A stretch of 64,000 nt of DNA, taken from assembly GCA_902528515.1 (NCBI GenBank), contig CABZTD010000008.1:1-64000 (forward strand), given 5' to 3'. Made by a program: the position numbers and the translations under genes. Shown here one piece after another: positions 1 to 64,000 of the stretch. The DNA comes from K189A clade bacterium (GTDB lineage Bacteria > Pseudomonadota > Gammaproteobacteria > Pseudomonadales > Azotimanducaceae). How positions within the stretch are numbered: the first letter of the stretch is position 1; each line of letters opens with the position of its first letter. The notes under the pieces were generated by a model. The model saw nothing but the letters and a program-made list of their open reading frames with translations, was not told the DNA's origin and did not search any database.

Positions 1-1075
<1,075 letters not shown>

Positions 1076-1076
<1 letters not shown>

Positions 1077-2083
1077 TGACCGATAAGCGCCTGCAAGATA
1101 ACTGGCTCGCGCAGTTACGTGAGCCCATCATTGATGCAGATCGACCCATTTGCGATCCGCATCACCACTTATGGGATCATGAGCGGAACCCTTATTTGCT
1201 GCCTGAGCTGTTGGCAGATATGGGCGAGGGCCATAACATTGTCAGCACGGTTTTTATGGAATGCGGTGCCATGTATCGCGCCGACGTCCCGACCGCAGAA
1301 GAGCCACTGGGAGAAACAGAATTTGTCAACTCAGTCGCCGCCATGTCGGCCTCCGGGCAATATGGGCCTTGCCAAGTCTGTGCGGGTATCGTCGGGTTTG
1401 CTGACCTGTCCTTGGGCGCCGACGTCGGTGCCATACTAGATGCACATATGACGCTGTCGCCAAGATTCCGCGGCATTCGTCATGCTTGCGGATGGGATTC
1501 CAGCGAAGCGGTACGCAATTCTCATACGAATCCCACTAAGCAGCTGCTGCGTGACGACAACTTTCGTCAAGGCATTGCAGAGCTGGAGAAACGCAGCCTG
1601 AGCTTCGACGCATGGCTCTACCACCCACAAATCCCAGAGTTAATCGAGCTCGCCCAAGACTTCCCATCGCTTACGATCATTGCAGACCATTTCTGCGGTC
1701 CCCTGGGTGTAGGTCCCTATGCCGGGAAGCGGGAGGTAATTTATGCTGACTGGCAAGCAGACTTTAAGGCATTAGGCGAATGCCAAAATGTGTACGCAAA
1801 GCTGGGTGGCATCGCGATGCCCGTCAATGGATTTGGCTGGCACCATCGAATTATGCCAGCCAGTTCTGATGAGTTGGTTGAAGCGACCGGTCGATACCAT
1901 ATTTGGGCGATTGAACACTTTGGCGCCGAGCGCTGTATGTTTGAAAGCAACTTTCCTGTTGATCGGCAAAGTTGCTCATATCATGTGCTGTGGAATGCTT
2001 TTGAGAAGGTAGCGTCGGTTTTTACCGCTGACGAGCAAAATGCTCTCTTTCACGACACCGCTGTGAAGGTTTATCGAATCTAG
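1076..2083 (+). CDS. Amidohydrolase family 2 (PF04909-type) TIM-barrel hydrolase
   Basis: A 335-residue metal-dependent amidohydrolase or decarboxylase of the amidohydrolase-2 group, whose members act on lactones, carboxylated aromatics and related small acids. The metal-binding strand is visible at residues 27-34 (DPHHHLWD), a conserved His lies in IIADHFCG, and the C-terminal FESNFPVD (about 289-296) corresponds to the family's Asp-containing strand. Translation starts at a GTG sharing one base with the stop of the upstream dehydrogenase. The sulfotransferase-like gene starts 9 bases downstream, so the three genes probably form one plus-strand operon. The substrate cannot be read from the sequence; proximity to formaldehyde detoxification hints at C1 or methoxy-compound breakdown, which is only inference. 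Confidence 0.85.
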
Positions 2084-2092
2084 GAAAACGCT

Positions 2093-2734
2093 ATGACCAT
2101 TGAAGTCATTGGTGCCGGTTTTGGGCGCACCGGGACCCTATCGCTAAAATTCGCGCTGGAGATGCTTGGTTTCGACAAGTGCTACCACATGATGGAAGTT
2201 ATGATGAACGAAGGTCATGTCGCTCAGTGGCGACAAGCTTCTCGGGGTGAAAAGGTAGAGTGGCATGATCTCTATCAAGGTTACCGTGCCACCGTGGATT
2301 GGCCCAGTGCAAGTTTTTGGCGGGAACTGAGATTTGTTTATCCCGACGCCAAAGTAATTCTCACTTTGCGGGATTCGGAGCAGTGGTACACCAGCGTCAT
2401 GAACACCATTTGGAAGCTTTCATCTACCGCACTGGAGCAGGGCGAGAGTCGCGGCGATCAAGAAATGATCGAGCGTGCTTTGATGGGTCGAGAGGTCATT
2501 TGGAACGGAGTGTTTGGTGGTCGTATGAAGGACAAAAACCATGTCATCAAGTGCTTTGAACAACACAACCAGGAAGTAATCGACTCCGTTCCCGAGGAGC
2601 AACTCTTGGTTTATCGCCCTGGTGACGGATGGAAGCCCTTATGCGAATTTTTGCAAAAGCCTGTGCCTGACGCAAAATATCCGCGAGTCAACTCAACGGA
2701 AGAGTTTTTAGGCATTTGGAAGAAACGCAGCTGA
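2093..2734 (+). CDS. Sulfotransferase family protein (Sulfotransfer_4-like)
   Basis: A 213-residue protein with the P-loop-like 5'-phosphosulfate-binding motif near its N terminus (GAGFGRTGTLSLK, residues 7-19) and a second PAPS-contact region ILTLRDSEQWYTS in the middle. This arrangement matches the compact bacterial and fungal sulfotransferase family that moves a sulfonate group from PAPS to an unknown acceptor. Members are often mis-annotated as NAD-dependent epimerases because of the glycine-rich N terminus. There is no signal peptide, so it should be cytosolic. It begins 9 bases after the amidohydrolase and is probably co-transcribed with it. The acceptor is unknown and enzymatic activity is inferred from family only. 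Confidence 0.75.
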   Translation: MTIEVIGAGFGRTGTLSLKFALEMLGFDKCYHMMEVMMNEGHVAQWRQASRGEKVEWHDLYQGYRATVDWPSASFWRELRFVYPDAKVILTLRDSEQWYTSVMNTIWKLSSTALEQGESRGDQEMIERALMGREVIWNGVFGGRMKDKNHVIKCFEQHNQEVIDSVPEEQLLVYRPGDGWKPLCEFLQKPVPDAKYPRVNSTEEFLGIWKKRS

Positions 2735-2761
2735 CCGTGAACCAGCTCGCCATGAAGTCTC

Positions 2762-3286
2762 TTAAGCCGAAGATCCATCGGGTGTGCCCAATGGCATAAG
2801 ACCCAGGACGGTCAAAATTAGCATGCAAATAAGCGATAGCGCGATTGAGGCGACAAGGCCAACTAAGATGCTTCGTGTTAATGAATGATAGTTGCCTCTC
2901 AGCTCTTCTTTAAATGTCGATAGCATGCTCCCCTGAAAAAAATGCGTAATCAAAAGCAGGAAAAGCACTTGACCAATCGTCAAAAGAAGATATCGAGTCA
3001 TATTAATCTGAACAACACCAGACTGACTTACTGCCAGATTGCGGCTGTCTGGCCCTAACCAATCCACCACGGCTAGAGAGTAAAGACTAAAGGTAATCAA
3101 TCCCCCAGCGATCGCCAACGTGGCATGACGCTTCATTCCTAGAGCATGATAATTCGCTGCCAGCAGAAAGAAGCCCGCCAGCATCGACCCGAAAAAAGTC
3201 GAAAAGCCAATACTGTTTAGCGAGTAAAGACGCGGCAGCTGCTTCCCCGGGGGGTCAGATGGCGCCGGATTGTTGTGTTCGTTCAT
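2762..3286 (-). CDS. Four-helix integral membrane protein of unknown function
   Basis: I do not recognise the family. The 174-residue product has a Pro-rich polar N terminus (1-25) followed by about four hydrophobic helices, near 26-46, 54-74, 97-117 and 140-165, separated by short charged loops. It therefore sits in the inner membrane. The gene converges on the sulfotransferase gene (27-base gap) and lies 66 bases downstream of the PIG-L deacetylase on the same strand, so it may be the last gene of that operon. No catalytic motif is visible. Confidence 0.6.
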   Translation of the reverse strand: MNEHNNPAPSDPPGKQLPRLYSLNSIGFSTFFGSMLAGFFLLAANYHALGMKRHATLAIAGGLITFSLYSLAVVDWLGPDSRNLAVSQSGVVQINMTRYLLLTIGQVLFLLLITHFFQGSMLSTFKEELRGNYHSLTRSILVGLVASIALSLICMLILTVLGLMPLGTPDGSSA

Positions 3287-3352
3287 ATGCTTACTCTGGG
3301 CTTGGGAGCGGAATTTTCAGGGTCCTGGCGATGATTCGCAAGGACCGAGCCC

Positions 3353-4132
3353 CTAGGAGCTGGGCAAAAAAGGATGTCGACTCGCATCAAACGGCCCACC
3401 ATAGTCAGACACCTCGAAAGCCTCGGCAAATCTAAGGTCGACGCGAGCGGTTTTCAAAGCCCGTGCTTTTTTGGCGATGGCTGCAGGTTTGCGCTGATAA
3501 AAGCCGGTCAGCCAAGCCGTATCGTATGGCCCATCCTGGCCAGGTATAAGAGATGGCAACCACTCAAAAACCTGGGTGGCATGGCATGCCAGCAGATCGA
3601 TAATCTGCGGTTGCACCGCCTCGGTATCGATAACCCAGTCCAAACGAAAAGGACGGGGCTCCTCGAAGCGATCATAGGTAAGCAAAATGCTCGGCATACC
3701 CGTGAGCGTAGGTTCCTGCGGTGCGATGGCAGGCACCTGCAGTAAGTACGCACTATCCTTTACTAGCTGTGCGGTAGCCCGGTGATCTGGGTGATAGTCC
3801 GCGGTTCGGTGGGTAACAATGATCGTCGGTGCAAACGCGCGTATGGCGGCGATGAGCTGCTCTCGAAGCTCAACAGAAGGGCTCAAGCGGCCATCATCAT
3901 GGGGCCAAATTTCCAGTTCGGCCCCGACTTGTGCAGCAGCTTGGCTCGCCTCGCTAAATCGACGGGCCGCAAGATCACTTCGATTGAGCTGGTGGTGCCC
4001 CGCGTTGCCGTTGGTTAGACAGAGAATCTTGATGGGATGGCCTGCCCGATACCAGTAAGTCATTAGACCACCGGCGCCAAACTCCGCGTCGTCGGGATGT
4101 GCCATGATCAGCATCAACCGATGCTCAGCCAC
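3353..4132 (-). CDS. PIG-L (LmbE) family zinc-dependent N-deacetylase
   Basis: A 259-residue cytosolic deacetylase of the PIG-L/LmbE superfamily, whose members hydrolyse N-acyl groups from GlcNAc-type sugars, mycothiol or bacillithiol precursors and other amides. The zinc site is visible as AHPDDAE at residues 11-17 and HPDH at 114-117, the two standard metal motifs, and the length is typical. Its start overlaps the end of the upstream amidase gene by 8 bases, so the two are translationally coupled. Three adjoining minus-strand genes (alpha/beta hydrolase, amidase, deacetylase) therefore form a tight operon of ester and amide hydrolases. The specific substrate is not deducible. Confidence 0.88.
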   Translation of the reverse strand: MAEHRLMLIMAHPDDAEFGAGGLMTYWYRAGHPIKILCLTNGNAGHHQLNRSDLAARRFSEASQAAAQVGAELEIWPHDDGRLSPSVELREQLIAAIRAFAPTIIVTHRTADYHPDHRATAQLVKDSAYLLQVPAIAPQEPTLTGMPSILLTYDRFEEPRPFRLDWVIDTEAVQPQIIDLLACHATQVFEWLPSLIPGQDGPYDTAWLTGFYQRKPAAIAKKARALKTARVDLRFAEAFEVSDYGGPFDASRHPFLPSS

Positions 4133-5588
4133 GACGGTTGCCTAGAATAGGATTCAGGTTTGGCTGGCGCTTGCCATGGGTTGTCACCGATTCAAATGCT
4201 GCGGCGATGCGCAACAGGGCCAGGTCGCCTCTGGGTTTGCCGACAAGCTGCACCCCAACGGGCAAGCCTTGGCGCGTAAAGCCTCCGGGCACAGAAATAC
4301 TTGGAAGTCCTGTCGCTGAGATCATGCAGCAGACTGCCATCCAGTCAATGTAGGTGGGCATCGCAACCCCGTTGATTTCACTAACCCAATCCAAGCTTGC
4401 ATCAAATGGGGGAACCTGGGCTGCCGGAATAATCAGCGCATCGTAGCGTTCAAAGTACTCAGCAACACGGCTATAGAGTGCGCTGCGTTTCAGCTCAGCA
4501 TTCATAAGTTCGTCCGCAGTCAACGCCAGTCCTTTTTCGATATTCCACCGCGCAGTTTCCTTGATGGTATCCCGCCAATTTGGGTCTGTGTTTTCTAGTC
4601 TTTTGGCCAACAGGCGTAGGCCTGCTGCCCGCTGGACTTGAAAGACCTCCATCGCGTCTTTGAGATCCGGTGAGCTTTCGACCACCGTCGCGCCTATACG
4701 CTCCATCGCCGCCGCAGCGGTAGCGGTAATTTCAGTCACCTCCGGGTCAATGGGTAGGCCGCCAAGATCCTTGCTGAATCCAATGTGTAGACAACCCAGG
4801 TCTGAGCTTTCTAGGGGCTCTAGGGCATCGAGAAACATCGTCCCGGGGTCGGCAAGGGTCAAAGGGTCACTGCCATGGGGGCCAGCCATGACTGAGAACA
4901 GTAAAATGGTGTCTCGAACATTCTTTGCCATGGGGCCCGTGGTTACCATACGTCCGTACCAGCCGAAGCCTCGGCTGAATGGCATGCGGCCGATGGAAGG
5001 TCGAAAACCCACCACATTGCAAAAGCTTGCTGGGTTACGCAGGGATCCGCCAAGGTCGCTACCGTCGGCTAAGGGCAAGATGTCTGCTGCTAACGCAACA
5101 GCTGCGCCACCGCTGCTACCTCCGGGCGTTTTACTTAGGTCCCATGGATTATAGGTATGACCATAGAGCTGGTTGAAAGTATGGGAGCCCAGGCCGAACT
5201 CTGGCATATTGGAGTGCCCAATGAAGATGGCCCCGGCCTCGCGAAGACGCCGAGCAAGTTCATCATCCTGCGCTTCGACAGTCCCCGCAAATCCCGGATA
5301 ACCCCAACTGGTGCTAAAACCTCTGACCGCGACCGCATCCTTGGGTGCCATTGGCAGTCCGTGTAGCGGCCCGCGCTCTGCAATGGGTACTGCATCCGCG
5401 GTCGCAGCCAAGGCCATAGCTTGCTCTTGCGGCATCAGATCTACCAGCGCGTTCAACCTCGGATTTAAGGCCGCGATACGCGCATAGACATTTTCCATAA
5501 GGGTCGTCGCTGTGATCGTACCTCTTTGTAAATCACGGCAGAGGTCTGTTGCATTGCGCCACAACGGATCGACTATAGGCTCAGTCAT
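4125..5588 (-). CDS. Amidase signature family hydrolase
   Basis: A 487-residue amidase-signature enzyme hydrolysing C-N amide bonds to a carboxylate and ammonia or amine. The Ser-cisSer-Lys triad can be placed: Lys83 in MAPKDAV, cis-Ser158 in PGGSSGG and nucleophile Ser182 in DLGGSLR. The spacings of 75 and 24 residues match those of GatA. It overlaps the upstream alpha/beta hydrolase and the downstream PIG-L gene by 8 bases each. It is not a GatA subunit by context, since no gatB or gatC lies nearby. This is one of three divergent amidases in the first 24 kb; the substrate is unknown. Confidence 0.9.
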   Translation of the reverse strand: MTEPIVDPLWRNATDLCRDLQRGTITATTLMENVYARIAALNPRLNALVDLMPQEQAMALAATADAVPIAERGPLHGLPMAPKDAVAVRGFSTSWGYPGFAGTVEAQDDELARRLREAGAIFIGHSNMPEFGLGSHTFNQLYGHTYNPWDLSKTPGGSSGGAAVALAADILPLADGSDLGGSLRNPASFCNVVGFRPSIGRMPFSRGFGWYGRMVTTGPMAKNVRDTILLFSVMAGPHGSDPLTLADPGTMFLDALEPLESSDLGCLHIGFSKDLGGLPIDPEVTEITATAAAAMERIGATVVESSPDLKDAMEVFQVQRAAGLRLLAKRLENTDPNWRDTIKETARWNIEKGLALTADELMNAELKRSALYSRVAEYFERYDALIIPAAQVPPFDASLDWVSEINGVAMPTYIDWMAVCCMISATGLPSISVPGGFTRQGLPVGVQLVGKPRGDLALLRIAAAFESVTTHGKRQPNLNPILGNRRG

Positions 5589-6522
5589 GGGTCACCTTTG
5601 TCAGCCACTGCAGCAGGTCGTCTATCACCTCGGCACGGTTGAGCTCGTTAAGCATCTCATGGCGACCCTGCGGATATAGCTTGAGATCAGCCCTTAACCC
5701 CGCAGCCTGATAGCGTTTTTGTAGAGCCATGAGTCTTTTACCCTGATTGTTCAGTGGGTCCTCGCGACCGGCGAACAAGTAGATGGGGACATGTTTGCCG
5801 ATGCGCTGAATATTGCTGTCCTGTGTCGATCGGGCTTGGGAGGCAAACATCTCCGCAAGCCCGCCAGCGGTGAGTCCGGCTCCGCATAAAGGGTCTGCGT
5901 GATAGGCAGCGATGCGTTCTTTATCTCGACTGAGCCAGGCCAAGCCTTCGTCACCGTCTCCCTGACGCTCGAAGTTTCGATTGTTCATGCTCAACACCCT
6001 TCGGCTGAGCAGTGGACTTGGGGTGGCCGGAGACAGTCGCCAGCTATCGAAGCGCGCCAAATTTGAAAGCAACAGCGCAGGTAACCTAGGGAACACGCCT
6101 GTTGATCCACTCAGCACCAATGCTTGCAGACGCTGACCCAAGGTATAGATGTATTCCTGAGCCAGCATAGCGCCCATGCTATGACCGCAAAGTATTGCCG
6201 GTCGGTCATACTCCTCAGTCATCCAGTGCTCTAAAAACGCGAGGTCCTCTAAGGTCTCCTGCCAACCGTTGTGGCCCATATCACCTGGTGCTATGAGTGA
6301 TGGCAGACTTTTACCATGGCCGCGTAAATCAGGGGCGTAGACATTGAATTGGGCCTTTGTCAGTGCATGGGCGAGCTCGCCATAGCGCTCACTGTGTTCC
6401 CCCATGCCATGAGCAATCAGTAGGTTGGCTCTGGCGTCAGCAGGTTTCCGGCATAGCCACCGCCGGCAAAAAATTCGGTGACCGGCCCGAGTCAAAGTCA
6501 ATTCTTCGCCTGAAAGATTCAA
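5581..6522 (-). CDS. Alpha/beta hydrolase, monoacylglycerol-lipase-like
   Basis: A 313-residue serine hydrolase of the lysophospholipase/monoglyceride lipase type. Visible features are the oxyanion-region HGMGEHSERY (about 38-47), nucleophile Ser115 in GHSMG (113-117), a probable acid Asp255 in GREDPL and the catalytic His288 near the C terminus (GRHEML). There is no signal peptide, so it is cytosolic. It is the first gene of a minus-strand operon with an amidase and a PIG-L deacetylase, and diverges from a BCCT transporter gene across 175 bases that should hold both promoters. Lipid or ester cleavage is likely, with substrate unknown. Confidence 0.87.
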   Translation of the reverse strand: MNLSGEELTLTRAGHRIFCRRWLCRKPADARANLLIAHGMGEHSERYGELAHALTKAQFNVYAPDLRGHGKSLPSLIAPGDMGHNGWQETLEDLAFLEHWMTEEYDRPAILCGHSMGAMLAQEYIYTLGQRLQALVLSGSTGVFPRLPALLLSNLARFDSWRLSPATPSPLLSRRVLSMNNRNFERQGDGDEGLAWLSRDKERIAAYHADPLCGAGLTAGGLAEMFASQARSTQDSNIQRIGKHVPIYLFAGREDPLNNQGKRLMALQKRYQAAGLRADLKLYPQGRHEMLNELNRAEVIDDLLQWLTKVTHD

Positions 6523-6697
6523 GATGGCGGCTCGCGCAGTCAGTGGGGACGAAAATATAGCCTACCTGTTGGCAAAAAGACTAACGCGTTGGTTTCGGCT
6601 TGCAAGTTTAGACACAAATCAGCGGTTCGGGCGTCTACCTTGCATTTGATTCGTGGTCCTCTAGGGTAGCAAGCGAGGAAGTTAAAAACGGAGCAAT

Positions 6698-8257
6698 ATG
6701 CAGTCTTTCAACAAGAGTTTTGCCGGGGATTTGGATCGATTGATTTTTTTTGGCAGTGTGGCGGGCATCATTTCGCTATGTGTGCCATTGGCGCTATTCC
6801 CTGAACAGGGAGGCGTCATACTTGGCAAGGCCTTTGATTTTTTGACTCAACAATTCGGCGTATTTTATGTCGCCGGCGCGTCACTTACCTTTACCTTTCT
6901 GCTGTATTTGGCCTTCAGCCGACACGGCAACATCCGCCTTGGCAACAGTGCTCCAGAGTTCTCAACCCTGAGCTGGGCGGCCATGCTTTTTTGCGGCGGT
7001 ATAGGCACCAGTGTCCTTTACTGGGGCGTTGTGGAGTGGGCTTACTATTTTCAGGCACCCCCCTACGGTGTTACGCCGCAAACCTCGGAAGCCATGCTCT
7101 GGTCTGTGAGCTATCCCATTTTTCACTGGGGTTTAATGGGCTGGTCACTTTACGTACTGCCAGGTGTAGCCATTGCTTACAGCTATTACGTAAGGGGTGC
7201 AAGGTCACTGCGCCTAAGCGATGCCTGTGAACCCGTGATTGGTCGTCAGGCCCAGGGAGCCCTTGGGCGTGCTATTGACCTACTCTTTGTAGTGGGTCTC
7301 GTTGGTGCCTGCAGCATCGGCATCGGCTTAGCCGTGCCGCTTATCGGTGCCTGCGTCGCGCATTTGCTGGGCGTCGATCGAGCTGCTCTGGGGTTCACAC
7401 TGGATATCGTGGTTATTTTGGTTGTGACATGTATTTTTGCGGGCAGTGTTTGGATGGGTCTAGAGAAGGGTATTAAGCGTTTGAGTGACCTAAACGTATT
7501 ACTCGCAATGCTGCTGCTGGTGCTCATCTTAGTCACTGGTCCAACACTCTTTATCGTAGAGCTTGGCTTCGAGAGCGTTGGTCACATGCTCCAGAACTTT
7601 ATACGAATGAGTACATATACGGACGCCGCAGGCACCACAACCTTTGTCGAAGCATGGACAGTTTTTTACTGGGCGTGGTGGTTAGCGCTAGGACCCTACA
7701 TGGGGGTATTTATCACTAAGATTTCGAGAGGCCGCACGCTACGCGAATTGATTCTGGGAGGCATTGGTTACGGAACCCTTGGCTGTACGGTTTTCTTCGC
7801 CATCTTAGGCAACTATGCGCTCTATCTTGAGCTGAATCAGCTTTACCCAGTCATAGAGACCCTGAATACAGGTGGAGCACCGGCGGCCATTGTTGGCGTG
7901 TTAGGTACGCTGCCAATGGCAAGTGCAGCAATTCTCATTTTTACCCTCGTGTGCTTTATTTTCGCGGCCACCAGCTACGATTCGGCTTCTTATACCCTGG
8001 CGGCCTCTGCAACCCGCTCGTTGGCTCCCGAAGAGCATCCTCATCGTGGGCATCGGGTGTTTTGGGCGTTTTTGCTGGGACTGCTGCCGATCACCTTGGT
8101 GTATATGGGTGGACTCAAACCCCTACAATCGGCAGTGACCTTGGCTTCAGTACCCCTTTTTATGGTGACGGTAGTGCTCACGATATCCCTTTGGCGATCC
8201 ATTCACGCTGCGGAATCAGTGCTGAGCATGACCGGGGATCTCTCCAAAGCATCCTGA
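6698..8257 (+). CDS. BCCT family betaine/carnitine/choline-type transporter
   Basis: A 519-residue inner-membrane secondary transporter of the betaine/choline/carnitine family with about twelve helices. The family signature region is clear at about 317-350, with the aromatic-rich YWAWWLALGPYMG followed by FITKISRGRT. The first glycine stretch reads GGIGTSVLYWGVVEW (about 100-114), closer in shape to carnitine-type than to glycine-betaine-type BCCT proteins. There is no long charged C-terminal osmosensory tail. An amidase gene begins 17 bases downstream and a DUF2147 gene overlaps that, so uptake of a quaternary-amine or acyl-amide substrate followed by hydrolysis is a reasonable inference. 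Confidence 0.92.
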   Translation: MQSFNKSFAGDLDRLIFFGSVAGIISLCVPLALFPEQGGVILGKAFDFLTQQFGVFYVAGASLTFTFLLYLAFSRHGNIRLGNSAPEFSTLSWAAMLFCGGIGTSVLYWGVVEWAYYFQAPPYGVTPQTSEAMLWSVSYPIFHWGLMGWSLYVLPGVAIAYSYYVRGARSLRLSDACEPVIGRQAQGALGRAIDLLFVVGLVGACSIGIGLAVPLIGACVAHLLGVDRAALGFTLDIVVILVVTCIFAGSVWMGLEKGIKRLSDLNVLLAMLLLVLILVTGPTLFIVELGFESVGHMLQNFIRMSTYTDAAGTTTFVEAWTVFYWAWWLALGPYMGVFITKISRGRTLRELILGGIGYGTLGCTVFFAILGNYALYLELNQLYPVIETLNTGGAPAAIVGVLGTLPMASAAILIFTLVCFIFAATSYDSASYTLAASATRSLAPEEHPHRGHRVFWAFLLGLLPITLVYMGGLKPLQSAVTLASVPLFMVTVVLTISLWRSIHAAESVLSMTGDLSKAS

Positions 8258-8274
8258 TAAGTTGAGGAATAAGC

Positions 8275-9699
8275 ATGGCGAAACTGAATTGGCAGTGGCT
8301 TAGCCTTTCGCAGACGTGCCAGCGTCTCAAGAGTGGCCAAGCTAGTGCCATGCAGCTAACAAAAGAGATGTTAGAGCGCGCGCAGACGCTTAATGATCAA
8401 ACCCGCTGTTATGCAAGTTTTTTAGCAGACGAGGCCTTGGCAGCAGCCCTGGCCTTGGATCAAAAACAGGCCGCAGGCGAACCTTTGGGACTGCTTCATG
8501 GCGTGCCAATCGGTATCAAGGACCTGCTTTATACCCAAGGGGTACCCACCGCATCCGGGACACTGGTGATGAAAGATTTTCGTCCACCCTATTCAGCGAC
8601 GGTGGTAGATCGCCTGCGTAATGCCGGTGCGGTACTGCTTGGTAAAACCCAACTGACCGAGGGCGCCTTTGGTGCTCATCATCCAGAAGTTGCTCCTCCC
8701 CTAAACCCGTGGGAAAGGCAAGCTTGGACTGGGGTTTCTTCTTCTGGCTCAGGTGTCGCAGTAGCTGCCGGCGTGGCCTTCGCGGCTATTGGATCAGATA
8801 CGGGTGGCAGCATTCGCTTCCCTTCGGCGAGCTGTGCCCTAGTGGGCCTCAAGCCCACCTACGGTCGAGTGAGTTTGCATGGAGCTTTTCCCCTGGCAAA
8901 CAGCCTTGATCATCTAGGACCCATGACGCGCTGCGTTGAAGATGCGGCTCGGTTGCTTTGCGTGATGGCGGGCTACGACCCCAAAGATCCGAACTCTCTC
9001 GATATCCCTGTGCCCAACTACCTGCAGTCTCTTTGCAGCGCTGATGATGGCGACCTGCCCTTGGCAGGCAAGCGCATTGGAGTAGATTGGTCCTACGTGA
9101 GCAACGGGGTTGAGTCATCGGTTGTCAGTGTTACGCGACTGGCACTGCAGCAGCTGGCAGACTTGGGCGCCCAGGTCATCGAAGTCGAAATGCCTGAGAG
9201 TGCAACGGTGCTGGCGGAAGCATGGGGAATAACCTGCGGGGTGGAATGCGCCAGAGCTCACTCAGACTATTTTCCTGCCGAACAAGACCAATATGGCCCG
9301 GTGCTTAGAGGCCTTATTGAACTCGGTTTGCGAACAGACCCGCAAGATTACGAGGCGCTGCAGCAGTTGCGCGTCCGTTTTAGCGCTGAGCTGGATCACG
9401 TGCTCGAAGGTGTTGATGCCCTCATTTCCCCTTGCATGCCTATGTCAACGCCGACAGCGGCGTTAATGGATAATGGTGCTCCTGCGGAAGAAGGTAAGGC
9501 GGACTTTTTGTTGTTTACTGCACCGTTTGATTATTCAGGGCATCCAACGCTGACCCTGCCTATGGCGCCCCAAGCCACAGAGTTACCGGGTTCGTTTCAG
9601 TTGATTAGTCGTAAGATGGATGAAGAGACTCTGATTTATTTGGGTTCTGCTTTCGAAGGAAGAATGATGCCGATTACTTATCCGGAGCTTTTGGTATGA
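8275..9699 (+). CDS. Amidase signature family hydrolase
   Basis: A 474-residue amidase-signature protein. The triad is Lys82 (IGIKDLL), Ser155 (in GVSSSGSG) and nucleophile Ser179 (DTGGSIR). The glycine-rich loop is slightly degenerate, reading SSSGSG rather than SSGGSG. It follows the BCCT transporter by 17 bases and shares a 4-base ATGA junction with the DUF2147 gene, so all three are likely one transcript. Cytosolic, no signal peptide. Cleavage of a compound imported by the BCCT protein is inferred from context only. Confidence 0.9.
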   Translation: MAKLNWQWLSLSQTCQRLKSGQASAMQLTKEMLERAQTLNDQTRCYASFLADEALAAALALDQKQAAGEPLGLLHGVPIGIKDLLYTQGVPTASGTLVMKDFRPPYSATVVDRLRNAGAVLLGKTQLTEGAFGAHHPEVAPPLNPWERQAWTGVSSSGSGVAVAAGVAFAAIGSDTGGSIRFPSASCALVGLKPTYGRVSLHGAFPLANSLDHLGPMTRCVEDAARLLCVMAGYDPKDPNSLDIPVPNYLQSLCSADDGDLPLAGKRIGVDWSYVSNGVESSVVSVTRLALQQLADLGAQVIEVEMPESATVLAEAWGITCGVECARAHSDYFPAEQDQYGPVLRGLIELGLRTDPQDYEALQQLRVRFSAELDHVLEGVDALISPCMPMSTPTAALMDNGAPAEEGKADFLLFTAPFDYSGHPTLTLPMAPQATELPGSFQLISRKMDEETLIYLGSAFEGRMMPITYPELLV

Positions 9700-10247
9700 G
9701 TAAGCCAAGTAGACTACGCCCGGCGTTGCTGATGGTGTTATCTCTCGGTCTATTGCCTTTAAAGGTCCTGGCCGCCGATATTGAGGGCTGGTGGCAGTCT
9801 TGGGACTCGTTATTGTTGGTCTCCGTCGAGCGAGACCAGGCGAGGGTATACGCTGCAGGTATTTTGAATCCATCCTTAGTGAAGGGTGAACTGGTGAGCT
9901 GGAGTCTTGAGGAGCCATTGACCGATGCCGAAAACCCTGACGTCAACCTGCGCGGCCGCTCTCTCCTAGGGCTTGAAGTGGGCGATGGGCTACGCAAGAA
10001 ACGGAAGTACTGGCAGGGCCGCATCTATGATCCCCGCAGCGGTACTTGGTACAGGTCGCGGCTGTCTATTGTGGACGGGCAGCTAAATATTAGAGGATAC
10101 GTTGGCATGCCCATGCTGGGTCAAACCCGAGTTTTTGATCCCTATGAGCCTTGCAAGGTTTACGAGGAGAAGGTCATGGTGATTTGGCCTGAAGCCAAGG
10201 CACCGGCTTGCTCGATTGATTCCGAAATCGAGCAGGCATCGCCGTAG
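9696..10247 (+). CDS. DUF2147 domain-containing secreted protein
   Basis: A 183-residue exported protein. Residues 1-26 form a signal peptide with a basic start, a Leu-rich core and a VLA-A cleavage site. The mature part follows the DUF2147 pattern: an early GWW, a central run in which a Tyr/Trp-rich segment precedes SGTWYRSRL, and RGYVGMPMLGQTRVF near residue 140. The function of DUF2147 is not established; family members are periplasmic and some are stress-linked. Its ATG overlaps the amidase stop (ATGA). Its last 88 bases overlap, tail to tail, the 3' end of the opposite-strand COG0523 GTPase gene, and the segment after the DUF2147 core is therefore dual-coding. Confidence 0.8.
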   Translation: MSKPSRLRPALLMVLSLGLLPLKVLAADIEGWWQSWDSLLLVSVERDQARVYAAGILNPSLVKGELVSWSLEEPLTDAENPDVNLRGRSLLGLEVGDGLRKKRKYWQGRIYDPRSGTWYRSRLSIVDGQLNIRGYVGMPMLGQTRVFDPYEPCKVYEEKVMVIWPEAKAPACSIDSEIEQASP

Positions 10248-11089
10248 GCGATGATTACTAAGCCAAGTATGGTTGGTCGCGGCTCATTGTCTTTCAGTTT
10301 GGTCATCGTCGCTACTGAGCCAACTTTGCTGACTTTGTAGATACCCTCAAACGTGTCTACCCAACCCTTGACCCGTTGCACTGATTTACCCAAATTATTA
10401 AGTAGAGCGTCTAGAGAGTTGCGGGCGATGGTTTCCTCTTGATACCACGTTTGTGCGCGAAAGCTTGGTTTATTTAATAACAGTAGATCGGTAAACGTGC
10501 CGTCGTCTACATGCTGCCATCGCAGTATGGTCTCAATCAGATCTGGATCCTGGCTACTTAACTGCGGTGTCAGGTGATGCAGCTCAAAGCCAGGGTTGAG
10601 GTCGGCTTTGCTCACGACGTGCAGATGGGCTTGTGCTGCTTGAGCACGCACTAAACTACCCACATATTTGTCTTGGCAGCGCGCTGCATAACTTGAGGCA
10701 TCTATCAGCACTACGCAGGCCATCGGCGTAAAACCTGGATAGTGACAATGCTGCCAAACCCGCGCGGGTTCAGCGACACCACTGGTCTCCATGATGACGT
10801 GCTCGACCTCCAATCCATGCAATTCATCCAGTGCCTTGCTGAGGTCGTTACTGATGCTGCAGCAAATGCAGCCGTTCGACAGGCCGATTACCGTCCCATC
10901 ATTGGATGCGCCGCGAATCAAAGATTCGTCGATATTGATGTCACCGAAGTCGTTGACCAGTACGGCGGTCCCCGGCGGCAGCCCAGGGTAAGACAGGATT
11001 TTGTTGATGAGCGTGGTTTTACCTGCCCCAAGGTAACCGCCGATCAGAGTGATGGGGATGCTATGACTACTGGCAACGCTGTCGCTCAT
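10160..11089 (-). CDS. COG0523 (CobW/YjiA-type) GTP-dependent metallochaperone
   Basis: A 309-residue G3E-family P-loop GTPase. Visible motifs are Walker A GGYLGAGKT (17-25), the metal-binding GCICC (73-77, CxCC) that defines COG0523, and a guanine-specificity SKAD. COG0523 proteins load or traffic metals, mostly zinc or cobalt. The start chosen is the ATG at 11089, because the P-loop then lies at its normal distance from the N terminus and the codon overlaps the TGA of the upstream amidohydrolase (ATGA). A longer open frame to 11425 runs antisense-like through the neighbour and is not credible. Coupling to a metal-dependent amidohydrolase suggests it may metallate that enzyme. Confidence 0.9.
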   Translation of the reverse strand: MSDSVASSHSIPITLIGGYLGAGKTTLINKILSYPGLPPGTAVLVNDFGDINIDESLIRGASNDGTVIGLSNGCICCSISNDLSKALDELHGLEVEHVIMETSGVAEPARVWQHCHYPGFTPMACVVLIDASSYAARCQDKYVGSLVRAQAAQAHLHVVSKADLNPGFELHHLTPQLSSQDPDLIETILRWQHVDDGTFTDLLLLNKPSFRAQTWYQEETIARNSLDALLNNLGKSVQRVKGWVDTFEGIYKVSKVGSVATMTKLKDNEPRPTILGLVIIAYGDACSISESIEQAGALASGQITMTFSS

Positions 11090-12723
11090 GGAATGGGGAA
11101 TACCCTGCCCTCGAACACGGTCGCGCATATGCCAATATCGCGCAGCACCATGGGATCGCAATTCAGGGGGTCGTCGTCCAGAACAGTAAAGTCTGCCCGT
11201 TTGCCTGCGCGCAGGCTGCCGGTGATATCCGCGATGCCAATGGTGTGTGCTGCGTTTATGGTGATGGCCTCCAGGGCCTGCTGCTGGGTCAGTTTCTCCG
11301 CAGCACCCATAACCTGGCCCTCGTGGTTTATACGGTTTACCGCCACCCACATGTTGTAGAGTGGCTCTGCAGGAGCCATGGTGAAATCGGAATGCACGGT
11401 GGTATTGATACCCGCGGCAAAGCAACTTCCAACGCGCGCCATTTGGCTAGCACGCTCGTAGCCGATGCCCGATTTTGCGTAATTGTTGGAAAGCTCATGC
11501 AGGTAGTAGACGTTGGCAGAGACCTGCCCCCCTAGGGCTTTGATTCGCCGAATTTGCTCTGGCGTGCTGAAGCCAAAGTGTTCGAAGGTAAAGCCGTGAT
11601 TAAACCTTGGTTTCTCGTCCTGCATTTTTTGCAGAATATCCAGAGTCAGCTCCAAACCTAGATCGCCAGTGACATGTACATGAATCTGATAGCCCGCGAG
11701 CCAGTAAGCGCGAATATGCCTTTCCAATTCTTCCGGTGCCGCGAGCCATTCTCCATGGTGGCCGTCGATGTAGCCTGGCTCCTGCATTTGGGCAAGCTGG
11801 CTGAAAAAGGCCCCGTCACTGAATAATTTAATGTGACGACTAAAACTGAGGCGATGGCTGTTGTGTCTAAGCAAGTCGGCGGCCATGGCCGGGCCCTCTT
11901 CAGGTTTACGCCCGCCCTGGGTCAGCCTCGTGCCATGCACAACAAGGCGCGTACGAAAGGGTACGTTGTCCCCTTCAAGTTGTTCGGTAAGGGCTTTGGC
12001 CTCTGCATCAAGGTTAAACAAACCCGTGGCAAGGTCGCCAATACTGGTGTGACCGCCATGGTGGACCACCTGTTTTAGGCGTCCAAGACCTTGGGCGTAT
12101 TTCTCTGGTGCCAATATCCACGGATTCAGTCGGTTGATCGCGAAGCCCAGGCCTAGCTCAAAAAAACGGCCTTTGTCGATATCTATCTGCAAACCCGGCT
12201 TGATTTGAGCGGGATCAATACCCGCCATGCTCATGGCCGGGTCGTTCATATACAGCTCGTGGAAGGAGCGGTGCCAAATGATGATGGGTCGCTGATTACT
12301 AACTTGATGGATGCGGATTTTGTCCATATCGCCATGCCACAGCTGGTGATAACCCCAAATAAAGAGCGGTTCTCCGGCGGGCTTACTGCGATGCAGGGCT
12401 TGCATGCGCGCGTCAAATGCGGGGAGATCCGAGACCGGCTCAACATCTCCCCATGGCAGTTTCCAGCGCATGGCAGTAATGAACTCCATGGGAAGTAATA
12501 CAGCTGCCATGCTTGGATGAAGGTGCGGGTCTATAAAGCCCGGACAAATGACTTTGTCCGCAAATTGCTCGTCTAGCCTGAATTGCTGGCCCTCTAACCA
12601 AGGCTGCATACGCTCTGGTTCGCCAACTTCCAATATGTTCCCGTCGCGCACCAGCACAGCCGAGGCTCGGGGCATGGACGGATTCATGGTGATAACCGAG
12701 CGGGCTTTATACAATGTCAGCAT
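11086..12723 (-). CDS. Amidohydrolase family 3 (YtcJ-like) metal-dependent hydrolase
   Basis: A 545-residue amidohydrolase with the small N-terminal beta domain seen in imidazolonepropionase-type enzymes, then a TIM barrel. The metal-binding HxH is at residues 67-69 (DPHLHPS), followed later by HVTGD and HSDFTMAP, and the C-terminal beta strand ending RADFTVLDDDPL. YtcJ-like proteins hydrolyse diverse amides or carbamates; the substrate is unknown. No signal peptide is obvious. The gene is followed by the COG0523 GTPase with a 4-base overlap and preceded by a GMC oxidoreductase at 8 bases, so the three form an operon. Confidence 0.88.
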   Translation of the reverse strand: MLTLYKARSVITMNPSMPRASAVLVRDGNILEVGEPERMQPWLEGQQFRLDEQFADKVICPGFIDPHLHPSMAAVLLPMEFITAMRWKLPWGDVEPVSDLPAFDARMQALHRSKPAGEPLFIWGYHQLWHGDMDKIRIHQVSNQRPIIIWHRSFHELYMNDPAMSMAGIDPAQIKPGLQIDIDKGRFFELGLGFAINRLNPWILAPEKYAQGLGRLKQVVHHGGHTSIGDLATGLFNLDAEAKALTEQLEGDNVPFRTRLVVHGTRLTQGGRKPEEGPAMAADLLRHNSHRLSFSRHIKLFSDGAFFSQLAQMQEPGYIDGHHGEWLAAPEELERHIRAYWLAGYQIHVHVTGDLGLELTLDILQKMQDEKPRFNHGFTFEHFGFSTPEQIRRIKALGGQVSANVYYLHELSNNYAKSGIGYERASQMARVGSCFAAGINTTVHSDFTMAPAEPLYNMWVAVNRINHEGQVMGAAEKLTQQQALEAITINAAHTIGIADITGSLRAGKRADFTVLDDDPLNCDPMVLRDIGICATVFEGRVFPIP

Positions 12724-12731
12724 GCTTTCTC

Positions 12732-14327
12732 TTAGGGGGCTCTGGCCTCTAATAACAAGTCCGCGCCTTTCTCCGCCAGCATTATCGTCGCGGCGTTGGT
12801 ATTGCCGCTGACTACGTAGGGCATCACCGATGCATCAATCACCGAAAGTCCCTCGAGGCCCATGACACGCAGGCTTGGGTCGACGACCTTGCCAATGCTG
12901 CAAGTACTGGTGGGATGATAAACCGTACTTGCCTCGTTGCGGATATAGGTCATAAGGTCGTCATCACTGTTCACGTCGACATTCTCGCTCGGTGATAGTC
13001 GCTGTTTTAGGTAAGGTTGCAGGTCAGACTGCTGAAAAACGTCGAGCAATATACGCATACCTTTGAGCAACGTGTCTTGATCCAGGGGTGAGCTAAGGTA
13101 GTTTGCGCTAATGGCCGGAGCGTCAGCTATGTTGTTACTTTTGACGTGAATCGAACCACGAGATTCAGGGCGGGACTGGTTCACCACGGCAGTAATCGCG
13201 GGTTCTTTCATGGCCTGAATTTTGCCGGCGTTATTGTACAGGGTCCCACCGGAGGCGAAGTGAATTTGTACGTCTGGTGCTTCCAAGCCTTCTCGCGTAT
13301 AGCAAAATGCGCCCACCGGGGCCGAGCCAGTTGTGAGCGGTCCTTCTCGCAAGAAAAACCACTTCAATGCAGCAGCCCCAAGGTTGACACCTTGTACTTC
13401 CCGATTGATAGAGCACTCAGGCTCCGTGCCATAAACCACCTTACATAGTAGATGATCTTGTAAGTGCTCGCCGACGTCAGGAGCATGGTGTACGACGTCG
13501 ATACCTAATTCTTGCAGACGCTCGCCATCACCCACACCCGAAACTTCTAGCAATTGGGGTGATGCGATCGCACCGCCGCTGAGTATGATGTGGTCGCCAC
13601 GCACGGTCTCGTTCTTGCCATGTCGTCTGATCTCAACGCCACGAGCCCGTTTGCCCTCAAAGAACACGCGCTGGGCATGAGCGTGAGTGACGATGTTAAG
13701 GTTGGTTCGTGAACGGATTGGGTTAAGGTAGGCACTGGCGGTGCTCCAGCGTCGGCCGTTGCTCTGCGTGAATTGGTAATAACCGCAGCCTGCTTGATCG
13801 ACGCCGTTAAAATCTGGATTACTGGGTATGCCTGCTTGATTCATGGCGCGGATAAACTCGTTATCCATTGGTCGTTTGTCGCGTACGTCCTGTACGTGCA
13901 GCGGCCCATCGGTGCCGTGCATATCATCCCTGTGTACCTGCTGTTTTTCGGCCTTTTTGTAGTAGGGCAGAACCTCTTCCCAAGACCATCCTTTCGCGCC
14001 GGCCTGTTCCCAAGCTGCAAAGTCCAAAGGCACCCCACGAATATAAATCATGCCGTTGATGGCGCTGGAGCCGCCAAGAACTTTGCCGCGAGGCCACAAG
14101 ACTTGTCGATTGTTTAGCTCCGGTTCCGGCTCAGTTTGAAAGCTCCAATCGAATTTTGAATTGCCAAAAGTTGCTGCCCAGCCTGCAGGAACGTGGAGTA
14201 AGGGCGAGCGGTTGCTGCCGCCGGCCTCCAGCAAACACACGCGAATATCTGGGTTGGCGCTCAGGCGATTTGCAAGCACACATCCCGCAGAGCCCGCGCC
14301 CACAATAACGTAATCGAATTGGCTCAT
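12732..14327 (-). CDS. GMC family FAD-dependent alcohol/choline dehydrogenase
   Basis: A 531-residue glucose-methanol-choline oxidoreductase. The FAD dinucleotide fold is at the N terminus (IVGAGSAG, residues 8-15), GMC signature 1 follows near residue 80 (GGSSAINGMIYIRG) and signature 2 near 255 (GGAIASPQLLEVSG). The active-site His sits in YHPTSTC and its partner Asn in SGNTNA. The start at 14327 is preferred over an in-frame codon 24 bases upstream because a strong GGGAGGGAGG ribosome site sits directly before it. It oxidises an alcohol, aliphatic or quaternary-amine-linked, to an aldehyde. It heads the amidohydrolase/COG0523 operon. Confidence 0.92.
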   Translation of the reverse strand: MSQFDYVIVGAGSAGCVLANRLSANPDIRVCLLEAGGSNRSPLLHVPAGWAATFGNSKFDWSFQTEPEPELNNRQVLWPRGKVLGGSSAINGMIYIRGVPLDFAAWEQAGAKGWSWEEVLPYYKKAEKQQVHRDDMHGTDGPLHVQDVRDKRPMDNEFIRAMNQAGIPSNPDFNGVDQAGCGYYQFTQSNGRRWSTASAYLNPIRSRTNLNIVTHAHAQRVFFEGKRARGVEIRRHGKNETVRGDHIILSGGAIASPQLLEVSGVGDGERLQELGIDVVHHAPDVGEHLQDHLLCKVVYGTEPECSINREVQGVNLGAAALKWFFLREGPLTTGSAPVGAFCYTREGLEAPDVQIHFASGGTLYNNAGKIQAMKEPAITAVVNQSRPESRGSIHVKSNNIADAPAISANYLSSPLDQDTLLKGMRILLDVFQQSDLQPYLKQRLSPSENVDVNSDDDLMTYIRNEASTVYHPTSTCSIGKVVDPSLRVMGLEGLSVIDASVMPYVVSGNTNAATIMLAEKGADLLLEARAP

Positions 14328-14448
14328 AGATTCCCTCCCTCCCGAAAGCATGCCATAACCCGTTTGATTTAACTCAACTTTTGCGCGGCTTCTAAAGGCG
14401 CTATTGTGCTTCCGCGCCGGGCAAAGCAGGCTATTTGAAAGGAGTGTT

Positions 14449-15489
14449 ATGGATCCAGTCAGTCAGGGAGTAGTCGGTGCGGCATTCGCGCAAATCGCGG
14501 CAAGACGTACAACGCTAGCAACCGTCGCCTGGTACGGCGCGCTGGGAGGTATGGCGCCAGACCTGGATGTGCTTTTTCAGTCCTCTGCCGACCCGCTATT
14601 TTTCCTAGAGTTCCACCGCCAATTTACGCATTCGCTCATATTCATTCCTGCTGGCGCGTTTCTCGTATTCCTTGTCCTTAGAGCTGTCGCAAATCGGATA
14701 AAAATTCTGCAGGGTCTTTCTACTGGTCAAGCATACTTGGCCTGTCTGATGGGTTATGCCACTCACGGACTGTTGGATTCTTGCACCTCCTATGGCACTC
14801 AGCTGTTTTGGCCTTTCTCAGATGAACGAGTTGCCTGGGATACCATGTCCATAGTCGACCCACTGTTCACCATGCCGCTATTGGTATTTGTTATTGCAGC
14901 AGCTCGAACCCAGCGCCAATGGCTGTCATGTCTTGCCTGCGGCTGGATGCTGGGCTTCCTCGCCCTAGGTTGGCTGCAACACGAGCGCGCTATCCAGGCA
15001 GCTGCCCAGGTGGCCAGCTTACGCGGGCACGAACCGCTGCGTCTTTCGGTCAAGCCGTCGTTTGCAAATCTGTTGGTTTGGAAGGCGATTTACGAGCACG
15101 AAGACTCGTACTATGTCGACGCAATGCGCGTGGGTGCGCAGACGACCTGGTTTCCTGGCGCTCGCGTGCCAAAGCTTGACTTGACCCGCCACTTTCCGGG
15201 CTTAGAAGTCGATTCTCAGCAAGCATTGGATGTCGAGCGTTTTCGCTGGTTTTCCGACGATTATCTGTCACCCCTGGAAAATACACCGCGTATCGTAGAC
15301 ATGCGCTATAGCCTGGTCCCCAATGAAGTAGACCCCATGTGGGGCATCGATATTGACCCTGCAAAGCAAAATTCTCATGTGGGCTGGTGGTCTAGTCGAG
15401 AACTCACGGAAATCAAGCAGCGAGATTTTGCAGGCATGTTGCTTGGTGTTTCCGGTATCCCACTGCCTGCGCAGGAGGCGACACCGTGA
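14449..15489 (+). CDS. YdjM-like inner-membrane metal-dependent hydrolase (DUF457 family)
   Basis: A 346-residue membrane protein of the YdjM/YfhO-type metal-dependent hydrolase family. The N terminus MDPVSQGVVGAAFA is characteristic, and the metal motifs GGMAPDLD and RQFTHSL lie between and beside the first hydrophobic helices. ATHGLLDSCTSYGTQLFWPF is also typical. About four or five membrane helices occupy residues 1-185 and the rest is a soluble domain. The ATG at 14449 is chosen because AAAGGAG lies 5 bases before it; an upstream TTG at 14404 has no such site. Its stop overlaps the GTG of a CinA-like gene. The substrate is unknown. Confidence 0.87.
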   Translation: MDPVSQGVVGAAFAQIAARRTTLATVAWYGALGGMAPDLDVLFQSSADPLFFLEFHRQFTHSLIFIPAGAFLVFLVLRAVANRIKILQGLSTGQAYLACLMGYATHGLLDSCTSYGTQLFWPFSDERVAWDTMSIVDPLFTMPLLVFVIAAARTQRQWLSCLACGWMLGFLALGWLQHERAIQAAAQVASLRGHEPLRLSVKPSFANLLVWKAIYEHEDSYYVDAMRVGAQTTWFPGARVPKLDLTRHFPGLEVDSQQALDVERFRWFSDDYLSPLENTPRIVDMRYSLVPNEVDPMWGIDIDPAKQNSHVGWWSSRELTEIKQRDFAGMLLGVSGIPLPAQEATP

Positions 15490-15971
15490 GCGTCCTGACC
15501 TCAATGGCCCAGGAGGCGGCCTTACGGTTGCGCGAGCGCGGTGAAACTATTGTGGTAGCAGAAACCTCAACCGGCGGACTCATTTCCTCGGCATTGCTTG
15601 TCGTACCCGGAGCGTCGGCGTACTACAAGGGGGGAAGTGTGCTTTACACCTTTGAGTCGAGGAAAAAGTTGCTGGGTATCACACGGCAAGATGTTGAAGG
15701 CTTGGCACCCATGAGTGAAGGCATGGTGATGGCCTTCGCGCGCAAGGCGCAGGATCAGTTTGAGGCCACCTGGGCGATTGCAGAGCTAGGTATTGCTGGT
15801 CCCACGGGTGTCCCTTACGGCGAAGCGGGTTCTAGTGTGATTGGTATTGCTGGACCGAACCCGATATCGGGACTGCTCGAGACCGGATCCGATGATCGTG
15901 AACACAACATGTGGCGCTTTACTGAGCATGCTTTTGTGTTGCTGTGCCGTGCACTCGGTAGAGCGAGCTAA
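15486..15971 (+). CDS. CinA C-terminal domain protein, probable nicotinamide-nucleotide amidohydrolase (PncC-like)
   Basis: A 161-residue stand-alone CinA C-terminal domain. In bacteria this fold deamidates NMN to nicotinate mononucleotide for pyridine-nucleotide recycling. Recognisable are the N-terminal AETSTGGLISSALL (residues 25-38), the central YYKGGSVLYTFESRKKLLG and the glycine-rich GIAGPTGVPYG. The insert PISGLLETGSDDREHN is longer than in the E. coli protein, and the usual GPGG run is varied, so NMN specificity is less certain. Translation begins at a GTG within the stop of the YdjM-like gene (4-base overlap). Confidence 0.85.
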   Translation: MSVLTSMAQEAALRLRERGETIVVAETSTGGLISSALLVVPGASAYYKGGSVLYTFESRKKLLGITRQDVEGLAPMSEGMVMAFARKAQDQFEATWAIAELGIAGPTGVPYGEAGSSVIGIAGPNPISGLLETGSDDREHNMWRFTEHAFVLLCRALGRAS

Positions 15972-15981
15972 ACGCGAACTT

Positions 15982-17073
15982 TTAAAACTCGAGAATTGCA
16001 CGCCCAGCAATTTCTCCGTTAGCTAGCGCGTCGGTTGCCTCATTGATTTGGTCGATGCTAAAGCGCTCTGTAACCATTTTGTCCAGGGCTAAGTCACCGT
16101 TTTCTTCCCATTCCAAAAAGCGAGGAAAGTCGCGGTCTGGTGCGCACGAACCGCCAATGCTGCCGATAAAGTGTTTTTCGTTTATTAGAAGATCTACTGC
16201 ATTGATCTCAGCCTTGGTGGTGGGGACTCCGACGAGTACTGCTTTGCCCCCATTCCTGGCACCGAAATGACCGCTGCGACAAGCCGGCACAATCTGCTCC
16301 ATGGTTTGTTTAATCCCAATACAGTCAAAAGCGTAGTCAGCGCCAGATATTGGTGCGCGCCCGAAGCTGAAGCCGTCGTCACGGGTCGTTAGCGCATGAA
16401 TCGCCGCCACGGGATCTTCGCGACTGGCGTTGACGACATGGGTCGCGCCAAAGCCCTTGGCAAAGGTAAGCTTTTCGTCATCAAGGTCCACGGCAATGAT
16501 TGGGTTCGCACCTGCCATCCGCGCACCGACCACGGCGGATAGGCCAACACCGCCAACGCCGAAAATGGCGACACTCTCGTTCGCTTGGACATTGGCGGTA
16601 TTGATGACCGCGCCGGCACCGGTCATTACCGCGCAGCCAATGATGGCACTGACATCGGTTTTGATATTTGGGTCTACTTTGACCACATACTGTTGATCGG
16701 CAATGGTGTGATCGGCCCAGGTGAACACATTCTGGGATGATGCGGTCCCGTCAGATACCTCCAGGCTAGCCGCAACTGGTGGCATAGATTCCGACGCCGC
16801 CTGGCGGGGTACCCAAGTCACCATCACCGTGTCTCCAGGGTTGACATGGGTGACTGCGCTTCCTACCTCTAGGACAACGCCGGTAGACTCATGCCCTAGA
16901 ATAACCGGGCTTTTGCGTGGGGCATGCATTTGATGCAGCTGGGAGTGACAAATGCCCGAAGCAAACTGTTTGACCACTACCTGATGCGGGTCGGGATCAG
17001 GCAACTCTAATGACTCGACGCGCAGTTTAGAGGTATCTGCTGGAAGGACTACAACTCTTGCAGGTGTACCCAT
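15982..17073 (-). CDS. Zinc-dependent medium-chain alcohol dehydrogenase lacking the structural zinc site
   Basis: A 363-residue MDR alcohol dehydrogenase. Catalytic-zinc ligands Cys42 (SGICHS), His61-Glu62 (GHEST) and Cys147 (IGCAVMTG) are present, as is the Rossmann GVGGVG at 172-177. The region that should carry the four structural-zinc cysteines (about residues 85-115) contains none and is instead a Ser/Ala/Pro-rich loop, so the lobe is metal-free. The start at 17073 is supported by GGGGAGGAG just upstream and by the usual N terminus; the longer open frame to 17163 has no such support. It is divergent from the GST gene. Oxidation of a primary or secondary alcohol or aldehyde interconversion is likely. 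Confidence 0.9.
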   Translation of the reverse strand: MGTPARVVVLPADTSKLRVESLELPDPDPHQVVVKQFASGICHSQLHQMHAPRKSPVILGHESTGVVLEVGSAVTHVNPGDTVMVTWVPRQAASESMPPVAASLEVSDGTASSQNVFTWADHTIADQQYVVKVDPNIKTDVSAIIGCAVMTGAGAVINTANVQANESVAIFGVGGVGLSAVVGARMAGANPIIAVDLDDEKLTFAKGFGATHVVNASREDPVAAIHALTTRDDGFSFGRAPISGADYAFDCIGIKQTMEQIVPACRSGHFGARNGGKAVLVGVPTTKAEINAVDLLINEKHFIGSIGGSCAPDRDFPRFLEWEENGDLALDKMVTERFSIDQINEATDALANGEIAGRAILEF

Positions 17074-17225
17074 ATCAATCTCCTCCCCTGTGACCGTCAA
17101 AATTCGTGATTTTCCTTGAGCATGGTCGGAACAGCAGATAAGTTCAATCCATATTCGCAGCAACAGTGACTACAGGGCGACTGAAACCACATAAAATAAG
17201 AAGTCGGTAAGAGAGGGAGAAACAC

Positions 17226-17834
17226 ATGAAGCTATACGAAGCGCCGTCGCCAAATGCTCGGCGGGTACATATCGCGCTGGCAGAAAAGGGTATCGAAGTT
17301 GAGAGAGTGGCCGTGGACATTCGCGGCGGTGAAAATATCAGTGCCGATTATTTGGCAAAAAATCCTGGTGGACGGGTGCCTATGTTGGAGCTGGACGACG
17401 GCACATACCTTGGCGAGTCTGTCGCTATTACCCGTTACTTGGACGCTATGGGCGAGGGTCCCTCGCTTTTCGGCGATACTCCGCTGCGCCAGGCCCAAGT
17501 AGAAATGTGGCACCGACGCGCTGAACTAAACTTTCTACTGGAAGTCGCTGGCGCTTTTCGCAACATCACGGGCTTCTTCAAGGACCGTGAAACCTGTGTC
17601 GAAGCGTGGGGCGTCGTCTGCGCTGAAAAGGCGCCCAAGGCTCTGGGCATGTTCGATGAACAACTGGCAAGTACCGAGTTTTTGGCTGGAGATCAATTCA
17701 GTATCGCGGATATCACTATGGGCGTCGCGCTGGATTTTGCCCGTTCGGTAAAAGTGGTCGAGTTGCCGGAGCTGCCGAATATCAAGCGATGGCATGCAGG
17801 GCTGAATGCGCGGCCTAGTTTTTCGGCGGGGTAA
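17226..17834 (+). CDS. Glutathione S-transferase family protein
   Basis: A 202-residue cytosolic GST. Residues 1-78 form the thioredoxin-like domain with a candidate catalytic Ser8 (APSPNARR), the cis-Pro motif GRVPMLEL and the glutathione-contact ESVAI. Residues 85-200 form the helical domain with the N-capping QFSIADITMGV. It conjugates glutathione to electrophiles or uses it for isomerisation or reduction; the class is uncertain, closest in style to the bacterial Nu/Phi-like types. It is divergent from the zinc alcohol dehydrogenase across 152 bases that should carry both promoters, with a GAGAGGGAG ribosome site before the ATG. Confidence 0.88.
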   Translation: MKLYEAPSPNARRVHIALAEKGIEVERVAVDIRGGENISADYLAKNPGGRVPMLELDDGTYLGESVAITRYLDAMGEGPSLFGDTPLRQAQVEMWHRRAELNFLLEVAGAFRNITGFFKDRETCVEAWGVVCAEKAPKALGMFDEQLASTEFLAGDQFSIADITMGVALDFARSVKVVELPELPNIKRWHAGLNARPSFSAG

Positions 17835-18109
17835 GTACTTGAGCTAAAGCTTTAAGTGAGCACTAGTGGAGAGTTTTCTGGATCCTTGCCAGACTTCTCC
17901 TGCAAATGAAAAATCAATGAAGTTTTGTCAGTACGTTTGGCAGGGAAATCTTTGGTGCTGGTGAGCTGGGGACTCGCTGAAACCGACCACTTGAACCAAC
18001 CTCCGAAATTCTTCTTCAAAAAAATTTGGTTCCCGAAGATCATAGCCATACTGTCGAACGATACGCCAAATGTCTTGAGATGATCTCGGCTGAGCAGCGA
18101 GCTTGCGGG
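17835..18109. other. Convergent intergenic region between the GST and mevalonate genes
   Basis: Between the ends of two converging genes. I see one short palindrome (TAAAGCTTTA near 17845) and an A/T-rich run near 18015, but no hairpin plus T-tract that I would call a terminator. A 65-codon minus-strand open frame occupies most of it and has no recognisable domain or ribosome site, so I did not call it. Confidence 0.5.
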
Positions 18110-20398
18110 TTACCCCAACGTAATCGGAATCGCCTTGTATCCTGCTGACTCAAAAGCCTGCTGCACAGTGCTGCTAGCATCTGGGCATAGCGCGATCATG
18201 GAGCCGCCGCCGCCGCCGCCAGTAAGCTTGGCGCCAATGGCCCCATGCTTGCGAGCAATATGCACGAGCTCTTCCAGCTCCGGAGTGGAGAGCTGCAGTG
18301 CATTCAGATAACCGTGGCATAGGTTCATCAATTCACCCAGCTCCGCGAGTCGACCCTCTTGGAGGGCGTCATGACCTAGTTCGGTAAGCTGTCCGATCTG
18401 GTCGAATATACTGTCGTATCGATCAGGGTACTGCTGCCACGACGCGCGTACGCGCGCCACCGTGTCGGCGGTAAGGCTTTCTTTTCCGGTAATACCAATT
18501 ACCAATTCTAGAGACTGCCCTAAATTGATAGTTTTGAACTTAGCCTGCTGCTGGTCTTGATCTTGATTTCTTTGATACAGCAGCGGTGTGCCGTATGTGG
18601 CGACGGTGTTATCGATACCAGAGGGTGTGCCATGAGCGGTTTTTTCGCACTCGAAGGCCAGTTCGTTGATGCGACCATCGCTCAGGTTTAGATCATAGGC
18701 GTGATCTACCGCGCGCAAGATAGCAACTGCCAAAGCGGATGAACCACCAAGACCCATTGCGCGAGGAATGTGCGGGAACACCTCGATGGTCGTATTTTGC
18801 TCTGCTAAGCCAAGTCGACTAAGCATGGTGGCAATAATGCCGGCGAACCCTGGGGTGGCAGTTCGTACTCGCTGTTCGATCCCCCAGCGTGGTATGAGTA
18901 CATTGATACCGTCACCTTCCTTTCGCACCGTGGCCTCCACTGCAATGGGAATTGGTAAGGCAATGGCAGGCCGACCATAAACGACGGCATGTTCGCCCAA
19001 CAGAATAATTTTTCCGTAGGCGGATTGACGCTCAGCAGTTTCTGGCATCGCGACCTGACGCGAAAGGTTTTTGGCGATTTCCTGGGCCTTCCACACTTTG
19101 ATTTCACCGGATTCGATCAAGCTTTCGACAACGGATTCAAACACGTTCTCGGCAACGCCCGCGGTACTAGCCACGCTGCGTGCATGTAGGTTCATATGGT
19201 TTTGCTGAATGCCGTCGGTCGAAAGTGCGCGCAGGGCAGCAAAGTTCTGAGCCAGACCGATGACGCCCATGATGCCCGCAAGTTCTGATGCGTTAGGAGA
19301 GCCTAGCAGGCGATGATTGATGCGCACGCTTGGATTGATTTCAAGGGACCCTCCAACGGTGCCGACTTTCATGGGTATTGCGATCTCACCAACGAGATAA
19401 CCCGTCTCGCGCTTATGCCAGCGGGTAAGAGCTTGATAGCGACCACTACGTGCCGCGTAGGCGTGGGCTGCGGCCTCGATAGCACGCCAGTCATTGCCGG
19501 TTGCTAGCGCAACGGCGTCTATGCCGTTCATGATCCCCTTGTTGTGAGTTGCGGCGCGGTAAGGGTCAGCCAGTGCCAGGTCATTGGCCAGTACGATTCC
19601 GTCGCGTACTTCCTCGCCACTGTAGCCCTTGCCCTCTAAGTTCCTTACTGGAATGCGGACCATAGCGCGAGCGATCGCTCTGTCGGTGAGGTTGGACAAA
19701 ATACGCAGAAATACCTTGCCGCCGGTGAGACCCTCAACATAGGAGGCAACGCCTTCGCACATGGTGTTAACCAAGTTGGCGCCCATGGCATCTCGTGTAT
19801 CGACTAACAGGTGCATGACCACCATCAATCGCCCGTCTTCTTCGGCCTCATAATCAAATACTTCTATATCTAGCGCACCGCCGCCTCGGGCGATCATTTT
19901 CGGATGCAGGCTGTTCGCCAATGCGACGATATCCTCTCGGTGCTCGATCAGCTTCTGCCTGACTTTTTTCGGGTCTGAATCGATTACGATCTGCACTTGG
20001 CCGATCAAAATTGGGTCAACTGGCTCGACAGTAAAGCCACCACCCAATCGCGCCATGCGGGCAGCGCCTGATAAACCAGCGACGATCGATGGCTCCTCCA
20101 CGACCAGGGGCACGACATAGTCACGGTTGTTAATTAAGAAATTCAGCGCCACGCCCATAGGTAGCCCAAACACGCCGACAACGTTTTCAATCATCTTGTC
20201 GGCGACGTTTAGCTGCATTTGGTGGTCGCCGCTGCTCAGCAGCTGCACATCGTCGCTGCTCAGCATGCCTCGCTGATGCAGGGCGCTTATGCGCTCTGCG
20301 ATGGGCATGCGGAAAAAATTAGGTATGCGTGATGAACCCTCCTGCTTCGAGTGGTCAGCAGTAGACGAATCCTTATCCGCGCTCGAGTACGACGCCAT
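18110..20398 (-). CDS. Fused class II HMG-CoA reductase - mevalonate kinase
   Basis: A 762-residue bifunctional protein. Residues about 24-447 are a class II (degradative-type) HMG-CoA reductase: EEPSIVAG with the catalytic Glu (101/102), THNKGIMNGIDAVALATGND with Lys287 and Asp303, and QNHMNLHAR with His401. Spacings match the Pseudomonas mevalonii enzyme. Residues about 455-762 are a GHMP mevalonate kinase: YGKIILLGEHAVVYG (461-475), the phosphate loop GLGGSSA (549-555), GTPSGID with a catalytic Asp596, and LTGGGGGGS (726-733). The linker is under 15 residues and there is no stop or frameshift between them. The protein would convert HMG-CoA to mevalonate and then mevalonate to 5-phosphomevalonate. 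It is the last gene of the operon and overlaps the phosphomevalonate kinase gene by 26 bases. Confidence 0.95.
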   Translation of the reverse strand: MASYSSADKDSSTADHSKQEGSSRIPNFFRMPIAERISALHQRGMLSSDDVQLLSSGDHQMQLNVADKMIENVVGVFGLPMGVALNFLINNRDYVVPLVVEEPSIVAGLSGAARMARLGGGFTVEPVDPILIGQVQIVIDSDPKKVRQKLIEHREDIVALANSLHPKMIARGGGALDIEVFDYEAEEDGRLMVVMHLLVDTRDAMGANLVNTMCEGVASYVEGLTGGKVFLRILSNLTDRAIARAMVRIPVRNLEGKGYSGEEVRDGIVLANDLALADPYRAATHNKGIMNGIDAVALATGNDWRAIEAAAHAYAARSGRYQALTRWHKRETGYLVGEIAIPMKVGTVGGSLEINPSVRINHRLLGSPNASELAGIMGVIGLAQNFAALRALSTDGIQQNHMNLHARSVASTAGVAENVFESVVESLIESGEIKVWKAQEIAKNLSRQVAMPETAERQSAYGKIILLGEHAVVYGRPAIALPIPIAVEATVRKEGDGINVLIPRWGIEQRVRTATPGFAGIIATMLSRLGLAEQNTTIEVFPHIPRAMGLGGSSALAVAILRAVDHAYDLNLSDGRINELAFECEKTAHGTPSGIDNTVATYGTPLLYQRNQDQDQQQAKFKTINLGQSLELVIGITGKESLTADTVARVRASWQQYPDRYDSIFDQIGQLTELGHDALQEGRLAELGELMNLCHGYLNALQLSTPELEELVHIARKHGAIGAKLTGGGGGGSMIALCPDASSTVQQAFESAGYKAIPITLG

Positions 20399-21329
20399 GG
20401 GAGGCCATCTCCAAATCTAGTGGGCTGAAGCCGTCTTCTACAACCCGTTGTCGAAATACTGCCAGAGCATAAGGATCGTCGGAAAAACCAATGCCAATAT
20501 CTCCTCCGCCAGCGCCGCAAGGTTTGTATAGCACGCCTGAGGCGGCCGCAAGTGTACCTAACCTAATATGTTCATGGGTGAAAATATTCAGGCGGGCGGC
20601 GTCATCGAAGGTTTTCAGCGCTGCGCAGTATGAGGCCAAAGCTTCCAAGTTCGCCGCCCCGTCACTCAGGCAAGTGCTGGCAGCAACCAAGTCATCAAGA
20701 GGTGCGACATCGGCTTCTCGCCGCCATTCATCGAAAGAAACTACATAGCCTTGAGTTCCAGCACTTTTACCGCTGAAAACGACCTGCCAATGCAATTCGG
20801 CGGGCAGCTCTGCCGGAGTCGCTTCGCCTTGCTGAAAACGAATTAGACCGCCGTGCCATGCGCTGGCAATATCAAGTCCACTGCCTCTGCCACCTTGCCA
20901 GTCTCGGTGTATGGACATGGCCTCGGTCAGGGTCGGATTTCTAGCGGTTAGCTCGCAAAGCAGTCGATAGGTCGCCGCACAAACTGCTGCCGATGAGCCA
21001 AGGCCCAGCTTCCGACTGTCCTGGAAAAATGCTGAACTATCAGTATGAATCCGCATCGCCTGCCCGCATTGATCCAGGGAGACAAAGCCCCAATGCCTTA
21101 AGATCGCCGCGAGTAATGCAGTAGACGAATTCTTTGGTAATTCGTTGGCCGGGCAGGATGCAGGTTTGGCCTTAAAGCCCTGACTCGAAAAATGCCATTC
21201 GTCGTCAGTGGATCGAGAGGCCGCAACGGTTGCTGGTGTGTTCAGGGCCATAACGCCAGCGGCTGCACCGACTAGCACGGCGTATTCACCCCACAGAACG
21301 ACCTTGCCAGGGGCAGTCGTTTTGATCAT
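20373..21329 (-). CDS. Phosphomevalonate kinase (GHMP family)
   Basis: A 318-residue GHMP kinase. It has the N-terminal APGKVVLWGEYAVL (6-19), the ATP phosphate loop KLGLGSSAAV in the middle, GGRGSGLDIASAWHGG, and a C-terminal motif KPCGAGGGDIG. This pattern and its place between mvaD and the HMG-CoA reductase/mevalonate kinase fusion support phosphorylation of 5-phosphomevalonate to the diphosphate. Its start overlaps the end of mvaD by 4 bases and its end overlaps the start of the fusion gene by 26 bases, so the operon is tightly coupled. Assignment of substrate rests partly on context, because GHMP kinases are hard to tell apart by motif. Confidence 0.87.
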   Translation of the reverse strand: MIKTTAPGKVVLWGEYAVLVGAAAGVMALNTPATVAASRSTDDEWHFSSQGFKAKPASCPANELPKNSSTALLAAILRHWGFVSLDQCGQAMRIHTDSSAFFQDSRKLGLGSSAAVCAATYRLLCELTARNPTLTEAMSIHRDWQGGRGSGLDIASAWHGGLIRFQQGEATPAELPAELHWQVVFSGKSAGTQGYVVSFDEWRREADVAPLDDLVAASTCLSDGAANLEALASYCAALKTFDDAARLNIFTHEHIRLGTLAAASGVLYKPCGAGGGDIGIGFSDDPYALAVFRQRVVEDGFSPLDLEMASHGVVLERG

Positions 21330-22261
21330 TCGATCACTCGCGCACCGTCACCCAGATGGCTTCGAATGATCTTGATTACCCCGGGTACATCGCCGAGAGC
21401 GCTGGCGACCGCGTCGGCGCTGGCAGATAAACAAACCGCCTTAATTTGCGGGCCTGCGTCTACCGTAAAGAACACATTGTGTCCGGAGGAGCGCAGGCTT
21501 CGCACCCTATCCATGCACGTAATGCTGGCAGGAGTCCAGTAGCTTAAGGTTGGCTGGCTGGTAAGCATGACTGAGTGCATTTTCAGGCAGCTTAGCTCGG
21601 CCACAGCACTCAATGCCGTAAAGTCTTTGATGCCAATCGCATCCGAGGCTGCGGTGAAATCTGCTTCAGCATCCCGCAGCCAAGCGCTGTAAAAGGATGA
21701 AGTCAACCGTGAGCGCTCCATGCCTTCTCCAGAGCTGACGTTCTTGGCATCCGTGCTTGTAATGGCAACGACCACCTCCAAGGCCCAGTGATCTTTTTTT
21801 GCTATGGGCACAGCCAACCACAGAGGTCCCGTTAACGCAACGAAACCGCCATAGATCGATCTAGCGGCGCTAGCGGATCCTATGCGCGCCCACTGGGAGC
21901 ATGTGGCTTCATTGAGTCCCAATTCACATAATGCATTTATAGCGGTAATAAGGGCCGCAAATCCTGATGCTGAGGACGCCAAGCCAGCACTGGTGGGAAA
22001 GTCGTTACTACTGTGTATTTCAAGTGGCGGAATATCGAAGCTGCCACGCAGAGTTTTCAGCCAGCGCCAAAGTTTGGGGTCATCGGCAGGGGCGCCATTG
22101 AGTACGAAGGTATCTCTAGCGGCTTTAGAAATGTTAGTCGTGGTAGTAAGCCCCGCCAGTGTGATCGATAAATTTGGTGTTGCCGGAAAATTACCCGACC
22201 GCTCCTGTTTGCCCCAGTACTTCACCAGTGCAATGTTGGGGTGTGCTTGCGCCGTTGTCAT
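21326..22261 (-). CDS. mvaD: Diphosphomevalonate decarboxylase
   Basis: A 311-residue GHMP-fold enzyme that phosphorylates and decarboxylates mevalonate diphosphate to isopentenyl diphosphate. Diagnostic segments are NIALVKYWGKQE (9-20), the phosphate loop FPTSAGLASSASGFAAL, GSASAARSIYGGFV and FTVDAGPQIKAVC near the C terminus. These are specific to this decarboxylase within the GHMP family. It starts 14 bases after an amidase gene and overlaps the phosphomevalonate kinase gene by 4 bases (ATGA). No isopentenyl-diphosphate isomerase or HMG-CoA synthase gene is present in the window. Confidence 0.94.
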   Translation of the reverse strand: MTTAQAHPNIALVKYWGKQERSGNFPATPNLSITLAGLTTTTNISKAARDTFVLNGAPADDPKLWRWLKTLRGSFDIPPLEIHSSNDFPTSAGLASSASGFAALITAINALCELGLNEATCSQWARIGSASAARSIYGGFVALTGPLWLAVPIAKKDHWALEVVVAITSTDAKNVSSGEGMERSRLTSSFYSAWLRDAEADFTAASDAIGIKDFTALSAVAELSCLKMHSVMLTSQPTLSYWTPASITCMDRVRSLRSSGHNVFFTVDAGPQIKAVCLSASADAVASALGDVPGVIKIIRSHLGDGARVIE

Positions 22262-22275
22262 TGGCTCAAACCCGT

Positions 22276-23730
22276 TTAGCTGTACGCATCTGGGGGCGTA
22301 AACGCAAAACCTAGACGCTCAAGTTCTTCTGCAATACCGATGGTGATCAGATCGCCGTATTCTGGCCCAACGATCTGCACGCCAATGGGTAGGCCGTCCT
22401 TGTTCAGGCCCGTGGGAATCACCGTTGACGGTAGGTAGGCGACGCCGGTTAAACCTGCCCAAAACACTTGTTCGAAGTATGGCCGCTCGTCGTCACCGAC
22501 CAGGATAGTTCGTTCACCAAATGGTCGGTGATCGTGGGCAAAGGCCGCAGTCGGCATGATCGGCATAATCAAAGCATCAAAGTCCGCAAAGTACTCGTGC
22601 CACGCCCAGCGTAATTTGTGACGAGCCTCATTGGCCGCAGACCAATCTCGAAATGATGAAACCTGACTTCGAAAAACACGAGCGGCTTCGCTGTCATCCT
22701 CTTGGTTGAGGTCCTTCACATGCTCAACCAACGTACTGTAATTCTCGTCGGGCATGCGCGAAGCCATGGTGGCATGTAGCAGATGCTGATAGATCCTATG
22801 CGATTCTTGAGTCTCGAATCCTGGTCGCGACGATTCGTCTATCTGCGCGCCAGCGTCGCGCAGGGCCGACGTAACCAGGTCAACCCGTGCTTCAACATCC
22901 TTGGCTACCGGAAAATTCTCTGCGCTTCGCCATATACCAATGCGTAGGTCCGACAGTTTGCGCAGGCCTAAGTCCGGCATATTCAGCTTGTATCCCCGTG
23001 CCGCAATGGGATTTGGACCTGCCAACAGGTTTAAGGCGGTGCGCAGATCCTGGGCAGATCGTGCCATTGGGCCAATGACGGAGATATCTGGCATCGCGCG
23101 CACGCTAGGTAATGCCGCGTGGCCTTTCATCCACACCAGGCTGTGGGTTGGCTTGTGGCCGAACACCCCACAAAAATGCGCTGGATTGCGGATGGAGCCA
23201 CCGATATCTGAACCGATTTCCAGTCCAGTAAGGCCAGCGGCTAGGGCGGCGGCCGAACCACCAGAAGATCCGCCCGAACCCTTTGAGTGATCGAAGGGAT
23301 TATTAGTGGTGCCGTATACATCGTTGTAGCTCTGAAAGTCTGCTAACGAAATCGGAATGTTGGTTTTACCAAAAACATTGGCACCGGCTGCTTTGAGCCT
23401 TTTGATGGCCTCAGCGTCTTCAAAAAATACGTTGTCCTTAAGCGCGGGATTACCCCAAGTCGAGGCGGTGCCGGCGAGGTGGAAAGATTCCTTTACGGTC
23501 ATGGGCACGCCGTGAAGAGGTCCATGCATCTTGCCCTTGGCAAGGTCTGCGTCGGCCTGTTCGGCGTCGGCTAGCGCTTGCTCTCGCGTATCGACGACGA
23601 TGGCGTTGAGTTTGCCGTTGTACGAGTCTGTTCGAGCCAAAAAAAAGTTGAGTAACTCAACTGCAGAAATATCTTTGCTTTGGACTCTTGCCGCCAACGC
23701 AGTGGCGGACGCAAACGCTAATTCGCTCAT
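22276..23730 (-). CDS. Amidase signature family hydrolase, first gene of the mevalonate operon
   Basis: A 484-residue amidase with Lys80 (PMTVKESF), cis-Ser155 (GSGGSSGGSA) and nucleophile Ser179 (DIGGSIR); the 75- and 24-residue spacings match GatA. The C-terminal region LPSTVIPTGLNKDGLPIGVQIVGP is typical of amidases acting on aryl or aliphatic amides. It ends 14 bases before mvaD, so it is probably the promoter-proximal gene of the mevalonate operon, although its chemistry has no evident link to isoprenoids. No gatB or gatC is nearby. The substrate is unknown. Confidence 0.9.
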   Translation of the reverse strand: MSELAFASATALAARVQSKDISAVELLNFFLARTDSYNGKLNAIVVDTREQALADAEQADADLAKGKMHGPLHGVPMTVKESFHLAGTASTWGNPALKDNVFFEDAEAIKRLKAAGANVFGKTNIPISLADFQSYNDVYGTTNNPFDHSKGSGGSSGGSAAALAAGLTGLEIGSDIGGSIRNPAHFCGVFGHKPTHSLVWMKGHAALPSVRAMPDISVIGPMARSAQDLRTALNLLAGPNPIAARGYKLNMPDLGLRKLSDLRIGIWRSAENFPVAKDVEARVDLVTSALRDAGAQIDESSRPGFETQESHRIYQHLLHATMASRMPDENYSTLVEHVKDLNQEDDSEAARVFRSQVSSFRDWSAANEARHKLRWAWHEYFADFDALIMPIMPTAAFAHDHRPFGERTILVGDDERPYFEQVFWAGLTGVAYLPSTVIPTGLNKDGLPIGVQIVGPEYGDLITIGIAEELERLGFAFTPPDAYS

Positions 23731-23826
23731 GGTATTCTTTAATCCTCAGTCCTGCTAGCCGTGAGCCTGCCAAGTCAGATTATACTTGGCAACCAGCCCG
23801 ACATATCCATGAAGTGAGCTAAATGA

Positions 23827-24090
23827 TCAGCGATCGAGATCTTCCTTAAGGCGTTCCATCCAGCTTTCGATGGTTTTACGAGTTGGCGGCAGATCAAGCG
23901 CGATCAGGGCTAACCCGAGCGGAAACATCCAAAATCCGAGGATTGGTAAGAAGCCAAAAACGCCGCCAACCATGAAAAGCAGGCCAACGAGGCTACGAAT
24001 GCCTGGCGGCAGTTTTGTTTTTGCCCATATCAAAACGCGATATGAAAACGCCTTGGCCTGACGCCTTAGGTTTGATTTATGCTCTGGCAA
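23827..24090 (-). CDS. Small conserved inner-membrane protein of unknown function
   Basis: An 87-residue protein with a basic N terminus (RRQAKAFSYRV), two closely spaced hydrophobic stretches forming a helical hairpin at about 33-66 with the turn GFLPILGFWMFPLG, and a charged C-terminal tail (TRKTIESWMERLKEDLDR). I have seen this pattern in short proteobacterial hypothetical proteins, but no function is known. It lies 26 bases downstream of no gene and upstream of the MBL hydrolase on the same strand. Confidence 0.65.
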   Translation of the reverse strand: MPEHKSNLRRQAKAFSYRVLIWAKTKLPPGIRSLVGLLFMVGGVFGFLPILGFWMFPLGLALIALDLPPTRKTIESWMERLKEDLDR

Positions 24091-24116
24091 GGCGTTAACT
24101 TTTAGTCACGAACTGC

Positions 24117-25247
24117 TTAGACATAGGCGGGCTGATCGTTAGGCGACTCGTGATCATTCGGGTGGGTGCTTTGCGACAATTTAGGGTCTACGCAGAGATA
24201 TCGAAAAACACCGTCGTCCGACGACACGCGATGCAGGCGATTGCGGTGCATTAGCAAATGAACATGTGCGATTGCCTCACCCAGGGCCATCATCGTTTGT
24301 CGCGAATCCAGCTCGCGTGCGAACAGTACTGGCAGCAGATCCTTGGCAATTTGAGGTTCCACACAGGCCTCCTCGATAGCCAGCATACGGTCTTCATGAT
24401 GGTTAATCAGATCGCGTAGCCTAGGCTTAACTCCAAAAAACGGCAGATTGTGCGCGGGCAAAACGAAGGTGTCTTCGGGAATCAATTCTAAAAAGTGATC
24501 ATGGGACTCCATCCAGTTTTTTAGGGGATTCGCGTTGGGTTCTGTGGGGTGCACACTGACGTTGGAAGTAATGATGGGCAAAATTTGATCGCCTGAGATC
24601 AGCACCTTTAGCGCCGAGCTATAGAGGCAAGCGTGTTCTGGAGAGTGGCCAGAGCCAACGATGATCTGCCAGTCGGTCTCGCCGATGTGCAGAATTTGAT
24701 TGTCCTGCAAACGCTCGTAGCCTTGCACCATTGTCGGCATGCTCATTCCTTCAGACGAGCGAGACGCCCACATTTTGGCCAATTTCTCCAGGTAATCCCT
24801 GGGCATGCCAGCTTGCACATAGAATTTCTCACCGATCCATCCAGACTGGGAGTTACCGCCACCATTGGCGAAGGCCCGAGCCTGAAAGTATTCGCCTTGG
24901 GTCATATAGAGCGGGCATCGGAAGCGATCGGTGATGTGTTTGGCTTGGCCAATATGGTCTGGATGCATGTGGGTGCAAATGACGCCCAGCACAGGCCGAC
25001 CATCCATGGCATTGATAAAAACGTCTTCCCACACCTGCGTCGTTTGTGCGTTGGACAACCCGGTATCGACAATCCACCAACCGCCATGATCCTCAAGCAA
25101 GTACAAATTGATGAACGCCAAGGAGCCGCTCATCGGCATGGCAAGCCAAAAAACGCCGGGCGCTACTTCTTGAAGTTCACCTTTGGCGGGGCGCTCGTTT
25201 ATGGGGTAGGTGATTTCGTCGAAGGACGTAGGTCGTATAATGCTCAT
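24117..25247 (-). CDS. MBL-fold metallo-hydrolase
   Basis: A 376-residue metallo-beta-lactamase-fold hydrolase. The dinuclear metal motif THMHPDHIGQ is at 92-101 (HxHxDH), followed by GSGHSPEHA, LISGDQILP and PAHNLPFFG, which supply the remaining His and Asp ligands. A C-terminal helical extension (about 270-376) contains HVHLLMHR, as in the MBL proteins with a winged-helix-like tail (LACTB2-like). The start at 25247 is preferred to an upstream in-frame codon at 25325 because the fold begins immediately after it. Likely hydrolyses a thioester, ester or phosphodiester; the substrate is unknown. It is divergent from the CoA-transferase gene. Confidence 0.87.
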   Translation of the reverse strand: MSIIRPTSFDEITYPINERPAKGELQEVAPGVFWLAMPMSGSLAFINLYLLEDHGGWWIVDTGLSNAQTTQVWEDVFINAMDGRPVLGVICTHMHPDHIGQAKHITDRFRCPLYMTQGEYFQARAFANGGGNSQSGWIGEKFYVQAGMPRDYLEKLAKMWASRSSEGMSMPTMVQGYERLQDNQILHIGETDWQIIVGSGHSPEHACLYSSALKVLISGDQILPIITSNVSVHPTEPNANPLKNWMESHDHFLELIPEDTFVLPAHNLPFFGVKPRLRDLINHHEDRMLAIEEACVEPQIAKDLLPVLFARELDSRQTMMALGEAIAHVHLLMHRNRLHRVSSDDGVFRYLCVDPKLSQSTHPNDHESPNDQPAYV

Positions 25248-25370
25248 AGGCAGAGTATAGCTGCTGGGTGATGACAGCGCTGCTGGTGATTTGCATAGGC
25301 GCTCGTGGAAGGGTTGCCAAGCCAAGGACTTTGGTAGATTTTGATGGCAAGGAAGTGAGGAGAGGCGCTT

Positions 25371-27713
25371 GTGGAGTCAGTTTTAGCAGGCCGGACAGTC
25401 GTAGAGGTTAGCCAAAGTCCCGCCGCCGGTCTGGCTACAATGGTCATGGCAGACTTCGGTGCCGACGTTATTTGGTTTGAATACGGCAGACAGAACCGCA
25501 TCATGCCTAAGGCAGTGGCGTTGGGCGAGGGATACCGCGTTTGGCATCGCGGCAAAAGCCGTATACCCGTGAATCTGAGCGCAACCAATGACGCAGCGCA
25601 AGTTGAAGCTGACGCGATCCGCGAGCATATTCTTGCCAGTGCTGACGTTTTTGTCACCGACCTCAGCGTCGAACGCCTTAGAGAGCTGGGCCTTGATTGG
25701 TCTGCCCTGGGCATCAGACGTCCTGACTTGGTGCATGCAGAGGTCAGCGCTTTTGGTGACGATAATCCTTTTTCAATCCTTGCGGCGGATGGCGACCGCG
25801 GGATGCCGCAAGAGAGTCTGGTAGCCGCAGCCATCGGTCGCATGATGCTTTTTGAGGGTGTCGCAGAGCGATCTGGACCGGTTTACTCGGCGGTACCTGT
25901 GGGTACCCATGGCGCTGCACAAGCAACCTTGACAGGTGTTTTGGCGCAACTCGTGGCGCGCCAGTCTGGTCGTTTGGGCCAACGTCAACAAGCCTCGATT
26001 TTGCGGGCGCTGACAGCCTACGACCTCGTGGCTCTGGGTGCGAGTCAGTTGGATGAGTCTCCGTTTCCAGTGGTTAATCCGCTCGAAGTCCTGCCCATGC
26101 TGAATTTCCAGCCGGTACAGTGTGCAGACGGACGCTGGATGCAGCTCGGTAATTTGCTTCCTCACCTGCAGGTCAATTTTCTGAAGGCTGCCGGTCTGAG
26201 CGACATTCTCAGTGATCCTTTATTCGGGCAAGACCCACCCGATGAGACTGCTATCGAGGGTTTTCGCCAGCGCGTTTGTGAGCACATGGCGACCCGTACG
26301 TTGGATGAGTGGATGAGGGAATTTGAGGCAGACGGGGGAGTGGCGTCGCATCCTTATCAAAGTACTCAGCAGGCCATGCAGGACCCCGACATTGTGGCCA
26401 ATGGGCATAGCGATGACAGCCACGGCTTTCCTCAGCTGGGCGTGCTTGGGAGATTTCAGCGTACACCGGGAACTGTTGCCCCACAGCCCGTGGACTTCAC
26501 CTTAGCTGACCTAGCGTTGCCGAGAAGATTCACGCCGGGGTCTGGGGAGACAAGCGCCACTGGTATGGCGACTCGATCCTTACCGCTCACAGGGGTTACC
26601 GTCGTTGAGGCCGCAGCCATCATTGCCTCACCCTTGGGCGCCTCAATGCTCGCAGACTTGGGCGCCCGGGTGATCAAGCTAGAGCCAATAGCTGGAGATC
26701 CATTCCGCCTGATGGCCTTTGGTCTTGGTGCGGATCGCTGCAATACCGACAAAGAGAGTATTGGGCTGAACTTAAAGAGCGAGGCGGGCCAAAAGATCGC
26801 CCAGGATCTGGTTGCTGGCGCCGATTTATTCATTCACAACTATCGCCCCGGTGTGCCTGAGCGGCTAGGCCTGGACTACGAGACCCTGTCAAAACGCAAT
26901 GAGCGTTTGGTGCACTTGTCAGCCACCGGTTACGGCACTCAAGGTCCGGGCAAGATCCGTCCCTCCACGCATCCCGTGCCTGGCGCCGCACTGGGGGGTG
27001 TGCTCTATCAATTCGGCGAACTGCCGAGTGCGCCGCTGGTCTATGAGGAGCTGCTGGATGTGAGCAGGCGCTTGTTTCGAGCGAATGAGCTGAATCCGGA
27101 CCCCAATACGTCCTTCGTGGTGGCCAGTGCGGCGGTAATGGGATTGTTAGCCGCGGCCCAAACTGGGCAGGGGCAGAAGGTGGAAATTGATATGTTTGGC
27201 GCCAACGCCTATGCCAATTTTGATGACTTCGTCGACGTTGGTGTTGGTAGTGCCAGGCTACCGTTAGATAGCGACTATCGGGGCAAGGGGCCTTTCGAGC
27301 AGCTATATCCGTGCCGTGAAGGGTGGCTGATGATCAGTATTGACCGAGAGGTTGACCAGCAACGTTTGCTCGAAGAAATTGGCACCTTAGATAACCTTCT
27401 GACACAAGATGCTAGTTATTGGCAGGATCGGCTACTTCCCTTGGGCTTGGGCGCGGTGCGTGCTGATGGCTCAGTGACAGGCTTACGCATTAGAGAACCT
27501 CAGTTTGCTAGTTGTGACCTAGCAGTGACTTTCGAGCACCCAATTCACGGTGCAGGCGTTCGACATGGAGCAATGTCGGCTTGGCCCATGAGTGACAGAA
27601 CACTACAGGGCCCATGCCGTACTGGTGATGCCTGTGAAACTCTTTTGGGTCAGCTGGGGCTCTCCAAGGCACAAGTCGCTGATTTACAGCTTAGTGAAGT
27701 CGTCAATGGTTAG
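25371..27713 (+). CDS. Double-length family III (CaiB/BaiF) CoA-transferase
   Basis: A 780-residue protein made of two CaiB/BaiF-like halves, about 1-375 and 403-780. Each begins with the same fold-defining pattern (GRTVVEVSQ...MADFGADVIWFE and LTGVTVVEAA...LADLGARVIKLEP). The second half carries the strong HNYRPGVPERLGLDY. Family III enzymes transfer CoA between carboxylates through an aspartyl-CoA anhydride. I could not place the catalytic Asp in either half: the equivalent stretches read PVGTHGAAQA and SFVVASAAVMG. It may therefore be inactive in one half, or the Asp may be displaced. The start is a GTG. It is followed 90 bases later by a desaturase gene. Confidence 0.85.
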   Translation: MESVLAGRTVVEVSQSPAAGLATMVMADFGADVIWFEYGRQNRIMPKAVALGEGYRVWHRGKSRIPVNLSATNDAAQVEADAIREHILASADVFVTDLSVERLRELGLDWSALGIRRPDLVHAEVSAFGDDNPFSILAADGDRGMPQESLVAAAIGRMMLFEGVAERSGPVYSAVPVGTHGAAQATLTGVLAQLVARQSGRLGQRQQASILRALTAYDLVALGASQLDESPFPVVNPLEVLPMLNFQPVQCADGRWMQLGNLLPHLQVNFLKAAGLSDILSDPLFGQDPPDETAIEGFRQRVCEHMATRTLDEWMREFEADGGVASHPYQSTQQAMQDPDIVANGHSDDSHGFPQLGVLGRFQRTPGTVAPQPVDFTLADLALPRRFTPGSGETSATGMATRSLPLTGVTVVEAAAIIASPLGASMLADLGARVIKLEPIAGDPFRLMAFGLGADRCNTDKESIGLNLKSEAGQKIAQDLVAGADLFIHNYRPGVPERLGLDYETLSKRNERLVHLSATGYGTQGPGKIRPSTHPVPGAALGGVLYQFGELPSAPLVYEELLDVSRRLFRANELNPDPNTSFVVASAAVMGLLAAAQTGQGQKVEIDMFGANAYANFDDFVDVGVGSARLPLDSDYRGKGPFEQLYPCREGWLMISIDREVDQQRLLEEIGTLDNLLTQDASYWQDRLLPLGLGAVRADGSVTGLRIREPQFASCDLAVTFEHPIHGAGVRHGAMSAWPMSDRTLQGPCRTGDACETLLGQLGLSKAQVADLQLSEVVNG

Positions 27714-27803
27714 GGCGTTGGCTTGGCAAGACACGAGCGCTATGATTCAAAATCGCTCCGGGCTCGTTTGGAATATTGGTGCGAGGATCGAAGAGAAGAA
27801 ACG

Positions 27804-28751
27804 ATGAATAAAGACGACACATCAGCATCAGTCCTACAGAGGCCAACAGATTTTTTTAACCCAGATGAAATCGCCTACCTAAGGAAAGTGGATTCTTGGC
27901 GCAGCTCACTGGCAATTGCCCACTGCTGGACGGTCATTGTCGGTACCTGGATCGCGGTTTGTTTGTTTCCCAATCCGATCACCATCACCTTAGGCGTCAT
28001 GATTATTGGTGCAAGACAGCTGGGCCTGTTTGTACTCACTCACGATGGCGCCCACGGCGCATTGTACAAAAACCGCAGGCTCAATGACTGGGTCTGCGAA
28101 TGGCTATTGAACCGCCCCTTTACTGACGAAAAGATTGATAACTATCGAAAATACCATGTGGAGCATCACGCCAATACGCAACAAGAAAACGATCCAGACC
28201 TAGTGCTTTCGAAACCGTTTCCTGTCACCAAGAGTTCCTTTCGGCGCAAAGTGATCCGCGACCTCACTGGACAAACCGGCTGGGACCAATACGGACGCAT
28301 CGTCAAGGCTGCTTTTAAGGGCGATACGCTGGCTGAGAAGCTCAAACACGCATGGCCTAGGATTGGCCCCAACGTGTTGATCAACGTGACATTTTTGGCG
28401 GCTTTCGCCTCTGCAGGAGTCTGGTACATGTATTTTGTGCTTTGGATTTTGCCTGCCTTTACCTGGAATCGCTTTGTTGTGCGGTTACGGAATATTGGCG
28501 AGCACGCCGTGGTACCCGATGACAACGACCGCCTGCGTAATACACGTACAACCCTTGCGAGCTGGTGGGAGCGGGCGCTGATCGCACCCTATAATGTGCA
28601 CTACCATCTCGAGCACCATCTGGTGGTGAACTGTCCGCACTACAAGCTGGCAGACGCTCATCGAATGCTGCTCGACAAAGGTTACGGCGAGCAAATGGAG
28701 ATTCAGCCCAGCTACAGGGCCGTGCTGAATCTCGCACTAAAGGCGGGCTAG
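27804..28751 (+). CDS. Membrane fatty-acid desaturase / hydroxylase family protein
   Basis: A 315-residue di-iron membrane enzyme. All three His boxes are visible: H80DGAH84 in the first, H118VEHH122 in the second, and H268LEHH272 in the third. Hydrophobic segments are near 36-76 and 190-222. It introduces a double bond or hydroxyl group into an acyl chain or related lipid using O2 and an electron donor. The start chosen (27804) gives the normal distance to the first helix; an upstream TTG at 27723 would add 27 polar residues and has no ribosome site. The gene converges on the UGA-containing redoxin gene. Confidence 0.88.
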   Translation: MNKDDTSASVLQRPTDFFNPDEIAYLRKVDSWRSSLAIAHCWTVIVGTWIAVCLFPNPITITLGVMIIGARQLGLFVLTHDGAHGALYKNRRLNDWVCEWLLNRPFTDEKIDNYRKYHVEHHANTQQENDPDLVLSKPFPVTKSSFRRKVIRDLTGQTGWDQYGRIVKAAFKGDTLAEKLKHAWPRIGPNVLINVTFLAAFASAGVWYMYFVLWILPAFTWNRFVVRLRNIGEHAVVPDDNDRLRNTRTTLASWWERALIAPYNVHYHLEHHLVVNCPHYKLADAHRMLLDKGYGEQMEIQPSYRAVLNLALKAG

Positions 28752-28760
28752 CCTAGCGGT

Positions 28761-29234
28761 CTAGGTTTTAATGCTGTTCAGGTACCTGATCAGGGTCAGG
28801 GTCTCTGCGGGATCCATCCGTCCCACCGGGGCGTTGCTGTAGGCAGAAAACATTACCTTGCCTTTGGGGCTCAACACGAATTCGCTGGGCTGAATGAAAT
28901 CTCGCCGCTCATCCCACCATGATCCCAGAGCATTACCGATATCGCGGGTAACGCCATAAGCAAGCGGAAAGTTCAGCGCCTTTGCCACCTCTTGTGTTTT
29001 TTCCTTGGAATCTACCGTGGCGGCAATGATGCTGACGCCTTCTGCTGAGAACGCTACACGGCGTTCTTCATAGCCGGCTAACAGCCGACGGCAGTAGGGT
29101 CACCAATGGCCGCGATAAAATAGCACGACGGTATACTGGCTTTCCAAATCAGCGGGCAGGTTAACGGTATCACCTGCCGTGCTAGTTAGGACGATGTCCG
29201 GAAATTGGTCACCGGTTGTAAGCATGGTTGTCAT
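28761..29234 (-). CDS. Redoxin (AhpC/TSA-type) with in-frame UGA: candidate selenoprotein with a UxxC motif
   Basis: Conventional reading breaks this gene into two fragments, but one continuous 158-codon frame runs from the ATG at 29234 to the stop at 28761 with a single internal UGA, codon 45 (29102-29100). The protein reads VVLFYRGHW-U-PYCRRLL, where related redoxins have Cys, so the CxxC becomes UxxC (Sec45, Cys48). Everything around it is intact: N-terminal FPDIVLTSTAGDTVNL, then ATVDSKEKTQ, FPLAYGVTRDIG, FVLSPKGKVMF and PVGRMDPAE. A hairpin resembling a bacterial SECIS begins 8 bases after the UGA. AGGAG precedes the start. It would act as a thiol/selenol peroxidase or oxidoreductase in the cytosol. 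Alternative: a nonsense pseudogene, less likely given perfect placement. Confidence 0.85.
29073..29092 (-). promoter_or_regulatory. Putative bacterial SECIS hairpin
   Basis: Bases 11-30 counted from the U of the UGA fold as GCC / bulge GUC / GGCU / loop GUU / AGCC / GGC: seven base pairs, a 3-nt bulge containing U on the 5' side, and an apical loop starting with GU. In the E. coli fdhF SECIS the SelB contacts are a bulged U at position 17 and G23-U24 in the loop. Here the bulged U is 15 and the loop GU is 21-22, a uniform 2-base shift. The resemblance is seen by eye; no folding program was run. Confidence 0.7.
29100..29102 (-). other. In-frame UGA proposed to encode selenocysteine (residue 45)
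   Basis: On the minus strand the codon after TGG (Trp44) is TGA, followed in frame by CCC-TAC-TGC (Pro-Tyr-Cys). It lies at the first Cys position of the redoxin CxxC motif. Both sides are coding in the same frame and there is no other stop until the end of the gene. Confidence 0.85.
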
Positions 29235-29289
29235 TCGATCTCCTAGTTTGCTTTGATAGCGTCTTTTCTCAATGTGAATCTTGTATTTA

Positions 29290-30447
29290 CTAGACAAACA
29301 GGCTAGCAAACTCCCGCCGCTCGTTGCTGCTTCGGCAGCTCTTAATACAGCGCGCCAAAATCGGTAGCCCATCGCGTATCTGTTTTTGGGTTAGGTGTCC
29401 GAAAGCCAAGCGCAGATATGGCACCCGATCGCGCCGATAGTGAAAACTCTGGCCCGGTAGGAAATTCACGCCTTTCTCCAACGCTAGCGGTCGCAGGGCC
29501 TGGGTATCAACGTCGTCTGGAAGACGAACCCATATGAACAGCCCACCGATAGGCTCTGACCAGACGCAGATGTCGCCTAGCTCGGACTCTAATCCCTCCA
29601 GGGTAAGGTCGCGTTTTTCTTTTAGCACCGGGTTGGTGGCCTTGGCGTGCTTTTGAATACCGTCCTGATAAAACTCCGCGGCAATGGCGGCAGCGAGGTA
29701 GTTACTGCCCGCGTCATGGCGGCGACTCATTATCTTTTCGAGCATCGGTGGGCGTGCATAGATGTAGCCCAAACGCAGCCCCGGCGCCAAAATTTTGGAG
29801 AGCGAGCACAGGTAGATTTGGTTGGGATCGTCATCCAACGCGTAAAATGCTGGCTCTAATGGACCCTCATAATGCACATCGGCGTAGCAGTTATCTTCAA
29901 CAATGGGCACGCCATAGTGCTTGGCCATTTCAATGATCTGCAGCCTGCGGGCCTTGGGCATGACGAAGCCCGTAGGGTTTTGATAGGTCGAAATCGTGTA
30001 GATGAACTTTGGTAGACGCTTCTCCTTGTGTAGGCGGTCTAGCTCCCGCTCCACTGCGTCAGGACACATGCCGCCCTCGTTTAACGGTATGCCCACCATC
30101 TCGTATTTTAAAGAGCGATAGGCGCTCAGCGTGCCGGGATAGCAGTACTCTTCCACGAGCACCGTATCGCCGTGATTTTCCTGCAGCGCCTCGGCGGTGA
30201 GTGTTACTCCCTGCATAGAGCCGTTTGTCAGTAGCAGATGATTTGGATCGATGCGGATGCCTTCACGGTCTTCTTCCCGCTGGGCCATGGCAGCGCGCAT
30301 TCCTGCGTGGCCTAGGTCGCCGGGGTACTGGGTGAGCGCTTCGGCCTGTTCCTCAATCACTTTGTTAGCGGCCGCCTGTAGCGCTGCCACTGGAAAAGTC
30401 GCCGGATCAGATCGTCCGCTGCCGAAGTCGTATTTTATTTGTGTCAT
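29290..30447 (-). CDS. PLP-dependent fold-type I aminotransferase (LysN/MocR catalytic-domain-like)
   Basis: A 385-residue aminotransferase similar to 2-aminoadipate or aromatic aminotransferases of the subfamily that also supplies MocR regulators. There is no N-terminal DNA-binding domain here. Visible: substrate/PLP loop TNGSMQG (74-80), YQNPTG with Asn157, VEDNCY with Asp185, the Schiff-base Lys218 in SLSKILAPGLR and Arg225. It exchanges an amino group between an amino acid and a 2-oxo acid; specificity is not predictable. It lies 55 bases upstream of the redoxin on the same strand, so the two may share a transcript. An adjoining 500-base gap precedes it. Confidence 0.88.
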   Translation of the reverse strand: MTQIKYDFGSGRSDPATFPVAALQAAANKVIEEQAEALTQYPGDLGHAGMRAAMAQREEDREGIRIDPNHLLLTNGSMQGVTLTAEALQENHGDTVLVEEYCYPGTLSAYRSLKYEMVGIPLNEGGMCPDAVERELDRLHKEKRLPKFIYTISTYQNPTGFVMPKARRLQIIEMAKHYGVPIVEDNCYADVHYEGPLEPAFYALDDDPNQIYLCSLSKILAPGLRLGYIYARPPMLEKIMSRRHDAGSNYLAAAIAAEFYQDGIQKHAKATNPVLKEKRDLTLEGLESELGDICVWSEPIGGLFIWVRLPDDVDTQALRPLALEKGVNFLPGQSFHYRRDRVPYLRLAFGHLTQKQIRDGLPILARCIKSCRSSNERREFASLFV

Positions 30448-30947
30448 GGTGTTCTTCTCCCTTGAATCTGAACCTTATCGGATTCCTTGCGATGCATGAC
30501 ACGTTTTGAGACAAAAATTCCGGTCATCTGCCGAGTTCTGTTTTAGCTAAAACGGGTTCGTGAGCCAGCCTGAAACACTCGTTTAGGAGGGTGTCCTATG
30601 GGAGGGTGAATAGATGCAAGTGGACTGAAATGGCTGAAGAATCTAGTTGCCGCGATTGTGGGTTTTGTTTTGGGTGATACTTTTCAAGATCTGAAATCTT
30701 CAGTGCCGCTGCCAATTTCCGCTCAGAGCGCGATTTTCCGCTATCGCTGTTGCCGATAGTATTTGCTGGGCAATGAGTGTTACTTCTGCGTATCGTTCTC
30801 GATCATAGGAGTGGTCAGCGAAGTTAACACCTATGAAGGCGATGGCCTGAATCCGCTTTGTCCTCAATAAGCTAAATTCATTCCATTGCCCGTTTCCTAG
30901 GTGCCGGCCGGATTTAACGCTCAGATGCGCGTTCGCGGAAGTCTTGG
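30448..30947. other. 500-base intergenic region, no gene called
   Basis: Upstream of the aminotransferase and downstream of FO synthase, both on the minus strand. It should contain the aminotransferase promoter, but I find no convincing -35/-10 pair. On the plus strand a hydrophobic stretch (about 30630-30750, reading KNLVAAIVGFVLG) lacks an ATG, GTG or TTG start in frame. A 15-codon ATG frame near 30629 that ends in Cys-rich residues is too short to support. I see no tRNA-like fold or terminator. Confidence 0.5.
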
Positions 30948-33431
30948 TTAGCCCCCGGATCGATCAGCAAGAGATGCTCTGCTTGGCGCTGGGTTGCGAA
31001 TAAGTTGCGCAGACGGTGTCTTTCGCTCGTACTTTTCTGCAGGCGTATTTATGATCTCCAGCAATTCGCCTTGGGCTAAGCCTGCTTTGATTCGCTCTTC
31101 GCTCACTGTGCCGTAGCTGGTAGATCGCTGCTGTGGATCACGGTTGAGACGCCGAACCAGATTGGCCATCTGTCGTGGATTCGTTTCTTGTCCGTGCTGG
31201 GTGCCCGCTGCACGGCTGATGGATTCGTTCATCAGCGTACCGCCAAGATCATTGCAACCCGCGTTTAGGCAGGCTTTGACCCCTTCGTGGCCCATCTTAA
31301 CCCAACTGGTTTGGATGTTGTCGATCTGACCGTTTAGTGCAAGTCTGGCTACCGAGTGCATCAAGATCGCTTCTCGAAAAGTCGGGCCTTTGCGTGCCTT
31401 ACCTTTGAGGTACATAGGCGCTTCCATGTGCACAAAGGGTAGGGGTACAAACTCGGTAAACCCGCCAGTGCGTTCCTGAAGCTCGCGCACGCGCATAAGA
31501 TGTCGCGCCCAGTGCTCGAGTTTCTCAACATGGCCGTACATGATCGTGGCGGTGGTTTTGTAGCCGACACTATGGGCTGTCTCCATAACATCTAACCATT
31601 GTTGGGTATTGATCTTGTCAGCGCAGATGATTTTGCGTACTTCATCATCCAAAATCTCTGCGGCAGTGCCAGGGAGCGTGTTGAGCCCAACATCTTTCAG
31701 CTGCTGCAGATACTCGCCGATGTCCACGTTAAGGGTAGCTGCGCCCTGCCACACTTCTAGCGGCGAGAACGCATGTACGTGCATGTTGGGCTGCGCCGAC
31801 TTAACCGTACGCACGATATTGATGTAGGTCTCGCCGGTGTATTCCGGATGTATTCCACCTTGCATGCACACTTCCGTTGCGCCGCGCTCCCATGCCTCGG
31901 TAGTACGTCGAGCAATTTCTTCATCCGATAAATCGTAGGGATTCCCGCGCAGGTTTTCTGACAGCTTGCCCTTAGAAAAGGCGCAGAACTGGCATTTGAA
32001 GTAGCAGATGTTGGTGTAGTTGATGTTGCGGTTCACGACGAAGCTAACGCTATTGCCATTAGTCTTTGCACGCAGGGTGTCTGCACGCTGCACCACCGCC
32101 GAAAAGTCGTCGCCTCGGCTTTGGAACAACCGAATAATCTCGGCCTCTTGCAACGCTTCTCCGGCGCTAGCCTTATCGAGCAGCGCGGCGATATCTGCGC
32201 TGACATGGCGTGGTGTGTTAACGATCGCGCTCATTACTTCGTTTGGTGGCGAGATGTCGACATCTCCAGGGCACCATTCGTCGATGCGAGGGAAGCCCTC
32301 TGCATCGATCATTTCTAGCATACGTACATGCAGGTCCGAGTGTGCCCAACGATCTAGATCTACCGCATAATCGGGATATACGGTTAGACGTTCGGTAAGA
32401 AACTTGCCAGCTGAGGCTGTCTCTCGAGCCAGTTCGTCCAAGTGCGGCCAGGGAGCTTCGGGGTTCACGAAGTCAGGTGTTACCGGTGACACGCCCCCCC
32501 AGTCGTTAATTCCGGCGTGGACAATTTGAGGTAGCACGCCTGGGCTCAAGTTGGGTGGCGCCTGCACGCTCATGGTTGGCCCGAAAATCAGGCGGGCAAT
32601 GGCGATCGTCCAAAGCAGCTCGTTTAGATCCGGCTCCGGCGCATTGACCATCTTGGTTTCAGGCTTAGCGCGAAAGTTCTGCACGATGATTTCTTGCACA
32701 TGGCCGTACCGTTCGTGAATCGCGCGAATGGCCAGCAGACTCTCGATGCGCTCAAGGCGGGTCTCCCCTATCCCGATAAGAATACCGGTAGTAAACGGCA
32801 CCTTGGCGATACCGGCGTTCGCCAGTGTTTGCAGTCTGACCGCAGGAACCTTGTCTGGCGAGCCGTAATGGGGCATCCCTTTTTCGCAGAGCCGCTCAGA
32901 TGCCGACTCCAGCATTATACCCATAGAAGGCGAAACCGTTTTTAATCGGGCTAGTTCCTCAGACTCCAAATTGCCAGGGTTTAAGTGGGGCAACATGCCG
33001 GTTTCTTCGAACACGGCCTTAGCGGCAGCGAACAGATAGTCAGTCGTGGATTCGTAGCCCATTTCTGCTAGCGCGTCGCGCGCTGCTTGATAGCGCAGTT
33101 CAGGTTTTTCGCCCAGAGTGAACAGTGCTTCCTTACAACCCATGCTAGCCCCGTGTCGGGCAACCTCCAATACCTCGTCAATGCTCATATAGGGAGCCAT
33201 TACTTTGCGCGGTACTCGGGCAAATGTGCAGTAGTGGCAAACATCCCGGCATAGGTGTGTTAACGGAATAAAGACCTTTCGGGAATAGGTCACGGTATTA
33301 CGAAAACCTTGATCGCGCAGAACAGAAGCCACATCAGCTAGTGCTCTGGTATCGGTAAACTCTGCGAGCGTCAACGCGTCGTCGTCACCCAAACGGTCAC
33401 CTTCGCGCACTTGTTGCAGTAGACTGTTCAT
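30948..33431 (-). CDS. fbiC: FO synthase, fused CofG-CofH (FbiC-type) radical SAM enzyme
   Basis: An 827-residue two-domain radical SAM protein that makes the deazaflavin FO from tyrosine and 5-amino-6-ribitylaminouracil, the first committed F420 step. The CofG half has its iron-sulfur cluster Cys at 61, 65 and 68 (CRDVCHYC); the CofH half has Cys476, 480 and 483 (CYFKCQFC). The order and length match the fused actinobacterial and cyanobacterial-type enzyme rather than the separate archaeal proteins. The start at 33431 overlaps the cofC stop by 4 bases (ATGA); the longer open frame to 33575 runs through cofC and is rejected. It is the last gene of the cofC-fbiC pair. Confidence 0.95.
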   Translation of the reverse strand: MNSLLQQVREGDRLGDDDALTLAEFTDTRALADVASVLRDQGFRNTVTYSRKVFIPLTHLCRDVCHYCTFARVPRKVMAPYMSIDEVLEVARHGASMGCKEALFTLGEKPELRYQAARDALAEMGYESTTDYLFAAAKAVFEETGMLPHLNPGNLESEELARLKTVSPSMGIMLESASERLCEKGMPHYGSPDKVPAVRLQTLANAGIAKVPFTTGILIGIGETRLERIESLLAIRAIHERYGHVQEIIVQNFRAKPETKMVNAPEPDLNELLWTIAIARLIFGPTMSVQAPPNLSPGVLPQIVHAGINDWGGVSPVTPDFVNPEAPWPHLDELARETASAGKFLTERLTVYPDYAVDLDRWAHSDLHVRMLEMIDAEGFPRIDEWCPGDVDISPPNEVMSAIVNTPRHVSADIAALLDKASAGEALQEAEIIRLFQSRGDDFSAVVQRADTLRAKTNGNSVSFVVNRNINYTNICYFKCQFCAFSKGKLSENLRGNPYDLSDEEIARRTTEAWERGATEVCMQGGIHPEYTGETYINIVRTVKSAQPNMHVHAFSPLEVWQGAATLNVDIGEYLQQLKDVGLNTLPGTAAEILDDEVRKIICADKINTQQWLDVMETAHSVGYKTTATIMYGHVEKLEHWARHLMRVRELQERTGGFTEFVPLPFVHMEAPMYLKGKARKGPTFREAILMHSVARLALNGQIDNIQTSWVKMGHEGVKACLNAGCNDLGGTLMNESISRAAGTQHGQETNPRQMANLVRRLNRDPQQRSTSYGTVSEERIKAGLAQGELLEIINTPAEKYERKTPSAQLIRNPAPSRASLADRSGG

Positions 33432-34099
33432 GTTTTTGACTCCGGTTTTGACTGCCGGTTTGCCAAACGGCGGGCGATACCTGATCGGTATAAATAGGTG
33501 GCGGTTTGGCTGCGCGAGTGTTCTGCTAGCAAGGTTTGTAAATCGCCGGGCGTGTCGATGTCCAGCGCAAAACAACTACTCGGAATTAGTCGCGGCGTCA
33601 TACCGTTGGTGAAGGCGGCATCAGCGTGTGGTTTGAAACTCTTGCCATCGAAGATAAATGGGATGGCATTCGGCGGGCTGCAGATCATGCCATTCGTGCC
33701 AATATTTTCGGCGTCAGGAAGAAGGGTTACCGAGGTATTAGATTGAATCAGTTCGTCTACCTGATCGGTATTAATACCCGGCACATCCGCGGGCACAATG
33801 AATACACCCGTAGCATTGAAATGCTCAACAAGGTAGTCGGCGGCTTGGGTGAGCGCACCAGCGAGATTGGCGTCAGGGCTTTCAGCGAAGCGCTCGGTGG
33901 AAAAAGCCGAAGCCAGTACATCAGCCTCGGATGCACGAGAAACGATTAAAATGCCCGTCAGGTGTTCAGCTTTGGATAAGCAGGTAAGCACGTCACGCGC
34001 CATGGCTAGCATTAGTGAGCGTCGTTCCTCCTCGTTTAAGACGTCAGCCAGTCGTTGTTTCGCGCGCTCGAACGTCTTGATGGGAACAATCGCCCACAT
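33428..34099 (-). CDS. cofC: 2-phospho-L-lactate (or phosphoenolpyruvate) guanylyltransferase
   Basis: A 223-residue nucleotidyltransferase with the N terminus MWAIVPIKTFERAKQRL typical of CofC/FbiD, then IVPADVPGI (metal/GTP site) and LDIDTPGDL near the C terminus. It activates a three-carbon phosphoacid with GTP to form the guanylylated donor used by CofD. Whether it prefers 2-phospholactate, PEP or 3-phosphoglycerate varies between lineages and cannot be told from sequence by eye. AGGAG lies 7 bases before its ATG, and its stop overlaps the fbiC start. A 268-base gap separates it from cofD. Confidence 0.9.
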   Translation of the reverse strand: MWAIVPIKTFERAKQRLADVLNEEERRSLMLAMARDVLTCLSKAEHLTGILIVSRASEADVLASAFSTERFAESPDANLAGALTQAADYLVEHFNATGVFIVPADVPGINTDQVDELIQSNTSVTLLPDAENIGTNGMICSPPNAIPFIFDGKSFKPHADAAFTNGMTPRLIPSSCFALDIDTPGDLQTLLAEHSRSQTATYLYRSGIARRLANRQSKPESKT

Positions 34100-34367
34100 C
34101 GGTATCTCCTGCTTGTTAATCGGACGCCCTCGGCCCCTATTCGCACTCCTTTTCTTTGTGCGACTGAGTTGCCGTGACCGTATAAGTGTTGCTTCGCGGC
34201 TTTCGTTTGATCCCTGAAAATCCTCGAAAGCTCATATAGCCAAAACTAACATGCCCTCATCCAAGGCGATAGCGGGTATTTTCGTAGCAGATATGGTCAA
34301 TAGCTCGATTTACTTGTGTTGCAAGGCCCTCTCGAACTGTCCTGTAAACCCACCCCGCGACCTCGTG
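34100..34367. other. Intergenic gap between cofC and cofD
   Basis: Probably carries the promoter of the cofC-fbiC pair and the 3' end of the npdG-cofE-cofD transcript. Only a weak CGCAC/GTGCG pairing with an 11-base pyrimidine loop is visible near 34140-34160, and I would not call it a terminator. Confidence 0.4.
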
Positions 34368-35309
34368 TCAAAGTTCGTCATAAAAAGATAGGCAGCGCTC
34401 GGCTAACGCGATTCGGTCTGTAAGGCTTACCATCACAGACGGGGTTGCTACGGTGGGTAGCTTGAATTGATCGAGATCCTCTGCGTCAGATGCGTCGATG
34501 ACGAAACCGTCCAACAACCCAGGATACTTTCCTTGATAATGCTCTGCTACTGCTAACGCGGTGGATGGTATATTCAATTCTTGCATCATCTTCGCCGCTG
34601 GACCCTTGATGGCGGCGCCTCTGACAATTGGCGAAACTGCAATAGTTGGAATGTGACCTGTCGCAGCCAAAAAGCCCGTGACCTCAATGACCGGGGCGAC
34701 CGATACGAAAGGATTGGATGGGCAGATGATGATGCCGTCGCAGTCGGTCAAATAGCCGCGAATAACCGGGTTGATGGTTGCGTTCTCAATGCCATCAAAA
34801 CGAAATCCGCTTACCGACGGTTGACAGCGATCTCGCACAAAGTAGTGCTGAAATGCGAGATCACCTCGCTCAGTTTGCACTACGGTGCGGATGGGGTCAT
34901 TGCTGATGGGCATGACCCTATGAGCAATGCCCATTCGTCGTGTTATTTCTACGGTCGCTGCGGTCAAAGTAGTGCCATCGTTAAGGAGCCCGGTCCGGCG
35001 CATATGCAGGGCCATGTCCTTATCGCCCAGGCGGAACCAATTTTCACCGCCGAGACTGCCGAGAGTCTCAATGAACTGCCAGGTCTCGCCAGCCCGACCC
35101 CAGCCGAGTTCCTGATTGTTTTGTTCAGCCAAGGCGTAGGTCAGGCTGTCGATGTCGGGGCTAATGTGTAGGCCAAGATGTGTGAAATCGTCGGCAATAT
35201 TCACCGCGAACATAACCTGCTCTGGACTTAATATCTTCGACAGTCCCAAAGCGAGCTTAGCGCCGCCCACGCCACCGGTGATGGCGAGGATTTTTTTTGG
35301 CCGGGCCAC
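34368..35309 (-). CDS. cofD: 2-phospho-L-lactate transferase
   Basis: A 313-residue CofD/FbiA enzyme joining the activated phospholactyl (or phosphoenolpyruvyl) group to FO to give F420-0 or its dehydro form. Visible motifs are the N-terminal ITGGVGGAKLALGL (10-23), NIADDFTHLGLHISPDIDSLTYAL, and the C-terminal SNPFVSVAPV and VSPIVRGAAIKGP. Length is normal. It shares one base with the upstream cofE gene. Together with cofE and npdG on the same strand it forms a minus-strand operon. Confidence 0.94.
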   Translation of the reverse strand: MARPKKILAITGGVGGAKLALGLSKILSPEQVMFAVNIADDFTHLGLHISPDIDSLTYALAEQNNQELGWGRAGETWQFIETLGSLGGENWFRLGDKDMALHMRRTGLLNDGTTLTAATVEITRRMGIAHRVMPISNDPIRTVVQTERGDLAFQHYFVRDRCQPSVSGFRFDGIENATINPVIRGYLTDCDGIIICPSNPFVSVAPVIEVTGFLAATGHIPTIAVSPIVRGAAIKGPAAKMMQELNIPSTALAVAEHYQGKYPGLLDGFVIDASDAEDLDQFKLPTVATPSVMVSLTDRIALAERCLSFYDEL

Positions 35310-36103
35310 TAGCGGAACATATCCTCTTTAAGGGGACGATTGATCAACCGTGCGGTTTGAGTCGGGTCATCGCTTAGGGTTTGCTCTGGCGGCAGGCCTC
35401 GTAAAATGACAACCGGCATCTTCTCCGTAGTCTCGCCCATCATTAGGGTAGCGGAGCTTGCCAGCGCGTCGGCGCGATTAACCAGAGTTGCCTGTAGCGT
35501 TCGCCCATAAATGTCCTCCCCCCCTCGCGAGTCATCAAGCACTTGTATACCTGCGCAGCCGATAGCGCTGCCAATAGTGCCCATACGCCAAGCTCGGTTA
35601 TGCGAGTCAGTAATTACGACGCCAATGCGGGCGTCATAACGGTTTTGCAATCCTTCGCGCAGCGCAGCGGCTGATGCGTCAGGATTTTTGGGCAACAGTA
35701 GCGCCATTTCGCCTTTGCTGTGATCAACATTGGATTGATCTATGCCGGCGTGAGCGCCTACAAAGCCAAGTTTGTGACGAACCACTAAAACATGAGGTTT
35801 GTGGCGCATTACCTCACTAGATTCGTCGAGTATCAGTTGGACAATGCGTGGGTCCTTTTGCGTGGCAGCAGCAAGTTCTAGGGCGTCCTCGCCAGGTTCA
35901 ACAAAATCCAATGCCACGAGACAACCTTCGGCTTTGGAGATGATTTTTTGTGCTATGCAGACCACGTCTCCGTGCTGAAGCATTATCGCATTTTGTTCAA
36001 GTGCACGAGTGATCTCAGCGACGAGGTCATCACCGTGCTCGATCATGCTGATTCCGGGTAGCCCGATAGTTTGGAATTCAGGCGCTGTGCTGTTGATGCT
36101 CAT
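35309..36103 (-). CDS. cofE: Coenzyme F420-0:L-glutamate ligase
   Basis: A 264-residue stand-alone CofE domain that adds gamma-linked glutamates to F420-0 using GTP. Recognisable parts are GDVVCIAQKIISKAEG (45-60), the central region with VITDSHNRAWRMGTIGSAIGCAG, and DDSRGGEDIYGR. The usual SDTFGRPWR motif reads TDSHNRAWR. It lacks the C-terminal nitroreductase-like domain of actinobacterial FbiB, so the ligase is of the archaeal single-domain size while FO synthase is of the fused type. It starts 29 bases after npdG and shares one base with cofD. Confidence 0.93.
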   Translation of the reverse strand: MSINSTAPEFQTIGLPGISMIEHGDDLVAEITRALEQNAIMLQHGDVVCIAQKIISKAEGCLVALDFVEPGEDALELAAATQKDPRIVQLILDESSEVMRHKPHVLVVRHKLGFVGAHAGIDQSNVDHSKGEMALLLPKNPDASAAALREGLQNRYDARIGVVITDSHNRAWRMGTIGSAIGCAGIQVLDDSRGGEDIYGRTLQATLVNRADALASSATLMMGETTEKMPVVILRGLPPEQTLSDDPTQTARLINRPLKEDMFR

Positions 36104-36132
36104 GCCCCCTGCTCCATTGGGTTATGGCGGAT

Positions 36133-36795
36133 TTAGTGTTCCTGGCCGATGATTTTGATACCCGAGTGCGACACGATGCCGCTTCGATTGATTTGAATCA
36201 GAATCGAAGTCAATGCCTCTGCTGCCGCAGCGTTCGCGATGGGCCCGGCATGCCATCCGTTCATACCGGCCTCGCTGATCATCTCAATGACCTTAGCGCG
36301 GGAGTCCTTGCTGTTGCCTGCCACCAACACGTCGCATTCGATCTGCACATCTTGCTGCAGTAAGTGGGCCGCGATGTTCTGGAAAGCGCTGACCACGTGT
36401 ACGTCTTCTCCGAGAAAGTCTTGTGCCCGCTTACCGGCACTGCCTTCTTCAGGCATTTGTACTGTGCCTACCTTGGGCGGCACCAAAGGCACGGTGACGT
36501 CGATCAAAATCTTGCCCTTTAGGTCATCTTTTACGGCGTCTAATGTCGAAATCTGATGGGCTGCGGGCACAGTCAAAACCACGATATCGCCCGCGGCGGC
36601 AGCCGCACCGTTTTCCATGGCCTCAGCGGGCGTATCCGGGCTAATTTCCTTTAGTGCCGCGAGGGCATCGTCGGCTTTCTTTTGGGTGCGCGAGCCAATG
36701 ATAATTTTATAGCCCGCTTTCGACCAACGAATGGCCAGGCCGGTACCGAGATCTCCAGTGCCGCCTAAAATAGCGACGGTTTCTTTTGTTGACAT
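36133..36795 (-). CDS. npdG: NADPH-dependent F420 reductase (F420H2:NADP oxidoreductase)
   Basis: A 220-residue Rossmann protein that moves hydride between NADPH and F420. The NADP-binding start is ILGGTGDLGTGLAIRWSKAGYK (about 9-30) followed by the phosphate-binding IIGSRTQKKA. The middle carries DVTVPLVPP and VVSAFQNIAAHLL, and the C-terminal helix pair (GPIANAAAAEALTS) closes the F420 site. It is the first gene of the npdG-cofE-cofD operon and diverges from the LLM oxidoreductase across 169 bases. It supplies reduced F420 for that enzyme (inference). Confidence 0.9.
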   Translation of the reverse strand: MSTKETVAILGGTGDLGTGLAIRWSKAGYKIIIGSRTQKKADDALAALKEISPDTPAEAMENGAAAAAGDIVVLTVPAAHQISTLDAVKDDLKGKILIDVTVPLVPPKVGTVQMPEEGSAGKRAQDFLGEDVHVVSAFQNIAAHLLQQDVQIECDVLVAGNSKDSRAKVIEMISEAGMNGWHAGPIANAAAAEALTSILIQINRSGIVSHSGIKIIGQEH

Positions 36796-36964
36796 GGACT
36801 GTCCGAATTAGCTGATGAATTTAACAATTATGCCGACATCGATGTGCAAAAAAAATGAACGCACCGGCTAGCGCTCGCATCCGTTCGTGGTTTCAAACAG
36901 TTGCGTCAAGGTAACTAATCGGTAAGCCTTTAAAGCCGAAACGACTTAATACAAGGAAAGGGTT

Positions 36965-37867
36965 ATGCGAATAGGGGCAATGATCGGGGCTGACGGTACC
37001 AAGGATTCGATAGCCGAGGTGGTGCGGTTGGGAAAAGAGATTGAAGCCGCGGGCTTGGACCATGTTTGGCTCGCCAATATATTTTCTTATGATGCCATAA
37101 CCACCCTAGCTCTGATCGGTCATGAAACGTCGCGAGTGCGCGTGGGAACGGCGGTTACGCCGACTTACCCCAGACATCCCGGTGCGCTGGCCCAGCAGGC
37201 AATGACCACTGCTGCCGCTACTAACAACCGATTTACGCTGGGCATTGGGCTGTCCCATCAGGTGGTGATTGAGAATATGTTCGGTATGAGCTACGACAAG
37301 CCCGCCAAGCATATGCGCGAATACTTGAGCGTGTTGATGCCGCTACTGCGTGGCGAAAATGTGATCTTTCACGGCGAGCAGTATCAGGTTAACGGTCTGA
37401 CCTTGGACATTCCTGGTGGTACCGATCTGCCCGTCGTAGTAGCCGCGCTTGGGCCCGCCATGATCAAGCTCACCGCCGAAATGGCAGACGGCACAAATAC
37501 CTGGATGGTCGGCCCTAAGACCATGGAGAAACATATTATTCCGAGCTTTCAGGCTGCGGGGAAAAGTGATCCTGAAGTCGTGGCAGGCATGCCTATCGTA
37601 TTGACCACAAACATCGACGATGCCAAGGCGAAAATCGCACAGAATCTAACCGTCTATGGCCAGCTGCCCAGTTACCGCGCCATGCTCGATCGAGAAGGCG
37701 TGGCCGGGCCCGCGGATATCGCCATTGTCGGCGATGAAAATCAGCTGCGCGGTCAGATCAAGCGTTTTCAGGATATGGGAGTAACGGATTTTAACGCCGC
37801 GATTATGGACACTGAGGACGGGGCATATGCGCGGACCCTGGAGTTTTTGGGAAGCATGAACGGTTGA
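36965..37867 (+). CDS. LLM-class F420-dependent oxidoreductase
   Basis: A 300-residue TIM-barrel luciferase-like monooxygenase-superfamily protein. Its N-terminal MRIGAMIG, the segments GLDHVWLANIF, RVRVGTAVTP and TLGIGLSHQVVIENMFGM, and the short length resemble F420-binding members known from mycobacteria rather than FMN-using luciferases. It lies next to, and divergent from, the F420 biosynthesis and reduction genes, which supports F420H2 as cofactor. AAGGAAAGGG precedes the ATG. The reaction (reduction of an enone, imine or sugar-phosphate oxidation) is unknown. Confidence 0.87.
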   Translation: MRIGAMIGADGTKDSIAEVVRLGKEIEAAGLDHVWLANIFSYDAITTLALIGHETSRVRVGTAVTPTYPRHPGALAQQAMTTAAATNNRFTLGIGLSHQVVIENMFGMSYDKPAKHMREYLSVLMPLLRGENVIFHGEQYQVNGLTLDIPGGTDLPVVVAALGPAMIKLTAEMADGTNTWMVGPKTMEKHIIPSFQAAGKSDPEVVAGMPIVLTTNIDDAKAKIAQNLTVYGQLPSYRAMLDREGVAGPADIAIVGDENQLRGQIKRFQDMGVTDFNAAIMDTEDGAYARTLEFLGSMNG

Positions 37868-37880
37868 TCTCAAACCGGCA

Positions 37881-38135
37881 TCAGTAGTGTGGTGGCGGCG
37901 GCTCCACTTGGTTGGGGTCTGCGCCGTCATGGTTACCCGCCAGCACTTGGAGACGCTGGCCAAGGTGGCTCAGACGCTTTTCTTGATCGAATAATTTGTT
38001 CTGCAGCTGTACCAATGCATCGTTGAGTTTTTGGATGGTCTCGTCTTGAAACTCAAGGCGCGACTCTAGCTCGCTGATGCGGGCATCGTGAGCGCGCATC
38101 TCATCTGCCGATCGATCGGCTTTGTCTAAATTCAT
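37881..38135 (-). CDS. slyX: SlyX family protein
   Basis: An 84-residue coiled-coil protein. Residues 17-65 show heptad-like spacing of Leu and Ile (ISELESRLEFQDETIQKLND), and the C terminus ends in the SlyX hallmark PPPPHY. The biochemical role of SlyX is unknown. It converges on the LLM gene with a 13-base gap, and the polysaccharide deacetylase gene ends just upstream on the same strand. Confidence 0.9.
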   Translation of the reverse strand: MNLDKADRSADEMRAHDARISELESRLEFQDETIQKLNDALVQLQNKLFDQEKRLSHLGQRLQVLAGNHDGADPNQVEPPPPHY

Positions 38136-38162
38136 ACCTGTCGCCCCAAGTGATGCTGACCC

Positions 38163-39053
38163 TTATAAATAGCCGCGAAAACCTATACCCATGCGAATCT
38201 TAAAGGCCCAAAAGTTGTCTTTGCCCGATACCTTGATACGGCGCAGCCGCCATGGATCCACCGCGTTTTGATCGACGTTGTCAATGCCCTCATTCGTCGT
38301 CACTGCGTTGGTAAAACCCGCCTCGCGCACGAGGTCTACATCCTCATAGTCGAAGATACCAAACGGATAGGCAAAGGAGGTGACCGGAGTATCGAAGGTT
38401 TCTTGTAACGTTGATCGGCAGGCAGAAATCTCGTGAGCCTTTTCCACCGGTGAAGTGCTCGGCAAATGACAGTGGGTGAGAGTATGACCGCCCAACTCGA
38501 AGACGCCGCTGCGCAGCAATTGCCTGACTTGCTCATCACTAAGTTTGGGTTCCGCGGCTAGCTCGCCGGAATTGTGGTGAGCCTTTTTCTTCACTGACCA
38601 ATCGTTCTCGTGTCGCTCGACGACTAAGTACAATGTGGCCTTGGCTTGGTACTTTTGCAGGACGGGTAGGGCGTTTAGAAGATTGTCCTCGTAGCCGTCG
38701 TCAAAGGTAATAGCGACCTGCTTGCCACCACGGAAATCACGCTCGCTGAGTTCGCTCATGGTGACAAATTCCCAATCGTTGGCGGCCAGCCAAGCCACTT
38801 GGCGTTCGAACATGGCAGGGTCTACGCGCAAACCTCGATGCTTTTTCGAGACTCCATGGGGACTCACCATGTGGTACATGAGCACCCTCGGGAGATGATC
38901 CGGCAGGGCTGGCCTCCACCAGCAGTAGCGGGCGCAAAGCCAGGCCAACGGCATCAGCGCCGTTAGCCACCATAAACTCAAGTTCGCGGCTCCGGTTTCA
39001 TGCGGGCAGCTTCGCTCTGGTGTTGTCAGCTTCGCTGAGGGAGCTGCGTTCAA
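38163..39053 (-). CDS. Membrane-anchored polysaccharide deacetylase family protein (CE4/NodB-like)
   Basis: A 296-residue protein with an N-terminal hydrophobic anchor (about 25-46), then a NodB-homology domain. The metal motif ITFDDGYEDN and the second motif ELGGHTLTHCHL are visible, followed by FAYPFGIFDYEDVD. Likely removes N- or O-acetyl groups from a surface glycan in the periplasm. The listed ATG makes it overlap the glycosyltransferase gene by 56 bases, more than usual, but the next in-frame ATG would cut into the anchor. Probably co-transcribed with that glycosyltransferase. Confidence 0.85.
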   Translation of the reverse strand: MNAAPSAKLTTPERSCPHETGAANLSLWWLTALMPLAWLCARYCWWRPALPDHLPRVLMYHMVSPHGVSKKHRGLRVDPAMFERQVAWLAANDWEFVTMSELSERDFRGGKQVAITFDDGYEDNLLNALPVLQKYQAKATLYLVVERHENDWSVKKKAHHNSGELAAEPKLSDEQVRQLLRSGVFELGGHTLTHCHLPSTSPVEKAHEISACRSTLQETFDTPVTSFAYPFGIFDYEDVDLVREAGFTNAVTTNEGIDNVDQNAVDPWRLRRIKVSGKDNFWAFKIRMGIGFRGYL

Positions 39054-40170
39054 GCATCAGTTCCTCATAGGTTTGCAGGGTTTGGGTGCACATATTGCTG
39101 AGTAGAAATTCGGTGTTCTCGGCAACACTCACGGACGCATCGGCGAGTACTGCGGCAATGGTCGAGCACAGCGCCTCACTGTCTTGGTTTGGCACGCGGC
39201 CCGCGGGGAACATGGCGGCCAATATTTCCCCCACGCCCCCAATATCAAAACCCACCACAGGTGTGCCAATGCACAGTGGCTCTAGGGCAGTGCGCCCGAA
39301 AGATTCGGCCTTGTTTGAGACCGCGAGCACAACTGAAGAAATAGCGTAGATCTCGCGCATATCGGAGCGGTGGCCTGCGAAGACAATATCTTCAGCGACA
39401 CCAGCCTTGATTACCTGGGCTTGAAGCTCCCTGAAATAAGCCTCGTGAGCAGCGTCTTTGCCGCCAACGATGAGTCCAGCCACGTCAGTAGTACCCTCGG
39501 CTTTGAGCCTTTGCAGCGATGTTATCAGGTGGTGATGGGCTTTCAGTCTGGAAATTCGACCGGGCAGGCAGATCAGGCGCTTACCCTGAAGCTGCGGAAA
39601 CTGCGCTGCCCAAGCCTTTAGCCATTGCTCGCTCGGCCGATAGTTGCGCGGAAATTCTGACGGATCTGTGCCTCGGTAGATGAGCCGAATGTTGTTCGGC
39701 GAAACTCCGCAGTGATCACACAGATACCTCTCGGCGACTTTAGACACCGCGATTACTCGCTCCCCTCTGCCCATGATTTTGCTGTACCACGATACTGAAT
39801 GCAGGCCGTGCAAAGTTGTGACCAAACGCGGTCGCGTTGCAGGGTTCATCTTGCGCCAGGCCAGCCAGACCACCCAAGCCGGCATACGCGAGCGTACATG
39901 GATAATGTCCGGCTCTAGGTCTTCAAGCCAGCGTCGCAGAGTAGCTGTCTTAAGTAGGGTAGTAGGCGACTTTCGATGTAGGGCCCACTGGTGGTGGATG
40001 CTGCCCTGCCGCGTGAGTTCGTCCACCATGCGCCCACCGTTAGAGACCACATGGGATTCGTGGCCTGCGTTGACCAGTGCCTGGGCGATTTCCAGAGTGC
40101 CGCGCTCTACGCCGCCGCTGTTCAGATTAGGAACAAACTGCACAACTTTTATCGGTGATACAGGTGGCAT
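38998..40170 (-). CDS. GT4-type glycosyltransferase
   Basis: A 390-residue GT-B glycosyltransferase. The acceptor-side N terminus has NSGGVERGTLEIAQAL (15-30), and the donor domain contains LPGRISRLKAHH, the ESFGRTALEPLCIGTPVVGF segment with the catalytic EX7E-like pair, and GGVGEILAA. It transfers a sugar from an NDP or similar donor at the cytoplasmic face. Its neighbour is a membrane-anchored polysaccharide deacetylase whose start lies inside its 3' end. No wzx/wzy or LPS core genes are in the window, so the glycan is unknown. Confidence 0.88.
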   Translation of the reverse strand: MPPVSPIKVVQFVPNLNSGGVERGTLEIAQALVNAGHESHVVSNGGRMVDELTRQGSIHHQWALHRKSPTTLLKTATLRRWLEDLEPDIIHVRSRMPAWVVWLAWRKMNPATRPRLVTTLHGLHSVSWYSKIMGRGERVIAVSKVAERYLCDHCGVSPNNIRLIYRGTDPSEFPRNYRPSEQWLKAWAAQFPQLQGKRLICLPGRISRLKAHHHLITSLQRLKAEGTTDVAGLIVGGKDAAHEAYFRELQAQVIKAGVAEDIVFAGHRSDMREIYAISSVVLAVSNKAESFGRTALEPLCIGTPVVGFDIGGVGEILAAMFPAGRVPNQDSEALCSTIAAVLADASVSVAENTEFLLSNMCTQTLQTYEELMLERSSLSEADNTRAKLPA

Positions 40171-40194
40171 AGCTGAGGTGCGCGACGCAATAGC

Positions 40195-41007
40195 CTAGGA
40201 TGGTGGAAGTTGTGATCGATATTTGCGGCCTTGGTAGGAACGGTCAATAAGCTTCCTAGGGTGCACCCCATCGACATAACCCATAAAGCTAGGCTCGATA
40301 ATGTTATAGCCGAGCATGTTTTGAATTCGCTCGCTGTAGTTTCCCGCGATCGATGGCGGCACTGACAGCACCATGTTTTCGATTTGGCGCAGCCCCGGGT
40401 TGCAGTACTGGGGGGTGATGGCCAACCGGTCGGCATTCGAGGTGTTGGCTCCGCCGCGATGAACAAGCGCACCGTCAAAGACAATCACAGAACCAGCGGG
40501 CATCAACACCTTGATGGCTTCGGCTTCTCTTGGCTTGCGGTCTTCCGACCATCGATGGCTGCCAGGAATAACCTCCGTGGCGCCGTTATATTCCGTGAAG
40601 TCATCAAAGGCCCAAATTGTGCTCACGCCAAAGCGAGGACGAGGCTTGTAGACAGGTAGGCCCGTGATACCGTCGTCATAATGAAACGGTTGGGGCGTCT
40701 CACCGGGGTGCACGAGTATTGAAAGCGCGGCGGAGAGCAGAAAATTCTTTGGCAGTAGTTTGTCGATTAACACCAACGTTGCTGGGTGTTCGATGATCTC
40801 GGCAACTGAGGGTGCTTTTGCAAGCAGGGCATAGACTCGTTCTGTATGGGTGCCTTCAAAATTGTTGCGGCCCGGGTATTTGCCCTGACAGAAGGGATCA
40901 AGCTCCTCGCGGATGCGCGCCATCAGATCGGCGCTCATTGCGTCCTCAATGATCGTGTAGCCGTCGTTTTCGATCTCAGCCAGACGGGTGGCAGTACTGT
41001 TCGGCAT
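40195..41007 (-). CDS. Phytanoyl-CoA dioxygenase (PhyH) family protein
   Basis: A 270-residue Fe(II)/2-oxoglutarate-dependent oxygenase. The iron site is visible as HYD in QPFHYDDG together with the distal His of GALVHRGG and the 2-oxoglutarate-binding Arg in ADRLAITPQ. Hydroxylation of an acyl or small organic substrate is expected. It ends 24 bases from the glycosyltransferase on the same strand but is functionally unrelated, and diverges from the SDR gene. The substrate is unknown. Confidence 0.87.
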   Translation of the reverse strand: MPNSTATRLAEIENDGYTIIEDAMSADLMARIREELDPFCQGKYPGRNNFEGTHTERVYALLAKAPSVAEIIEHPATLVLIDKLLPKNFLLSAALSILVHPGETPQPFHYDDGITGLPVYKPRPRFGVSTIWAFDDFTEYNGATEVIPGSHRWSEDRKPREAEAIKVLMPAGSVIVFDGALVHRGGANTSNADRLAITPQYCNPGLRQIENMVLSVPPSIAGNYSERIQNMLGYNIIEPSFMGYVDGVHPRKLIDRSYQGRKYRSQLPPS

Positions 41008-41076
41008 AGCCCCTCCTTAATTTGGGTCGTGTTAAGGTCTGGCGATAACAGACACTGAAACGAGGGGAGAGAGAAT

Positions 41077-41838
41077 ATGCTGCGAAGTCTGGAAAACAAA
41101 GTCGCTTGGGTGACCGGGGCGGGCACGGGTATCGGTGAGGCCGGGGCCACGGCCTTGGCTGAGGCAGGCATGCATGTCGTGCTTTCAGGGCGACGATTCG
41201 AGAAGCTGGAAGAAGTGGCCAGCCAATGTGGCGACGCTGTGAGTATTGAAATGCTCGATGTGGCAGACCGCGATGCGGTAACAGAAGTGGCCCAGCGCAT
41301 CATTCAAACTCACGGTCGAATCGATGTATTGGTGGCCTCGGCGGGAATCAACGTCAAAAAACGAAACTGGCACAACGTCAGCCTCGATGATTGGGACTCT
41401 GTGATTCGGATCGACCTAGACGGCGCTTTTTATTGCTGCAAGGCCGTGCTGCCGACCATGAGGGCGCAGGGCGAGGGCCTCATTATTAATATCTCCTCCT
41501 GGGCAGGCAAACATGTCAGCATGGTGACCGGGCCAGCCTATACGGCCGCCAAGCACGCCTTAAATGCCATGAACGAAAGCATCAACATGGAAGCGGGCTT
41601 GTATGGTGTGCGCGCATGTGCGGTTTGCCCCGGAGAGGTAGCAACCCCCATTCTGGATAATCGACCGGTGCCGGTATCAGAAGAGGATCGCGCTCAAATG
41701 GTGCAGCCCGAGGACTGCGGTGAATTGATAAAATTCTTAGCCCAAATGCCCAATCATGTGTGCATTAATGACCTGACCATCAGCCCGACCTTTAACCGCG
41801 GCTACGTAGCTCAAGCCAGAGGTTTGGAGAAACTATGA
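41077..41838 (+). CDS. Short-chain dehydrogenase/reductase
   Basis: A 253-residue classical SDR. The cofactor-binding TGAGTGIG is at 13-20, an acidic residue is not seen at the end of beta-2 (LSGRR), so NADP(H) is likely, and the catalytic Ser140/141, Tyr155 and Lys159 are in INISSW and YTAAK. NAG is varied to ASAG at 87-90. It oxidises or reduces an alcohol/ketone pair. GGGGAGAGAG lies upstream of the ATG. It stands alone between a divergent dioxygenase and a convergent LLM gene. Confidence 0.9.
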   Translation: MLRSLENKVAWVTGAGTGIGEAGATALAEAGMHVVLSGRRFEKLEEVASQCGDAVSIEMLDVADRDAVTEVAQRIIQTHGRIDVLVASAGINVKKRNWHNVSLDDWDSVIRIDLDGAFYCCKAVLPTMRAQGEGLIINISSWAGKHVSMVTGPAYTAAKHALNAMNESINMEAGLYGVRACAVCPGEVATPILDNRPVPVSEEDRAQMVQPEDCGELIKFLAQMPNHVCINDLTISPTFNRGYVAQARGLEKL

Positions 41839-41886
41839 AGTTTCGGCATAGGCCCTGCGGCATTTTTGACAGGAATGCTCTATCGG

Positions 41887-42816
41887 CTAGGATGAGTTCA
41901 TGGCGCTGATGGCGGGCACTAACTGTTCCACCATCAGTTGGGTCTGCTCCATCATGTCTGTCACGCCCATGGCGATGGGTCGAAGAATAAATTTGTGTGC
42001 ACCAGCGCGGTGAAAATCTTCGACTAAAGTCATCATCTCGTCCACACCGCCGACGGCGCTGTAACCTTCGGGCTGTTTGCCGAGGCGTTTTTCCAGTACC
42101 GCATGGTGACGCTGAACAACGGGATCATCGACACTGCCAAAGCGAAAGCTGAAGCCCGCACCGAAGTGATCTTCGTCAATCTTTCTGCCTAGTTCTTCTG
42201 TGCGCCGTTTTATGGCGGTTATAACCGGTGCAATTTGCGCGGCGTTTTCAATACCCGCTTGCCAGCCAGTGCCCCATTTGGCCGTGCGCTCAATCGCCGC
42301 CGCAGCAGAGCCTCCAACCCAAAGCGGCATGGGGCTTTGCACCGGCTTGGGCGCGATGGTTGCGTCTTCCAGGCGGTAGTGCTCGCCCTCAAAGTTCACA
42401 TTATCCTCAGACCACAGTTTTATTATGATCTGCAGCCCCTCGGCAGTACGTTTGCCACGACCCTTAGTATCTCGGCCTGTGGCGGTAAAATCGCGGGAGA
42501 GCGCGCTGCCCACTCCGAAGGCTGGCAGGAGCCGACCGTTAGACAGCACGTCAATGGTTGCGCAGGCTTTCGCCATCAGCACCGGGTCGCGTAGAGCCAT
42601 GCTGACTACGTTCATGCCAAACTTCAGGCGTTTACTGCCGCCGGCTAGGGCAGCCATCACGCTCATGGTTTCCAGATTCGGTGTCTTCTCGATAATACGG
42701 TCGCTCTGCCAAATCGAGTCCACCCCTCCGTTGTCGCACAGATCAACCCATTCCCAAAAGCCGTTGCCGTCTTCAAAGGTAAAATTGGCAATACCAATGC
42801 CAGCACCGATGGTCAT
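41887..42816 (-). CDS. LLM-class flavin- or F420-dependent oxidoreductase
   Basis: A 309-residue luciferase-like TIM-barrel oxidoreductase: GVDSIWQSDRI near 30-40, RLKFGMNVVSMALRDPVLMAKACATID, LLPAFGVGS and PLWVGGSAAAAIERTAKWG. Cofactor choice (FMN or F420) is open; with F420 genes 5 kb away F420 is plausible. An enoyl-CoA hydratase gene lies 99 bases downstream on the same strand, which suggests a role in acyl or cyclic-compound catabolism. Confidence 0.87.
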   Translation of the reverse strand: MTIGAGIGIANFTFEDGNGFWEWVDLCDNGGVDSIWQSDRIIEKTPNLETMSVMAALAGGSKRLKFGMNVVSMALRDPVLMAKACATIDVLSNGRLLPAFGVGSALSRDFTATGRDTKGRGKRTAEGLQIIIKLWSEDNVNFEGEHYRLEDATIAPKPVQSPMPLWVGGSAAAAIERTAKWGTGWQAGIENAAQIAPVITAIKRRTEELGRKIDEDHFGAGFSFRFGSVDDPVVQRHHAVLEKRLGKQPEGYSAVGGVDEMMTLVEDFHRAGAHKFILRPIAMGVTDMMEQTQLMVEQLVPAISAMNSS

Positions 42817-42915
42817 CCTGTTCCCCCTGTTTTCTTGCTCGATCGCGCCCGCCGAAGCGCTTATCGGTTCACTCGACGCATCAATGTGATGCTTTCGAGA
42901 ATTCCTGAGCGTCTG

Positions 42916-43698
42916 TCAAACATTCTGGCTTCGCCCTCGATTCTGAATTTGCTGCCGTCGCGATGCTACCTGCTCCGTCGGTCGCTGGGACTTTTCGTGG
43001 GCGCGATTGGCCGAATGTTCAATATCCATGCCTACGGCTAAGGTTGTGTCCCAGCCTTCGTCCATGATCCGGCGTATCTCGCCACGGGTCACCGGTTCTG
43101 TGGACACGATATCCCTCGCCAACTCAAGGCAGGTAGGCAGCAGTGCCTCGTCGCTGACCACTCTGTTGACCAGTCCCCAATCTCGGGCGGTCTCGGCGTC
43201 GAGGTAATTACCGGTCAAGCTCAGTTCTTTGGCTCGATTGATTCCAATCAGCCGCGGCAGGCGCTGCGACAGCCCCCAACCAGGGACCACGCCAACCCGT
43301 GCGTGGGTGTCGGCAAAGCGCGCGCTGGTGCTGGCGATCATAAAGTCGCACATCAGGGCGATTTCAAAGCCGCCGGTAATGGCAAAGCCGTTTACCGCAC
43401 CGATAACCGGTTTGCCAACATTGGCGATAGCCTCGCCGAGGTCCCTGTCCGTGATCGCATCATTTTTAGTAGACGCTACCTCGCCGCCCAACTCTTTGAG
43501 GTCGAGTCCCACAGTGAAGGCGCGACCAGCGCCGGTAAGTATGATGACCTCGGTTGCGACATCCTCGCGGAGCTGGTCGAAGGTTTCGGCGATGGCTTGG
43601 CGAAGAGCGCCGGAGAGGGCGTTCAACGCATCTGGCCGATTCATGGTGACCGTCGCGATGCCTTGGCTTTTCTCGATCAGAATCAGGTTGTCGCCCAC
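42916..43698 (-). CDS. Enoyl-CoA hydratase/isomerase (crotonase) family protein
   Basis: A 260-residue crotonase-fold protein with oxyanion-hole segments GRAFTVGLDLKEL (58-70) and GFAITGGFE. Glu112 corresponds to the first catalytic Glu. The position of the second catalytic Glu carries His132 (in FADTHARVGVVPGWG), a substitution common in one crotonase subgroup, so classical hydration of short enoyl-CoA is not assured. The C-terminal tail (about 225-260) is long, basic and Gln/Arg-rich. It probably shares a transcript with the LLM gene that lies downstream. Confidence 0.85.
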   Translation of the reverse strand: MGDNLILIEKSQGIATVTMNRPDALNALSGALRQAIAETFDQLREDVATEVIILTGAGRAFTVGLDLKELGGEVASTKNDAITDRDLGEAIANVGKPVIGAVNGFAITGGFEIALMCDFMIASTSARFADTHARVGVVPGWGLSQRLPRLIGINRAKELSLTGNYLDAETARDWGLVNRVVSDEALLPTCLELARDIVSTEPVTRGEIRRIMDEGWDTTLAVGMDIEHSANRAHEKSQRPTEQVASRRQQIQNRGRSQNV

Positions 43699-43863
43699 GC
43701 TGCGCTATCCCTTTTTTAGTTGCCACCTATACTAGCGAATATGGCATAACGTGGGGTATGGGCTTAGCGCTTGTCTCTTCTGCGAGTTGCCGCGGTTTAA
43801 AGGTTGATTTAACCAGCCCGCATTGTTTTCATGCATAGACGCCTCGGCAGGTTCTAACGCTTT

Positions 43864-44748
43864 ATGTATAACCCTTATCTTAGGCATCGGCGCTCATCGA
43901 AAATTGCGGGATGGTTCGCGCTCGTGGGTGTCTGTCTGCTCAGCGGTTGTGCCAGCATCATGGGGTCTGTCACGGGTGGATTGGCGTCCAATCTGTCTGC
44001 AGCCATTCTCAATAGTGACGACCCAGCGATGATTCGAGACGGGGCACCGTCTTACCTTATATTGATCGACTCGCTAATGGCGGGCTCTCCGGACAATGCG
44101 ACGTTGCTGGCACAATCTGCGGAGCTGCACTCTGCCTACGCGGGTGCCTTTGTCGAGGATCCTGTGCGAGCCGCGCGGCTTAACAGCAAAGCGAAGGCGC
44201 AGATATTGCGGGCCACTTGTCGGTCGCTAAAAAATGCCTGTGGACTAGAAAGCCGAGACTTTGATGAGTTCTCTGCTTGGGTTGATGCCCAGGGGCCATC
44301 GAGCGTTCCCGCTCTATACAGCCTAGGCAGTATTTGGGCAGGCTGGATTCAGGGCAACAGTTCTGATTTTGCCGCTATCGCCCAGCTTGGGCGAGTGAAG
44401 GCCTTGATTCAACGGGTTGCCGACCTCGATCCCGAGCACGCGAACGGTGGCGCTTTTCTTTATCTTGGCGTGTTCGAAACTTTGCTGCCACCTGCTATGG
44501 GCGGTCGTCCTGAACTGGGTCGGCGACACTTTGAGCGGGCGCTGACAATTTCTAACGAACGTAATTTGATCGTCAAAGTCATGATGGCGAATCAATATGC
44601 TCGCCTGATTTTTGATCGCGAGCTGCATGATCGATTATTGCAGGAAGTGCTGGCTGCCGATGTGCAGGCACCCGGATTGACCCTAATGAACACTGTGGCG
44701 CAGGAGCGCGCCCAACTACTACTGGACAGTGCTGATGACTATTTCTAG
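43864..44748 (+). CDS. TatT-family lipoprotein of a TRAP transporter
   Basis: A 294-residue lipoprotein of the TatT (TRAP T-component) family. Residues 1-29 form a type II signal peptide with lipobox LSGC and lipidated Cys29. The rest is helical repeat with SLMAGSPDNATLL, the AGAFVEDPVRAARLN motif and ELGRRHFERALTIS typical of the cryptic TPR fold. TatT trimers bind DctP-type substrate proteins in the periplasm. The gene overlaps the dctP-like gene by 14 bases and leads a TatT-DctP-DctQ-DctM operon. Confidence 0.9.
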   Translation: MYNPYLRHRRSSKIAGWFALVGVCLLSGCASIMGSVTGGLASNLSAAILNSDDPAMIRDGAPSYLILIDSLMAGSPDNATLLAQSAELHSAYAGAFVEDPVRAARLNSKAKAQILRATCRSLKNACGLESRDFDEFSAWVDAQGPSSVPALYSLGSIWAGWIQGNSSDFAAIAQLGRVKALIQRVADLDPEHANGGAFLYLGVFETLLPPAMGGRPELGRRHFERALTISNERNLIVKVMMANQYARLIFDRELHDRLLQEVLAADVQAPGLTLMNTVAQERAQLLLDSADDYF

Positions 44749-45802
44749 TTCCAACTCCCTCGTGGGAAAGTCGCAATCGCTAACCATTGCCCGTAAGGCG
44801 CTTAGTTTGTGCTCTGTATTCGTTTGTCTGCTCGTAGCGGTGAACGTCAATGCTGCGACGACCCTGAAGATTGCCACCTTATCGCCAGAGGGCACCGGTT
44901 GGATGATCGAGCTAAGAGCCGCTGCCAAAGCAATTCGTGAACGTACCCAGGAGGAGGTCAAGCTGAAGATCTACCCCGGCGGCGTTATGGGCGATGACAA
45001 AGCCGTGCTGCGAAAGTTGCGGGTTGGTCAACTTCACGGTGCTGCTATGACCTCAGGTGGCGTGATGCAGCCATACCCGGATATTGCGCTTTACAACCTG
45101 CCGCTGGTATTCCGCAATTCCCAGGAGGTCGACTACGTGCGAGCCCATCTTGATGATAAGCTGATGGCAGGTCTGCGCGAGAATAAGTTTGTTGGTTTTG
45201 GGTTGGCGGAAGTGGGGTTTGCCTATCCGATGACCAAGGATCCCGTCACGGCCGTGGCTGATTTTCAAAATCAGCGCGTATGGGCACCGGATAACGACCC
45301 AGGCGCACTTAAGGCGTACTCCTCATTCAACATTACGCCCATTCCTTTGCCGATTGCCGATGTACTGACCGGTCTGCAGACCGGCCTAATCGACAGCATT
45401 GGTTCGCCACCTATTGGGGCTATTGCCCTGCAGTGGCACACACAGGTGGATTACGCTCTTGAACTGCCGCTGATGTATGTCTACGGACTTTTCGCCATTA
45501 CTGAGCGCGCCTTCAACCGCATGACCGAGGCCGAGCAGGCCATTGTGACTGAGGAACTGACTGCGGCTGTAGCCCGGGTGGATGCGGCCTCACGCAAAGA
45601 CAACGACGCCGCCGGTAAGGCCTTAGTTCGCGAAGGGCTTGAGTGGTTGCAGCCATCGGATGCTGAACTGAACGAGTGGTATACGATCGCAGACGATGCT
45701 AATCAAAAACTTAAGGCCAACGACTACGTGTCTACGGCCATGTTTGATGAGCTGATGTCCTTGCTGCAGGAGTATCGCAGCAGCCAAACAACTACGCGGT
45801 GA
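44735..45802 (+). CDS. TRAP transporter substrate-binding protein (DctP family)
   Basis: A 355-residue periplasmic binding protein. The signal peptide spans about residues 1-40 (core LSLCSVFVCLLVAV, cleavage VNA-AT). The mature domain has TLSPEGTGWMIELRAAAKAIRERTQ, IYPGGVMGDDKAVLRKLRVGQL and VWAPDNDPGALKAYSS, the last bearing the usual ligand-binding Arg region. The ATG at 44735 is chosen; a GTG two codons earlier is also possible. It overlaps the GTG start of the DctQ gene by 4 bases. Substrate not predictable, likely a carboxylate. Confidence 0.92.
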   Translation: MTISSSNSLVGKSQSLTIARKALSLCSVFVCLLVAVNVNAATTLKIATLSPEGTGWMIELRAAAKAIRERTQEEVKLKIYPGGVMGDDKAVLRKLRVGQLHGAAMTSGGVMQPYPDIALYNLPLVFRNSQEVDYVRAHLDDKLMAGLRENKFVGFGLAEVGFAYPMTKDPVTAVADFQNQRVWAPDNDPGALKAYSSFNITPIPLPIADVLTGLQTGLIDSIGSPPIGAIALQWHTQVDYALELPLMYVYGLFAITERAFNRMTEAEQAIVTEELTAAVARVDAASRKDNDAAGKALVREGLEWLQPSDAELNEWYTIADDANQKLKANDYVSTAMFDELMSLLQEYRSSQTTTR

Positions 45803-46287
45803 GCGCCCAGGCGGACCAACGCGGGGGCAGGATCGAGCAAATCCTAGCCCGGCTGCGCCGCCTAGAGGACGGCATTTTGGTTCTGCTGCTGATGACGATG
45901 ATTGGCGTCGCTGCCAGTCAAGTGATTTTGCGTAACATCTTCGATGCGGGTCTGTATTGGGGCGATTCCCTCGTGCGTGTCACAGTGCTCTGGGTTGCCC
46001 TGGTGGGCGCCATGGTCGCATCTCGGGACGACAGCCATATTCGGGTCGACCTACTTAGCCGCATGTTCAAACCAGAGCACGAGCACTGGGTGCTGCGGCT
46101 CACCCGTCTTTTTACCTGCCTAATGTTGGTGCTGTTTTCTTGGGGCAGCGGCCAGTTCGTCTATTACGAGTATGTCGACAACGCCATTGCCTTTGGCGAT
46201 GTGCCCGCATGGATTTGCGAGATCATCATGCCAATCGGCGGCGGTGTGATGGCGCTACGTTACTTTCTGTTAACGGTGAAGCCTTGA
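45799..46287 (+). CDS. TRAP transporter small permease subunit (DctQ family)
   Basis: A 162-residue four-helix membrane subunit. Helices are near 24-45, 55-75, 93-115 and 135-155; the motif FDAGLYWGDSLVRVTVLWVALVGAM is typical of DctQ. It starts with GTG inside the dctP stop and ends 1 base before the large-subunit ATG. Confidence 0.9.
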   Translation: MSAQADQRGGRIEQILARLRRLEDGILVLLLMTMIGVAASQVILRNIFDAGLYWGDSLVRVTVLWVALVGAMVASRDDSHIRVDLLSRMFKPEHEHWVLRLTRLFTCLMLVLFSWGSGQFVYYEYVDNAIAFGDVPAWICEIIMPIGGGVMALRYFLLTVKP

Positions 46288-46288
46288 C

Positions 46289-47572
46289 ATGATCTGGCTG
46301 GGCATTGTCATCATTTTGGCCATGGCTGCGTTGGGTGCGCCTTTGTTTGCCGTATTGTTGGGCGCAGCCATGCTGGGCTTCTACAGCGCCGATATTGAGC
46401 TGGCCATCATTGCCATCGAGCTTTATCGCATTGTCGATACACCGCTGTTGGTATCGCTGCCGCTTTTTACCTTCAGCGGCTACTTGCTGAGTGAGGCAAA
46501 TACCTCAACACGCCTAGTGAACCTGATGCAGAGTTTGTTCGGGTGGTTACCCAGCGGTCTGGCGATTGTCGCTTTTGTTGCCTGTGCAGTGTTTACGGCG
46601 CTCACCGGTGCGTCCGGTGTCACGATTGTGGCGCTTGGGGCGTTGCTCTTACCGGCACTCAAGCAGGCGGGTTTCGCGGATAAATACAGTCTGGGCCTGG
46701 TTACTACCTCGGGGAGTCTAGGTCTGCTGTTGGTGCCATCGGTGCCGCTGATTCTTTATGGTGTGATCGCGCAACAGCTTGACGTTGGCGAGTCTTTTAC
46801 CATTGTCGAACTGTTTGTTGCTGGCGTGGTGCCGCTGTGTTTGATGTTATCGCTGCTCATGTTTTGGACGCTGTGGCAGCACCGGGGCGGTAAAATTCCG
46901 CGTGTGCTGTTTACCGCCGCTAAGCTACGCAGTGCGCTATGGGCAGCGCGCTGGGAGTTGCCCCTTCCTTTTGTGGTGTTGGGGGGTGTATTCGGCGGTT
47001 ACTTTGCCATATCTGAGGCAGCAGCGGTGACAGCGGCCTACGTCGTGCTGGCGGAGGTTGTACTGTATCGGGAGGTTGCGTGGCGGCAGCTGTCCAAGGT
47101 CGCTGTGGAGTCCATGGTCATGGTCGGCGGCATTCTGCTCATTCTGGGTATCGCTCTGGCCTTCACCAATTTCCTCGTAGATGCCGAGGTACCCCAGCAA
47201 CTTCTGGCCATCATCAATCGCTATATCGAAGACCCCCTAAGCTTTTTGATTTTGCTGAATGTGCTGCTGCTGATTCTAGGCGCCATGCTGGATATTTTTT
47301 CTGCCCTGGTGATCATGGTTCCGCTTCTGCTGCCTGTGGCTATTGGCTATGGCATCCATCCAGTGCACTTCGGCATTATCTTTCTGGCGAACATGCAGAT
47401 CGGGTACTTTACCCCGCCGGTCGGAATGAATTTGTTCATTGCCAGCTACCGGTTTAAAAAACCGCTCACGGAGCTGTATTCGGCGACGCTGCCGTTTTTG
47501 CTGGTGCTATTGCTGGCGCTGATGCTGATTACCTATTTCCCGCTGCTTAGTCTATGGCACCTAGATTCCTAG
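46289..47572 (+). CDS. TRAP transporter large permease subunit (DctM family)
   Basis: A 427-residue membrane protein with about twelve hydrophobic segments and the DctM features TGASGVTIVALGALLLPAL, GLVTTSGSLGLLLVPSVPLILYG and ANMQIGYFTPPVGMNLF near the C terminus. With the DctQ-like protein it forms the Na+-driven inner-membrane channel. It is the last gene of the four-gene TRAP operon. Confidence 0.94.
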   Translation: MIWLGIVIILAMAALGAPLFAVLLGAAMLGFYSADIELAIIAIELYRIVDTPLLVSLPLFTFSGYLLSEANTSTRLVNLMQSLFGWLPSGLAIVAFVACAVFTALTGASGVTIVALGALLLPALKQAGFADKYSLGLVTTSGSLGLLLVPSVPLILYGVIAQQLDVGESFTIVELFVAGVVPLCLMLSLLMFWTLWQHRGGKIPRVLFTAAKLRSALWAARWELPLPFVVLGGVFGGYFAISEAAAVTAAYVVLAEVVLYREVAWRQLSKVAVESMVMVGGILLILGIALAFTNFLVDAEVPQQLLAIINRYIEDPLSFLILLNVLLLILGAMLDIFSALVIMVPLLLPVAIGYGIHPVHFGIIFLANMQIGYFTPPVGMNLFIASYRFKKPLTELYSATLPFLLVLLLALMLITYFPLLSLWHLDS

Positions 47573-47606
47573 GAAGTACCTTTTTAATGTCCGAGTATTG
47601 GAGCCC

Positions 47607-48020
47607 ATGAGTAATCATGTCTTTGAAAAATCTGTCTACGGCCAAGGGCTGTACGATATTACCTTTCGAGTAAGTTCGGCAGTATCAGACAGCGGTGTGC
47701 AAGATGGCCTAGCGACGGTATTTATTCAGCACACGTCAGCGAGTTTGCTCATACAGGAGAACGCTGACCCAGCGGTTCGGGCTGATTTACAAAATTGGCT
47801 ATCGCGCTTGGTGACGGAGAACGATTCCCTGTATACCCACACCGAGGAAGGCCCGGACGATATGCCAGCGCATATCAAGGGAGCGCTAACGACAGTACAG
47901 GTTGCTGTGCCGGTAATGCATGGCGCGTTGGCGCTGGGGACTTGGCAGGGTATCTATCTTTGGGAGCATCGACACAGTGCGCGCGTGCGGTCGATCATCG
48001 TCAATGTGATGGGTGACTAG
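47607..48020 (+). CDS. YjbQ family protein (UPF0047), secondary thiamine-phosphate synthase-like
   Basis: A 137-residue single-domain protein of the YjbQ family. It shows FIQHTSASLLIQENADP, TEEGPDDMPAHIKGALT and the C-terminal GTWQGIYLWEHR, which together define the family. Weak thiamine-phosphate synthase activity has been reported for some members, but the physiological role is unclear. The ATG at 47607 is used; a TTG 9 bases upstream is the alternative. It lies 34 bases after the TRAP operon and converges on a small uncharacterised gene. Confidence 0.88.
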   Translation: MSNHVFEKSVYGQGLYDITFRVSSAVSDSGVQDGLATVFIQHTSASLLIQENADPAVRADLQNWLSRLVTENDSLYTHTEEGPDDMPAHIKGALTTVQVAVPVMHGALALGTWQGIYLWEHRHSARVRSIIVNVMGD

Positions 48021-48027
48021 CGGCGCT

Positions 48028-48429
48028 CTAGAGATTTTCCCGAATTTCGTCCATCCACTTTTTGTGCCCGTCAGGATCGAGGATCATGCTCGAAAAATAT
48101 TGCAGCAGATCCTTATGCGTTTGGTTGAGCTTGGCCTCCATCATTGCCTGTTCACCAGCCTTGCTGCTGATAAATGTGAATACTGTGGTTAGATCCTCTT
48201 CACTGCCCAGCACAGACTGAATCTGTGCCACGACCAAGTCGTGCAGGTCCTCTAAGTTCTCTTCTTCAATGCCGGCTTCCCCTGGCGAAAGCACCACGTT
48301 CGCCCAAAGGGTTGCCACGTAAACCTGATACAGGCTGCGATCGATAAATCGTTCAGCCACAGTGGATCGCTCTTTGATGTCGGAAAATACCGGCTCAAAA
48401 GCGTATTCGAGTTGGTTCGGTTCAAGCAT
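48028..48429 (-). CDS. Conserved-looking cytosolic protein of unknown function
   Basis: I do not recognise this 133-residue protein. It is acidic and helical, with hydrophobic heptad-like runs (SLYQVYVATLWANVVL; DLHDLVVAQIQSVLG) and no signal peptide. The start at 48429 is preferred; the open frame extends to 48522 but the added residues are basic and Cys/His-rich, unlike the rest. It diverges from the acyl-CoA dehydrogenase gene. Confidence 0.55.
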   Translation of the reverse strand: MLEPNQLEYAFEPVFSDIKERSTVAERFIDRSLYQVYVATLWANVVLSPGEAGIEEENLEDLHDLVVAQIQSVLGSEEDLTTVFTFISSKAGEQAMMEAKLNQTHKDLLQYFSSMILDPDGHKKWMDEIRENL

Positions 48430-48573
48430 GGCGTGATGGTGCCACAGTCGATTTGCCAGCTCTATGGCCGCCCTTGGTTTTCTGGCTGTATAAGTTTCGG
48501 TTCGTTGACAACATTGCATCACTCCTGCCCCCTCAGTAATGTTGCTCGGCGTTATTTAGGTGTGAGAAGAAGC

Positions 48574-49719
48574 GTGCTGCAATTTGATCGTGTCAGTTTG
48601 GATGACGGAGCTGAGGTGCTGCGTCAACAGGTCAGGGACTTTATTGAGAACAACCGCCAGCACCTGCCCAAGCCGAACTCAGACTTTGTAACTGGCCACG
48701 ATCCGGAGTTTTCACAAAAACTGGGTGAGCAGGGTTGGATTGGAATGACGTGGCCTGCCCAGGTGGGCGGTGCCGATAAAACCAACTTTGAACGTTTGGT
48801 GGTCACAGAGGAATTGTTGGCGGCGGGCGCACCGGTCAGCGCCCATTGGATTGCAGACCGTCAAAGTGGCCCGCTCTTGCTGCGATTCGGTACCGAAGAA
48901 CAGCGGGCGAAGTATCTGCCCGGTATCGCCCGGGGTGAGAGCTACTTCTCCATCGGTATGAGTGAACCTGATTCGGGCTCCGACCTTGCCTCAGTTCGCA
49001 CAACGGCAACGGCGGAAGGAGATGCGTATCGAATCAACGGCACCAAAATTTGGACCACTGACGCACATCGCAATCACTACATAATTTGTTTGGTGCGCAC
49101 GGAAGCGCCCTCGGAAAATCGACACGCGGGTTTCTCGCAAATAATCGTCGATTTGAAAAACGATGGTGCCAAAGTGCGACCGATACGCAACATGGCTGGC
49201 GGCGAAGATTTCAACGAAGTCGTCTTCGACAATGTGCTGGTGCCCAAGGACCGCATTGTCGGTGAGCCCGGCAACGGCTGGCAGCAGGTCACGTCTGAGC
49301 TCGCCTATGAGCGAAGTGGTCCCGAACGTTTTCTATCGTCGTTCCGCGTCTTTGTTGAGCTGGTGCGTATTTGTGGCGACAGCCCGTCACCCCATCAAGC
49401 GGCGGCTATCGGTCGCATCGCTTCTCACTTTATGACCCTACGGCGTATGTCACTGTCTGTGGCGGGCATGCTAGAGGCTGGCAAGGATGTCAGCGTGGAA
49501 GCGGCATTAGTGAAGGAGCTTGGCAATAACTTTGAAAAGCTGTTGCCAGAAATAGCGCGACTGGTAGTGCCAGATCTCAGCGCCGCTGACCCAGACAAGC
49601 AGCGTCTGTTCCGCGAAACCTTCGAAGAGACCTTAATGCTATCGCCCTCGTTCACTCTGCGTGGAGGCACGCGCGAAATTATGCGCGGCGTCATTGCCCG
49701 TGGCTTGGGGCTGCGCTAG
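48574..49719 (+). CDS. Acyl-CoA dehydrogenase, larger subunit-type
   Basis: A 381-residue FAD acyl-CoA dehydrogenase with NAKPxF-like N-terminal helices, the flavin-contact segment YFSIGMSEPDSGSDLASVRT, GTKIWTTDAH, and the C-terminal GGTREIMRGVIARGLGL. The start is a GTG at 48574; an ATG-like frame extending to 48412 overlaps the opposite gene and is rejected. It is followed 33 bases later by a second, shorter dehydrogenase gene, as in heteromeric (alpha2beta2) acyl-CoA dehydrogenases of steroid and cyclic-substrate degradation. Confidence 0.9.
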   Translation: MLQFDRVSLDDGAEVLRQQVRDFIENNRQHLPKPNSDFVTGHDPEFSQKLGEQGWIGMTWPAQVGGADKTNFERLVVTEELLAAGAPVSAHWIADRQSGPLLLRFGTEEQRAKYLPGIARGESYFSIGMSEPDSGSDLASVRTTATAEGDAYRINGTKIWTTDAHRNHYIICLVRTEAPSENRHAGFSQIIVDLKNDGAKVRPIRNMAGGEDFNEVVFDNVLVPKDRIVGEPGNGWQQVTSELAYERSGPERFLSSFRVFVELVRICGDSPSPHQAAAIGRIASHFMTLRRMSLSVAGMLEAGKDVSVEAALVKELGNNFEKLLPEIARLVVPDLSAADPDKQRLFRETFEETLMLSPSFTLRGGTREIMRGVIARGLGLR

Positions 49720-49752
49720 GCAGCGATTGGAGAAGACTGCACGGGAAGGGAT

Positions 49753-50715
49753 ATGGATACATCACAACTTATTATCGATACCGCCGAAAAGATCTTTACC
49801 GATCACTGCGACAAAAGCCTGTGGGATGCCACGGAGCAGGGGGCCTTTCCAAGCGATCTGTGGCAGCAGCTTGTCGCGAACGGCTTCCACCAGCTGGGTA
49901 GCGCAAACAGCGGGACCGAAACGAAAGACCTATTTGCCTTTTTGAAAGTATGCGGCCGCTATGCAGCGCCACTACCCATGGCGGAAATTTTGCTCGCAAA
50001 TCGCTGGCTGGGGGCCAGTGCGCCGGCGCAAGGCTTTGCCAGCATCGGCACCCAAGCGGGTGATTCGCTGGTGCAGGTTGCCTGGGGTCGGCAAGCGTCG
50101 CACTTACTTGGTGTTGAGGCGGGAAGCCACGACGTCAGCGTATTCGACGCCGCAACTCTGCAACAGCAGGGTGCCAATCTCGCCGGAGAGCCGCGTGACA
50201 CCATGGTCGCAGAAGCGGTTAGCCAGCGTATCGAGTTAGAAGATTTACCCTTCGCGCAGATGGCGCTGGCGCGCACAAACCTAATGGCAGGCTGTCTGCA
50301 GGCGGTTCTTGATTTAGGGCTGCAATTTGCCGCAGAACGCAGTCAATTTGGTCGCTCCATCAGTAGGTTTCAGGCTATACAGCATTCCTTGGCAGTCGTC
50401 GGCACCGAAGTGGCGGCATCACAACGCGCTGCGGATGCGGGTGTTGATGCCATGGGTACCGATCGTTTCGAACAAGAAGTGGCTGCCGCCAAGGCGCGAG
50501 TGGGCGAGGCCGTCGGGGTTGTTGCCGAACAGGTGCATCAGGTGCACGGTGCCATGGGCTATACCTACGAACATCGCCTGCACCACTTTACGCGCAGACT
50601 ATGGGCCTGGCGGGACGAATGGGGCAACGAGTTTTACTGGCAGGCAAAACTTGGTCAGCATCTGGCAATGCTTGGCGCGGACCGGGTTTGGGGTTATATC
50701 GCCACACCTAGTTAG
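49753..50715 (+). CDS. Acyl-CoA dehydrogenase, smaller subunit-type
   Basis: A 320-residue acyl-CoA dehydrogenase with the C-terminal FAD-binding RSQFGRSISRFQAIQHSLA and VHQVHGAMGYTYEHRLHHFTRR, and a degenerate N-terminal half. This size and the paired arrangement suggest it is the partner of the preceding 381-residue protein in a heterotetramer (inference). Its last 8 bases overlap the convergent nucleotidyltransferase gene. Confidence 0.88.
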   Translation: MDTSQLIIDTAEKIFTDHCDKSLWDATEQGAFPSDLWQQLVANGFHQLGSANSGTETKDLFAFLKVCGRYAAPLPMAEILLANRWLGASAPAQGFASIGTQAGDSLVQVAWGRQASHLLGVEAGSHDVSVFDAATLQQQGANLAGEPRDTMVAEAVSQRIELEDLPFAQMALARTNLMAGCLQAVLDLGLQFAAERSQFGRSISRFQAIQHSLAVVGTEVAASQRAADAGVDAMGTDRFEQEVAAAKARVGEAVGVVAEQVHQVHGAMGYTYEHRLHHFTRRLWAWRDEWGNEFYWQAKLGQHLAMLGADRVWGYIATPS

Positions 50716-51253
50716 GTTCCTTTTCGAGTATTTCGGCGAGCCGCGCCAGTCGCGTCTCCTCGTCGCCCAAATACTGGTGGATAATATCCGTCACAAATCT
50801 GCCATCCAGGGTTCCTGCTTCATGCATGGCCTCCAAGTCAGCCCAATCCTTAGTGCGGTCGAAAAAGACTTTGAAGACCGCTAAATCCTGGCAGCTTATG
50901 AAGGGGATTTTGGTCTCGGCAAAGTCCTCCCAGTGAATTCGCTCCAGCAAACCGAGATGGTAATCGGTGCTGTTAAAGAACAGGTCTAGTGGCGTGTTGT
51001 CCCACCAAAGTCGGTGCTGAAGATCTCGCTTCAGGCGTTTAACGTCGCTCTGCCGCCAAGAGACATGAGCGGGTAATGCGGCCAAAGCGGTTTCAATCTG
51101 ATCTTTGCCGACGAATAGGTTTACGTCGATGTCTATGGTGCCTCTAGCGCTGCCCGTGCACCAAGCCAGCGCGAGAGCGCCTCCAAAGGCATGGGGGATA
51201 TCAGCGGCCGTGAGTGTTTCGTGGCAGGCGCAGATTTTTTGAACCAGATTCAT
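50708..51253 (-). CDS. Nucleotidyltransferase-fold protein, toxin-like partner of an XRE regulator
   Basis: A 181-residue protein of the DNA polymerase-beta-like nucleotidyltransferase superfamily: GG at 24-25 (AFGGALAL), metal-binding Asp41 and Asp43 (TIDID) and a third Asp90 (TPLDLFF). Such small nucleotidyltransferases paired with a helix-turn-helix protein form toxin-antitoxin or abortive-infection modules. The gene follows the XRE regulator with a 4-base overlap and ends inside the 3' end of the acyl-CoA dehydrogenase gene. Whether it is toxic is unproven. Confidence 0.72.
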   Translation of the reverse strand: MNLVQKICACHETLTAADIPHAFGGALALAWCTGSARGTIDIDVNLFVGKDQIETALAALPAHVSWRQSDVKRLKRDLQHRLWWDNTPLDLFFNSTDYHLGLLERIHWEDFAETKIPFISCQDLAVFKVFFDRTKDWADLEAMHEAGTLDGRFVTDIIHQYLGDEETRLARLAEILEKEPN

Positions 51254-51597
51254 GCGGATGAACGAATACGCTCGGCAAATATAGGCGCATCCAATTCTTT
51301 GCTGTGTCTGACCGGGAATTGTTCCGCTAAGGCCAGTATATCGGCAAGTTCTTCTCCCCTGGGCACGCCATTGCTAAATCGCACTCTGGGTCGCAACGAC
51401 ACATCTAGGGCGTAGCCGCATGCCGCGATAACGCGCTCGAGCGTCGCAGTGCTGGGTGATTTGCTGCCCGTTATGTAGGCGTTCAGGGTGGCGTGGGAGG
51501 TGTTCGCCTGACGGGCAAGCTGGCGCAAGCTCAGACCGCTTTCATGCCATGCGCTACGCAGTAAGGTACTGGCCCAGCTGTGGGGTGTTTGGCTCAT
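51250..51597 (-). CDS. XRE-family transcriptional regulator, probable antitoxin
   Basis: A 115-residue protein with a HTH at about 20-63 (GLSLRQLARQANTSHATLNAYITG). The C-terminal half is not recognised. It starts 7 bases from a near-perfect 34-base palindrome that is likely its own operator, and its 3' end overlaps the nucleotidyltransferase gene by 4 bases. The gene order antitoxin-then-toxin with autoregulatory operator is typical of type II modules; this is inference. Confidence 0.82.
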   Translation of the reverse strand: MSQTPHSWASTLLRSAWHESGLSLRQLARQANTSHATLNAYITGSKSPSTATLERVIAACGYALDVSLRPRVRFSNGVPRGEELADILALAEQFPVRHSKELDAPIFAERIRSSA

Positions 51598-51603
51598 GAT
51601 CGC

Positions 51604-51637
51604 ACCATAATGGTATTCAATTGAGTACCATTATGGT
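51604..51637. promoter_or_regulatory. Palindromic operator upstream of the XRE/nucleotidyltransferase operon
   Basis: Two 12-base arms, ACCATAATGGTA (51604-51615) and TACCATTATGGT (51626-51637), are exact inverted repeats. The 10-base spacer contains the palindrome TCAATTGA, so the whole 34 bases are symmetric except one central-arm pair. Each arm's first or last 11 bases are themselves near-palindromic (ACCAT-W-ATGGT), which suggests two dimer sites. It lies just upstream of the XRE start codon. Confidence 0.8.
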
Positions 51638-51691
51638 TGTCGCGATTCAGGCTGTAAAGCTCGTTGCCGAGCATTCTAAGGCGTGATTTGG

Positions 51692-52687
51692 CTAAAAATT
51701 CACGATCATCTTGCCGGTATTGGCACCAGTAAACAGACCGATAAAGGCATCGGGTGCTTTTTCGATACCTTCGTAGACGGTCTCCTTGGTGGTAACTTCA
51801 CCGCTGCCGACCCACTTCTCCATATCTACCCTGAACTGCGGCGCCATATGCATGAAATTACTCACGATAAATCCGCGCAGGGTGAGGCCCAGGCCAATGG
51901 CCATGGACAAGTTGTTCGGACCCGGCCGAGCCTCGGTGTCATTGTAGGTGGCAATAGCGCCGCATAGTGGAATGCGACCATTGGGGCGCATGCACATGAT
52001 GGCGGCCTGCAAGTGGTCTGCGCCGACATTGTCGAAGTACACATCGATACCCGCTGGGGCAGCCTCTTTAAGATGACCGACAATGCTGCCGTCGTTGTAG
52101 TTGAAGCCGTAGTCAAAGCCTAGCTCGTCCTTGAGCAGCTGGGCTTTGTGATCAGAGCCTGCGCTGCCAATGACCGTGCAGCCTTTAAGTTTGGCGATTT
52201 GGCCGACGATGCTGCCTACCGCGCCAGCAGCGCCAGAAACGAACACGGTCTCACCATCTTGCAGCGCGCCGACTTCAAGGAGTCCGACATAGGCGGTCAT
52301 ACCGGGCATGCCAATGGCGCCAATGTATTGGGAAGGCGCAGCGGCAATATCGCCGAGTCGCTCAATGCCCTGGGTGGAAGCCGTATAGGCCTCGCGCCAG
52401 CCCCAACTGCTGGAAACATAGTCACCGGCTTTGAAGTCTGGGTGAGCCGAGGCGGTCACTTGGCCCACGCAGCCACCGGTTAGTACCTCACCTATTTGAA
52501 AGGGTGGCACGTAGGATTTGCGGTCATACATGCGGCCTCGCATGTACGGATCTACCGACATGCAGGCGTTTTTCACCTGGATTTCGCCGTCATTCGGCTC
52601 GGGTATGTCAATGTCGATAATGTCGAAGTCAGAGGTTTTTGGCATGCCCACTGGGCGTGACTTAAGGGCTACGGCGCGTGCTTTCAT
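51692..52687 (-). CDS. NADP-dependent MDR oxidoreductase (PTGR/CurA-like enone reductase)
   Basis: A 331-residue zinc-free medium-chain reductase. It has MSVDPYMRGRMYD (about 43-55), the Rossmann segment GAAGAVGSIVGQIAKLKGC and FDNVGADHLQAAI, all characteristic of the prostaglandin/leukotriene reductase and curcumin reductase group. It reduces alpha,beta-unsaturated ketones with NADPH. The upstream ThDP-enzyme gene lies 41 bases away on the same strand, so they are probably co-transcribed. Confidence 0.9.
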   Translation of the reverse strand: MKARAVALKSRPVGMPKTSDFDIIDIDIPEPNDGEIQVKNACMSVDPYMRGRMYDRKSYVPPFQIGEVLTGGCVGQVTASAHPDFKAGDYVSSSWGWREAYTASTQGIERLGDIAAAPSQYIGAIGMPGMTAYVGLLEVGALQDGETVFVSGAAGAVGSIVGQIAKLKGCTVIGSAGSDHKAQLLKDELGFDYGFNYNDGSIVGHLKEAAPAGIDVYFDNVGADHLQAAIMCMRPNGRIPLCGAIATYNDTEARPGPNNLSMAIGLGLTLRGFIVSNFMHMAPQFRVDMEKWVGSGEVTTKETVYEGIEKAPDAFIGLFTGANTGKMIVNF

Positions 52688-52728
52688 GTGTTCTCTCTCA
52701 GTTGATGGTCGCGGGTAAGTGTTGGTGT

Positions 52729-54372
52729 CTATTCATTAGAAATATCGATTTCTTGGCTGGTGATAAATTCCAGCAGGGCAGCCTGGCCATTGCGGGTAGC
52801 TTCAATGCCGCGTTGCAGGGCTGCGACGATGTCGCTGGGGTCTGTGACCCGTTCCCCATAGCCACCAAAGGCTTTCGCCATATCGGCATAGTGACCGGAA
52901 ATCTCAATTGCACCGTATTTTTCTTGCGACACCGGCATGATCGGAATCTCAATGGCCATGGAAAAGTTGTTGAACAAGATCGACAGGATCGGAATGTTCT
53001 CTCGTACGGCAGTCTCAAAGTCCATGCCGGTGAAGCCAATGGCCGCATCGCCCCAGACGTTGATACAGAGTTTTTCTGGCGCGGCCAGCTTGGCCCCCAT
53101 GGCCAGTCCAAGGCCGTAGCCGAGCTGGGTGGTTTTGCCCCAGCCAATATAGGAAAGCGGTGCGGTAGATTCCCAGAAAGGGGTAGTTTGATCTCTGGGG
53201 CTACCTGCGTCGTGGGTGATGATCACATTGTCTTTGTCCACCAGCCGATCCAGTTCGGCGATGACTCGGTAGGGGTTGATGGGCGTATCGTTACTGGTGA
53301 GCTTGGGCAGCCACTCGTTATGCCACTGCGTGCGAATGGCAGCGATTTTCTCCGGCTCTCCCGCGCGTTGTTCCGCCGGCGTCTTGGAATAGCTTTCCAT
53401 TTCGGCGCTTAGCGCCTGCAGCGTGAGTTTGGCGTCGCCAATCAGGCCATGCTGCACTGGCACGTCTTTGTTCAAATCCATGGGGTCTAAGGTCGCGTGG
53501 ATCAGAGTCTTCGAGCCATCCTTGTTAGCGGGCATCGGCACACCAAAGGCCGTGAGCGCAAAAGAAACCCCCACACCGAAGATGACATCCGCATCATTTA
53601 AGTACTGCTTTACCTGGCGCGAATTGGCGCGACCACCACTGCCCAAGGATAGGGGATGGTTTTCGGGAAAAGCACTCTTACCTTCAATACTGGTAGTAAC
53701 CGGTATGTTCCATGTCTCCGCCAGAGCTTTCAGTTCATCCCACGCCTTGGCGTAATGAACTCCTTGTCCGGCGTATATCACCGGACGTTCAGCGCTGGCC
53801 AGGGCCTTGGCTGCGGACGCCACATCGTCTGGCGCTGGGGCAGACTTGGCGCTAAAGGACGGCACATATTTCCAGTTGTCCGGCACTTCCTCGTTCATCA
53901 CATCCAGCGGTACTTCCAGCATCACGGGTCCCGGACGACCGTTGCGCAACTGAAAAAATGCACGCCGCAGCACCTCTGGCGCAGCCTTACCCATGGTGAT
54001 GGGCTCGGCCCACTTGGTGATGTGCTGCATGTTGAGCGTGGAATTGAAATTCGGGTAGTAGTGAGCAAGCCTCCGCGGATAGCCTGCGGGAATCACCAAA
54101 ATCGGTACTGATTCAGAATAGGCCTGAGCCACGCCGCCAAAGGCGTTTTCGGCGCCCGGCCCATGCTGCATGCAAAAAACCCCGATCTTGTCGCCCGACG
54201 AGAGGCGCGAATAGGCGTCAGCCATGTGAAGGCCAATCCGTTCCTGGCGTACGATGACGGTGCGAATATCGAGTTTTGCCGCGGCCTCAATTAATGGGTT
54301 AACCGGATAGGCAAACAGCATGTCGATCCCCTCGGCCTTCATGGCGTGGGCGATAGCATCCACTACGTTCAT
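52729..54372 (-). CDS. Thiamine-diphosphate-dependent enzyme (acetolactate synthase-like)
   Basis: A 547-residue three-domain ThDP protein. The N-terminal Pyr domain has a catalytic Glu candidate in VRQERIGLHMADAYSRL, the middle domain PAPDDVASAAKALASAERPVIYAG, and the C-terminal PP domain the ThDP motif GDAAIGFTGMDFE...FNNFS. It lacks a small regulatory subunit gene nearby, so catabolic decarboxylase or carboligase (oxalyl-CoA decarboxylase-like or benzaldehyde lyase-like) functions are as likely as acetolactate synthase. The start at 54372 is chosen for a GGAGGAGAG site directly upstream. Confidence 0.88.
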   Translation of the reverse strand: MNVVDAIAHAMKAEGIDMLFAYPVNPLIEAAAKLDIRTVIVRQERIGLHMADAYSRLSSGDKIGVFCMQHGPGAENAFGGVAQAYSESVPILVIPAGYPRRLAHYYPNFNSTLNMQHITKWAEPITMGKAAPEVLRRAFFQLRNGRPGPVMLEVPLDVMNEEVPDNWKYVPSFSAKSAPAPDDVASAAKALASAERPVIYAGQGVHYAKAWDELKALAETWNIPVTTSIEGKSAFPENHPLSLGSGGRANSRQVKQYLNDADVIFGVGVSFALTAFGVPMPANKDGSKTLIHATLDPMDLNKDVPVQHGLIGDAKLTLQALSAEMESYSKTPAEQRAGEPEKIAAIRTQWHNEWLPKLTSNDTPINPYRVIAELDRLVDKDNVIITHDAGSPRDQTTPFWESTAPLSYIGWGKTTQLGYGLGLAMGAKLAAPEKLCINVWGDAAIGFTGMDFETAVRENIPILSILFNNFSMAIEIPIMPVSQEKYGAIEISGHYADMAKAFGGYGERVTDPSDIVAALQRGIEATRNGQAALLEFITSQEIDISNE

Positions 54373-54771
54373 GGCTCTCTCCTCCAAATGTGAGTCGCCC
54401 ATGGTGCCAAAGAGTGCGCCGATGAGCCAATGGGTTCATTGCCGCTAAAAGTCATATCAATGCGATTTACCGGCGCGTCCATTTTCAGCGCGCATCGGGC
54501 CAAACGAGAAAAACGCGAAATTTGGCGACTAACTCGCCTGAGTGGATTTTTGAGAGACGGATGACTTTCGGGATGAAAGGTAAGGCCTTAAATCGGGTAC
54601 GCCCGCCTCTAGGCGAAGAGCAACGACTCATAACATTTTGAACAACAAAGAGTCTGTAAAAAAATGGCCGGAAGAAGGAGGGAGTCTAGGGCGTAGCCGA
54701 CCCCTGGTCGAATAGTGGCGCGATCAAGTTGGTGGCCGATAGTGGAGCGAGCGTGCTCGATGGATGGACAC

Positions 54772-54804
54772 AAAAAAGGCGGTAAACCGCTTAGCGGTAC
54801 CGCC
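54772..54804 (-). terminator. Intrinsic terminator of isocitrate lyase (distal hairpin)
   Basis: Read on the minus strand: GGCGGTA ... TACCGCC arms with an inner CCGCT/AGCGG pairing, followed by TTTTTT (complement of the A run 54772-54777). This is a classical rho-independent terminator. Confidence 0.88.
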
Positions 54805-54811
54805 TTCTTCC

Positions 54812-54832
54812 AACCAGCCTTTTTGGCTGGTT
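54812..54832 (-). terminator. Second hairpin downstream of isocitrate lyase
   Basis: AACCAGCC and GGCTGGTT arms (8 bp perfect) with a 5-base loop lie between the aceA stop and the T-tract terminator. It has no U-tract of its own on the minus strand; it may act as a 3' stabiliser or part of a tandem terminator. Confidence 0.65.
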
Positions 54833-54844
54833 AACGATGCCTGT

Positions 54845-56446
54845 CTAGAACTGGTTCATCGTGTTTGCGGCGCCGCCTGCCAGCAGGGCCTTCTCACCCA
54901 GGAAGTACTCTTTGTGGTCATCGCCCACATTTGAGCCAGCCAGATCTTGGTGCTTCACAGACGCCAAATTCTTGCGGATTTCTTGGCGCTGCACATCGCG
55001 TACGTACGCTAGCATGCCGAGGTCGCCAAAGTAGCCTTCAGACAGCACGTCGGTAGACAGCGCTGCGGTGTGGTACGTCGGTAGGGTAATCAGGTGGTGG
55101 AAGATACCCGCTTCGCGAGCCGCATCGGCTTGGAAGGTCTGTACCGCTGCATCCGCTGCATCAGATAGCTCGCTGCCGTCAATAGCCGCGTCCATTAGCC
55201 CCATGGGGTTCACTTCGGGGTCAGGGTAGGCCGACAAATCTTTGCCCGCAGCTTTCCACTCGGTGTAAACCTGCTCGCGGAACTTCAGGGTCCAGTTAAA
55301 CGACGGCGAGTTGTTGTACACCAGCTTGGCTTCAGGTCTCACTTCGCGGATGGCATTTACCATCGCGGCGATCTGCTCAACATTTGGCTTTTCGGTCTCG
55401 ATCCACAGTAGATCTGCTCCGTGCTCGAGGCTGGTGATGCAGTCGAGTACGACTCGGTCGAAGCCTGTGTCCTCTTTGAAGGCATACAGGCCATTGTCCA
55501 AACGCTTTGGCTTGGCAAGCTTGCCGCCGGCACGAATAGTGATATCGCCATCCTGCAGCTCAGAGACGTCTTCGATCACCTCGGTGTCGAGGAATTCGTT
55601 GTACTTGCTGCCGAGGTCTCCAGGCTGAATGGATACGGGTACCTTCTGCGTGAGGCCTGCACCCAGTGAATCGGTGCGCGCAACGATAATGCCGTTGTCG
55701 ATGCCAAGCTCCAAGAATGCGTAACGCACGGCGTTGATTTTAGAGACGAAGTCCTCATGAGGTACGGTGACCTTGCCTGCTTGGTGACCGCACTGCTTGG
55801 CGTCAGAGACCTGGTTTTCAATCTGAATTGCGCAGGCACCGGCTTCGATCATGCGCTTGGCCAGCAGGTAGGTTGCTTCTTCATTACCAAAGCCAGCGTC
55901 GATGTCAGCGATAATCGGCACGACATGAGTTTCGTAGTTGTCGATGCGCTGAATAATGGAATCCGCATCGCCGCCATTTGCGCGAGCCTCATCCAGCTCA
56001 ACGAACATATGCCGTAGCTCCCTTGCATCGGCTTGCTTTAGGAAGGTATAAATCTCTTCGATCAGGTCCGAGACCGTGGTCTTCTCGTGCATGCTCTGGT
56101 CGGGTAGGGGGCCAAACTGTGAACGCAGTGCCGCGACCATCCAACCAGACAGATAGATGTAGCTGCGGTCAGTCGTATGCTGGTGTTTTTTCACGCTCAT
56201 CATGACCTGCTGGGCAACGAAGCCATGCCAGCAGCCTAGCGACTGGGTGTACTTGCTGGAGTCTGCATCGTAGTTAGCCATGTCGCGACGCATGATGTCT
56301 GCGGTGTATTGGGCGATTTCCAGCCCGGTTTTGAAACGGTTCTGCAGCTGCATTCGCACTGCGTATTCCGCGTTGATGGCGCTCCATTCTTGCTTGGCGC
56401 CAATGGTCTGACGAGTTTGTTCGATAAGGTCGAGATAGGCTGACAT
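54845..56446 (-). CDS. aceA: Isocitrate lyase
   Basis: A 533-residue isocitrate lyase, the glyoxylate-bypass enzyme that splits isocitrate into glyoxylate and succinate. It carries IIADIDAGFGNEEATYLLAKRMIEAG, the catalytic Cys in AKQCGHQAGK (KQCGH in place of KKCGH), and NNSPSFNWT. The length corresponds to the longer subgroup found in Pseudomonas and relatives, not the 434-residue E. coli type. The gene stands alone and ends in a double-hairpin terminator. AGGAT precedes the ATG. It is consistent with growth on acetate, fatty acids or other acetyl-CoA sources. Confidence 0.95.
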   Translation of the reverse strand: MSAYLDLIEQTRQTIGAKQEWSAINAEYAVRMQLQNRFKTGLEIAQYTADIMRRDMANYDADSSKYTQSLGCWHGFVAQQVMMSVKKHQHTTDRSYIYLSGWMVAALRSQFGPLPDQSMHEKTTVSDLIEEIYTFLKQADARELRHMFVELDEARANGGDADSIIQRIDNYETHVVPIIADIDAGFGNEEATYLLAKRMIEAGACAIQIENQVSDAKQCGHQAGKVTVPHEDFVSKINAVRYAFLELGIDNGIIVARTDSLGAGLTQKVPVSIQPGDLGSKYNEFLDTEVIEDVSELQDGDITIRAGGKLAKPKRLDNGLYAFKEDTGFDRVVLDCITSLEHGADLLWIETEKPNVEQIAAMVNAIREVRPEAKLVYNNSPSFNWTLKFREQVYTEWKAAGKDLSAYPDPEVNPMGLMDAAIDGSELSDAADAAVQTFQADAAREAGIFHHLITLPTYHTAALSTDVLSEGYFGDLGMLAYVRDVQRQEIRKNLASVKHQDLAGSNVGDDHKEYFLGEKALLAGGAANTMNQF

Positions 56447-56662
56447 GGAAGATCCTCATTTGCTGTTCACGTTGCTGATTTGGCGTGACCGTGGTCGAAA
56501 ATGTCGAGCCAAGCAGCGATGGCGCGGCACTCTAACCGTGGGTGAAAGAGAATGAAAAAGAATAACTGACAAGCAATATATTCTTTTCAGGAAATGCCGC
56601 AGCGACGGAAATGAGTCAAAAAGTTCTGCGTGCTTCGGCTGATGATTAGGCGGGCAGCGGTA

Positions 56663-57451
56663 CTAATCTAGAGCGAAAGTAAGATCGCCCAGTGCACCGA
56701 ACTCAGCGCGATACCTGCCCGCCTTGCCCGGATGCATGCTGCCAATGGATCCTGTCATCAGCATATGCCCAGGTCGCAGTTCATAGCCTTGGGCCAGGAT
56801 TCGGTTTATGAGCCAAATCAGGGCATCGCGCTGCCCGGCCATCACGCTACCCGCCATGGCGGTTTGAAACGCTTGTTGCTCGGCATCGATACGCGTGAGA
56901 AAGACCGGTAAGGCGTCAACATCAATGTCCATGGGATGCGCTGTTGATGCTCCAGCAATGCAGCCGTAGGAGGCTGCGTTGTTCGCGATAAGGTCAGCAC
57001 TTGTAGGGCGTTGTTGGAGATTGGGGGAGGCAAGTTCAATCATGCCGCAGCAGCGGGCGATGGCATCGAAAACATCGTCCTCAGCTACCGGCGCGGTAAT
57101 TTCCTTTCGCAGGGTAAAGCCTACTTCGGTCTCCAGCAGCACGGGTCGGTCCGTCGCAACGGCCGATGCACCGTCGGCTTGATACGCCGCATGCTCGAAT
57201 AAAACGCCAATAATTGGCTCGTTAATGCCCATGGCTTGCTGGGCGGGTTCTGCGGTTAAGGCTGCTTTGTATCCATAGACCTCACCCCAACCGCCGTGGG
57301 ATTCAAGTCTGCCGACAAGTTCGCGCTGTAGGGCGTATGCATCGTGAATGCCTATTTCATTACTACTGATCGTTATGTTCTCGACGGGCTCGCCGGCCAA
57401 TGTGTTGGCCAGCGCTGCCTCTAGCCAAGCGTTGTGTTCTGAATCGGTCAT
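56663..57451 (-). CDS. 2-keto-4-pentenoate hydratase (MhpD/FAH-like) family protein
   Basis: A 262-residue protein of the hydratase/decarboxylase group (MhpD, TesE, BphH, DmpE types) that act in meta-cleavage pathways. Visible parts: YGYKAALTAEPAQQAMGINEPIIGVLF (60-86), ETEVGFTLRKEI with the metal-binding Glu pair, and the C-terminal HMLMTGSIGSMHPGKAG. The start at 57451 is used; an upstream in-frame start at 57520 would add 23 mostly hydrophobic residues without family support. It stands apart from aceA and diverges from tesB. Confidence 0.85.
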   Translation of the reverse strand: MTDSEHNAWLEAALANTLAGEPVENITISSNEIGIHDAYALQRELVGRLESHGGWGEVYGYKAALTAEPAQQAMGINEPIIGVLFEHAAYQADGASAVATDRPVLLETEVGFTLRKEITAPVAEDDVFDAIARCCGMIELASPNLQQRPTSADLIANNAASYGCIAGASTAHPMDIDVDALPVFLTRIDAEQQAFQTAMAGSVMAGQRDALIWLINRILAQGYELRPGHMLMTGSIGSMHPGKAGRYRAEFGALGDLTFALD

Positions 57452-57618
57452 AAAAAGTACCGTAAAGGTTTGTGTGTGAGCGCTTATGCCAAGGACAAAG
57501 GAGCAAAACGCGGCCCGCATGCGCTAGTATCCAGCCCGCGCCGCTTGGGTTCAAATCGACCTGTTAGGTGGATCGCCGAGCGCGCTAAGTCTTTGATACC
57601 GTAAGGCAGAGAATTCCA

Positions 57619-58536
57619 ATGTCCGATCCTGGCTCAAGCCGCGCCGCCAAATTGCTCAATGTCCTTGATCTGAAGAAGATCGAAGAAAACCTTTACCAGG
57701 GTGAGAATGAAACAGAAAACGGCGCTCGCTTGTTTGGCGGTCAAGTGTTGGCTCAGGCGTCTGCTGCGGCGTATCGCACGGTTGAAAGGGTTCATTTGCA
57801 TTCGCTGCATGCTTATTTTTTAAGGCCCGGTCGAGTTGATCGTCCCGTGCTATACGAGGTAGAGCGGGTACGGGATGGGCGCTCTTTCGTGACTCGCAGA
57901 ATTGTAGCCATTCAAAATGGTCAGGCGATTTTCAATATGGATGCCTCGTTTCATGCAGATGAGCTTGGTTTAGAACATAGTGCGCCGATGCCCAACGTAC
58001 CGCCACCCAGAGAGCTGCGGGAGGACGTCGAGGTCGCAAGAGAACTCGGTGGTGCCCAAGCGGACCCCCGTATGAGTCCTATGGCGAAAGTAGATCGCCC
58101 CTTTCATCTGCGCTCTGTCTTCGAGCTGGGCAGTAAGGCCTGGGGTGAGGGTCGGTTCTGGAACCCAACTTGGATCAAATTCCGTGAAGCCGTCACTCTG
58201 CCGCAAGCAGTCGAAGACTCTGAAGAAGCAGCCTTTCGTCGACAGGCCCTAGCGCGGTGCTTGATAGCTTATGCCTCAGACATGGGCTTGGTGAGTACCG
58301 CGGTGCTCCCGCACCAAGCCAGCACCAATCGCAGTGAGATACAAATGGCGAGCCTCGATCACAGCATGTGGATTCATCGCGCTGTCCTGCTCGATGATTG
58401 GCTGCTCTTTCACAAGCGCACTTCGACTGCTCAGAATTCTCGCGGCATGGTGCACTCGGAGTTTTTTGCCGAATCCGGTGTCTTGGTGGCCTCAATGAGT
58501 CAGGAGGGTTTGCTGCGCCAGAGACTCAGCGATTGA
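57619..58536 (+). CDS. tesB: Acyl-CoA thioesterase II
   Basis: A 305-residue double-hotdog thioesterase. It has the N-terminal NGARLFGGQVLAQA, the first hotdog ending near YFLRPGR, the acid-rich C-terminal domain with ASDMGLVSTAVLP, and SLDHSMWIHR typical of TesB. It hydrolyses medium- to long-chain acyl-CoA. It diverges from the hydratase gene and its last 45 bases overlap, tail to tail, the transglutaminase-like gene. Confidence 0.93.
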   Translation: MSDPGSSRAAKLLNVLDLKKIEENLYQGENETENGARLFGGQVLAQASAAAYRTVERVHLHSLHAYFLRPGRVDRPVLYEVERVRDGRSFVTRRIVAIQNGQAIFNMDASFHADELGLEHSAPMPNVPPPRELREDVEVARELGGAQADPRMSPMAKVDRPFHLRSVFELGSKAWGEGRFWNPTWIKFREAVTLPQAVEDSEEAAFRRQALARCLIAYASDMGLVSTAVLPHQASTNRSEIQMASLDHSMWIHRAVLLDDWLLFHKRTSTAQNSRGMVHSEFFAESGVLVASMSQEGLLRQRLSD

Positions 58537-59991
58537 GCCACGTCTGAGTTTCTTAGTCTCATAGGAGGTTTGCGTAGGCGTTAGGGTGATGGCCTGAGCC
58601 TGCATTGCGCTGGCCAGTGCCGCAAGGGTTTGGTCGTCCAGCGGTATATGAGTTGCGTCGGCAACGACCTGATCCCAGGTTGGGTCAAGAGCATGCCAAT
58701 GCTCTTCGAACAGAATTTCATTCCATGCATGAAAGCGAAACCCCGGCGTTGGCTGTGTGCTGTAGGCGATGCCGTAGACCGTGCGCGTCGGAATATTCTG
58801 ACTGCGAGCCAGGGTGGTAAGCAGGTCGGCGAAATCGACGCATTCCCCGTAACCTTTCTCCAGTGCGCGAAGCGCTGAGCCCGCGGGCTGTTGTTCCGCG
58901 TAGGCCAGATTGTCCCGGGTTAGATTTATGAGTCCTGCGCTCAGTCGCTCAATGGTGCTTAGGGAGAGGCGTGGTTGATCCTCAAGCAGCGCGGCAATTT
59001 TTGGGTGGTCAACGGGCAGCGTCAATGTGCCGGACAAATAGTGTTTGGCATTGGCGTCGGTGGCCTGGGGCTGCTGAGTTGCGCTTAGGGTTTGCGGCAG
59101 CCCCAGGGTCAGTAGTGTGTTGTCGCCTCGGGCTTTGAGGGTCAGCGTTAACGCCGTAAGCGTCTGCTTGGGCTTCAAATCCTGGGTTAGCGGAGCAACC
59201 GCGCGCCGACTTGTCCACTCGGCGGTATCGGCAAACAGAAACAGCTGCAGACGATCCGGGTCCGACCGGGTCAACTCGAAACGAAACTGATGGGGCGCGT
59301 GAAAACTTGTCAGTCTAAACCGGCTATCAAGTTCAGTCGTAGAGGCGTCCTCGACGGATTGCAGGGTATGACCGGAACGAGAACTTGCGATGATCCGGTG
59401 GCGGCGCTGACCGATATTTAGCTTGGGAATATCCAGGTACCGCTCGGTAACCTCTCTGCCAACAATTGGGCTCGCACCCAATTGTTGTTCTAAATGTAGC
59501 TTGTCTGTTAGGGAATATTCCCATTGCCGTTCGACAACTTCGGTGTCGGCATCGCGCTCGATAACTACGGTGTAGCCTGTCTCGGCTGCGGTGATCCCAA
59601 TAATTTGATGCTGATGCTCGCGTCTCTCATCTAAGTTGACGGCAAGCAATTTGTGCGGCGCAGTCTTTGCAAATACCTGCCTCTGCTCGGAGACGTAGGG
59701 CGGAGCATTGAGCATGTTGATGTTCAGATGCTGGGTCATCACCCAATTGCCTTGGGCATCTCTACCGGTGTGGGTGTGCAGGTAACCGACGGTATTGTCT
59801 TGTTGAATGACCTCATAGACGCGATCGCCAATGCGGTGCTCAAGGAGCGCTTCGATGTTAGACCCCGACCGGGGTATACCCAGCCATATTAGAGCTGCGC
59901 AGGCCGCGGTTCCTACCACCAAGAATTGCCATCGCGTCGTGGCTGACGGTGCTGAAGCCGCGTTTGCCTGGGTGTTCTTTCCAGAACTCAA
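58492..59991 (-). CDS. Membrane-anchored transglutaminase-like cysteine protease-fold protein
   Basis: A 499-residue protein with one N-terminal anchor (about 20-38, FLVVGTAACAALIWLG), a long beta-rich region and a transglutaminase-like core near the C terminus. The triad is visible: Cys in GYGECVDFADL, His in RFHAWNEI, Asp in HALDPTWD. The start is taken as the TTG at 59991, because GAGGAG lies 6 bases before it; the open frame continues to another TTG at 60039. The core is periplasmic by topology. It overlaps tesB by 45 bases. Confidence 0.8.
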   Translation of the reverse strand: MSSGKNTQANAASAPSATTRWQFLVVGTAACAALIWLGIPRSGSNIEALLEHRIGDRVYEVIQQDNTVGYLHTHTGRDAQGNWVMTQHLNINMLNAPPYVSEQRQVFAKTAPHKLLAVNLDERREHQHQIIGITAAETGYTVVIERDADTEVVERQWEYSLTDKLHLEQQLGASPIVGREVTERYLDIPKLNIGQRRHRIIASSRSGHTLQSVEDASTTELDSRFRLTSFHAPHQFRFELTRSDPDRLQLFLFADTAEWTSRRAVAPLTQDLKPKQTLTALTLTLKARGDNTLLTLGLPQTLSATQQPQATDANAKHYLSGTLTLPVDHPKIAALLEDQPRLSLSTIERLSAGLINLTRDNLAYAEQQPAGSALRALEKGYGECVDFADLLTTLARSQNIPTRTVYGIAYSTQPTPGFRFHAWNEILFEEHWHALDPTWDQVVADATHIPLDDQTLAALASAMQAQAITLTPTQTSYETKKLRRGSIAESLAQQTLLTH

Positions 59992-60120
59992 GAGTGACTC
60001 CTCAAAATGCCAGGGTTGCGCATAAAATTGTCGTCGCAAGCGTAGTTTTTCAACCCCATACCTCTCACAATTGCCTCAGGCATATGCCTGCTCTGACCGC
60101 GTGCCCAAACTAAGGTAGTC

Positions 60121-61749
60121 ATGGAAAACGAAACCACTGATTTTATTCGCCAGCGTATCGAGTCCGATCTGGCGGAGAACGCTCTGGATCAGGGTGTTAT
60201 TACTCGATTCCCTCCTGAGCCCAACGGATTCTTGCATATCGGTCACGCGAAAAGCATCTGCCTCAACTTTGGTGTCGCCCAGGAGTATGGCGGCGAAACC
60301 TATCTGCGTTTCGATGACACCAATCCGGTGAAGGAGAGCAACGAGTATGTCGAGTCGATCCAGCGCGACGTGGCATGGCTAGGTTTCCAGTGGAAAACTA
60401 TTACTCACGCCTCTGACTACTTCGAGCAGATTTACGGCTATGCAGAAGCGCTGATGCGCGATGGCAAGGCCTATGTTTGTTCCCTCGACGCGGAGCAAAT
60501 TCGCGCCACGCGAGGCACCTTAACGCAGCCTGGTGAGAACAGCCCCTACCGCGATCGAACGGTGGACGAGAATTTAGATTTGTTTCGTCGTATGCGGGCT
60601 GGAGAATTTTCTGACGGAAGCCATGTGGCGCGCCTTAAAATTGACATGGCTTCGCCGAATCTGAACATGCGCGATCCGGTGATTTACCGTATACGTCACG
60701 CCTCGCACCAACGCACGGGAGATGACTGGTGCGTGTACCCCATGTACGACTTCACTCACGGCATTTGCGATGCCATCGAGCATATTTCTCACTCACTGTG
60801 CACTCTGGAATTTGCCGATCATCGGCCCCTGTACGATTGGGTACTGGAAAACATCAACATCAATTACCACCCACCGCAAATCGAGTTCTCGCGGCTTGGG
60901 CTGGAATACACCGTAATGAGCAAGCGTCTGCTGCATCGCTTAGTTGACGAGCACTTGGTCACCGGTTGGGATGACCCTCGCATGCCCACTATTGCTGGCC
61001 TGCGTCGGCGAGGTGTCCCGGCTAGCGCCATACGCGAGTTTTGCCAGCGCATCGGTGTGACCAAGCAAGACAACGTGATTGAGATGAATTTGCTAGATTT
61101 CTGCATACGCCAAGAGTTGGAGTCGAGTGTTCCCAGGGGTATGGCAGTGCTCAACCCGTTAAAGGTCGTAATCACTAATTATGAAGGAAGCGAAACTCTG
61201 GAAGGGCCGTGGCATGCCCAAAATAAGGATCTTGGCAGACGTGAGTTACCCTTTGGCGCCGAAATCCTTATTGAGCACGACGATTTTGCCAACGAGCCGC
61301 CCCCCAAGTGGAAGCGCCTCTCACCAGGCGAAATGGTGCGCTTGCGTTACGCTTACATTATTCGATGCGATGAAGTGATTGAGGATGATAGCGGTAATGT
61401 GGTGCAGTTGAACTGCACGTACTTTGCCGACTCCAAGAGTGGTCAGGATACCTCGGAGCTTAAACCCAAGGGCGTTGTGCATTGGGTGGATGCCAGCGCA
61501 AGTGTACCGATTACGGTGATGGACTACGGTCGTTTGTTCAATGTGCCTAACCCTTCTTCCAAAACGTTTTTGGACGATATCAACCCCAATTCACTAACGC
61601 GGCTGGACGCCATGGCCGAGCCAGCCATGCTGGCTCACCAATCAGGGCGCTTTCAGTTCGAGCGCCAGGGGTACTTTTACCGGGACGAACAAGCCGACGG
61701 CGGCGTGCCGGTCTTCAATAAGACCGTCAGCCTGCGGGAAGGATTTTAG
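60121..61749 (+). CDS. glnS: Glutaminyl-tRNA synthetase
   Basis: A 542-residue class I synthetase charging tRNA-Gln. The class I motif FLHIGH is at 37-42 after PPEPNG (31-36), and the second class I motif reads VMSKR in EYTVMSKRLL. FDDTNPVKE, WLGFQW and the anticodon-binding beta barrels (residues about 340-540) are in place, with no C-terminal YqeY domain. Its presence indicates direct Gln charging, as in Gammaproteobacteria. HMG-CoA lyase begins 9 bases after its stop. Confidence 0.96.
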   Translation: MENETTDFIRQRIESDLAENALDQGVITRFPPEPNGFLHIGHAKSICLNFGVAQEYGGETYLRFDDTNPVKESNEYVESIQRDVAWLGFQWKTITHASDYFEQIYGYAEALMRDGKAYVCSLDAEQIRATRGTLTQPGENSPYRDRTVDENLDLFRRMRAGEFSDGSHVARLKIDMASPNLNMRDPVIYRIRHASHQRTGDDWCVYPMYDFTHGICDAIEHISHSLCTLEFADHRPLYDWVLENININYHPPQIEFSRLGLEYTVMSKRLLHRLVDEHLVTGWDDPRMPTIAGLRRRGVPASAIREFCQRIGVTKQDNVIEMNLLDFCIRQELESSVPRGMAVLNPLKVVITNYEGSETLEGPWHAQNKDLGRRELPFGAEILIEHDDFANEPPPKWKRLSPGEMVRLRYAYIIRCDEVIEDDSGNVVQLNCTYFADSKSGQDTSELKPKGVVHWVDASASVPITVMDYGRLFNVPNPSSKTFLDDINPNSLTRLDAMAEPAMLAHQSGRFQFERQGYFYRDEQADGGVPVFNKTVSLREGF

Positions 61750-61758
61750 GTCGATACC

Positions 61759-62661
61759 ATGCTGCCCGCCTCGGTAACCGTCATGGAAGTCAGTCCCCGA
61801 GATGGGCTGCAAAACGAGGACGTACTGGTCTCAACGGCACAAAAGCTGCAGCTGATCGATCACGCCCTTGCATCGGGAAGCAAGCGCATCGAAGTGACCA
61901 GCTTTGTGCACCCTCAGCGGGTGCCTCAGATGGCGGATGCTGAGGCCGTTTGCGCTGGCCTACCCCAGCGATCGGACGTTCGCTACACGGGTTTGATCTT
62001 GAATGAGCGAGGTTACCGAAGGCTGCGCGAAACCCGTCTGGATGAAGCCGGTCTGGTTGTCCCGGTAAGCGATACCTTTGGCGAGCGCAACCAGGGACAG
62101 CGGGTGGCGGATGCCGTGGCCATGGCCAGGGAAGTGATACGCGATGGTCAGCAAACAGGGTTTCCGGTTCAAGTGACCCTGGCGGTGGCCTTTGGTTGTC
62201 CTTTCGAGGGTGAGGTGCCGCTCACAAATCTTATGGCAGCGGCCGAAGCCCTGCTCGAAGCAGGCCCTGTGGAAATTGCTCTCGCCGATACCATTGGTGT
62301 CGGGGTGCCATGGCAGGTGCAGCAAACCTTTGAGGCCCTGAGCAAGCTAGCCGGTGATGTGCCCCTGCGTGCGCATTTTCACGACACCCGAAATACCGGC
62401 ATCGGCAATGCCTTTGCCAGTTTACTTGCCGGTGTTGCAACCCTGGACGCCAGCATTGGTGGCATAGGCGGCTGTCCCTTTGCACCCAACGCCAGCGGTA
62501 ATATCGCCACAGAAGATTTGGTCTATATGCTCAATCGAAGCTACGTAGCACACGATTTGGCCATGCAGCCCCTGCTAGATGGTGCCGCATGGCTGGAACC
62601 GATCTTGGGTAAGCAGTTACCTTCCATGTTATCGAAGGCAGGGGACTGGCCCACTTACTGA
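61759..62661 (+). CDS. Hydroxymethylglutaryl-CoA lyase
   Basis: A 300-residue TIM-barrel enzyme that cleaves HMG-CoA to acetyl-CoA and acetoacetate, the final step of leucine catabolism. Seen: MEVSPRDGLQNE (9-20) with catalytic Arg14 and metal-binding Asp15, FHDTRNTG with metal His, and the GGIGGCPFAPNASGN loop with the catalytic Cys. It follows glnS by 9 bases, and no other leucine-degradation genes (liuABCD) are adjacent. It competes for the same substrate as the HMG-CoA reductase domain at 18.1-20.4 kb. Confidence 0.93.
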   Translation: MLPASVTVMEVSPRDGLQNEDVLVSTAQKLQLIDHALASGSKRIEVTSFVHPQRVPQMADAEAVCAGLPQRSDVRYTGLILNERGYRRLRETRLDEAGLVVPVSDTFGERNQGQRVADAVAMAREVIRDGQQTGFPVQVTLAVAFGCPFEGEVPLTNLMAAAEALLEAGPVEIALADTIGVGVPWQVQQTFEALSKLAGDVPLRAHFHDTRNTGIGNAFASLLAGVATLDASIGGIGGCPFAPNASGNIATEDLVYMLNRSYVAHDLAMQPLLDGAAWLEPILGKQLPSMLSKAGDWPTY

Positions 62662-62704
62662 TACCGCAAACGGATCGACGCCATTCCCCAATAAGGACAA
62701 ACAA

Positions 62705-64000
62705 TTGACGGCAACCAACGCTGAATTCTTTGGTCATCCGATTGGCCTGCGAACCCTGTTTCTTACGGAAATGTGGGAGCGTATGTCCTACTACGGGATG
62801 CGTGCCTTGCTGGTGCTGTATATGACCGGGGCGGTGACCCAGGCCAATGCCGGACTGGGCATGAGAGAACTAGAAGCCCAGGCGATCTACGGCATCTACG
62901 TTGGCATGGTGTATTTCTTGGCGGTTCCCGGCGGTTGGCTGGGGGATAACCTGTTCGGCCACCAGCGTGCGGTGCTCTACGGCGCGGTGATCATCGCTTT
63001 GGGACACTTGACCTTAGCGGTACCTATTGAGTCTGGACTCTTCTTTGGTCTTGGTTTGGTGGCCATCGGCAGTGGGCTGCTGAAAAGTAACATCTCAACC
63101 ATCGTGGGCAAACTCTATGCAGACAACGACCCGCGTCGTGACGCGGGTTTTACGATTTTTTATATGTCGATCAATATTGGCTCGACAGTCGGCTACGCGG
63201 TTTGTGGATTCATGGGAGAAAAAATCGGCTGGCACTGGGGCTTTGGTGCAGCCGGTGTTGGCATGATTCTGGGCGTTATCCAGTATGTGCGTACACGCCA
63301 CCTCCTGGGCGACGCAGGGCTTGAGCCCAACCCCATGCCCGAGGCCTGGCGGGATCAGTTGGGTCGTTGGGCAATGTTCGTTGCATTGGCGGCCGCCTTG
63401 GTCGTACTGCTCTTTGGTACCGGGGTAATCGAGGTCAGCGCCAGCGTGTTCGCGGAGGGGTTAGCCTATGCCCTGACCACGATAGCGGGCATCTATTTTC
63501 TCTACCTCTACGGCTTTGCCGGTTTGAACCCAGCCGAGCGAAAAAATGTGGTGCTGCTGTTTTTGCTGTTTATCGCCGCCGCTGCCTTTTGGTCTGGCTT
63601 TGATCAGTCTGGCGGTTCGCTGAATTTATTTGCTCGGGACTATACCGACCTCAATTTTTTAGGCGTCGACATGCCCGTTTCATGGGTGCAGTTCTTTAAC
63701 CCCATATATGTGGTGGTCTTCGCGCCCATGTTCGCGGTTTTTTGGGCCTACCTGGGTCGGCGCAATATGGATCCGTCCCTGCCTCTGAAGTTCGCACTTG
63801 GCTTGCTGTTTATGGGTCTTAGCTTCGTGGTCATGTTGCTGGCCGTTGGTGTGGCTCTGAAGTCCGCACCCATCGGACTGCAGTGGTTGCTGATTACCTA
63901 TTTGCTGCAAACTTGGGGAGAACTGACGCTGTCGCCCATCGGGCTGTCAGCGTTTTCTCGTTACTCGCCGAAGCGCTATGTAGGCCAGATGTTTGGTCTT
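62705..64000 (+). CDS. POT/PTR family proton-dependent oligopeptide transporter, 3' partial
   Basis: At least 432 residues are in frame and the gene runs off the right edge. The start is a TTG at 62705, with AAGGA 7 bases upstream. The POT motif ExxER is visible in LTEMWERMSYYGMRAL (about 22-37), and the PTR signature in FYMSINIGSTVGY. About ten hydrophobic helices are seen. It imports di- and tripeptides with protons. It lies 43 bases after HMG-CoA lyase. Confidence 0.9.
   Translation, partial: MTATNAEFFGHPIGLRTLFLTEMWERMSYYGMRALLVLYMTGAVTQANAGLGMRELEAQAIYGIYVGMVYFLAVPGGWLGDNLFGHQRAVLYGAVIIALGHLTLAVPIESGLFFGLGLVAIGSGLLKSNISTIVGKLYADNDPRRDAGFTIFYMSINIGSTVGYAVCGFMGEKIGWHWGFGAAGVGMILGVIQYVRTRHLLGDAGLEPNPMPEAWRDQLGRWAMFVALAAALVVLLFGTGVIEVSASVFAEGLAYALTTIAGIYFLYLYGFAGLNPAERKNVVLLFLLFIAAAAFWSGFDQSGGSLNLFARDYTDLNFLGVDMPVSWVQFFNPIYVVVFAPMFAVFWAYLGRRNMDPSLPLKFALGLLFMGLSFVVMLLAVGVALKSAPIGLQWLLITYLLQTWGELTLSPIGLSAFSRYSPKRYVGQMFGL

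Follow-up and report, generated by a model that had tools for sequence, protein, structure and literature searches.

An in-frame UGA codon within a small redoxin gene is almost certainly read as selenocysteine (Sec) in a K189A clade bacterium and its relatives, and Sec is the best reading of this codon over gene decay, sequence error or a change of the genetic code. More fully, we propose, with a probability of roughly 0.93, that the gene encodes a small AhpC/TSA (Prx-like) selenoprotein in which SelB inserts Sec at residue 45 (U45) with the help of one or more hairpins after the UGA, and in which U45 and C48 form a selenenylsulfide. We infer selenium insertion itself from a conserved UGA, Sec machinery in the genome, RNA pairing beyond the demands of the protein, purifying selection on both sides of the codon and a predicted fold.

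The gene and conservation of its UGA

The gene occupies positions 28761..29234 on the minus strand of the window (the whole 64,000-nt stretch of DNA analysed here), as judged from its translation, a Pfam domain and its relatives. From the ATG at 29234, which follows the ribosome-binding-site-like sequence AGGAG (29240..29244, minus strand) at a distance of 5 nt, it runs for 157 codons to a TAG at 28763-28761. With TGA translated as U the product has 157 residues and a single U, at residue 45 in the motif RGHWUPYCRR; the corresponding UGA lies at 29100..29102 (minus strand). The preliminary description, which stated no strand, had joined two short frames through this UGA into one gene with a UxxC active site and a good ribosome site, and had expected standard gene callers to split it. 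These points are borne out, and table 11 indeed gives two frames instead (29372..29100 and 28988..28761). The window's ORF list has no plus-strand frame of at least 60 aa over the coordinates of the gene.

The window contains 29 TGA read-through frames with a Cys nearby, the Sec gene counted in. Because such frames are common by chance, the case for Sec rests on homology and not on the frame. An AhpC-TSA domain covers residues 8–128 (Pfam, E 3.7e-22) and runs across the UGA codon; among the 28 other read-through frames of the window, none of the nine tested against Pfam has a domain spanning its TGA. A domain that spans the UGA, together with a TGA in all 80 of the relatives kept (see below), is far beyond chance.

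Those relatives come from a scan of named genomes with a query that had X at residue 45 and thus favored neither U nor C. The scan confirmed 199 relatives, of which the best 80 were kept and read. All of these best 80 of 199, on 80 separately listed contigs, have TGA at codon 45, and none has Cys. The active-site motif is RGHWUPYCRR in 53, RGHWUPFCRR in 11 and a near variant in 16, and the source genomes are MAGs titled Pseudomonadales, Gammaproteobacteria, Proteobacteria, OM182, K189A, HTCC2089, SAR86 or Pseudohongiella. Other collections agree. A search of 78 relatives gave 27 matches scoring 189 bits or more, spread over 26 genomes and all with TGA, and in 206 genomes of the family all 88 matches above 190 bits (87 genomes) hold TGA, 87 of them one and the remaining copy two; 10 further matches there are weaker than this set. 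Across 390 genomes of the order, 10 of 10 strong matches have TGA, the window's own copy included and two lying in other families; the next match (84.8 bits) has no stop, and the weaker matches G475:C31 and G040 hold TGA. Wider searches, through 369 genomes of the class and 398 of the phylum, give no match above 190 bits apart from the window's own copy, and the viral contigs contribute a single weak relative (E 2e-4). UPxC is read in every one of the 126 copies fetched that score 190 bits or more, a count that includes duplicates between collections. We tallied 125 of them, setting aside L107 (further TGAs downstream), which was read by eye. L127, on the two-TGA contig of G048, ends at residue 150, at its second TGA.

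Cys is found at both active-site positions in the distant homologues that were read, as RGxHCPxC or RGSWCPYC. These Cys peroxiredoxin-like proteins (L045, L047, L130, L148-L157 and L166-L170) share the domain of the Sec clade, with 34 and 31% identity to the Sec protein for L045 and L047, but they lack the TGA, have a CxxC active site and score at most 120 bits, compared with at least 190 bits for the Sec clade. The closest is L166 (120 bits, RGSWCPYC); L168 reads HCLLC and retains CxxC. The assignment of U45 thus draws on translation, on a UGA conserved among orthologues and on a Cys aligned with it in homologues. The expectation of Cys in most homologues and U in some holds for the wider family, but the close clade is exclusively U in the copies examined.

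If the UGA were instead a true stop, the gene would be a decaying or truncated redoxin or the product of a sequencing error. Termination of the frame under table 11 is compatible with this reading, as are two damaged copies. The copy in G476 (L158, G476:C15) keeps RGHWU but loses its frame immediately afterwards, close to a contig end, perhaps through decay or an assembly fault, and G580 has only a 44-residue C-terminal fragment. Such decay, along with Cys in close relatives, had been named beforehand as evidence that would count against Sec; Cys occurs in 0 of the best 80 of 199, and the disrupted G476 copy keeps its UGA. A true stop is also at odds with the TGA at the same codon in every one of those 80 loci on 80 contigs, with the lack of any other codon at position 45 in the copies examined, with the Sec machinery of the genome and with the constraint on the sequence beyond the UGA. 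Median dN/dS is 0.20 upstream and 0.15 downstream (62 pairs, non-independent), and both sides are under purifying selection. We consider a true stop exceedingly improbable.

A co-oriented upstream gene (29290..30447, minus strand), aminotransferase-like by reading, lies 55 nt from the Sec gene, and the two are possibly co-transcribed. Aminotransferase-like and desaturase-like neighbors (named by reading) occur in only 17 and 16 of the best 80 of 199 loci, respectively, and so give no general operon hint to function. Also on the minus strand of the window, at 30948-34099, is an 875-aa gene that we take to be FbiC-like (a CofG/CofH fusion), adjoining a presumed CofC-like gene; this pair would point to F420 synthesis.

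Selenocysteine machinery and the genetic code

The genome assembly (2.13 Mb, 89 contigs, 75% complete) contains selA, selB, selC and selD, the four genes that the preliminary description had proposed to look for and whose absence it would have counted against Sec. The tRNA-Sec (C7:53851-53939) scores 73.1 bits, above the Rfam cut-off, and ARAGORN gives it the anticodon tca. It shares one locus with selA (C7:47657-48949, 524 bits) and selB (C7:49011-50837, 381 bits). The selD match (C16:19497-20396, 261 bits) lies within an Ndh-SelD fusion of 747 aa (L165:1750-3993, G000:C16), whose NADH-dehydrogenase-like domain was named by reading and which is a Cys form with the motif CGGCGAK; in the excerpts consulted of the 2008 GOS survey (PMC2398784), all Ndh-SelD fusions have CxxC. 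We also observed a tyrosine-integrase-like gene, so named by reading (L164:9852-11333, G000:C7), that starts ~150 nt 3′ of the tRNA-Sec. Its position suggests that a mobile element may have inserted at selC.

A selB gene was detected (E ≤ 1e-60) in 20 of the 26 carriers found among the 78 relatives. Of the six others, G007 has tRNA-Sec, G012 has selA and G029 has a partial selA; neither tRNA-Sec nor selA was found in the drafts of G010, G015 and G020 (completeness 96, 64 and 80%), with 150 of 711 candidates scored in the tRNA search of G010.

These gaps among the carriers lend something to the possibility that UGA is reassigned or leaky and is read as Trp or Cys without selenium. A UGA followed by C is a leaky context, and a C follows the UGA here. 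Of the window's 35 stop-to-stop frames with 300 codons or more, 14 nevertheless end in TGA, which, read mechanically, terminates the Sec gene itself in 24 of the best 80 of 199 relatives. The specific tRNA-Sec with anticodon tca, the Cys aligned with U45 in distant homologues and the RNA-level conservation of hairpins after the UGA (see below) likewise speak against a selenium-free reading, which we judge very improbable. Sequence error, a pseudogene and code reassignment were rejected on the TGA in 80 of 80 (best 80 of 199), dN/dS, the tRNA-Sec and the hairpins.

RNA hairpins after the UGA

Two hairpins can be drawn downstream of the UGA on the minus strand, numbered here with the U of UGA as 0. 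HP1 (nt 13–29, window positions 29073..29089) has a 7-bp stem and a GUU triloop 17 nt after the UGA, and is a SECIS core candidate by folding, pairing statistics and the bSECIS model. HP2 (nt 36–53, 29049..29066) has a 6-bp stem, GAACGC/GCGUUC, and a hexaloop CGUGUA 39 nt after the UGA, and is SECIS-like by codon constraint and pairing statistics. An Rfam scan of the window returned nothing above gathering scores.

We examined both hairpins in 71 copies below 92% identity, drawn from the 78 distinct stretches among the 125 tallied copies. HP1 forms a mean of 6.42 of 7 pairs, compared with 4.45 under synonymous recoding (300 sets, maximum 4.85), and HP2 a mean of 5.31 of 6, compared with 4.15 (maximum 4.37). 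At least six of the seven HP1 pairs are present in 68 of the 71 copies and all six HP2 pairs in 50 of them, and sliding the partners by 1 to 3 nt leaves at most 3.42 (HP1) and 3.27 (HP2) pairs. Synonymous constraint in the gene peaks at codons +14 and +16, followed by +7, +4 and +13. Codon +14 is CGT in 56/71 copies, compared with 15% of Arg elsewhere in the gene, and codon +16 is GCG in 57/71, compared with 21% of Ala elsewhere. The HP1 pair 17-25 is formed in all eight copies with Asp, Val, Asn, Ser or Gly at +8; with Ala at this position it is formed in 41 of 63 and unpaired in 22. Folding energy relative to recoding gives a modest signal (mean z −0.83, 50/71 below 0), with six control windows ranging from −0.55 to +0.33 and two of them reaching −0.55 and −0.35. 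RNAalifold detected HP1 only in the 71 copies, so that HP2 is proposed on codon constraint and on pairing relative to recoding.

The bSECIS model, as given in the excerpts consulted of a 2026 review (PMC13188914), calls for a loop of 3–9 nt, a stem of 4–16 bp, a G in the first two loop positions, a spacing of 16–37 nt from the UGA and an MFE of at most −7.5 kcal/mol. The window's HP1 agrees on every count, with a 3-nt loop, G first, 7 bp, 17 nt and −10.7 kcal/mol. In HP2 the 6-nt loop has its G in second place and the stem is 6 bp long, and the 39-nt spacing falls just outside the range. The HP2 loop has CGUG in 56/71 copies, and a G is present in the HP1 loop in 40/71. When the loop G is scored as G first in the HP1 loop, or as G second in the loop of an HP2 with five or more pairs, it is found in HP2 only in 31 copies, in both hairpins in 25, in HP1 only in 15 and in neither in none. 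A Fisher test of HP2 loss against HP1 loop G gives 5.6e-5, which overstates the association; parsimony counts only 4 changes in HP2 and 13 in HP1-G on a FastTree tree rooted on one Cys sequence, with a printed support of 0.0 for the U clade. We offer tentatively, at rather less than even odds, a two-hairpin SECIS in which the G contacted by SelB would lie either in the proximal triloop (17 nt) or in the distal hexaloop (39 nt, beyond the 16–37 range), recognition having moved between the hairpins within the family.

Twenty weaker redoxin-like stretches with TGA and UxxC from the same genus (L171-L190) read, for example, NRSADWUPFC, FNRSVDWUPFC, FYRGFWUPPC, FFRGHWUPYC and RGHWUPACN, and this clade of the genus looks rich in selenoproteins, as far as sequence can tell. 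A hairpin scan without a chance control lists, for 18 of the 20, one or more G-loop hairpins no farther than 60 nt from the UGA. A loop at 16–21 nt is listed for 14 (L171-L177, L181-L185, L189 and L190) and not for L178, L179 or L180; five of the eight stretches L178-L185 have the loop at 16 nt. In three near-identical loci (L186-L188, FFRGHWUPYCVAEL), the sole listed G-loop hairpin, GGUC, is at 39–40 nt. A distal SECIS loop in the K189A lineage is plausible.

Active site and relation to known proteins

An AlphaFold2 model built from 35 sequences, with C45 in place of U, has a pLDDT of 92.1 and a pTM of 0.88. Its best structural matches are the peroxiredoxins BcpB (5epf; Z 20.8, rmsd 2.0, 148 aligned) and Bcp4 (3hjp; Z 20.8), followed closely by human Prx4, AhpE and PrxQ. 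Canonical peroxiredoxins have the motif PxxxT(S)xxC and a catalytic Arg before the VFII strand. In a profile alignment, G-D-F-T-P-V-C of 6q5v corresponds to G42-H43-W44-U45-P46-Y47-C48, so that U45 takes the place of the Thr in PxxxTxxC and C48 that of the peroxidatic Cys. Opposite the catalytic Arg of 6q5v is P116, in a QPSEF segment invariant in the 35 rows. By these Thr and Arg features the Sec protein would be classed as a non-canonical peroxiredoxin, and their replacement makes peroxidase activity doubtful.

We infer that the protein probably works as a selenol oxidoreductase or peroxidase through a U45–C48 selenenylsulfide. SelB and Sec-tRNA-Sec, guided by the hairpin or hairpins right after the UGA, would place Sec at residue 45, the position of the thioredoxin nucleophile, from which the selenolate could attack a peroxide or a disulfide. 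C48, at the peroxidatic-Cys position, would then resolve the intermediate into the U45–C48 selenenylsulfide during turnover, and a thioredoxin-type reductant would reset the pair.

It is also possible, at only slightly under even odds, that Sec is real and the protein is a ResA- or thioredoxin-like thiol-disulfide (selenol) reductase and not a peroxidase. The UxxC motif is thioredoxin-like, U45 falls on the N-terminal Cys of CxxC in an alignment with ResA, neither the Thr nor the catalytic Arg of peroxiredoxins is retained, and Foldseek places a ResA variant 14th. The best 50 structural matches, however, are nearly all peroxiredoxins with ResA not among them, and G138-R139 aligns with the peroxiredoxin GR. 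ResA carries a signal peptide, whereas none is seen by eye in the Sec protein, which is probably cytosolic. A peroxidase thus appears slightly more likely than a disulfide reductase; its substrate and reductant would be those of the scheme above.

The preliminary description had called the selenoprotein unrecognised. This holds in that the window protein stays below the cut-off of every NCBIfam model, but UxxC Prx-like selenoproteins were described in 2005 and 2008 in marine surveys, as that description had itself noted in general terms (excerpts consulted of PMC1088965 and PMC2398784). The best NCBIfam E-value among 35 clade members is 5.5e-8, a match that we take to lie below every listed cut-off. 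NF040769, a SelL-related redox protein model, gives weak matches to 26 of the 35 members and 24.7 bits for the window protein, compared with a cut-off of 120. The open-licence PubMed Central literature yielded no mention of RGHWUPYC and nothing on OM182 together with a selenoprotein, and nothing relevant to a two-hairpin SECIS among the matches listed. The Pseudomonadales Sec clade is not named in the excerpts consulted of PMC1088965, PMC2398784, PMC13188914, PMC12013277, PMC9402790 or PMC9312934, and a 2006 survey (PMC1794560), in the part consulted, gives FdhA as the sole selenoprotein in Pseudomonadales. As far as we have searched, the Sec-only redoxin clade in Pseudomonadales and the candidate two-hairpin SECIS are new. 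The well-supported clade is an addition to Pseudomonadales that table 11 splits and NCBIfam models miss at their cut-offs, and the set of 71 RNA sequences makes it testable which hairpin SelB reads and whether the recognition site moves within the family.

The closest known relatives by description are the Prx-like UxxC selenoproteins. The Sargasso Sea study of 2005 (PMC1088965, excerpts) defined a Prx-like family in which UXXC replaces TXXU, comprising 22 Sec and 4 Cys sequences and assigned to COG0450. The GOS survey of 2008 (PMC2398784, excerpts) listed Prx-like 1 (pfam00578, UxxC) with 225 Sec sequences and 2,740 Cys homologues, and the 2026 review (PMC13188914, excerpts) has a 'Prx-like thiol:disulfide oxidoreductase' (PF00578, UxxC) and a 'Redoxin family protein' (PF08534, UxxC). 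In these excerpts, the marine proteins of 2005 and 2008 are, like the window protein, of AhpC/TSA type with UxxC for TxxU, a likeness by description only, and in the 2005 set Sec forms outnumber Cys forms, as they do in the Pseudomonadales clade. The TxxU selenoprotein peroxiredoxins share the AhpC/TSA fold and active-site helix with the window protein, but their arrangement is reversed in it: U takes the Thr position, and the peroxidatic position is occupied by Cys. One active site thus has Sec and Cys at the two positions that carry out catalysis in the thioredoxin and peroxiredoxin mechanisms.
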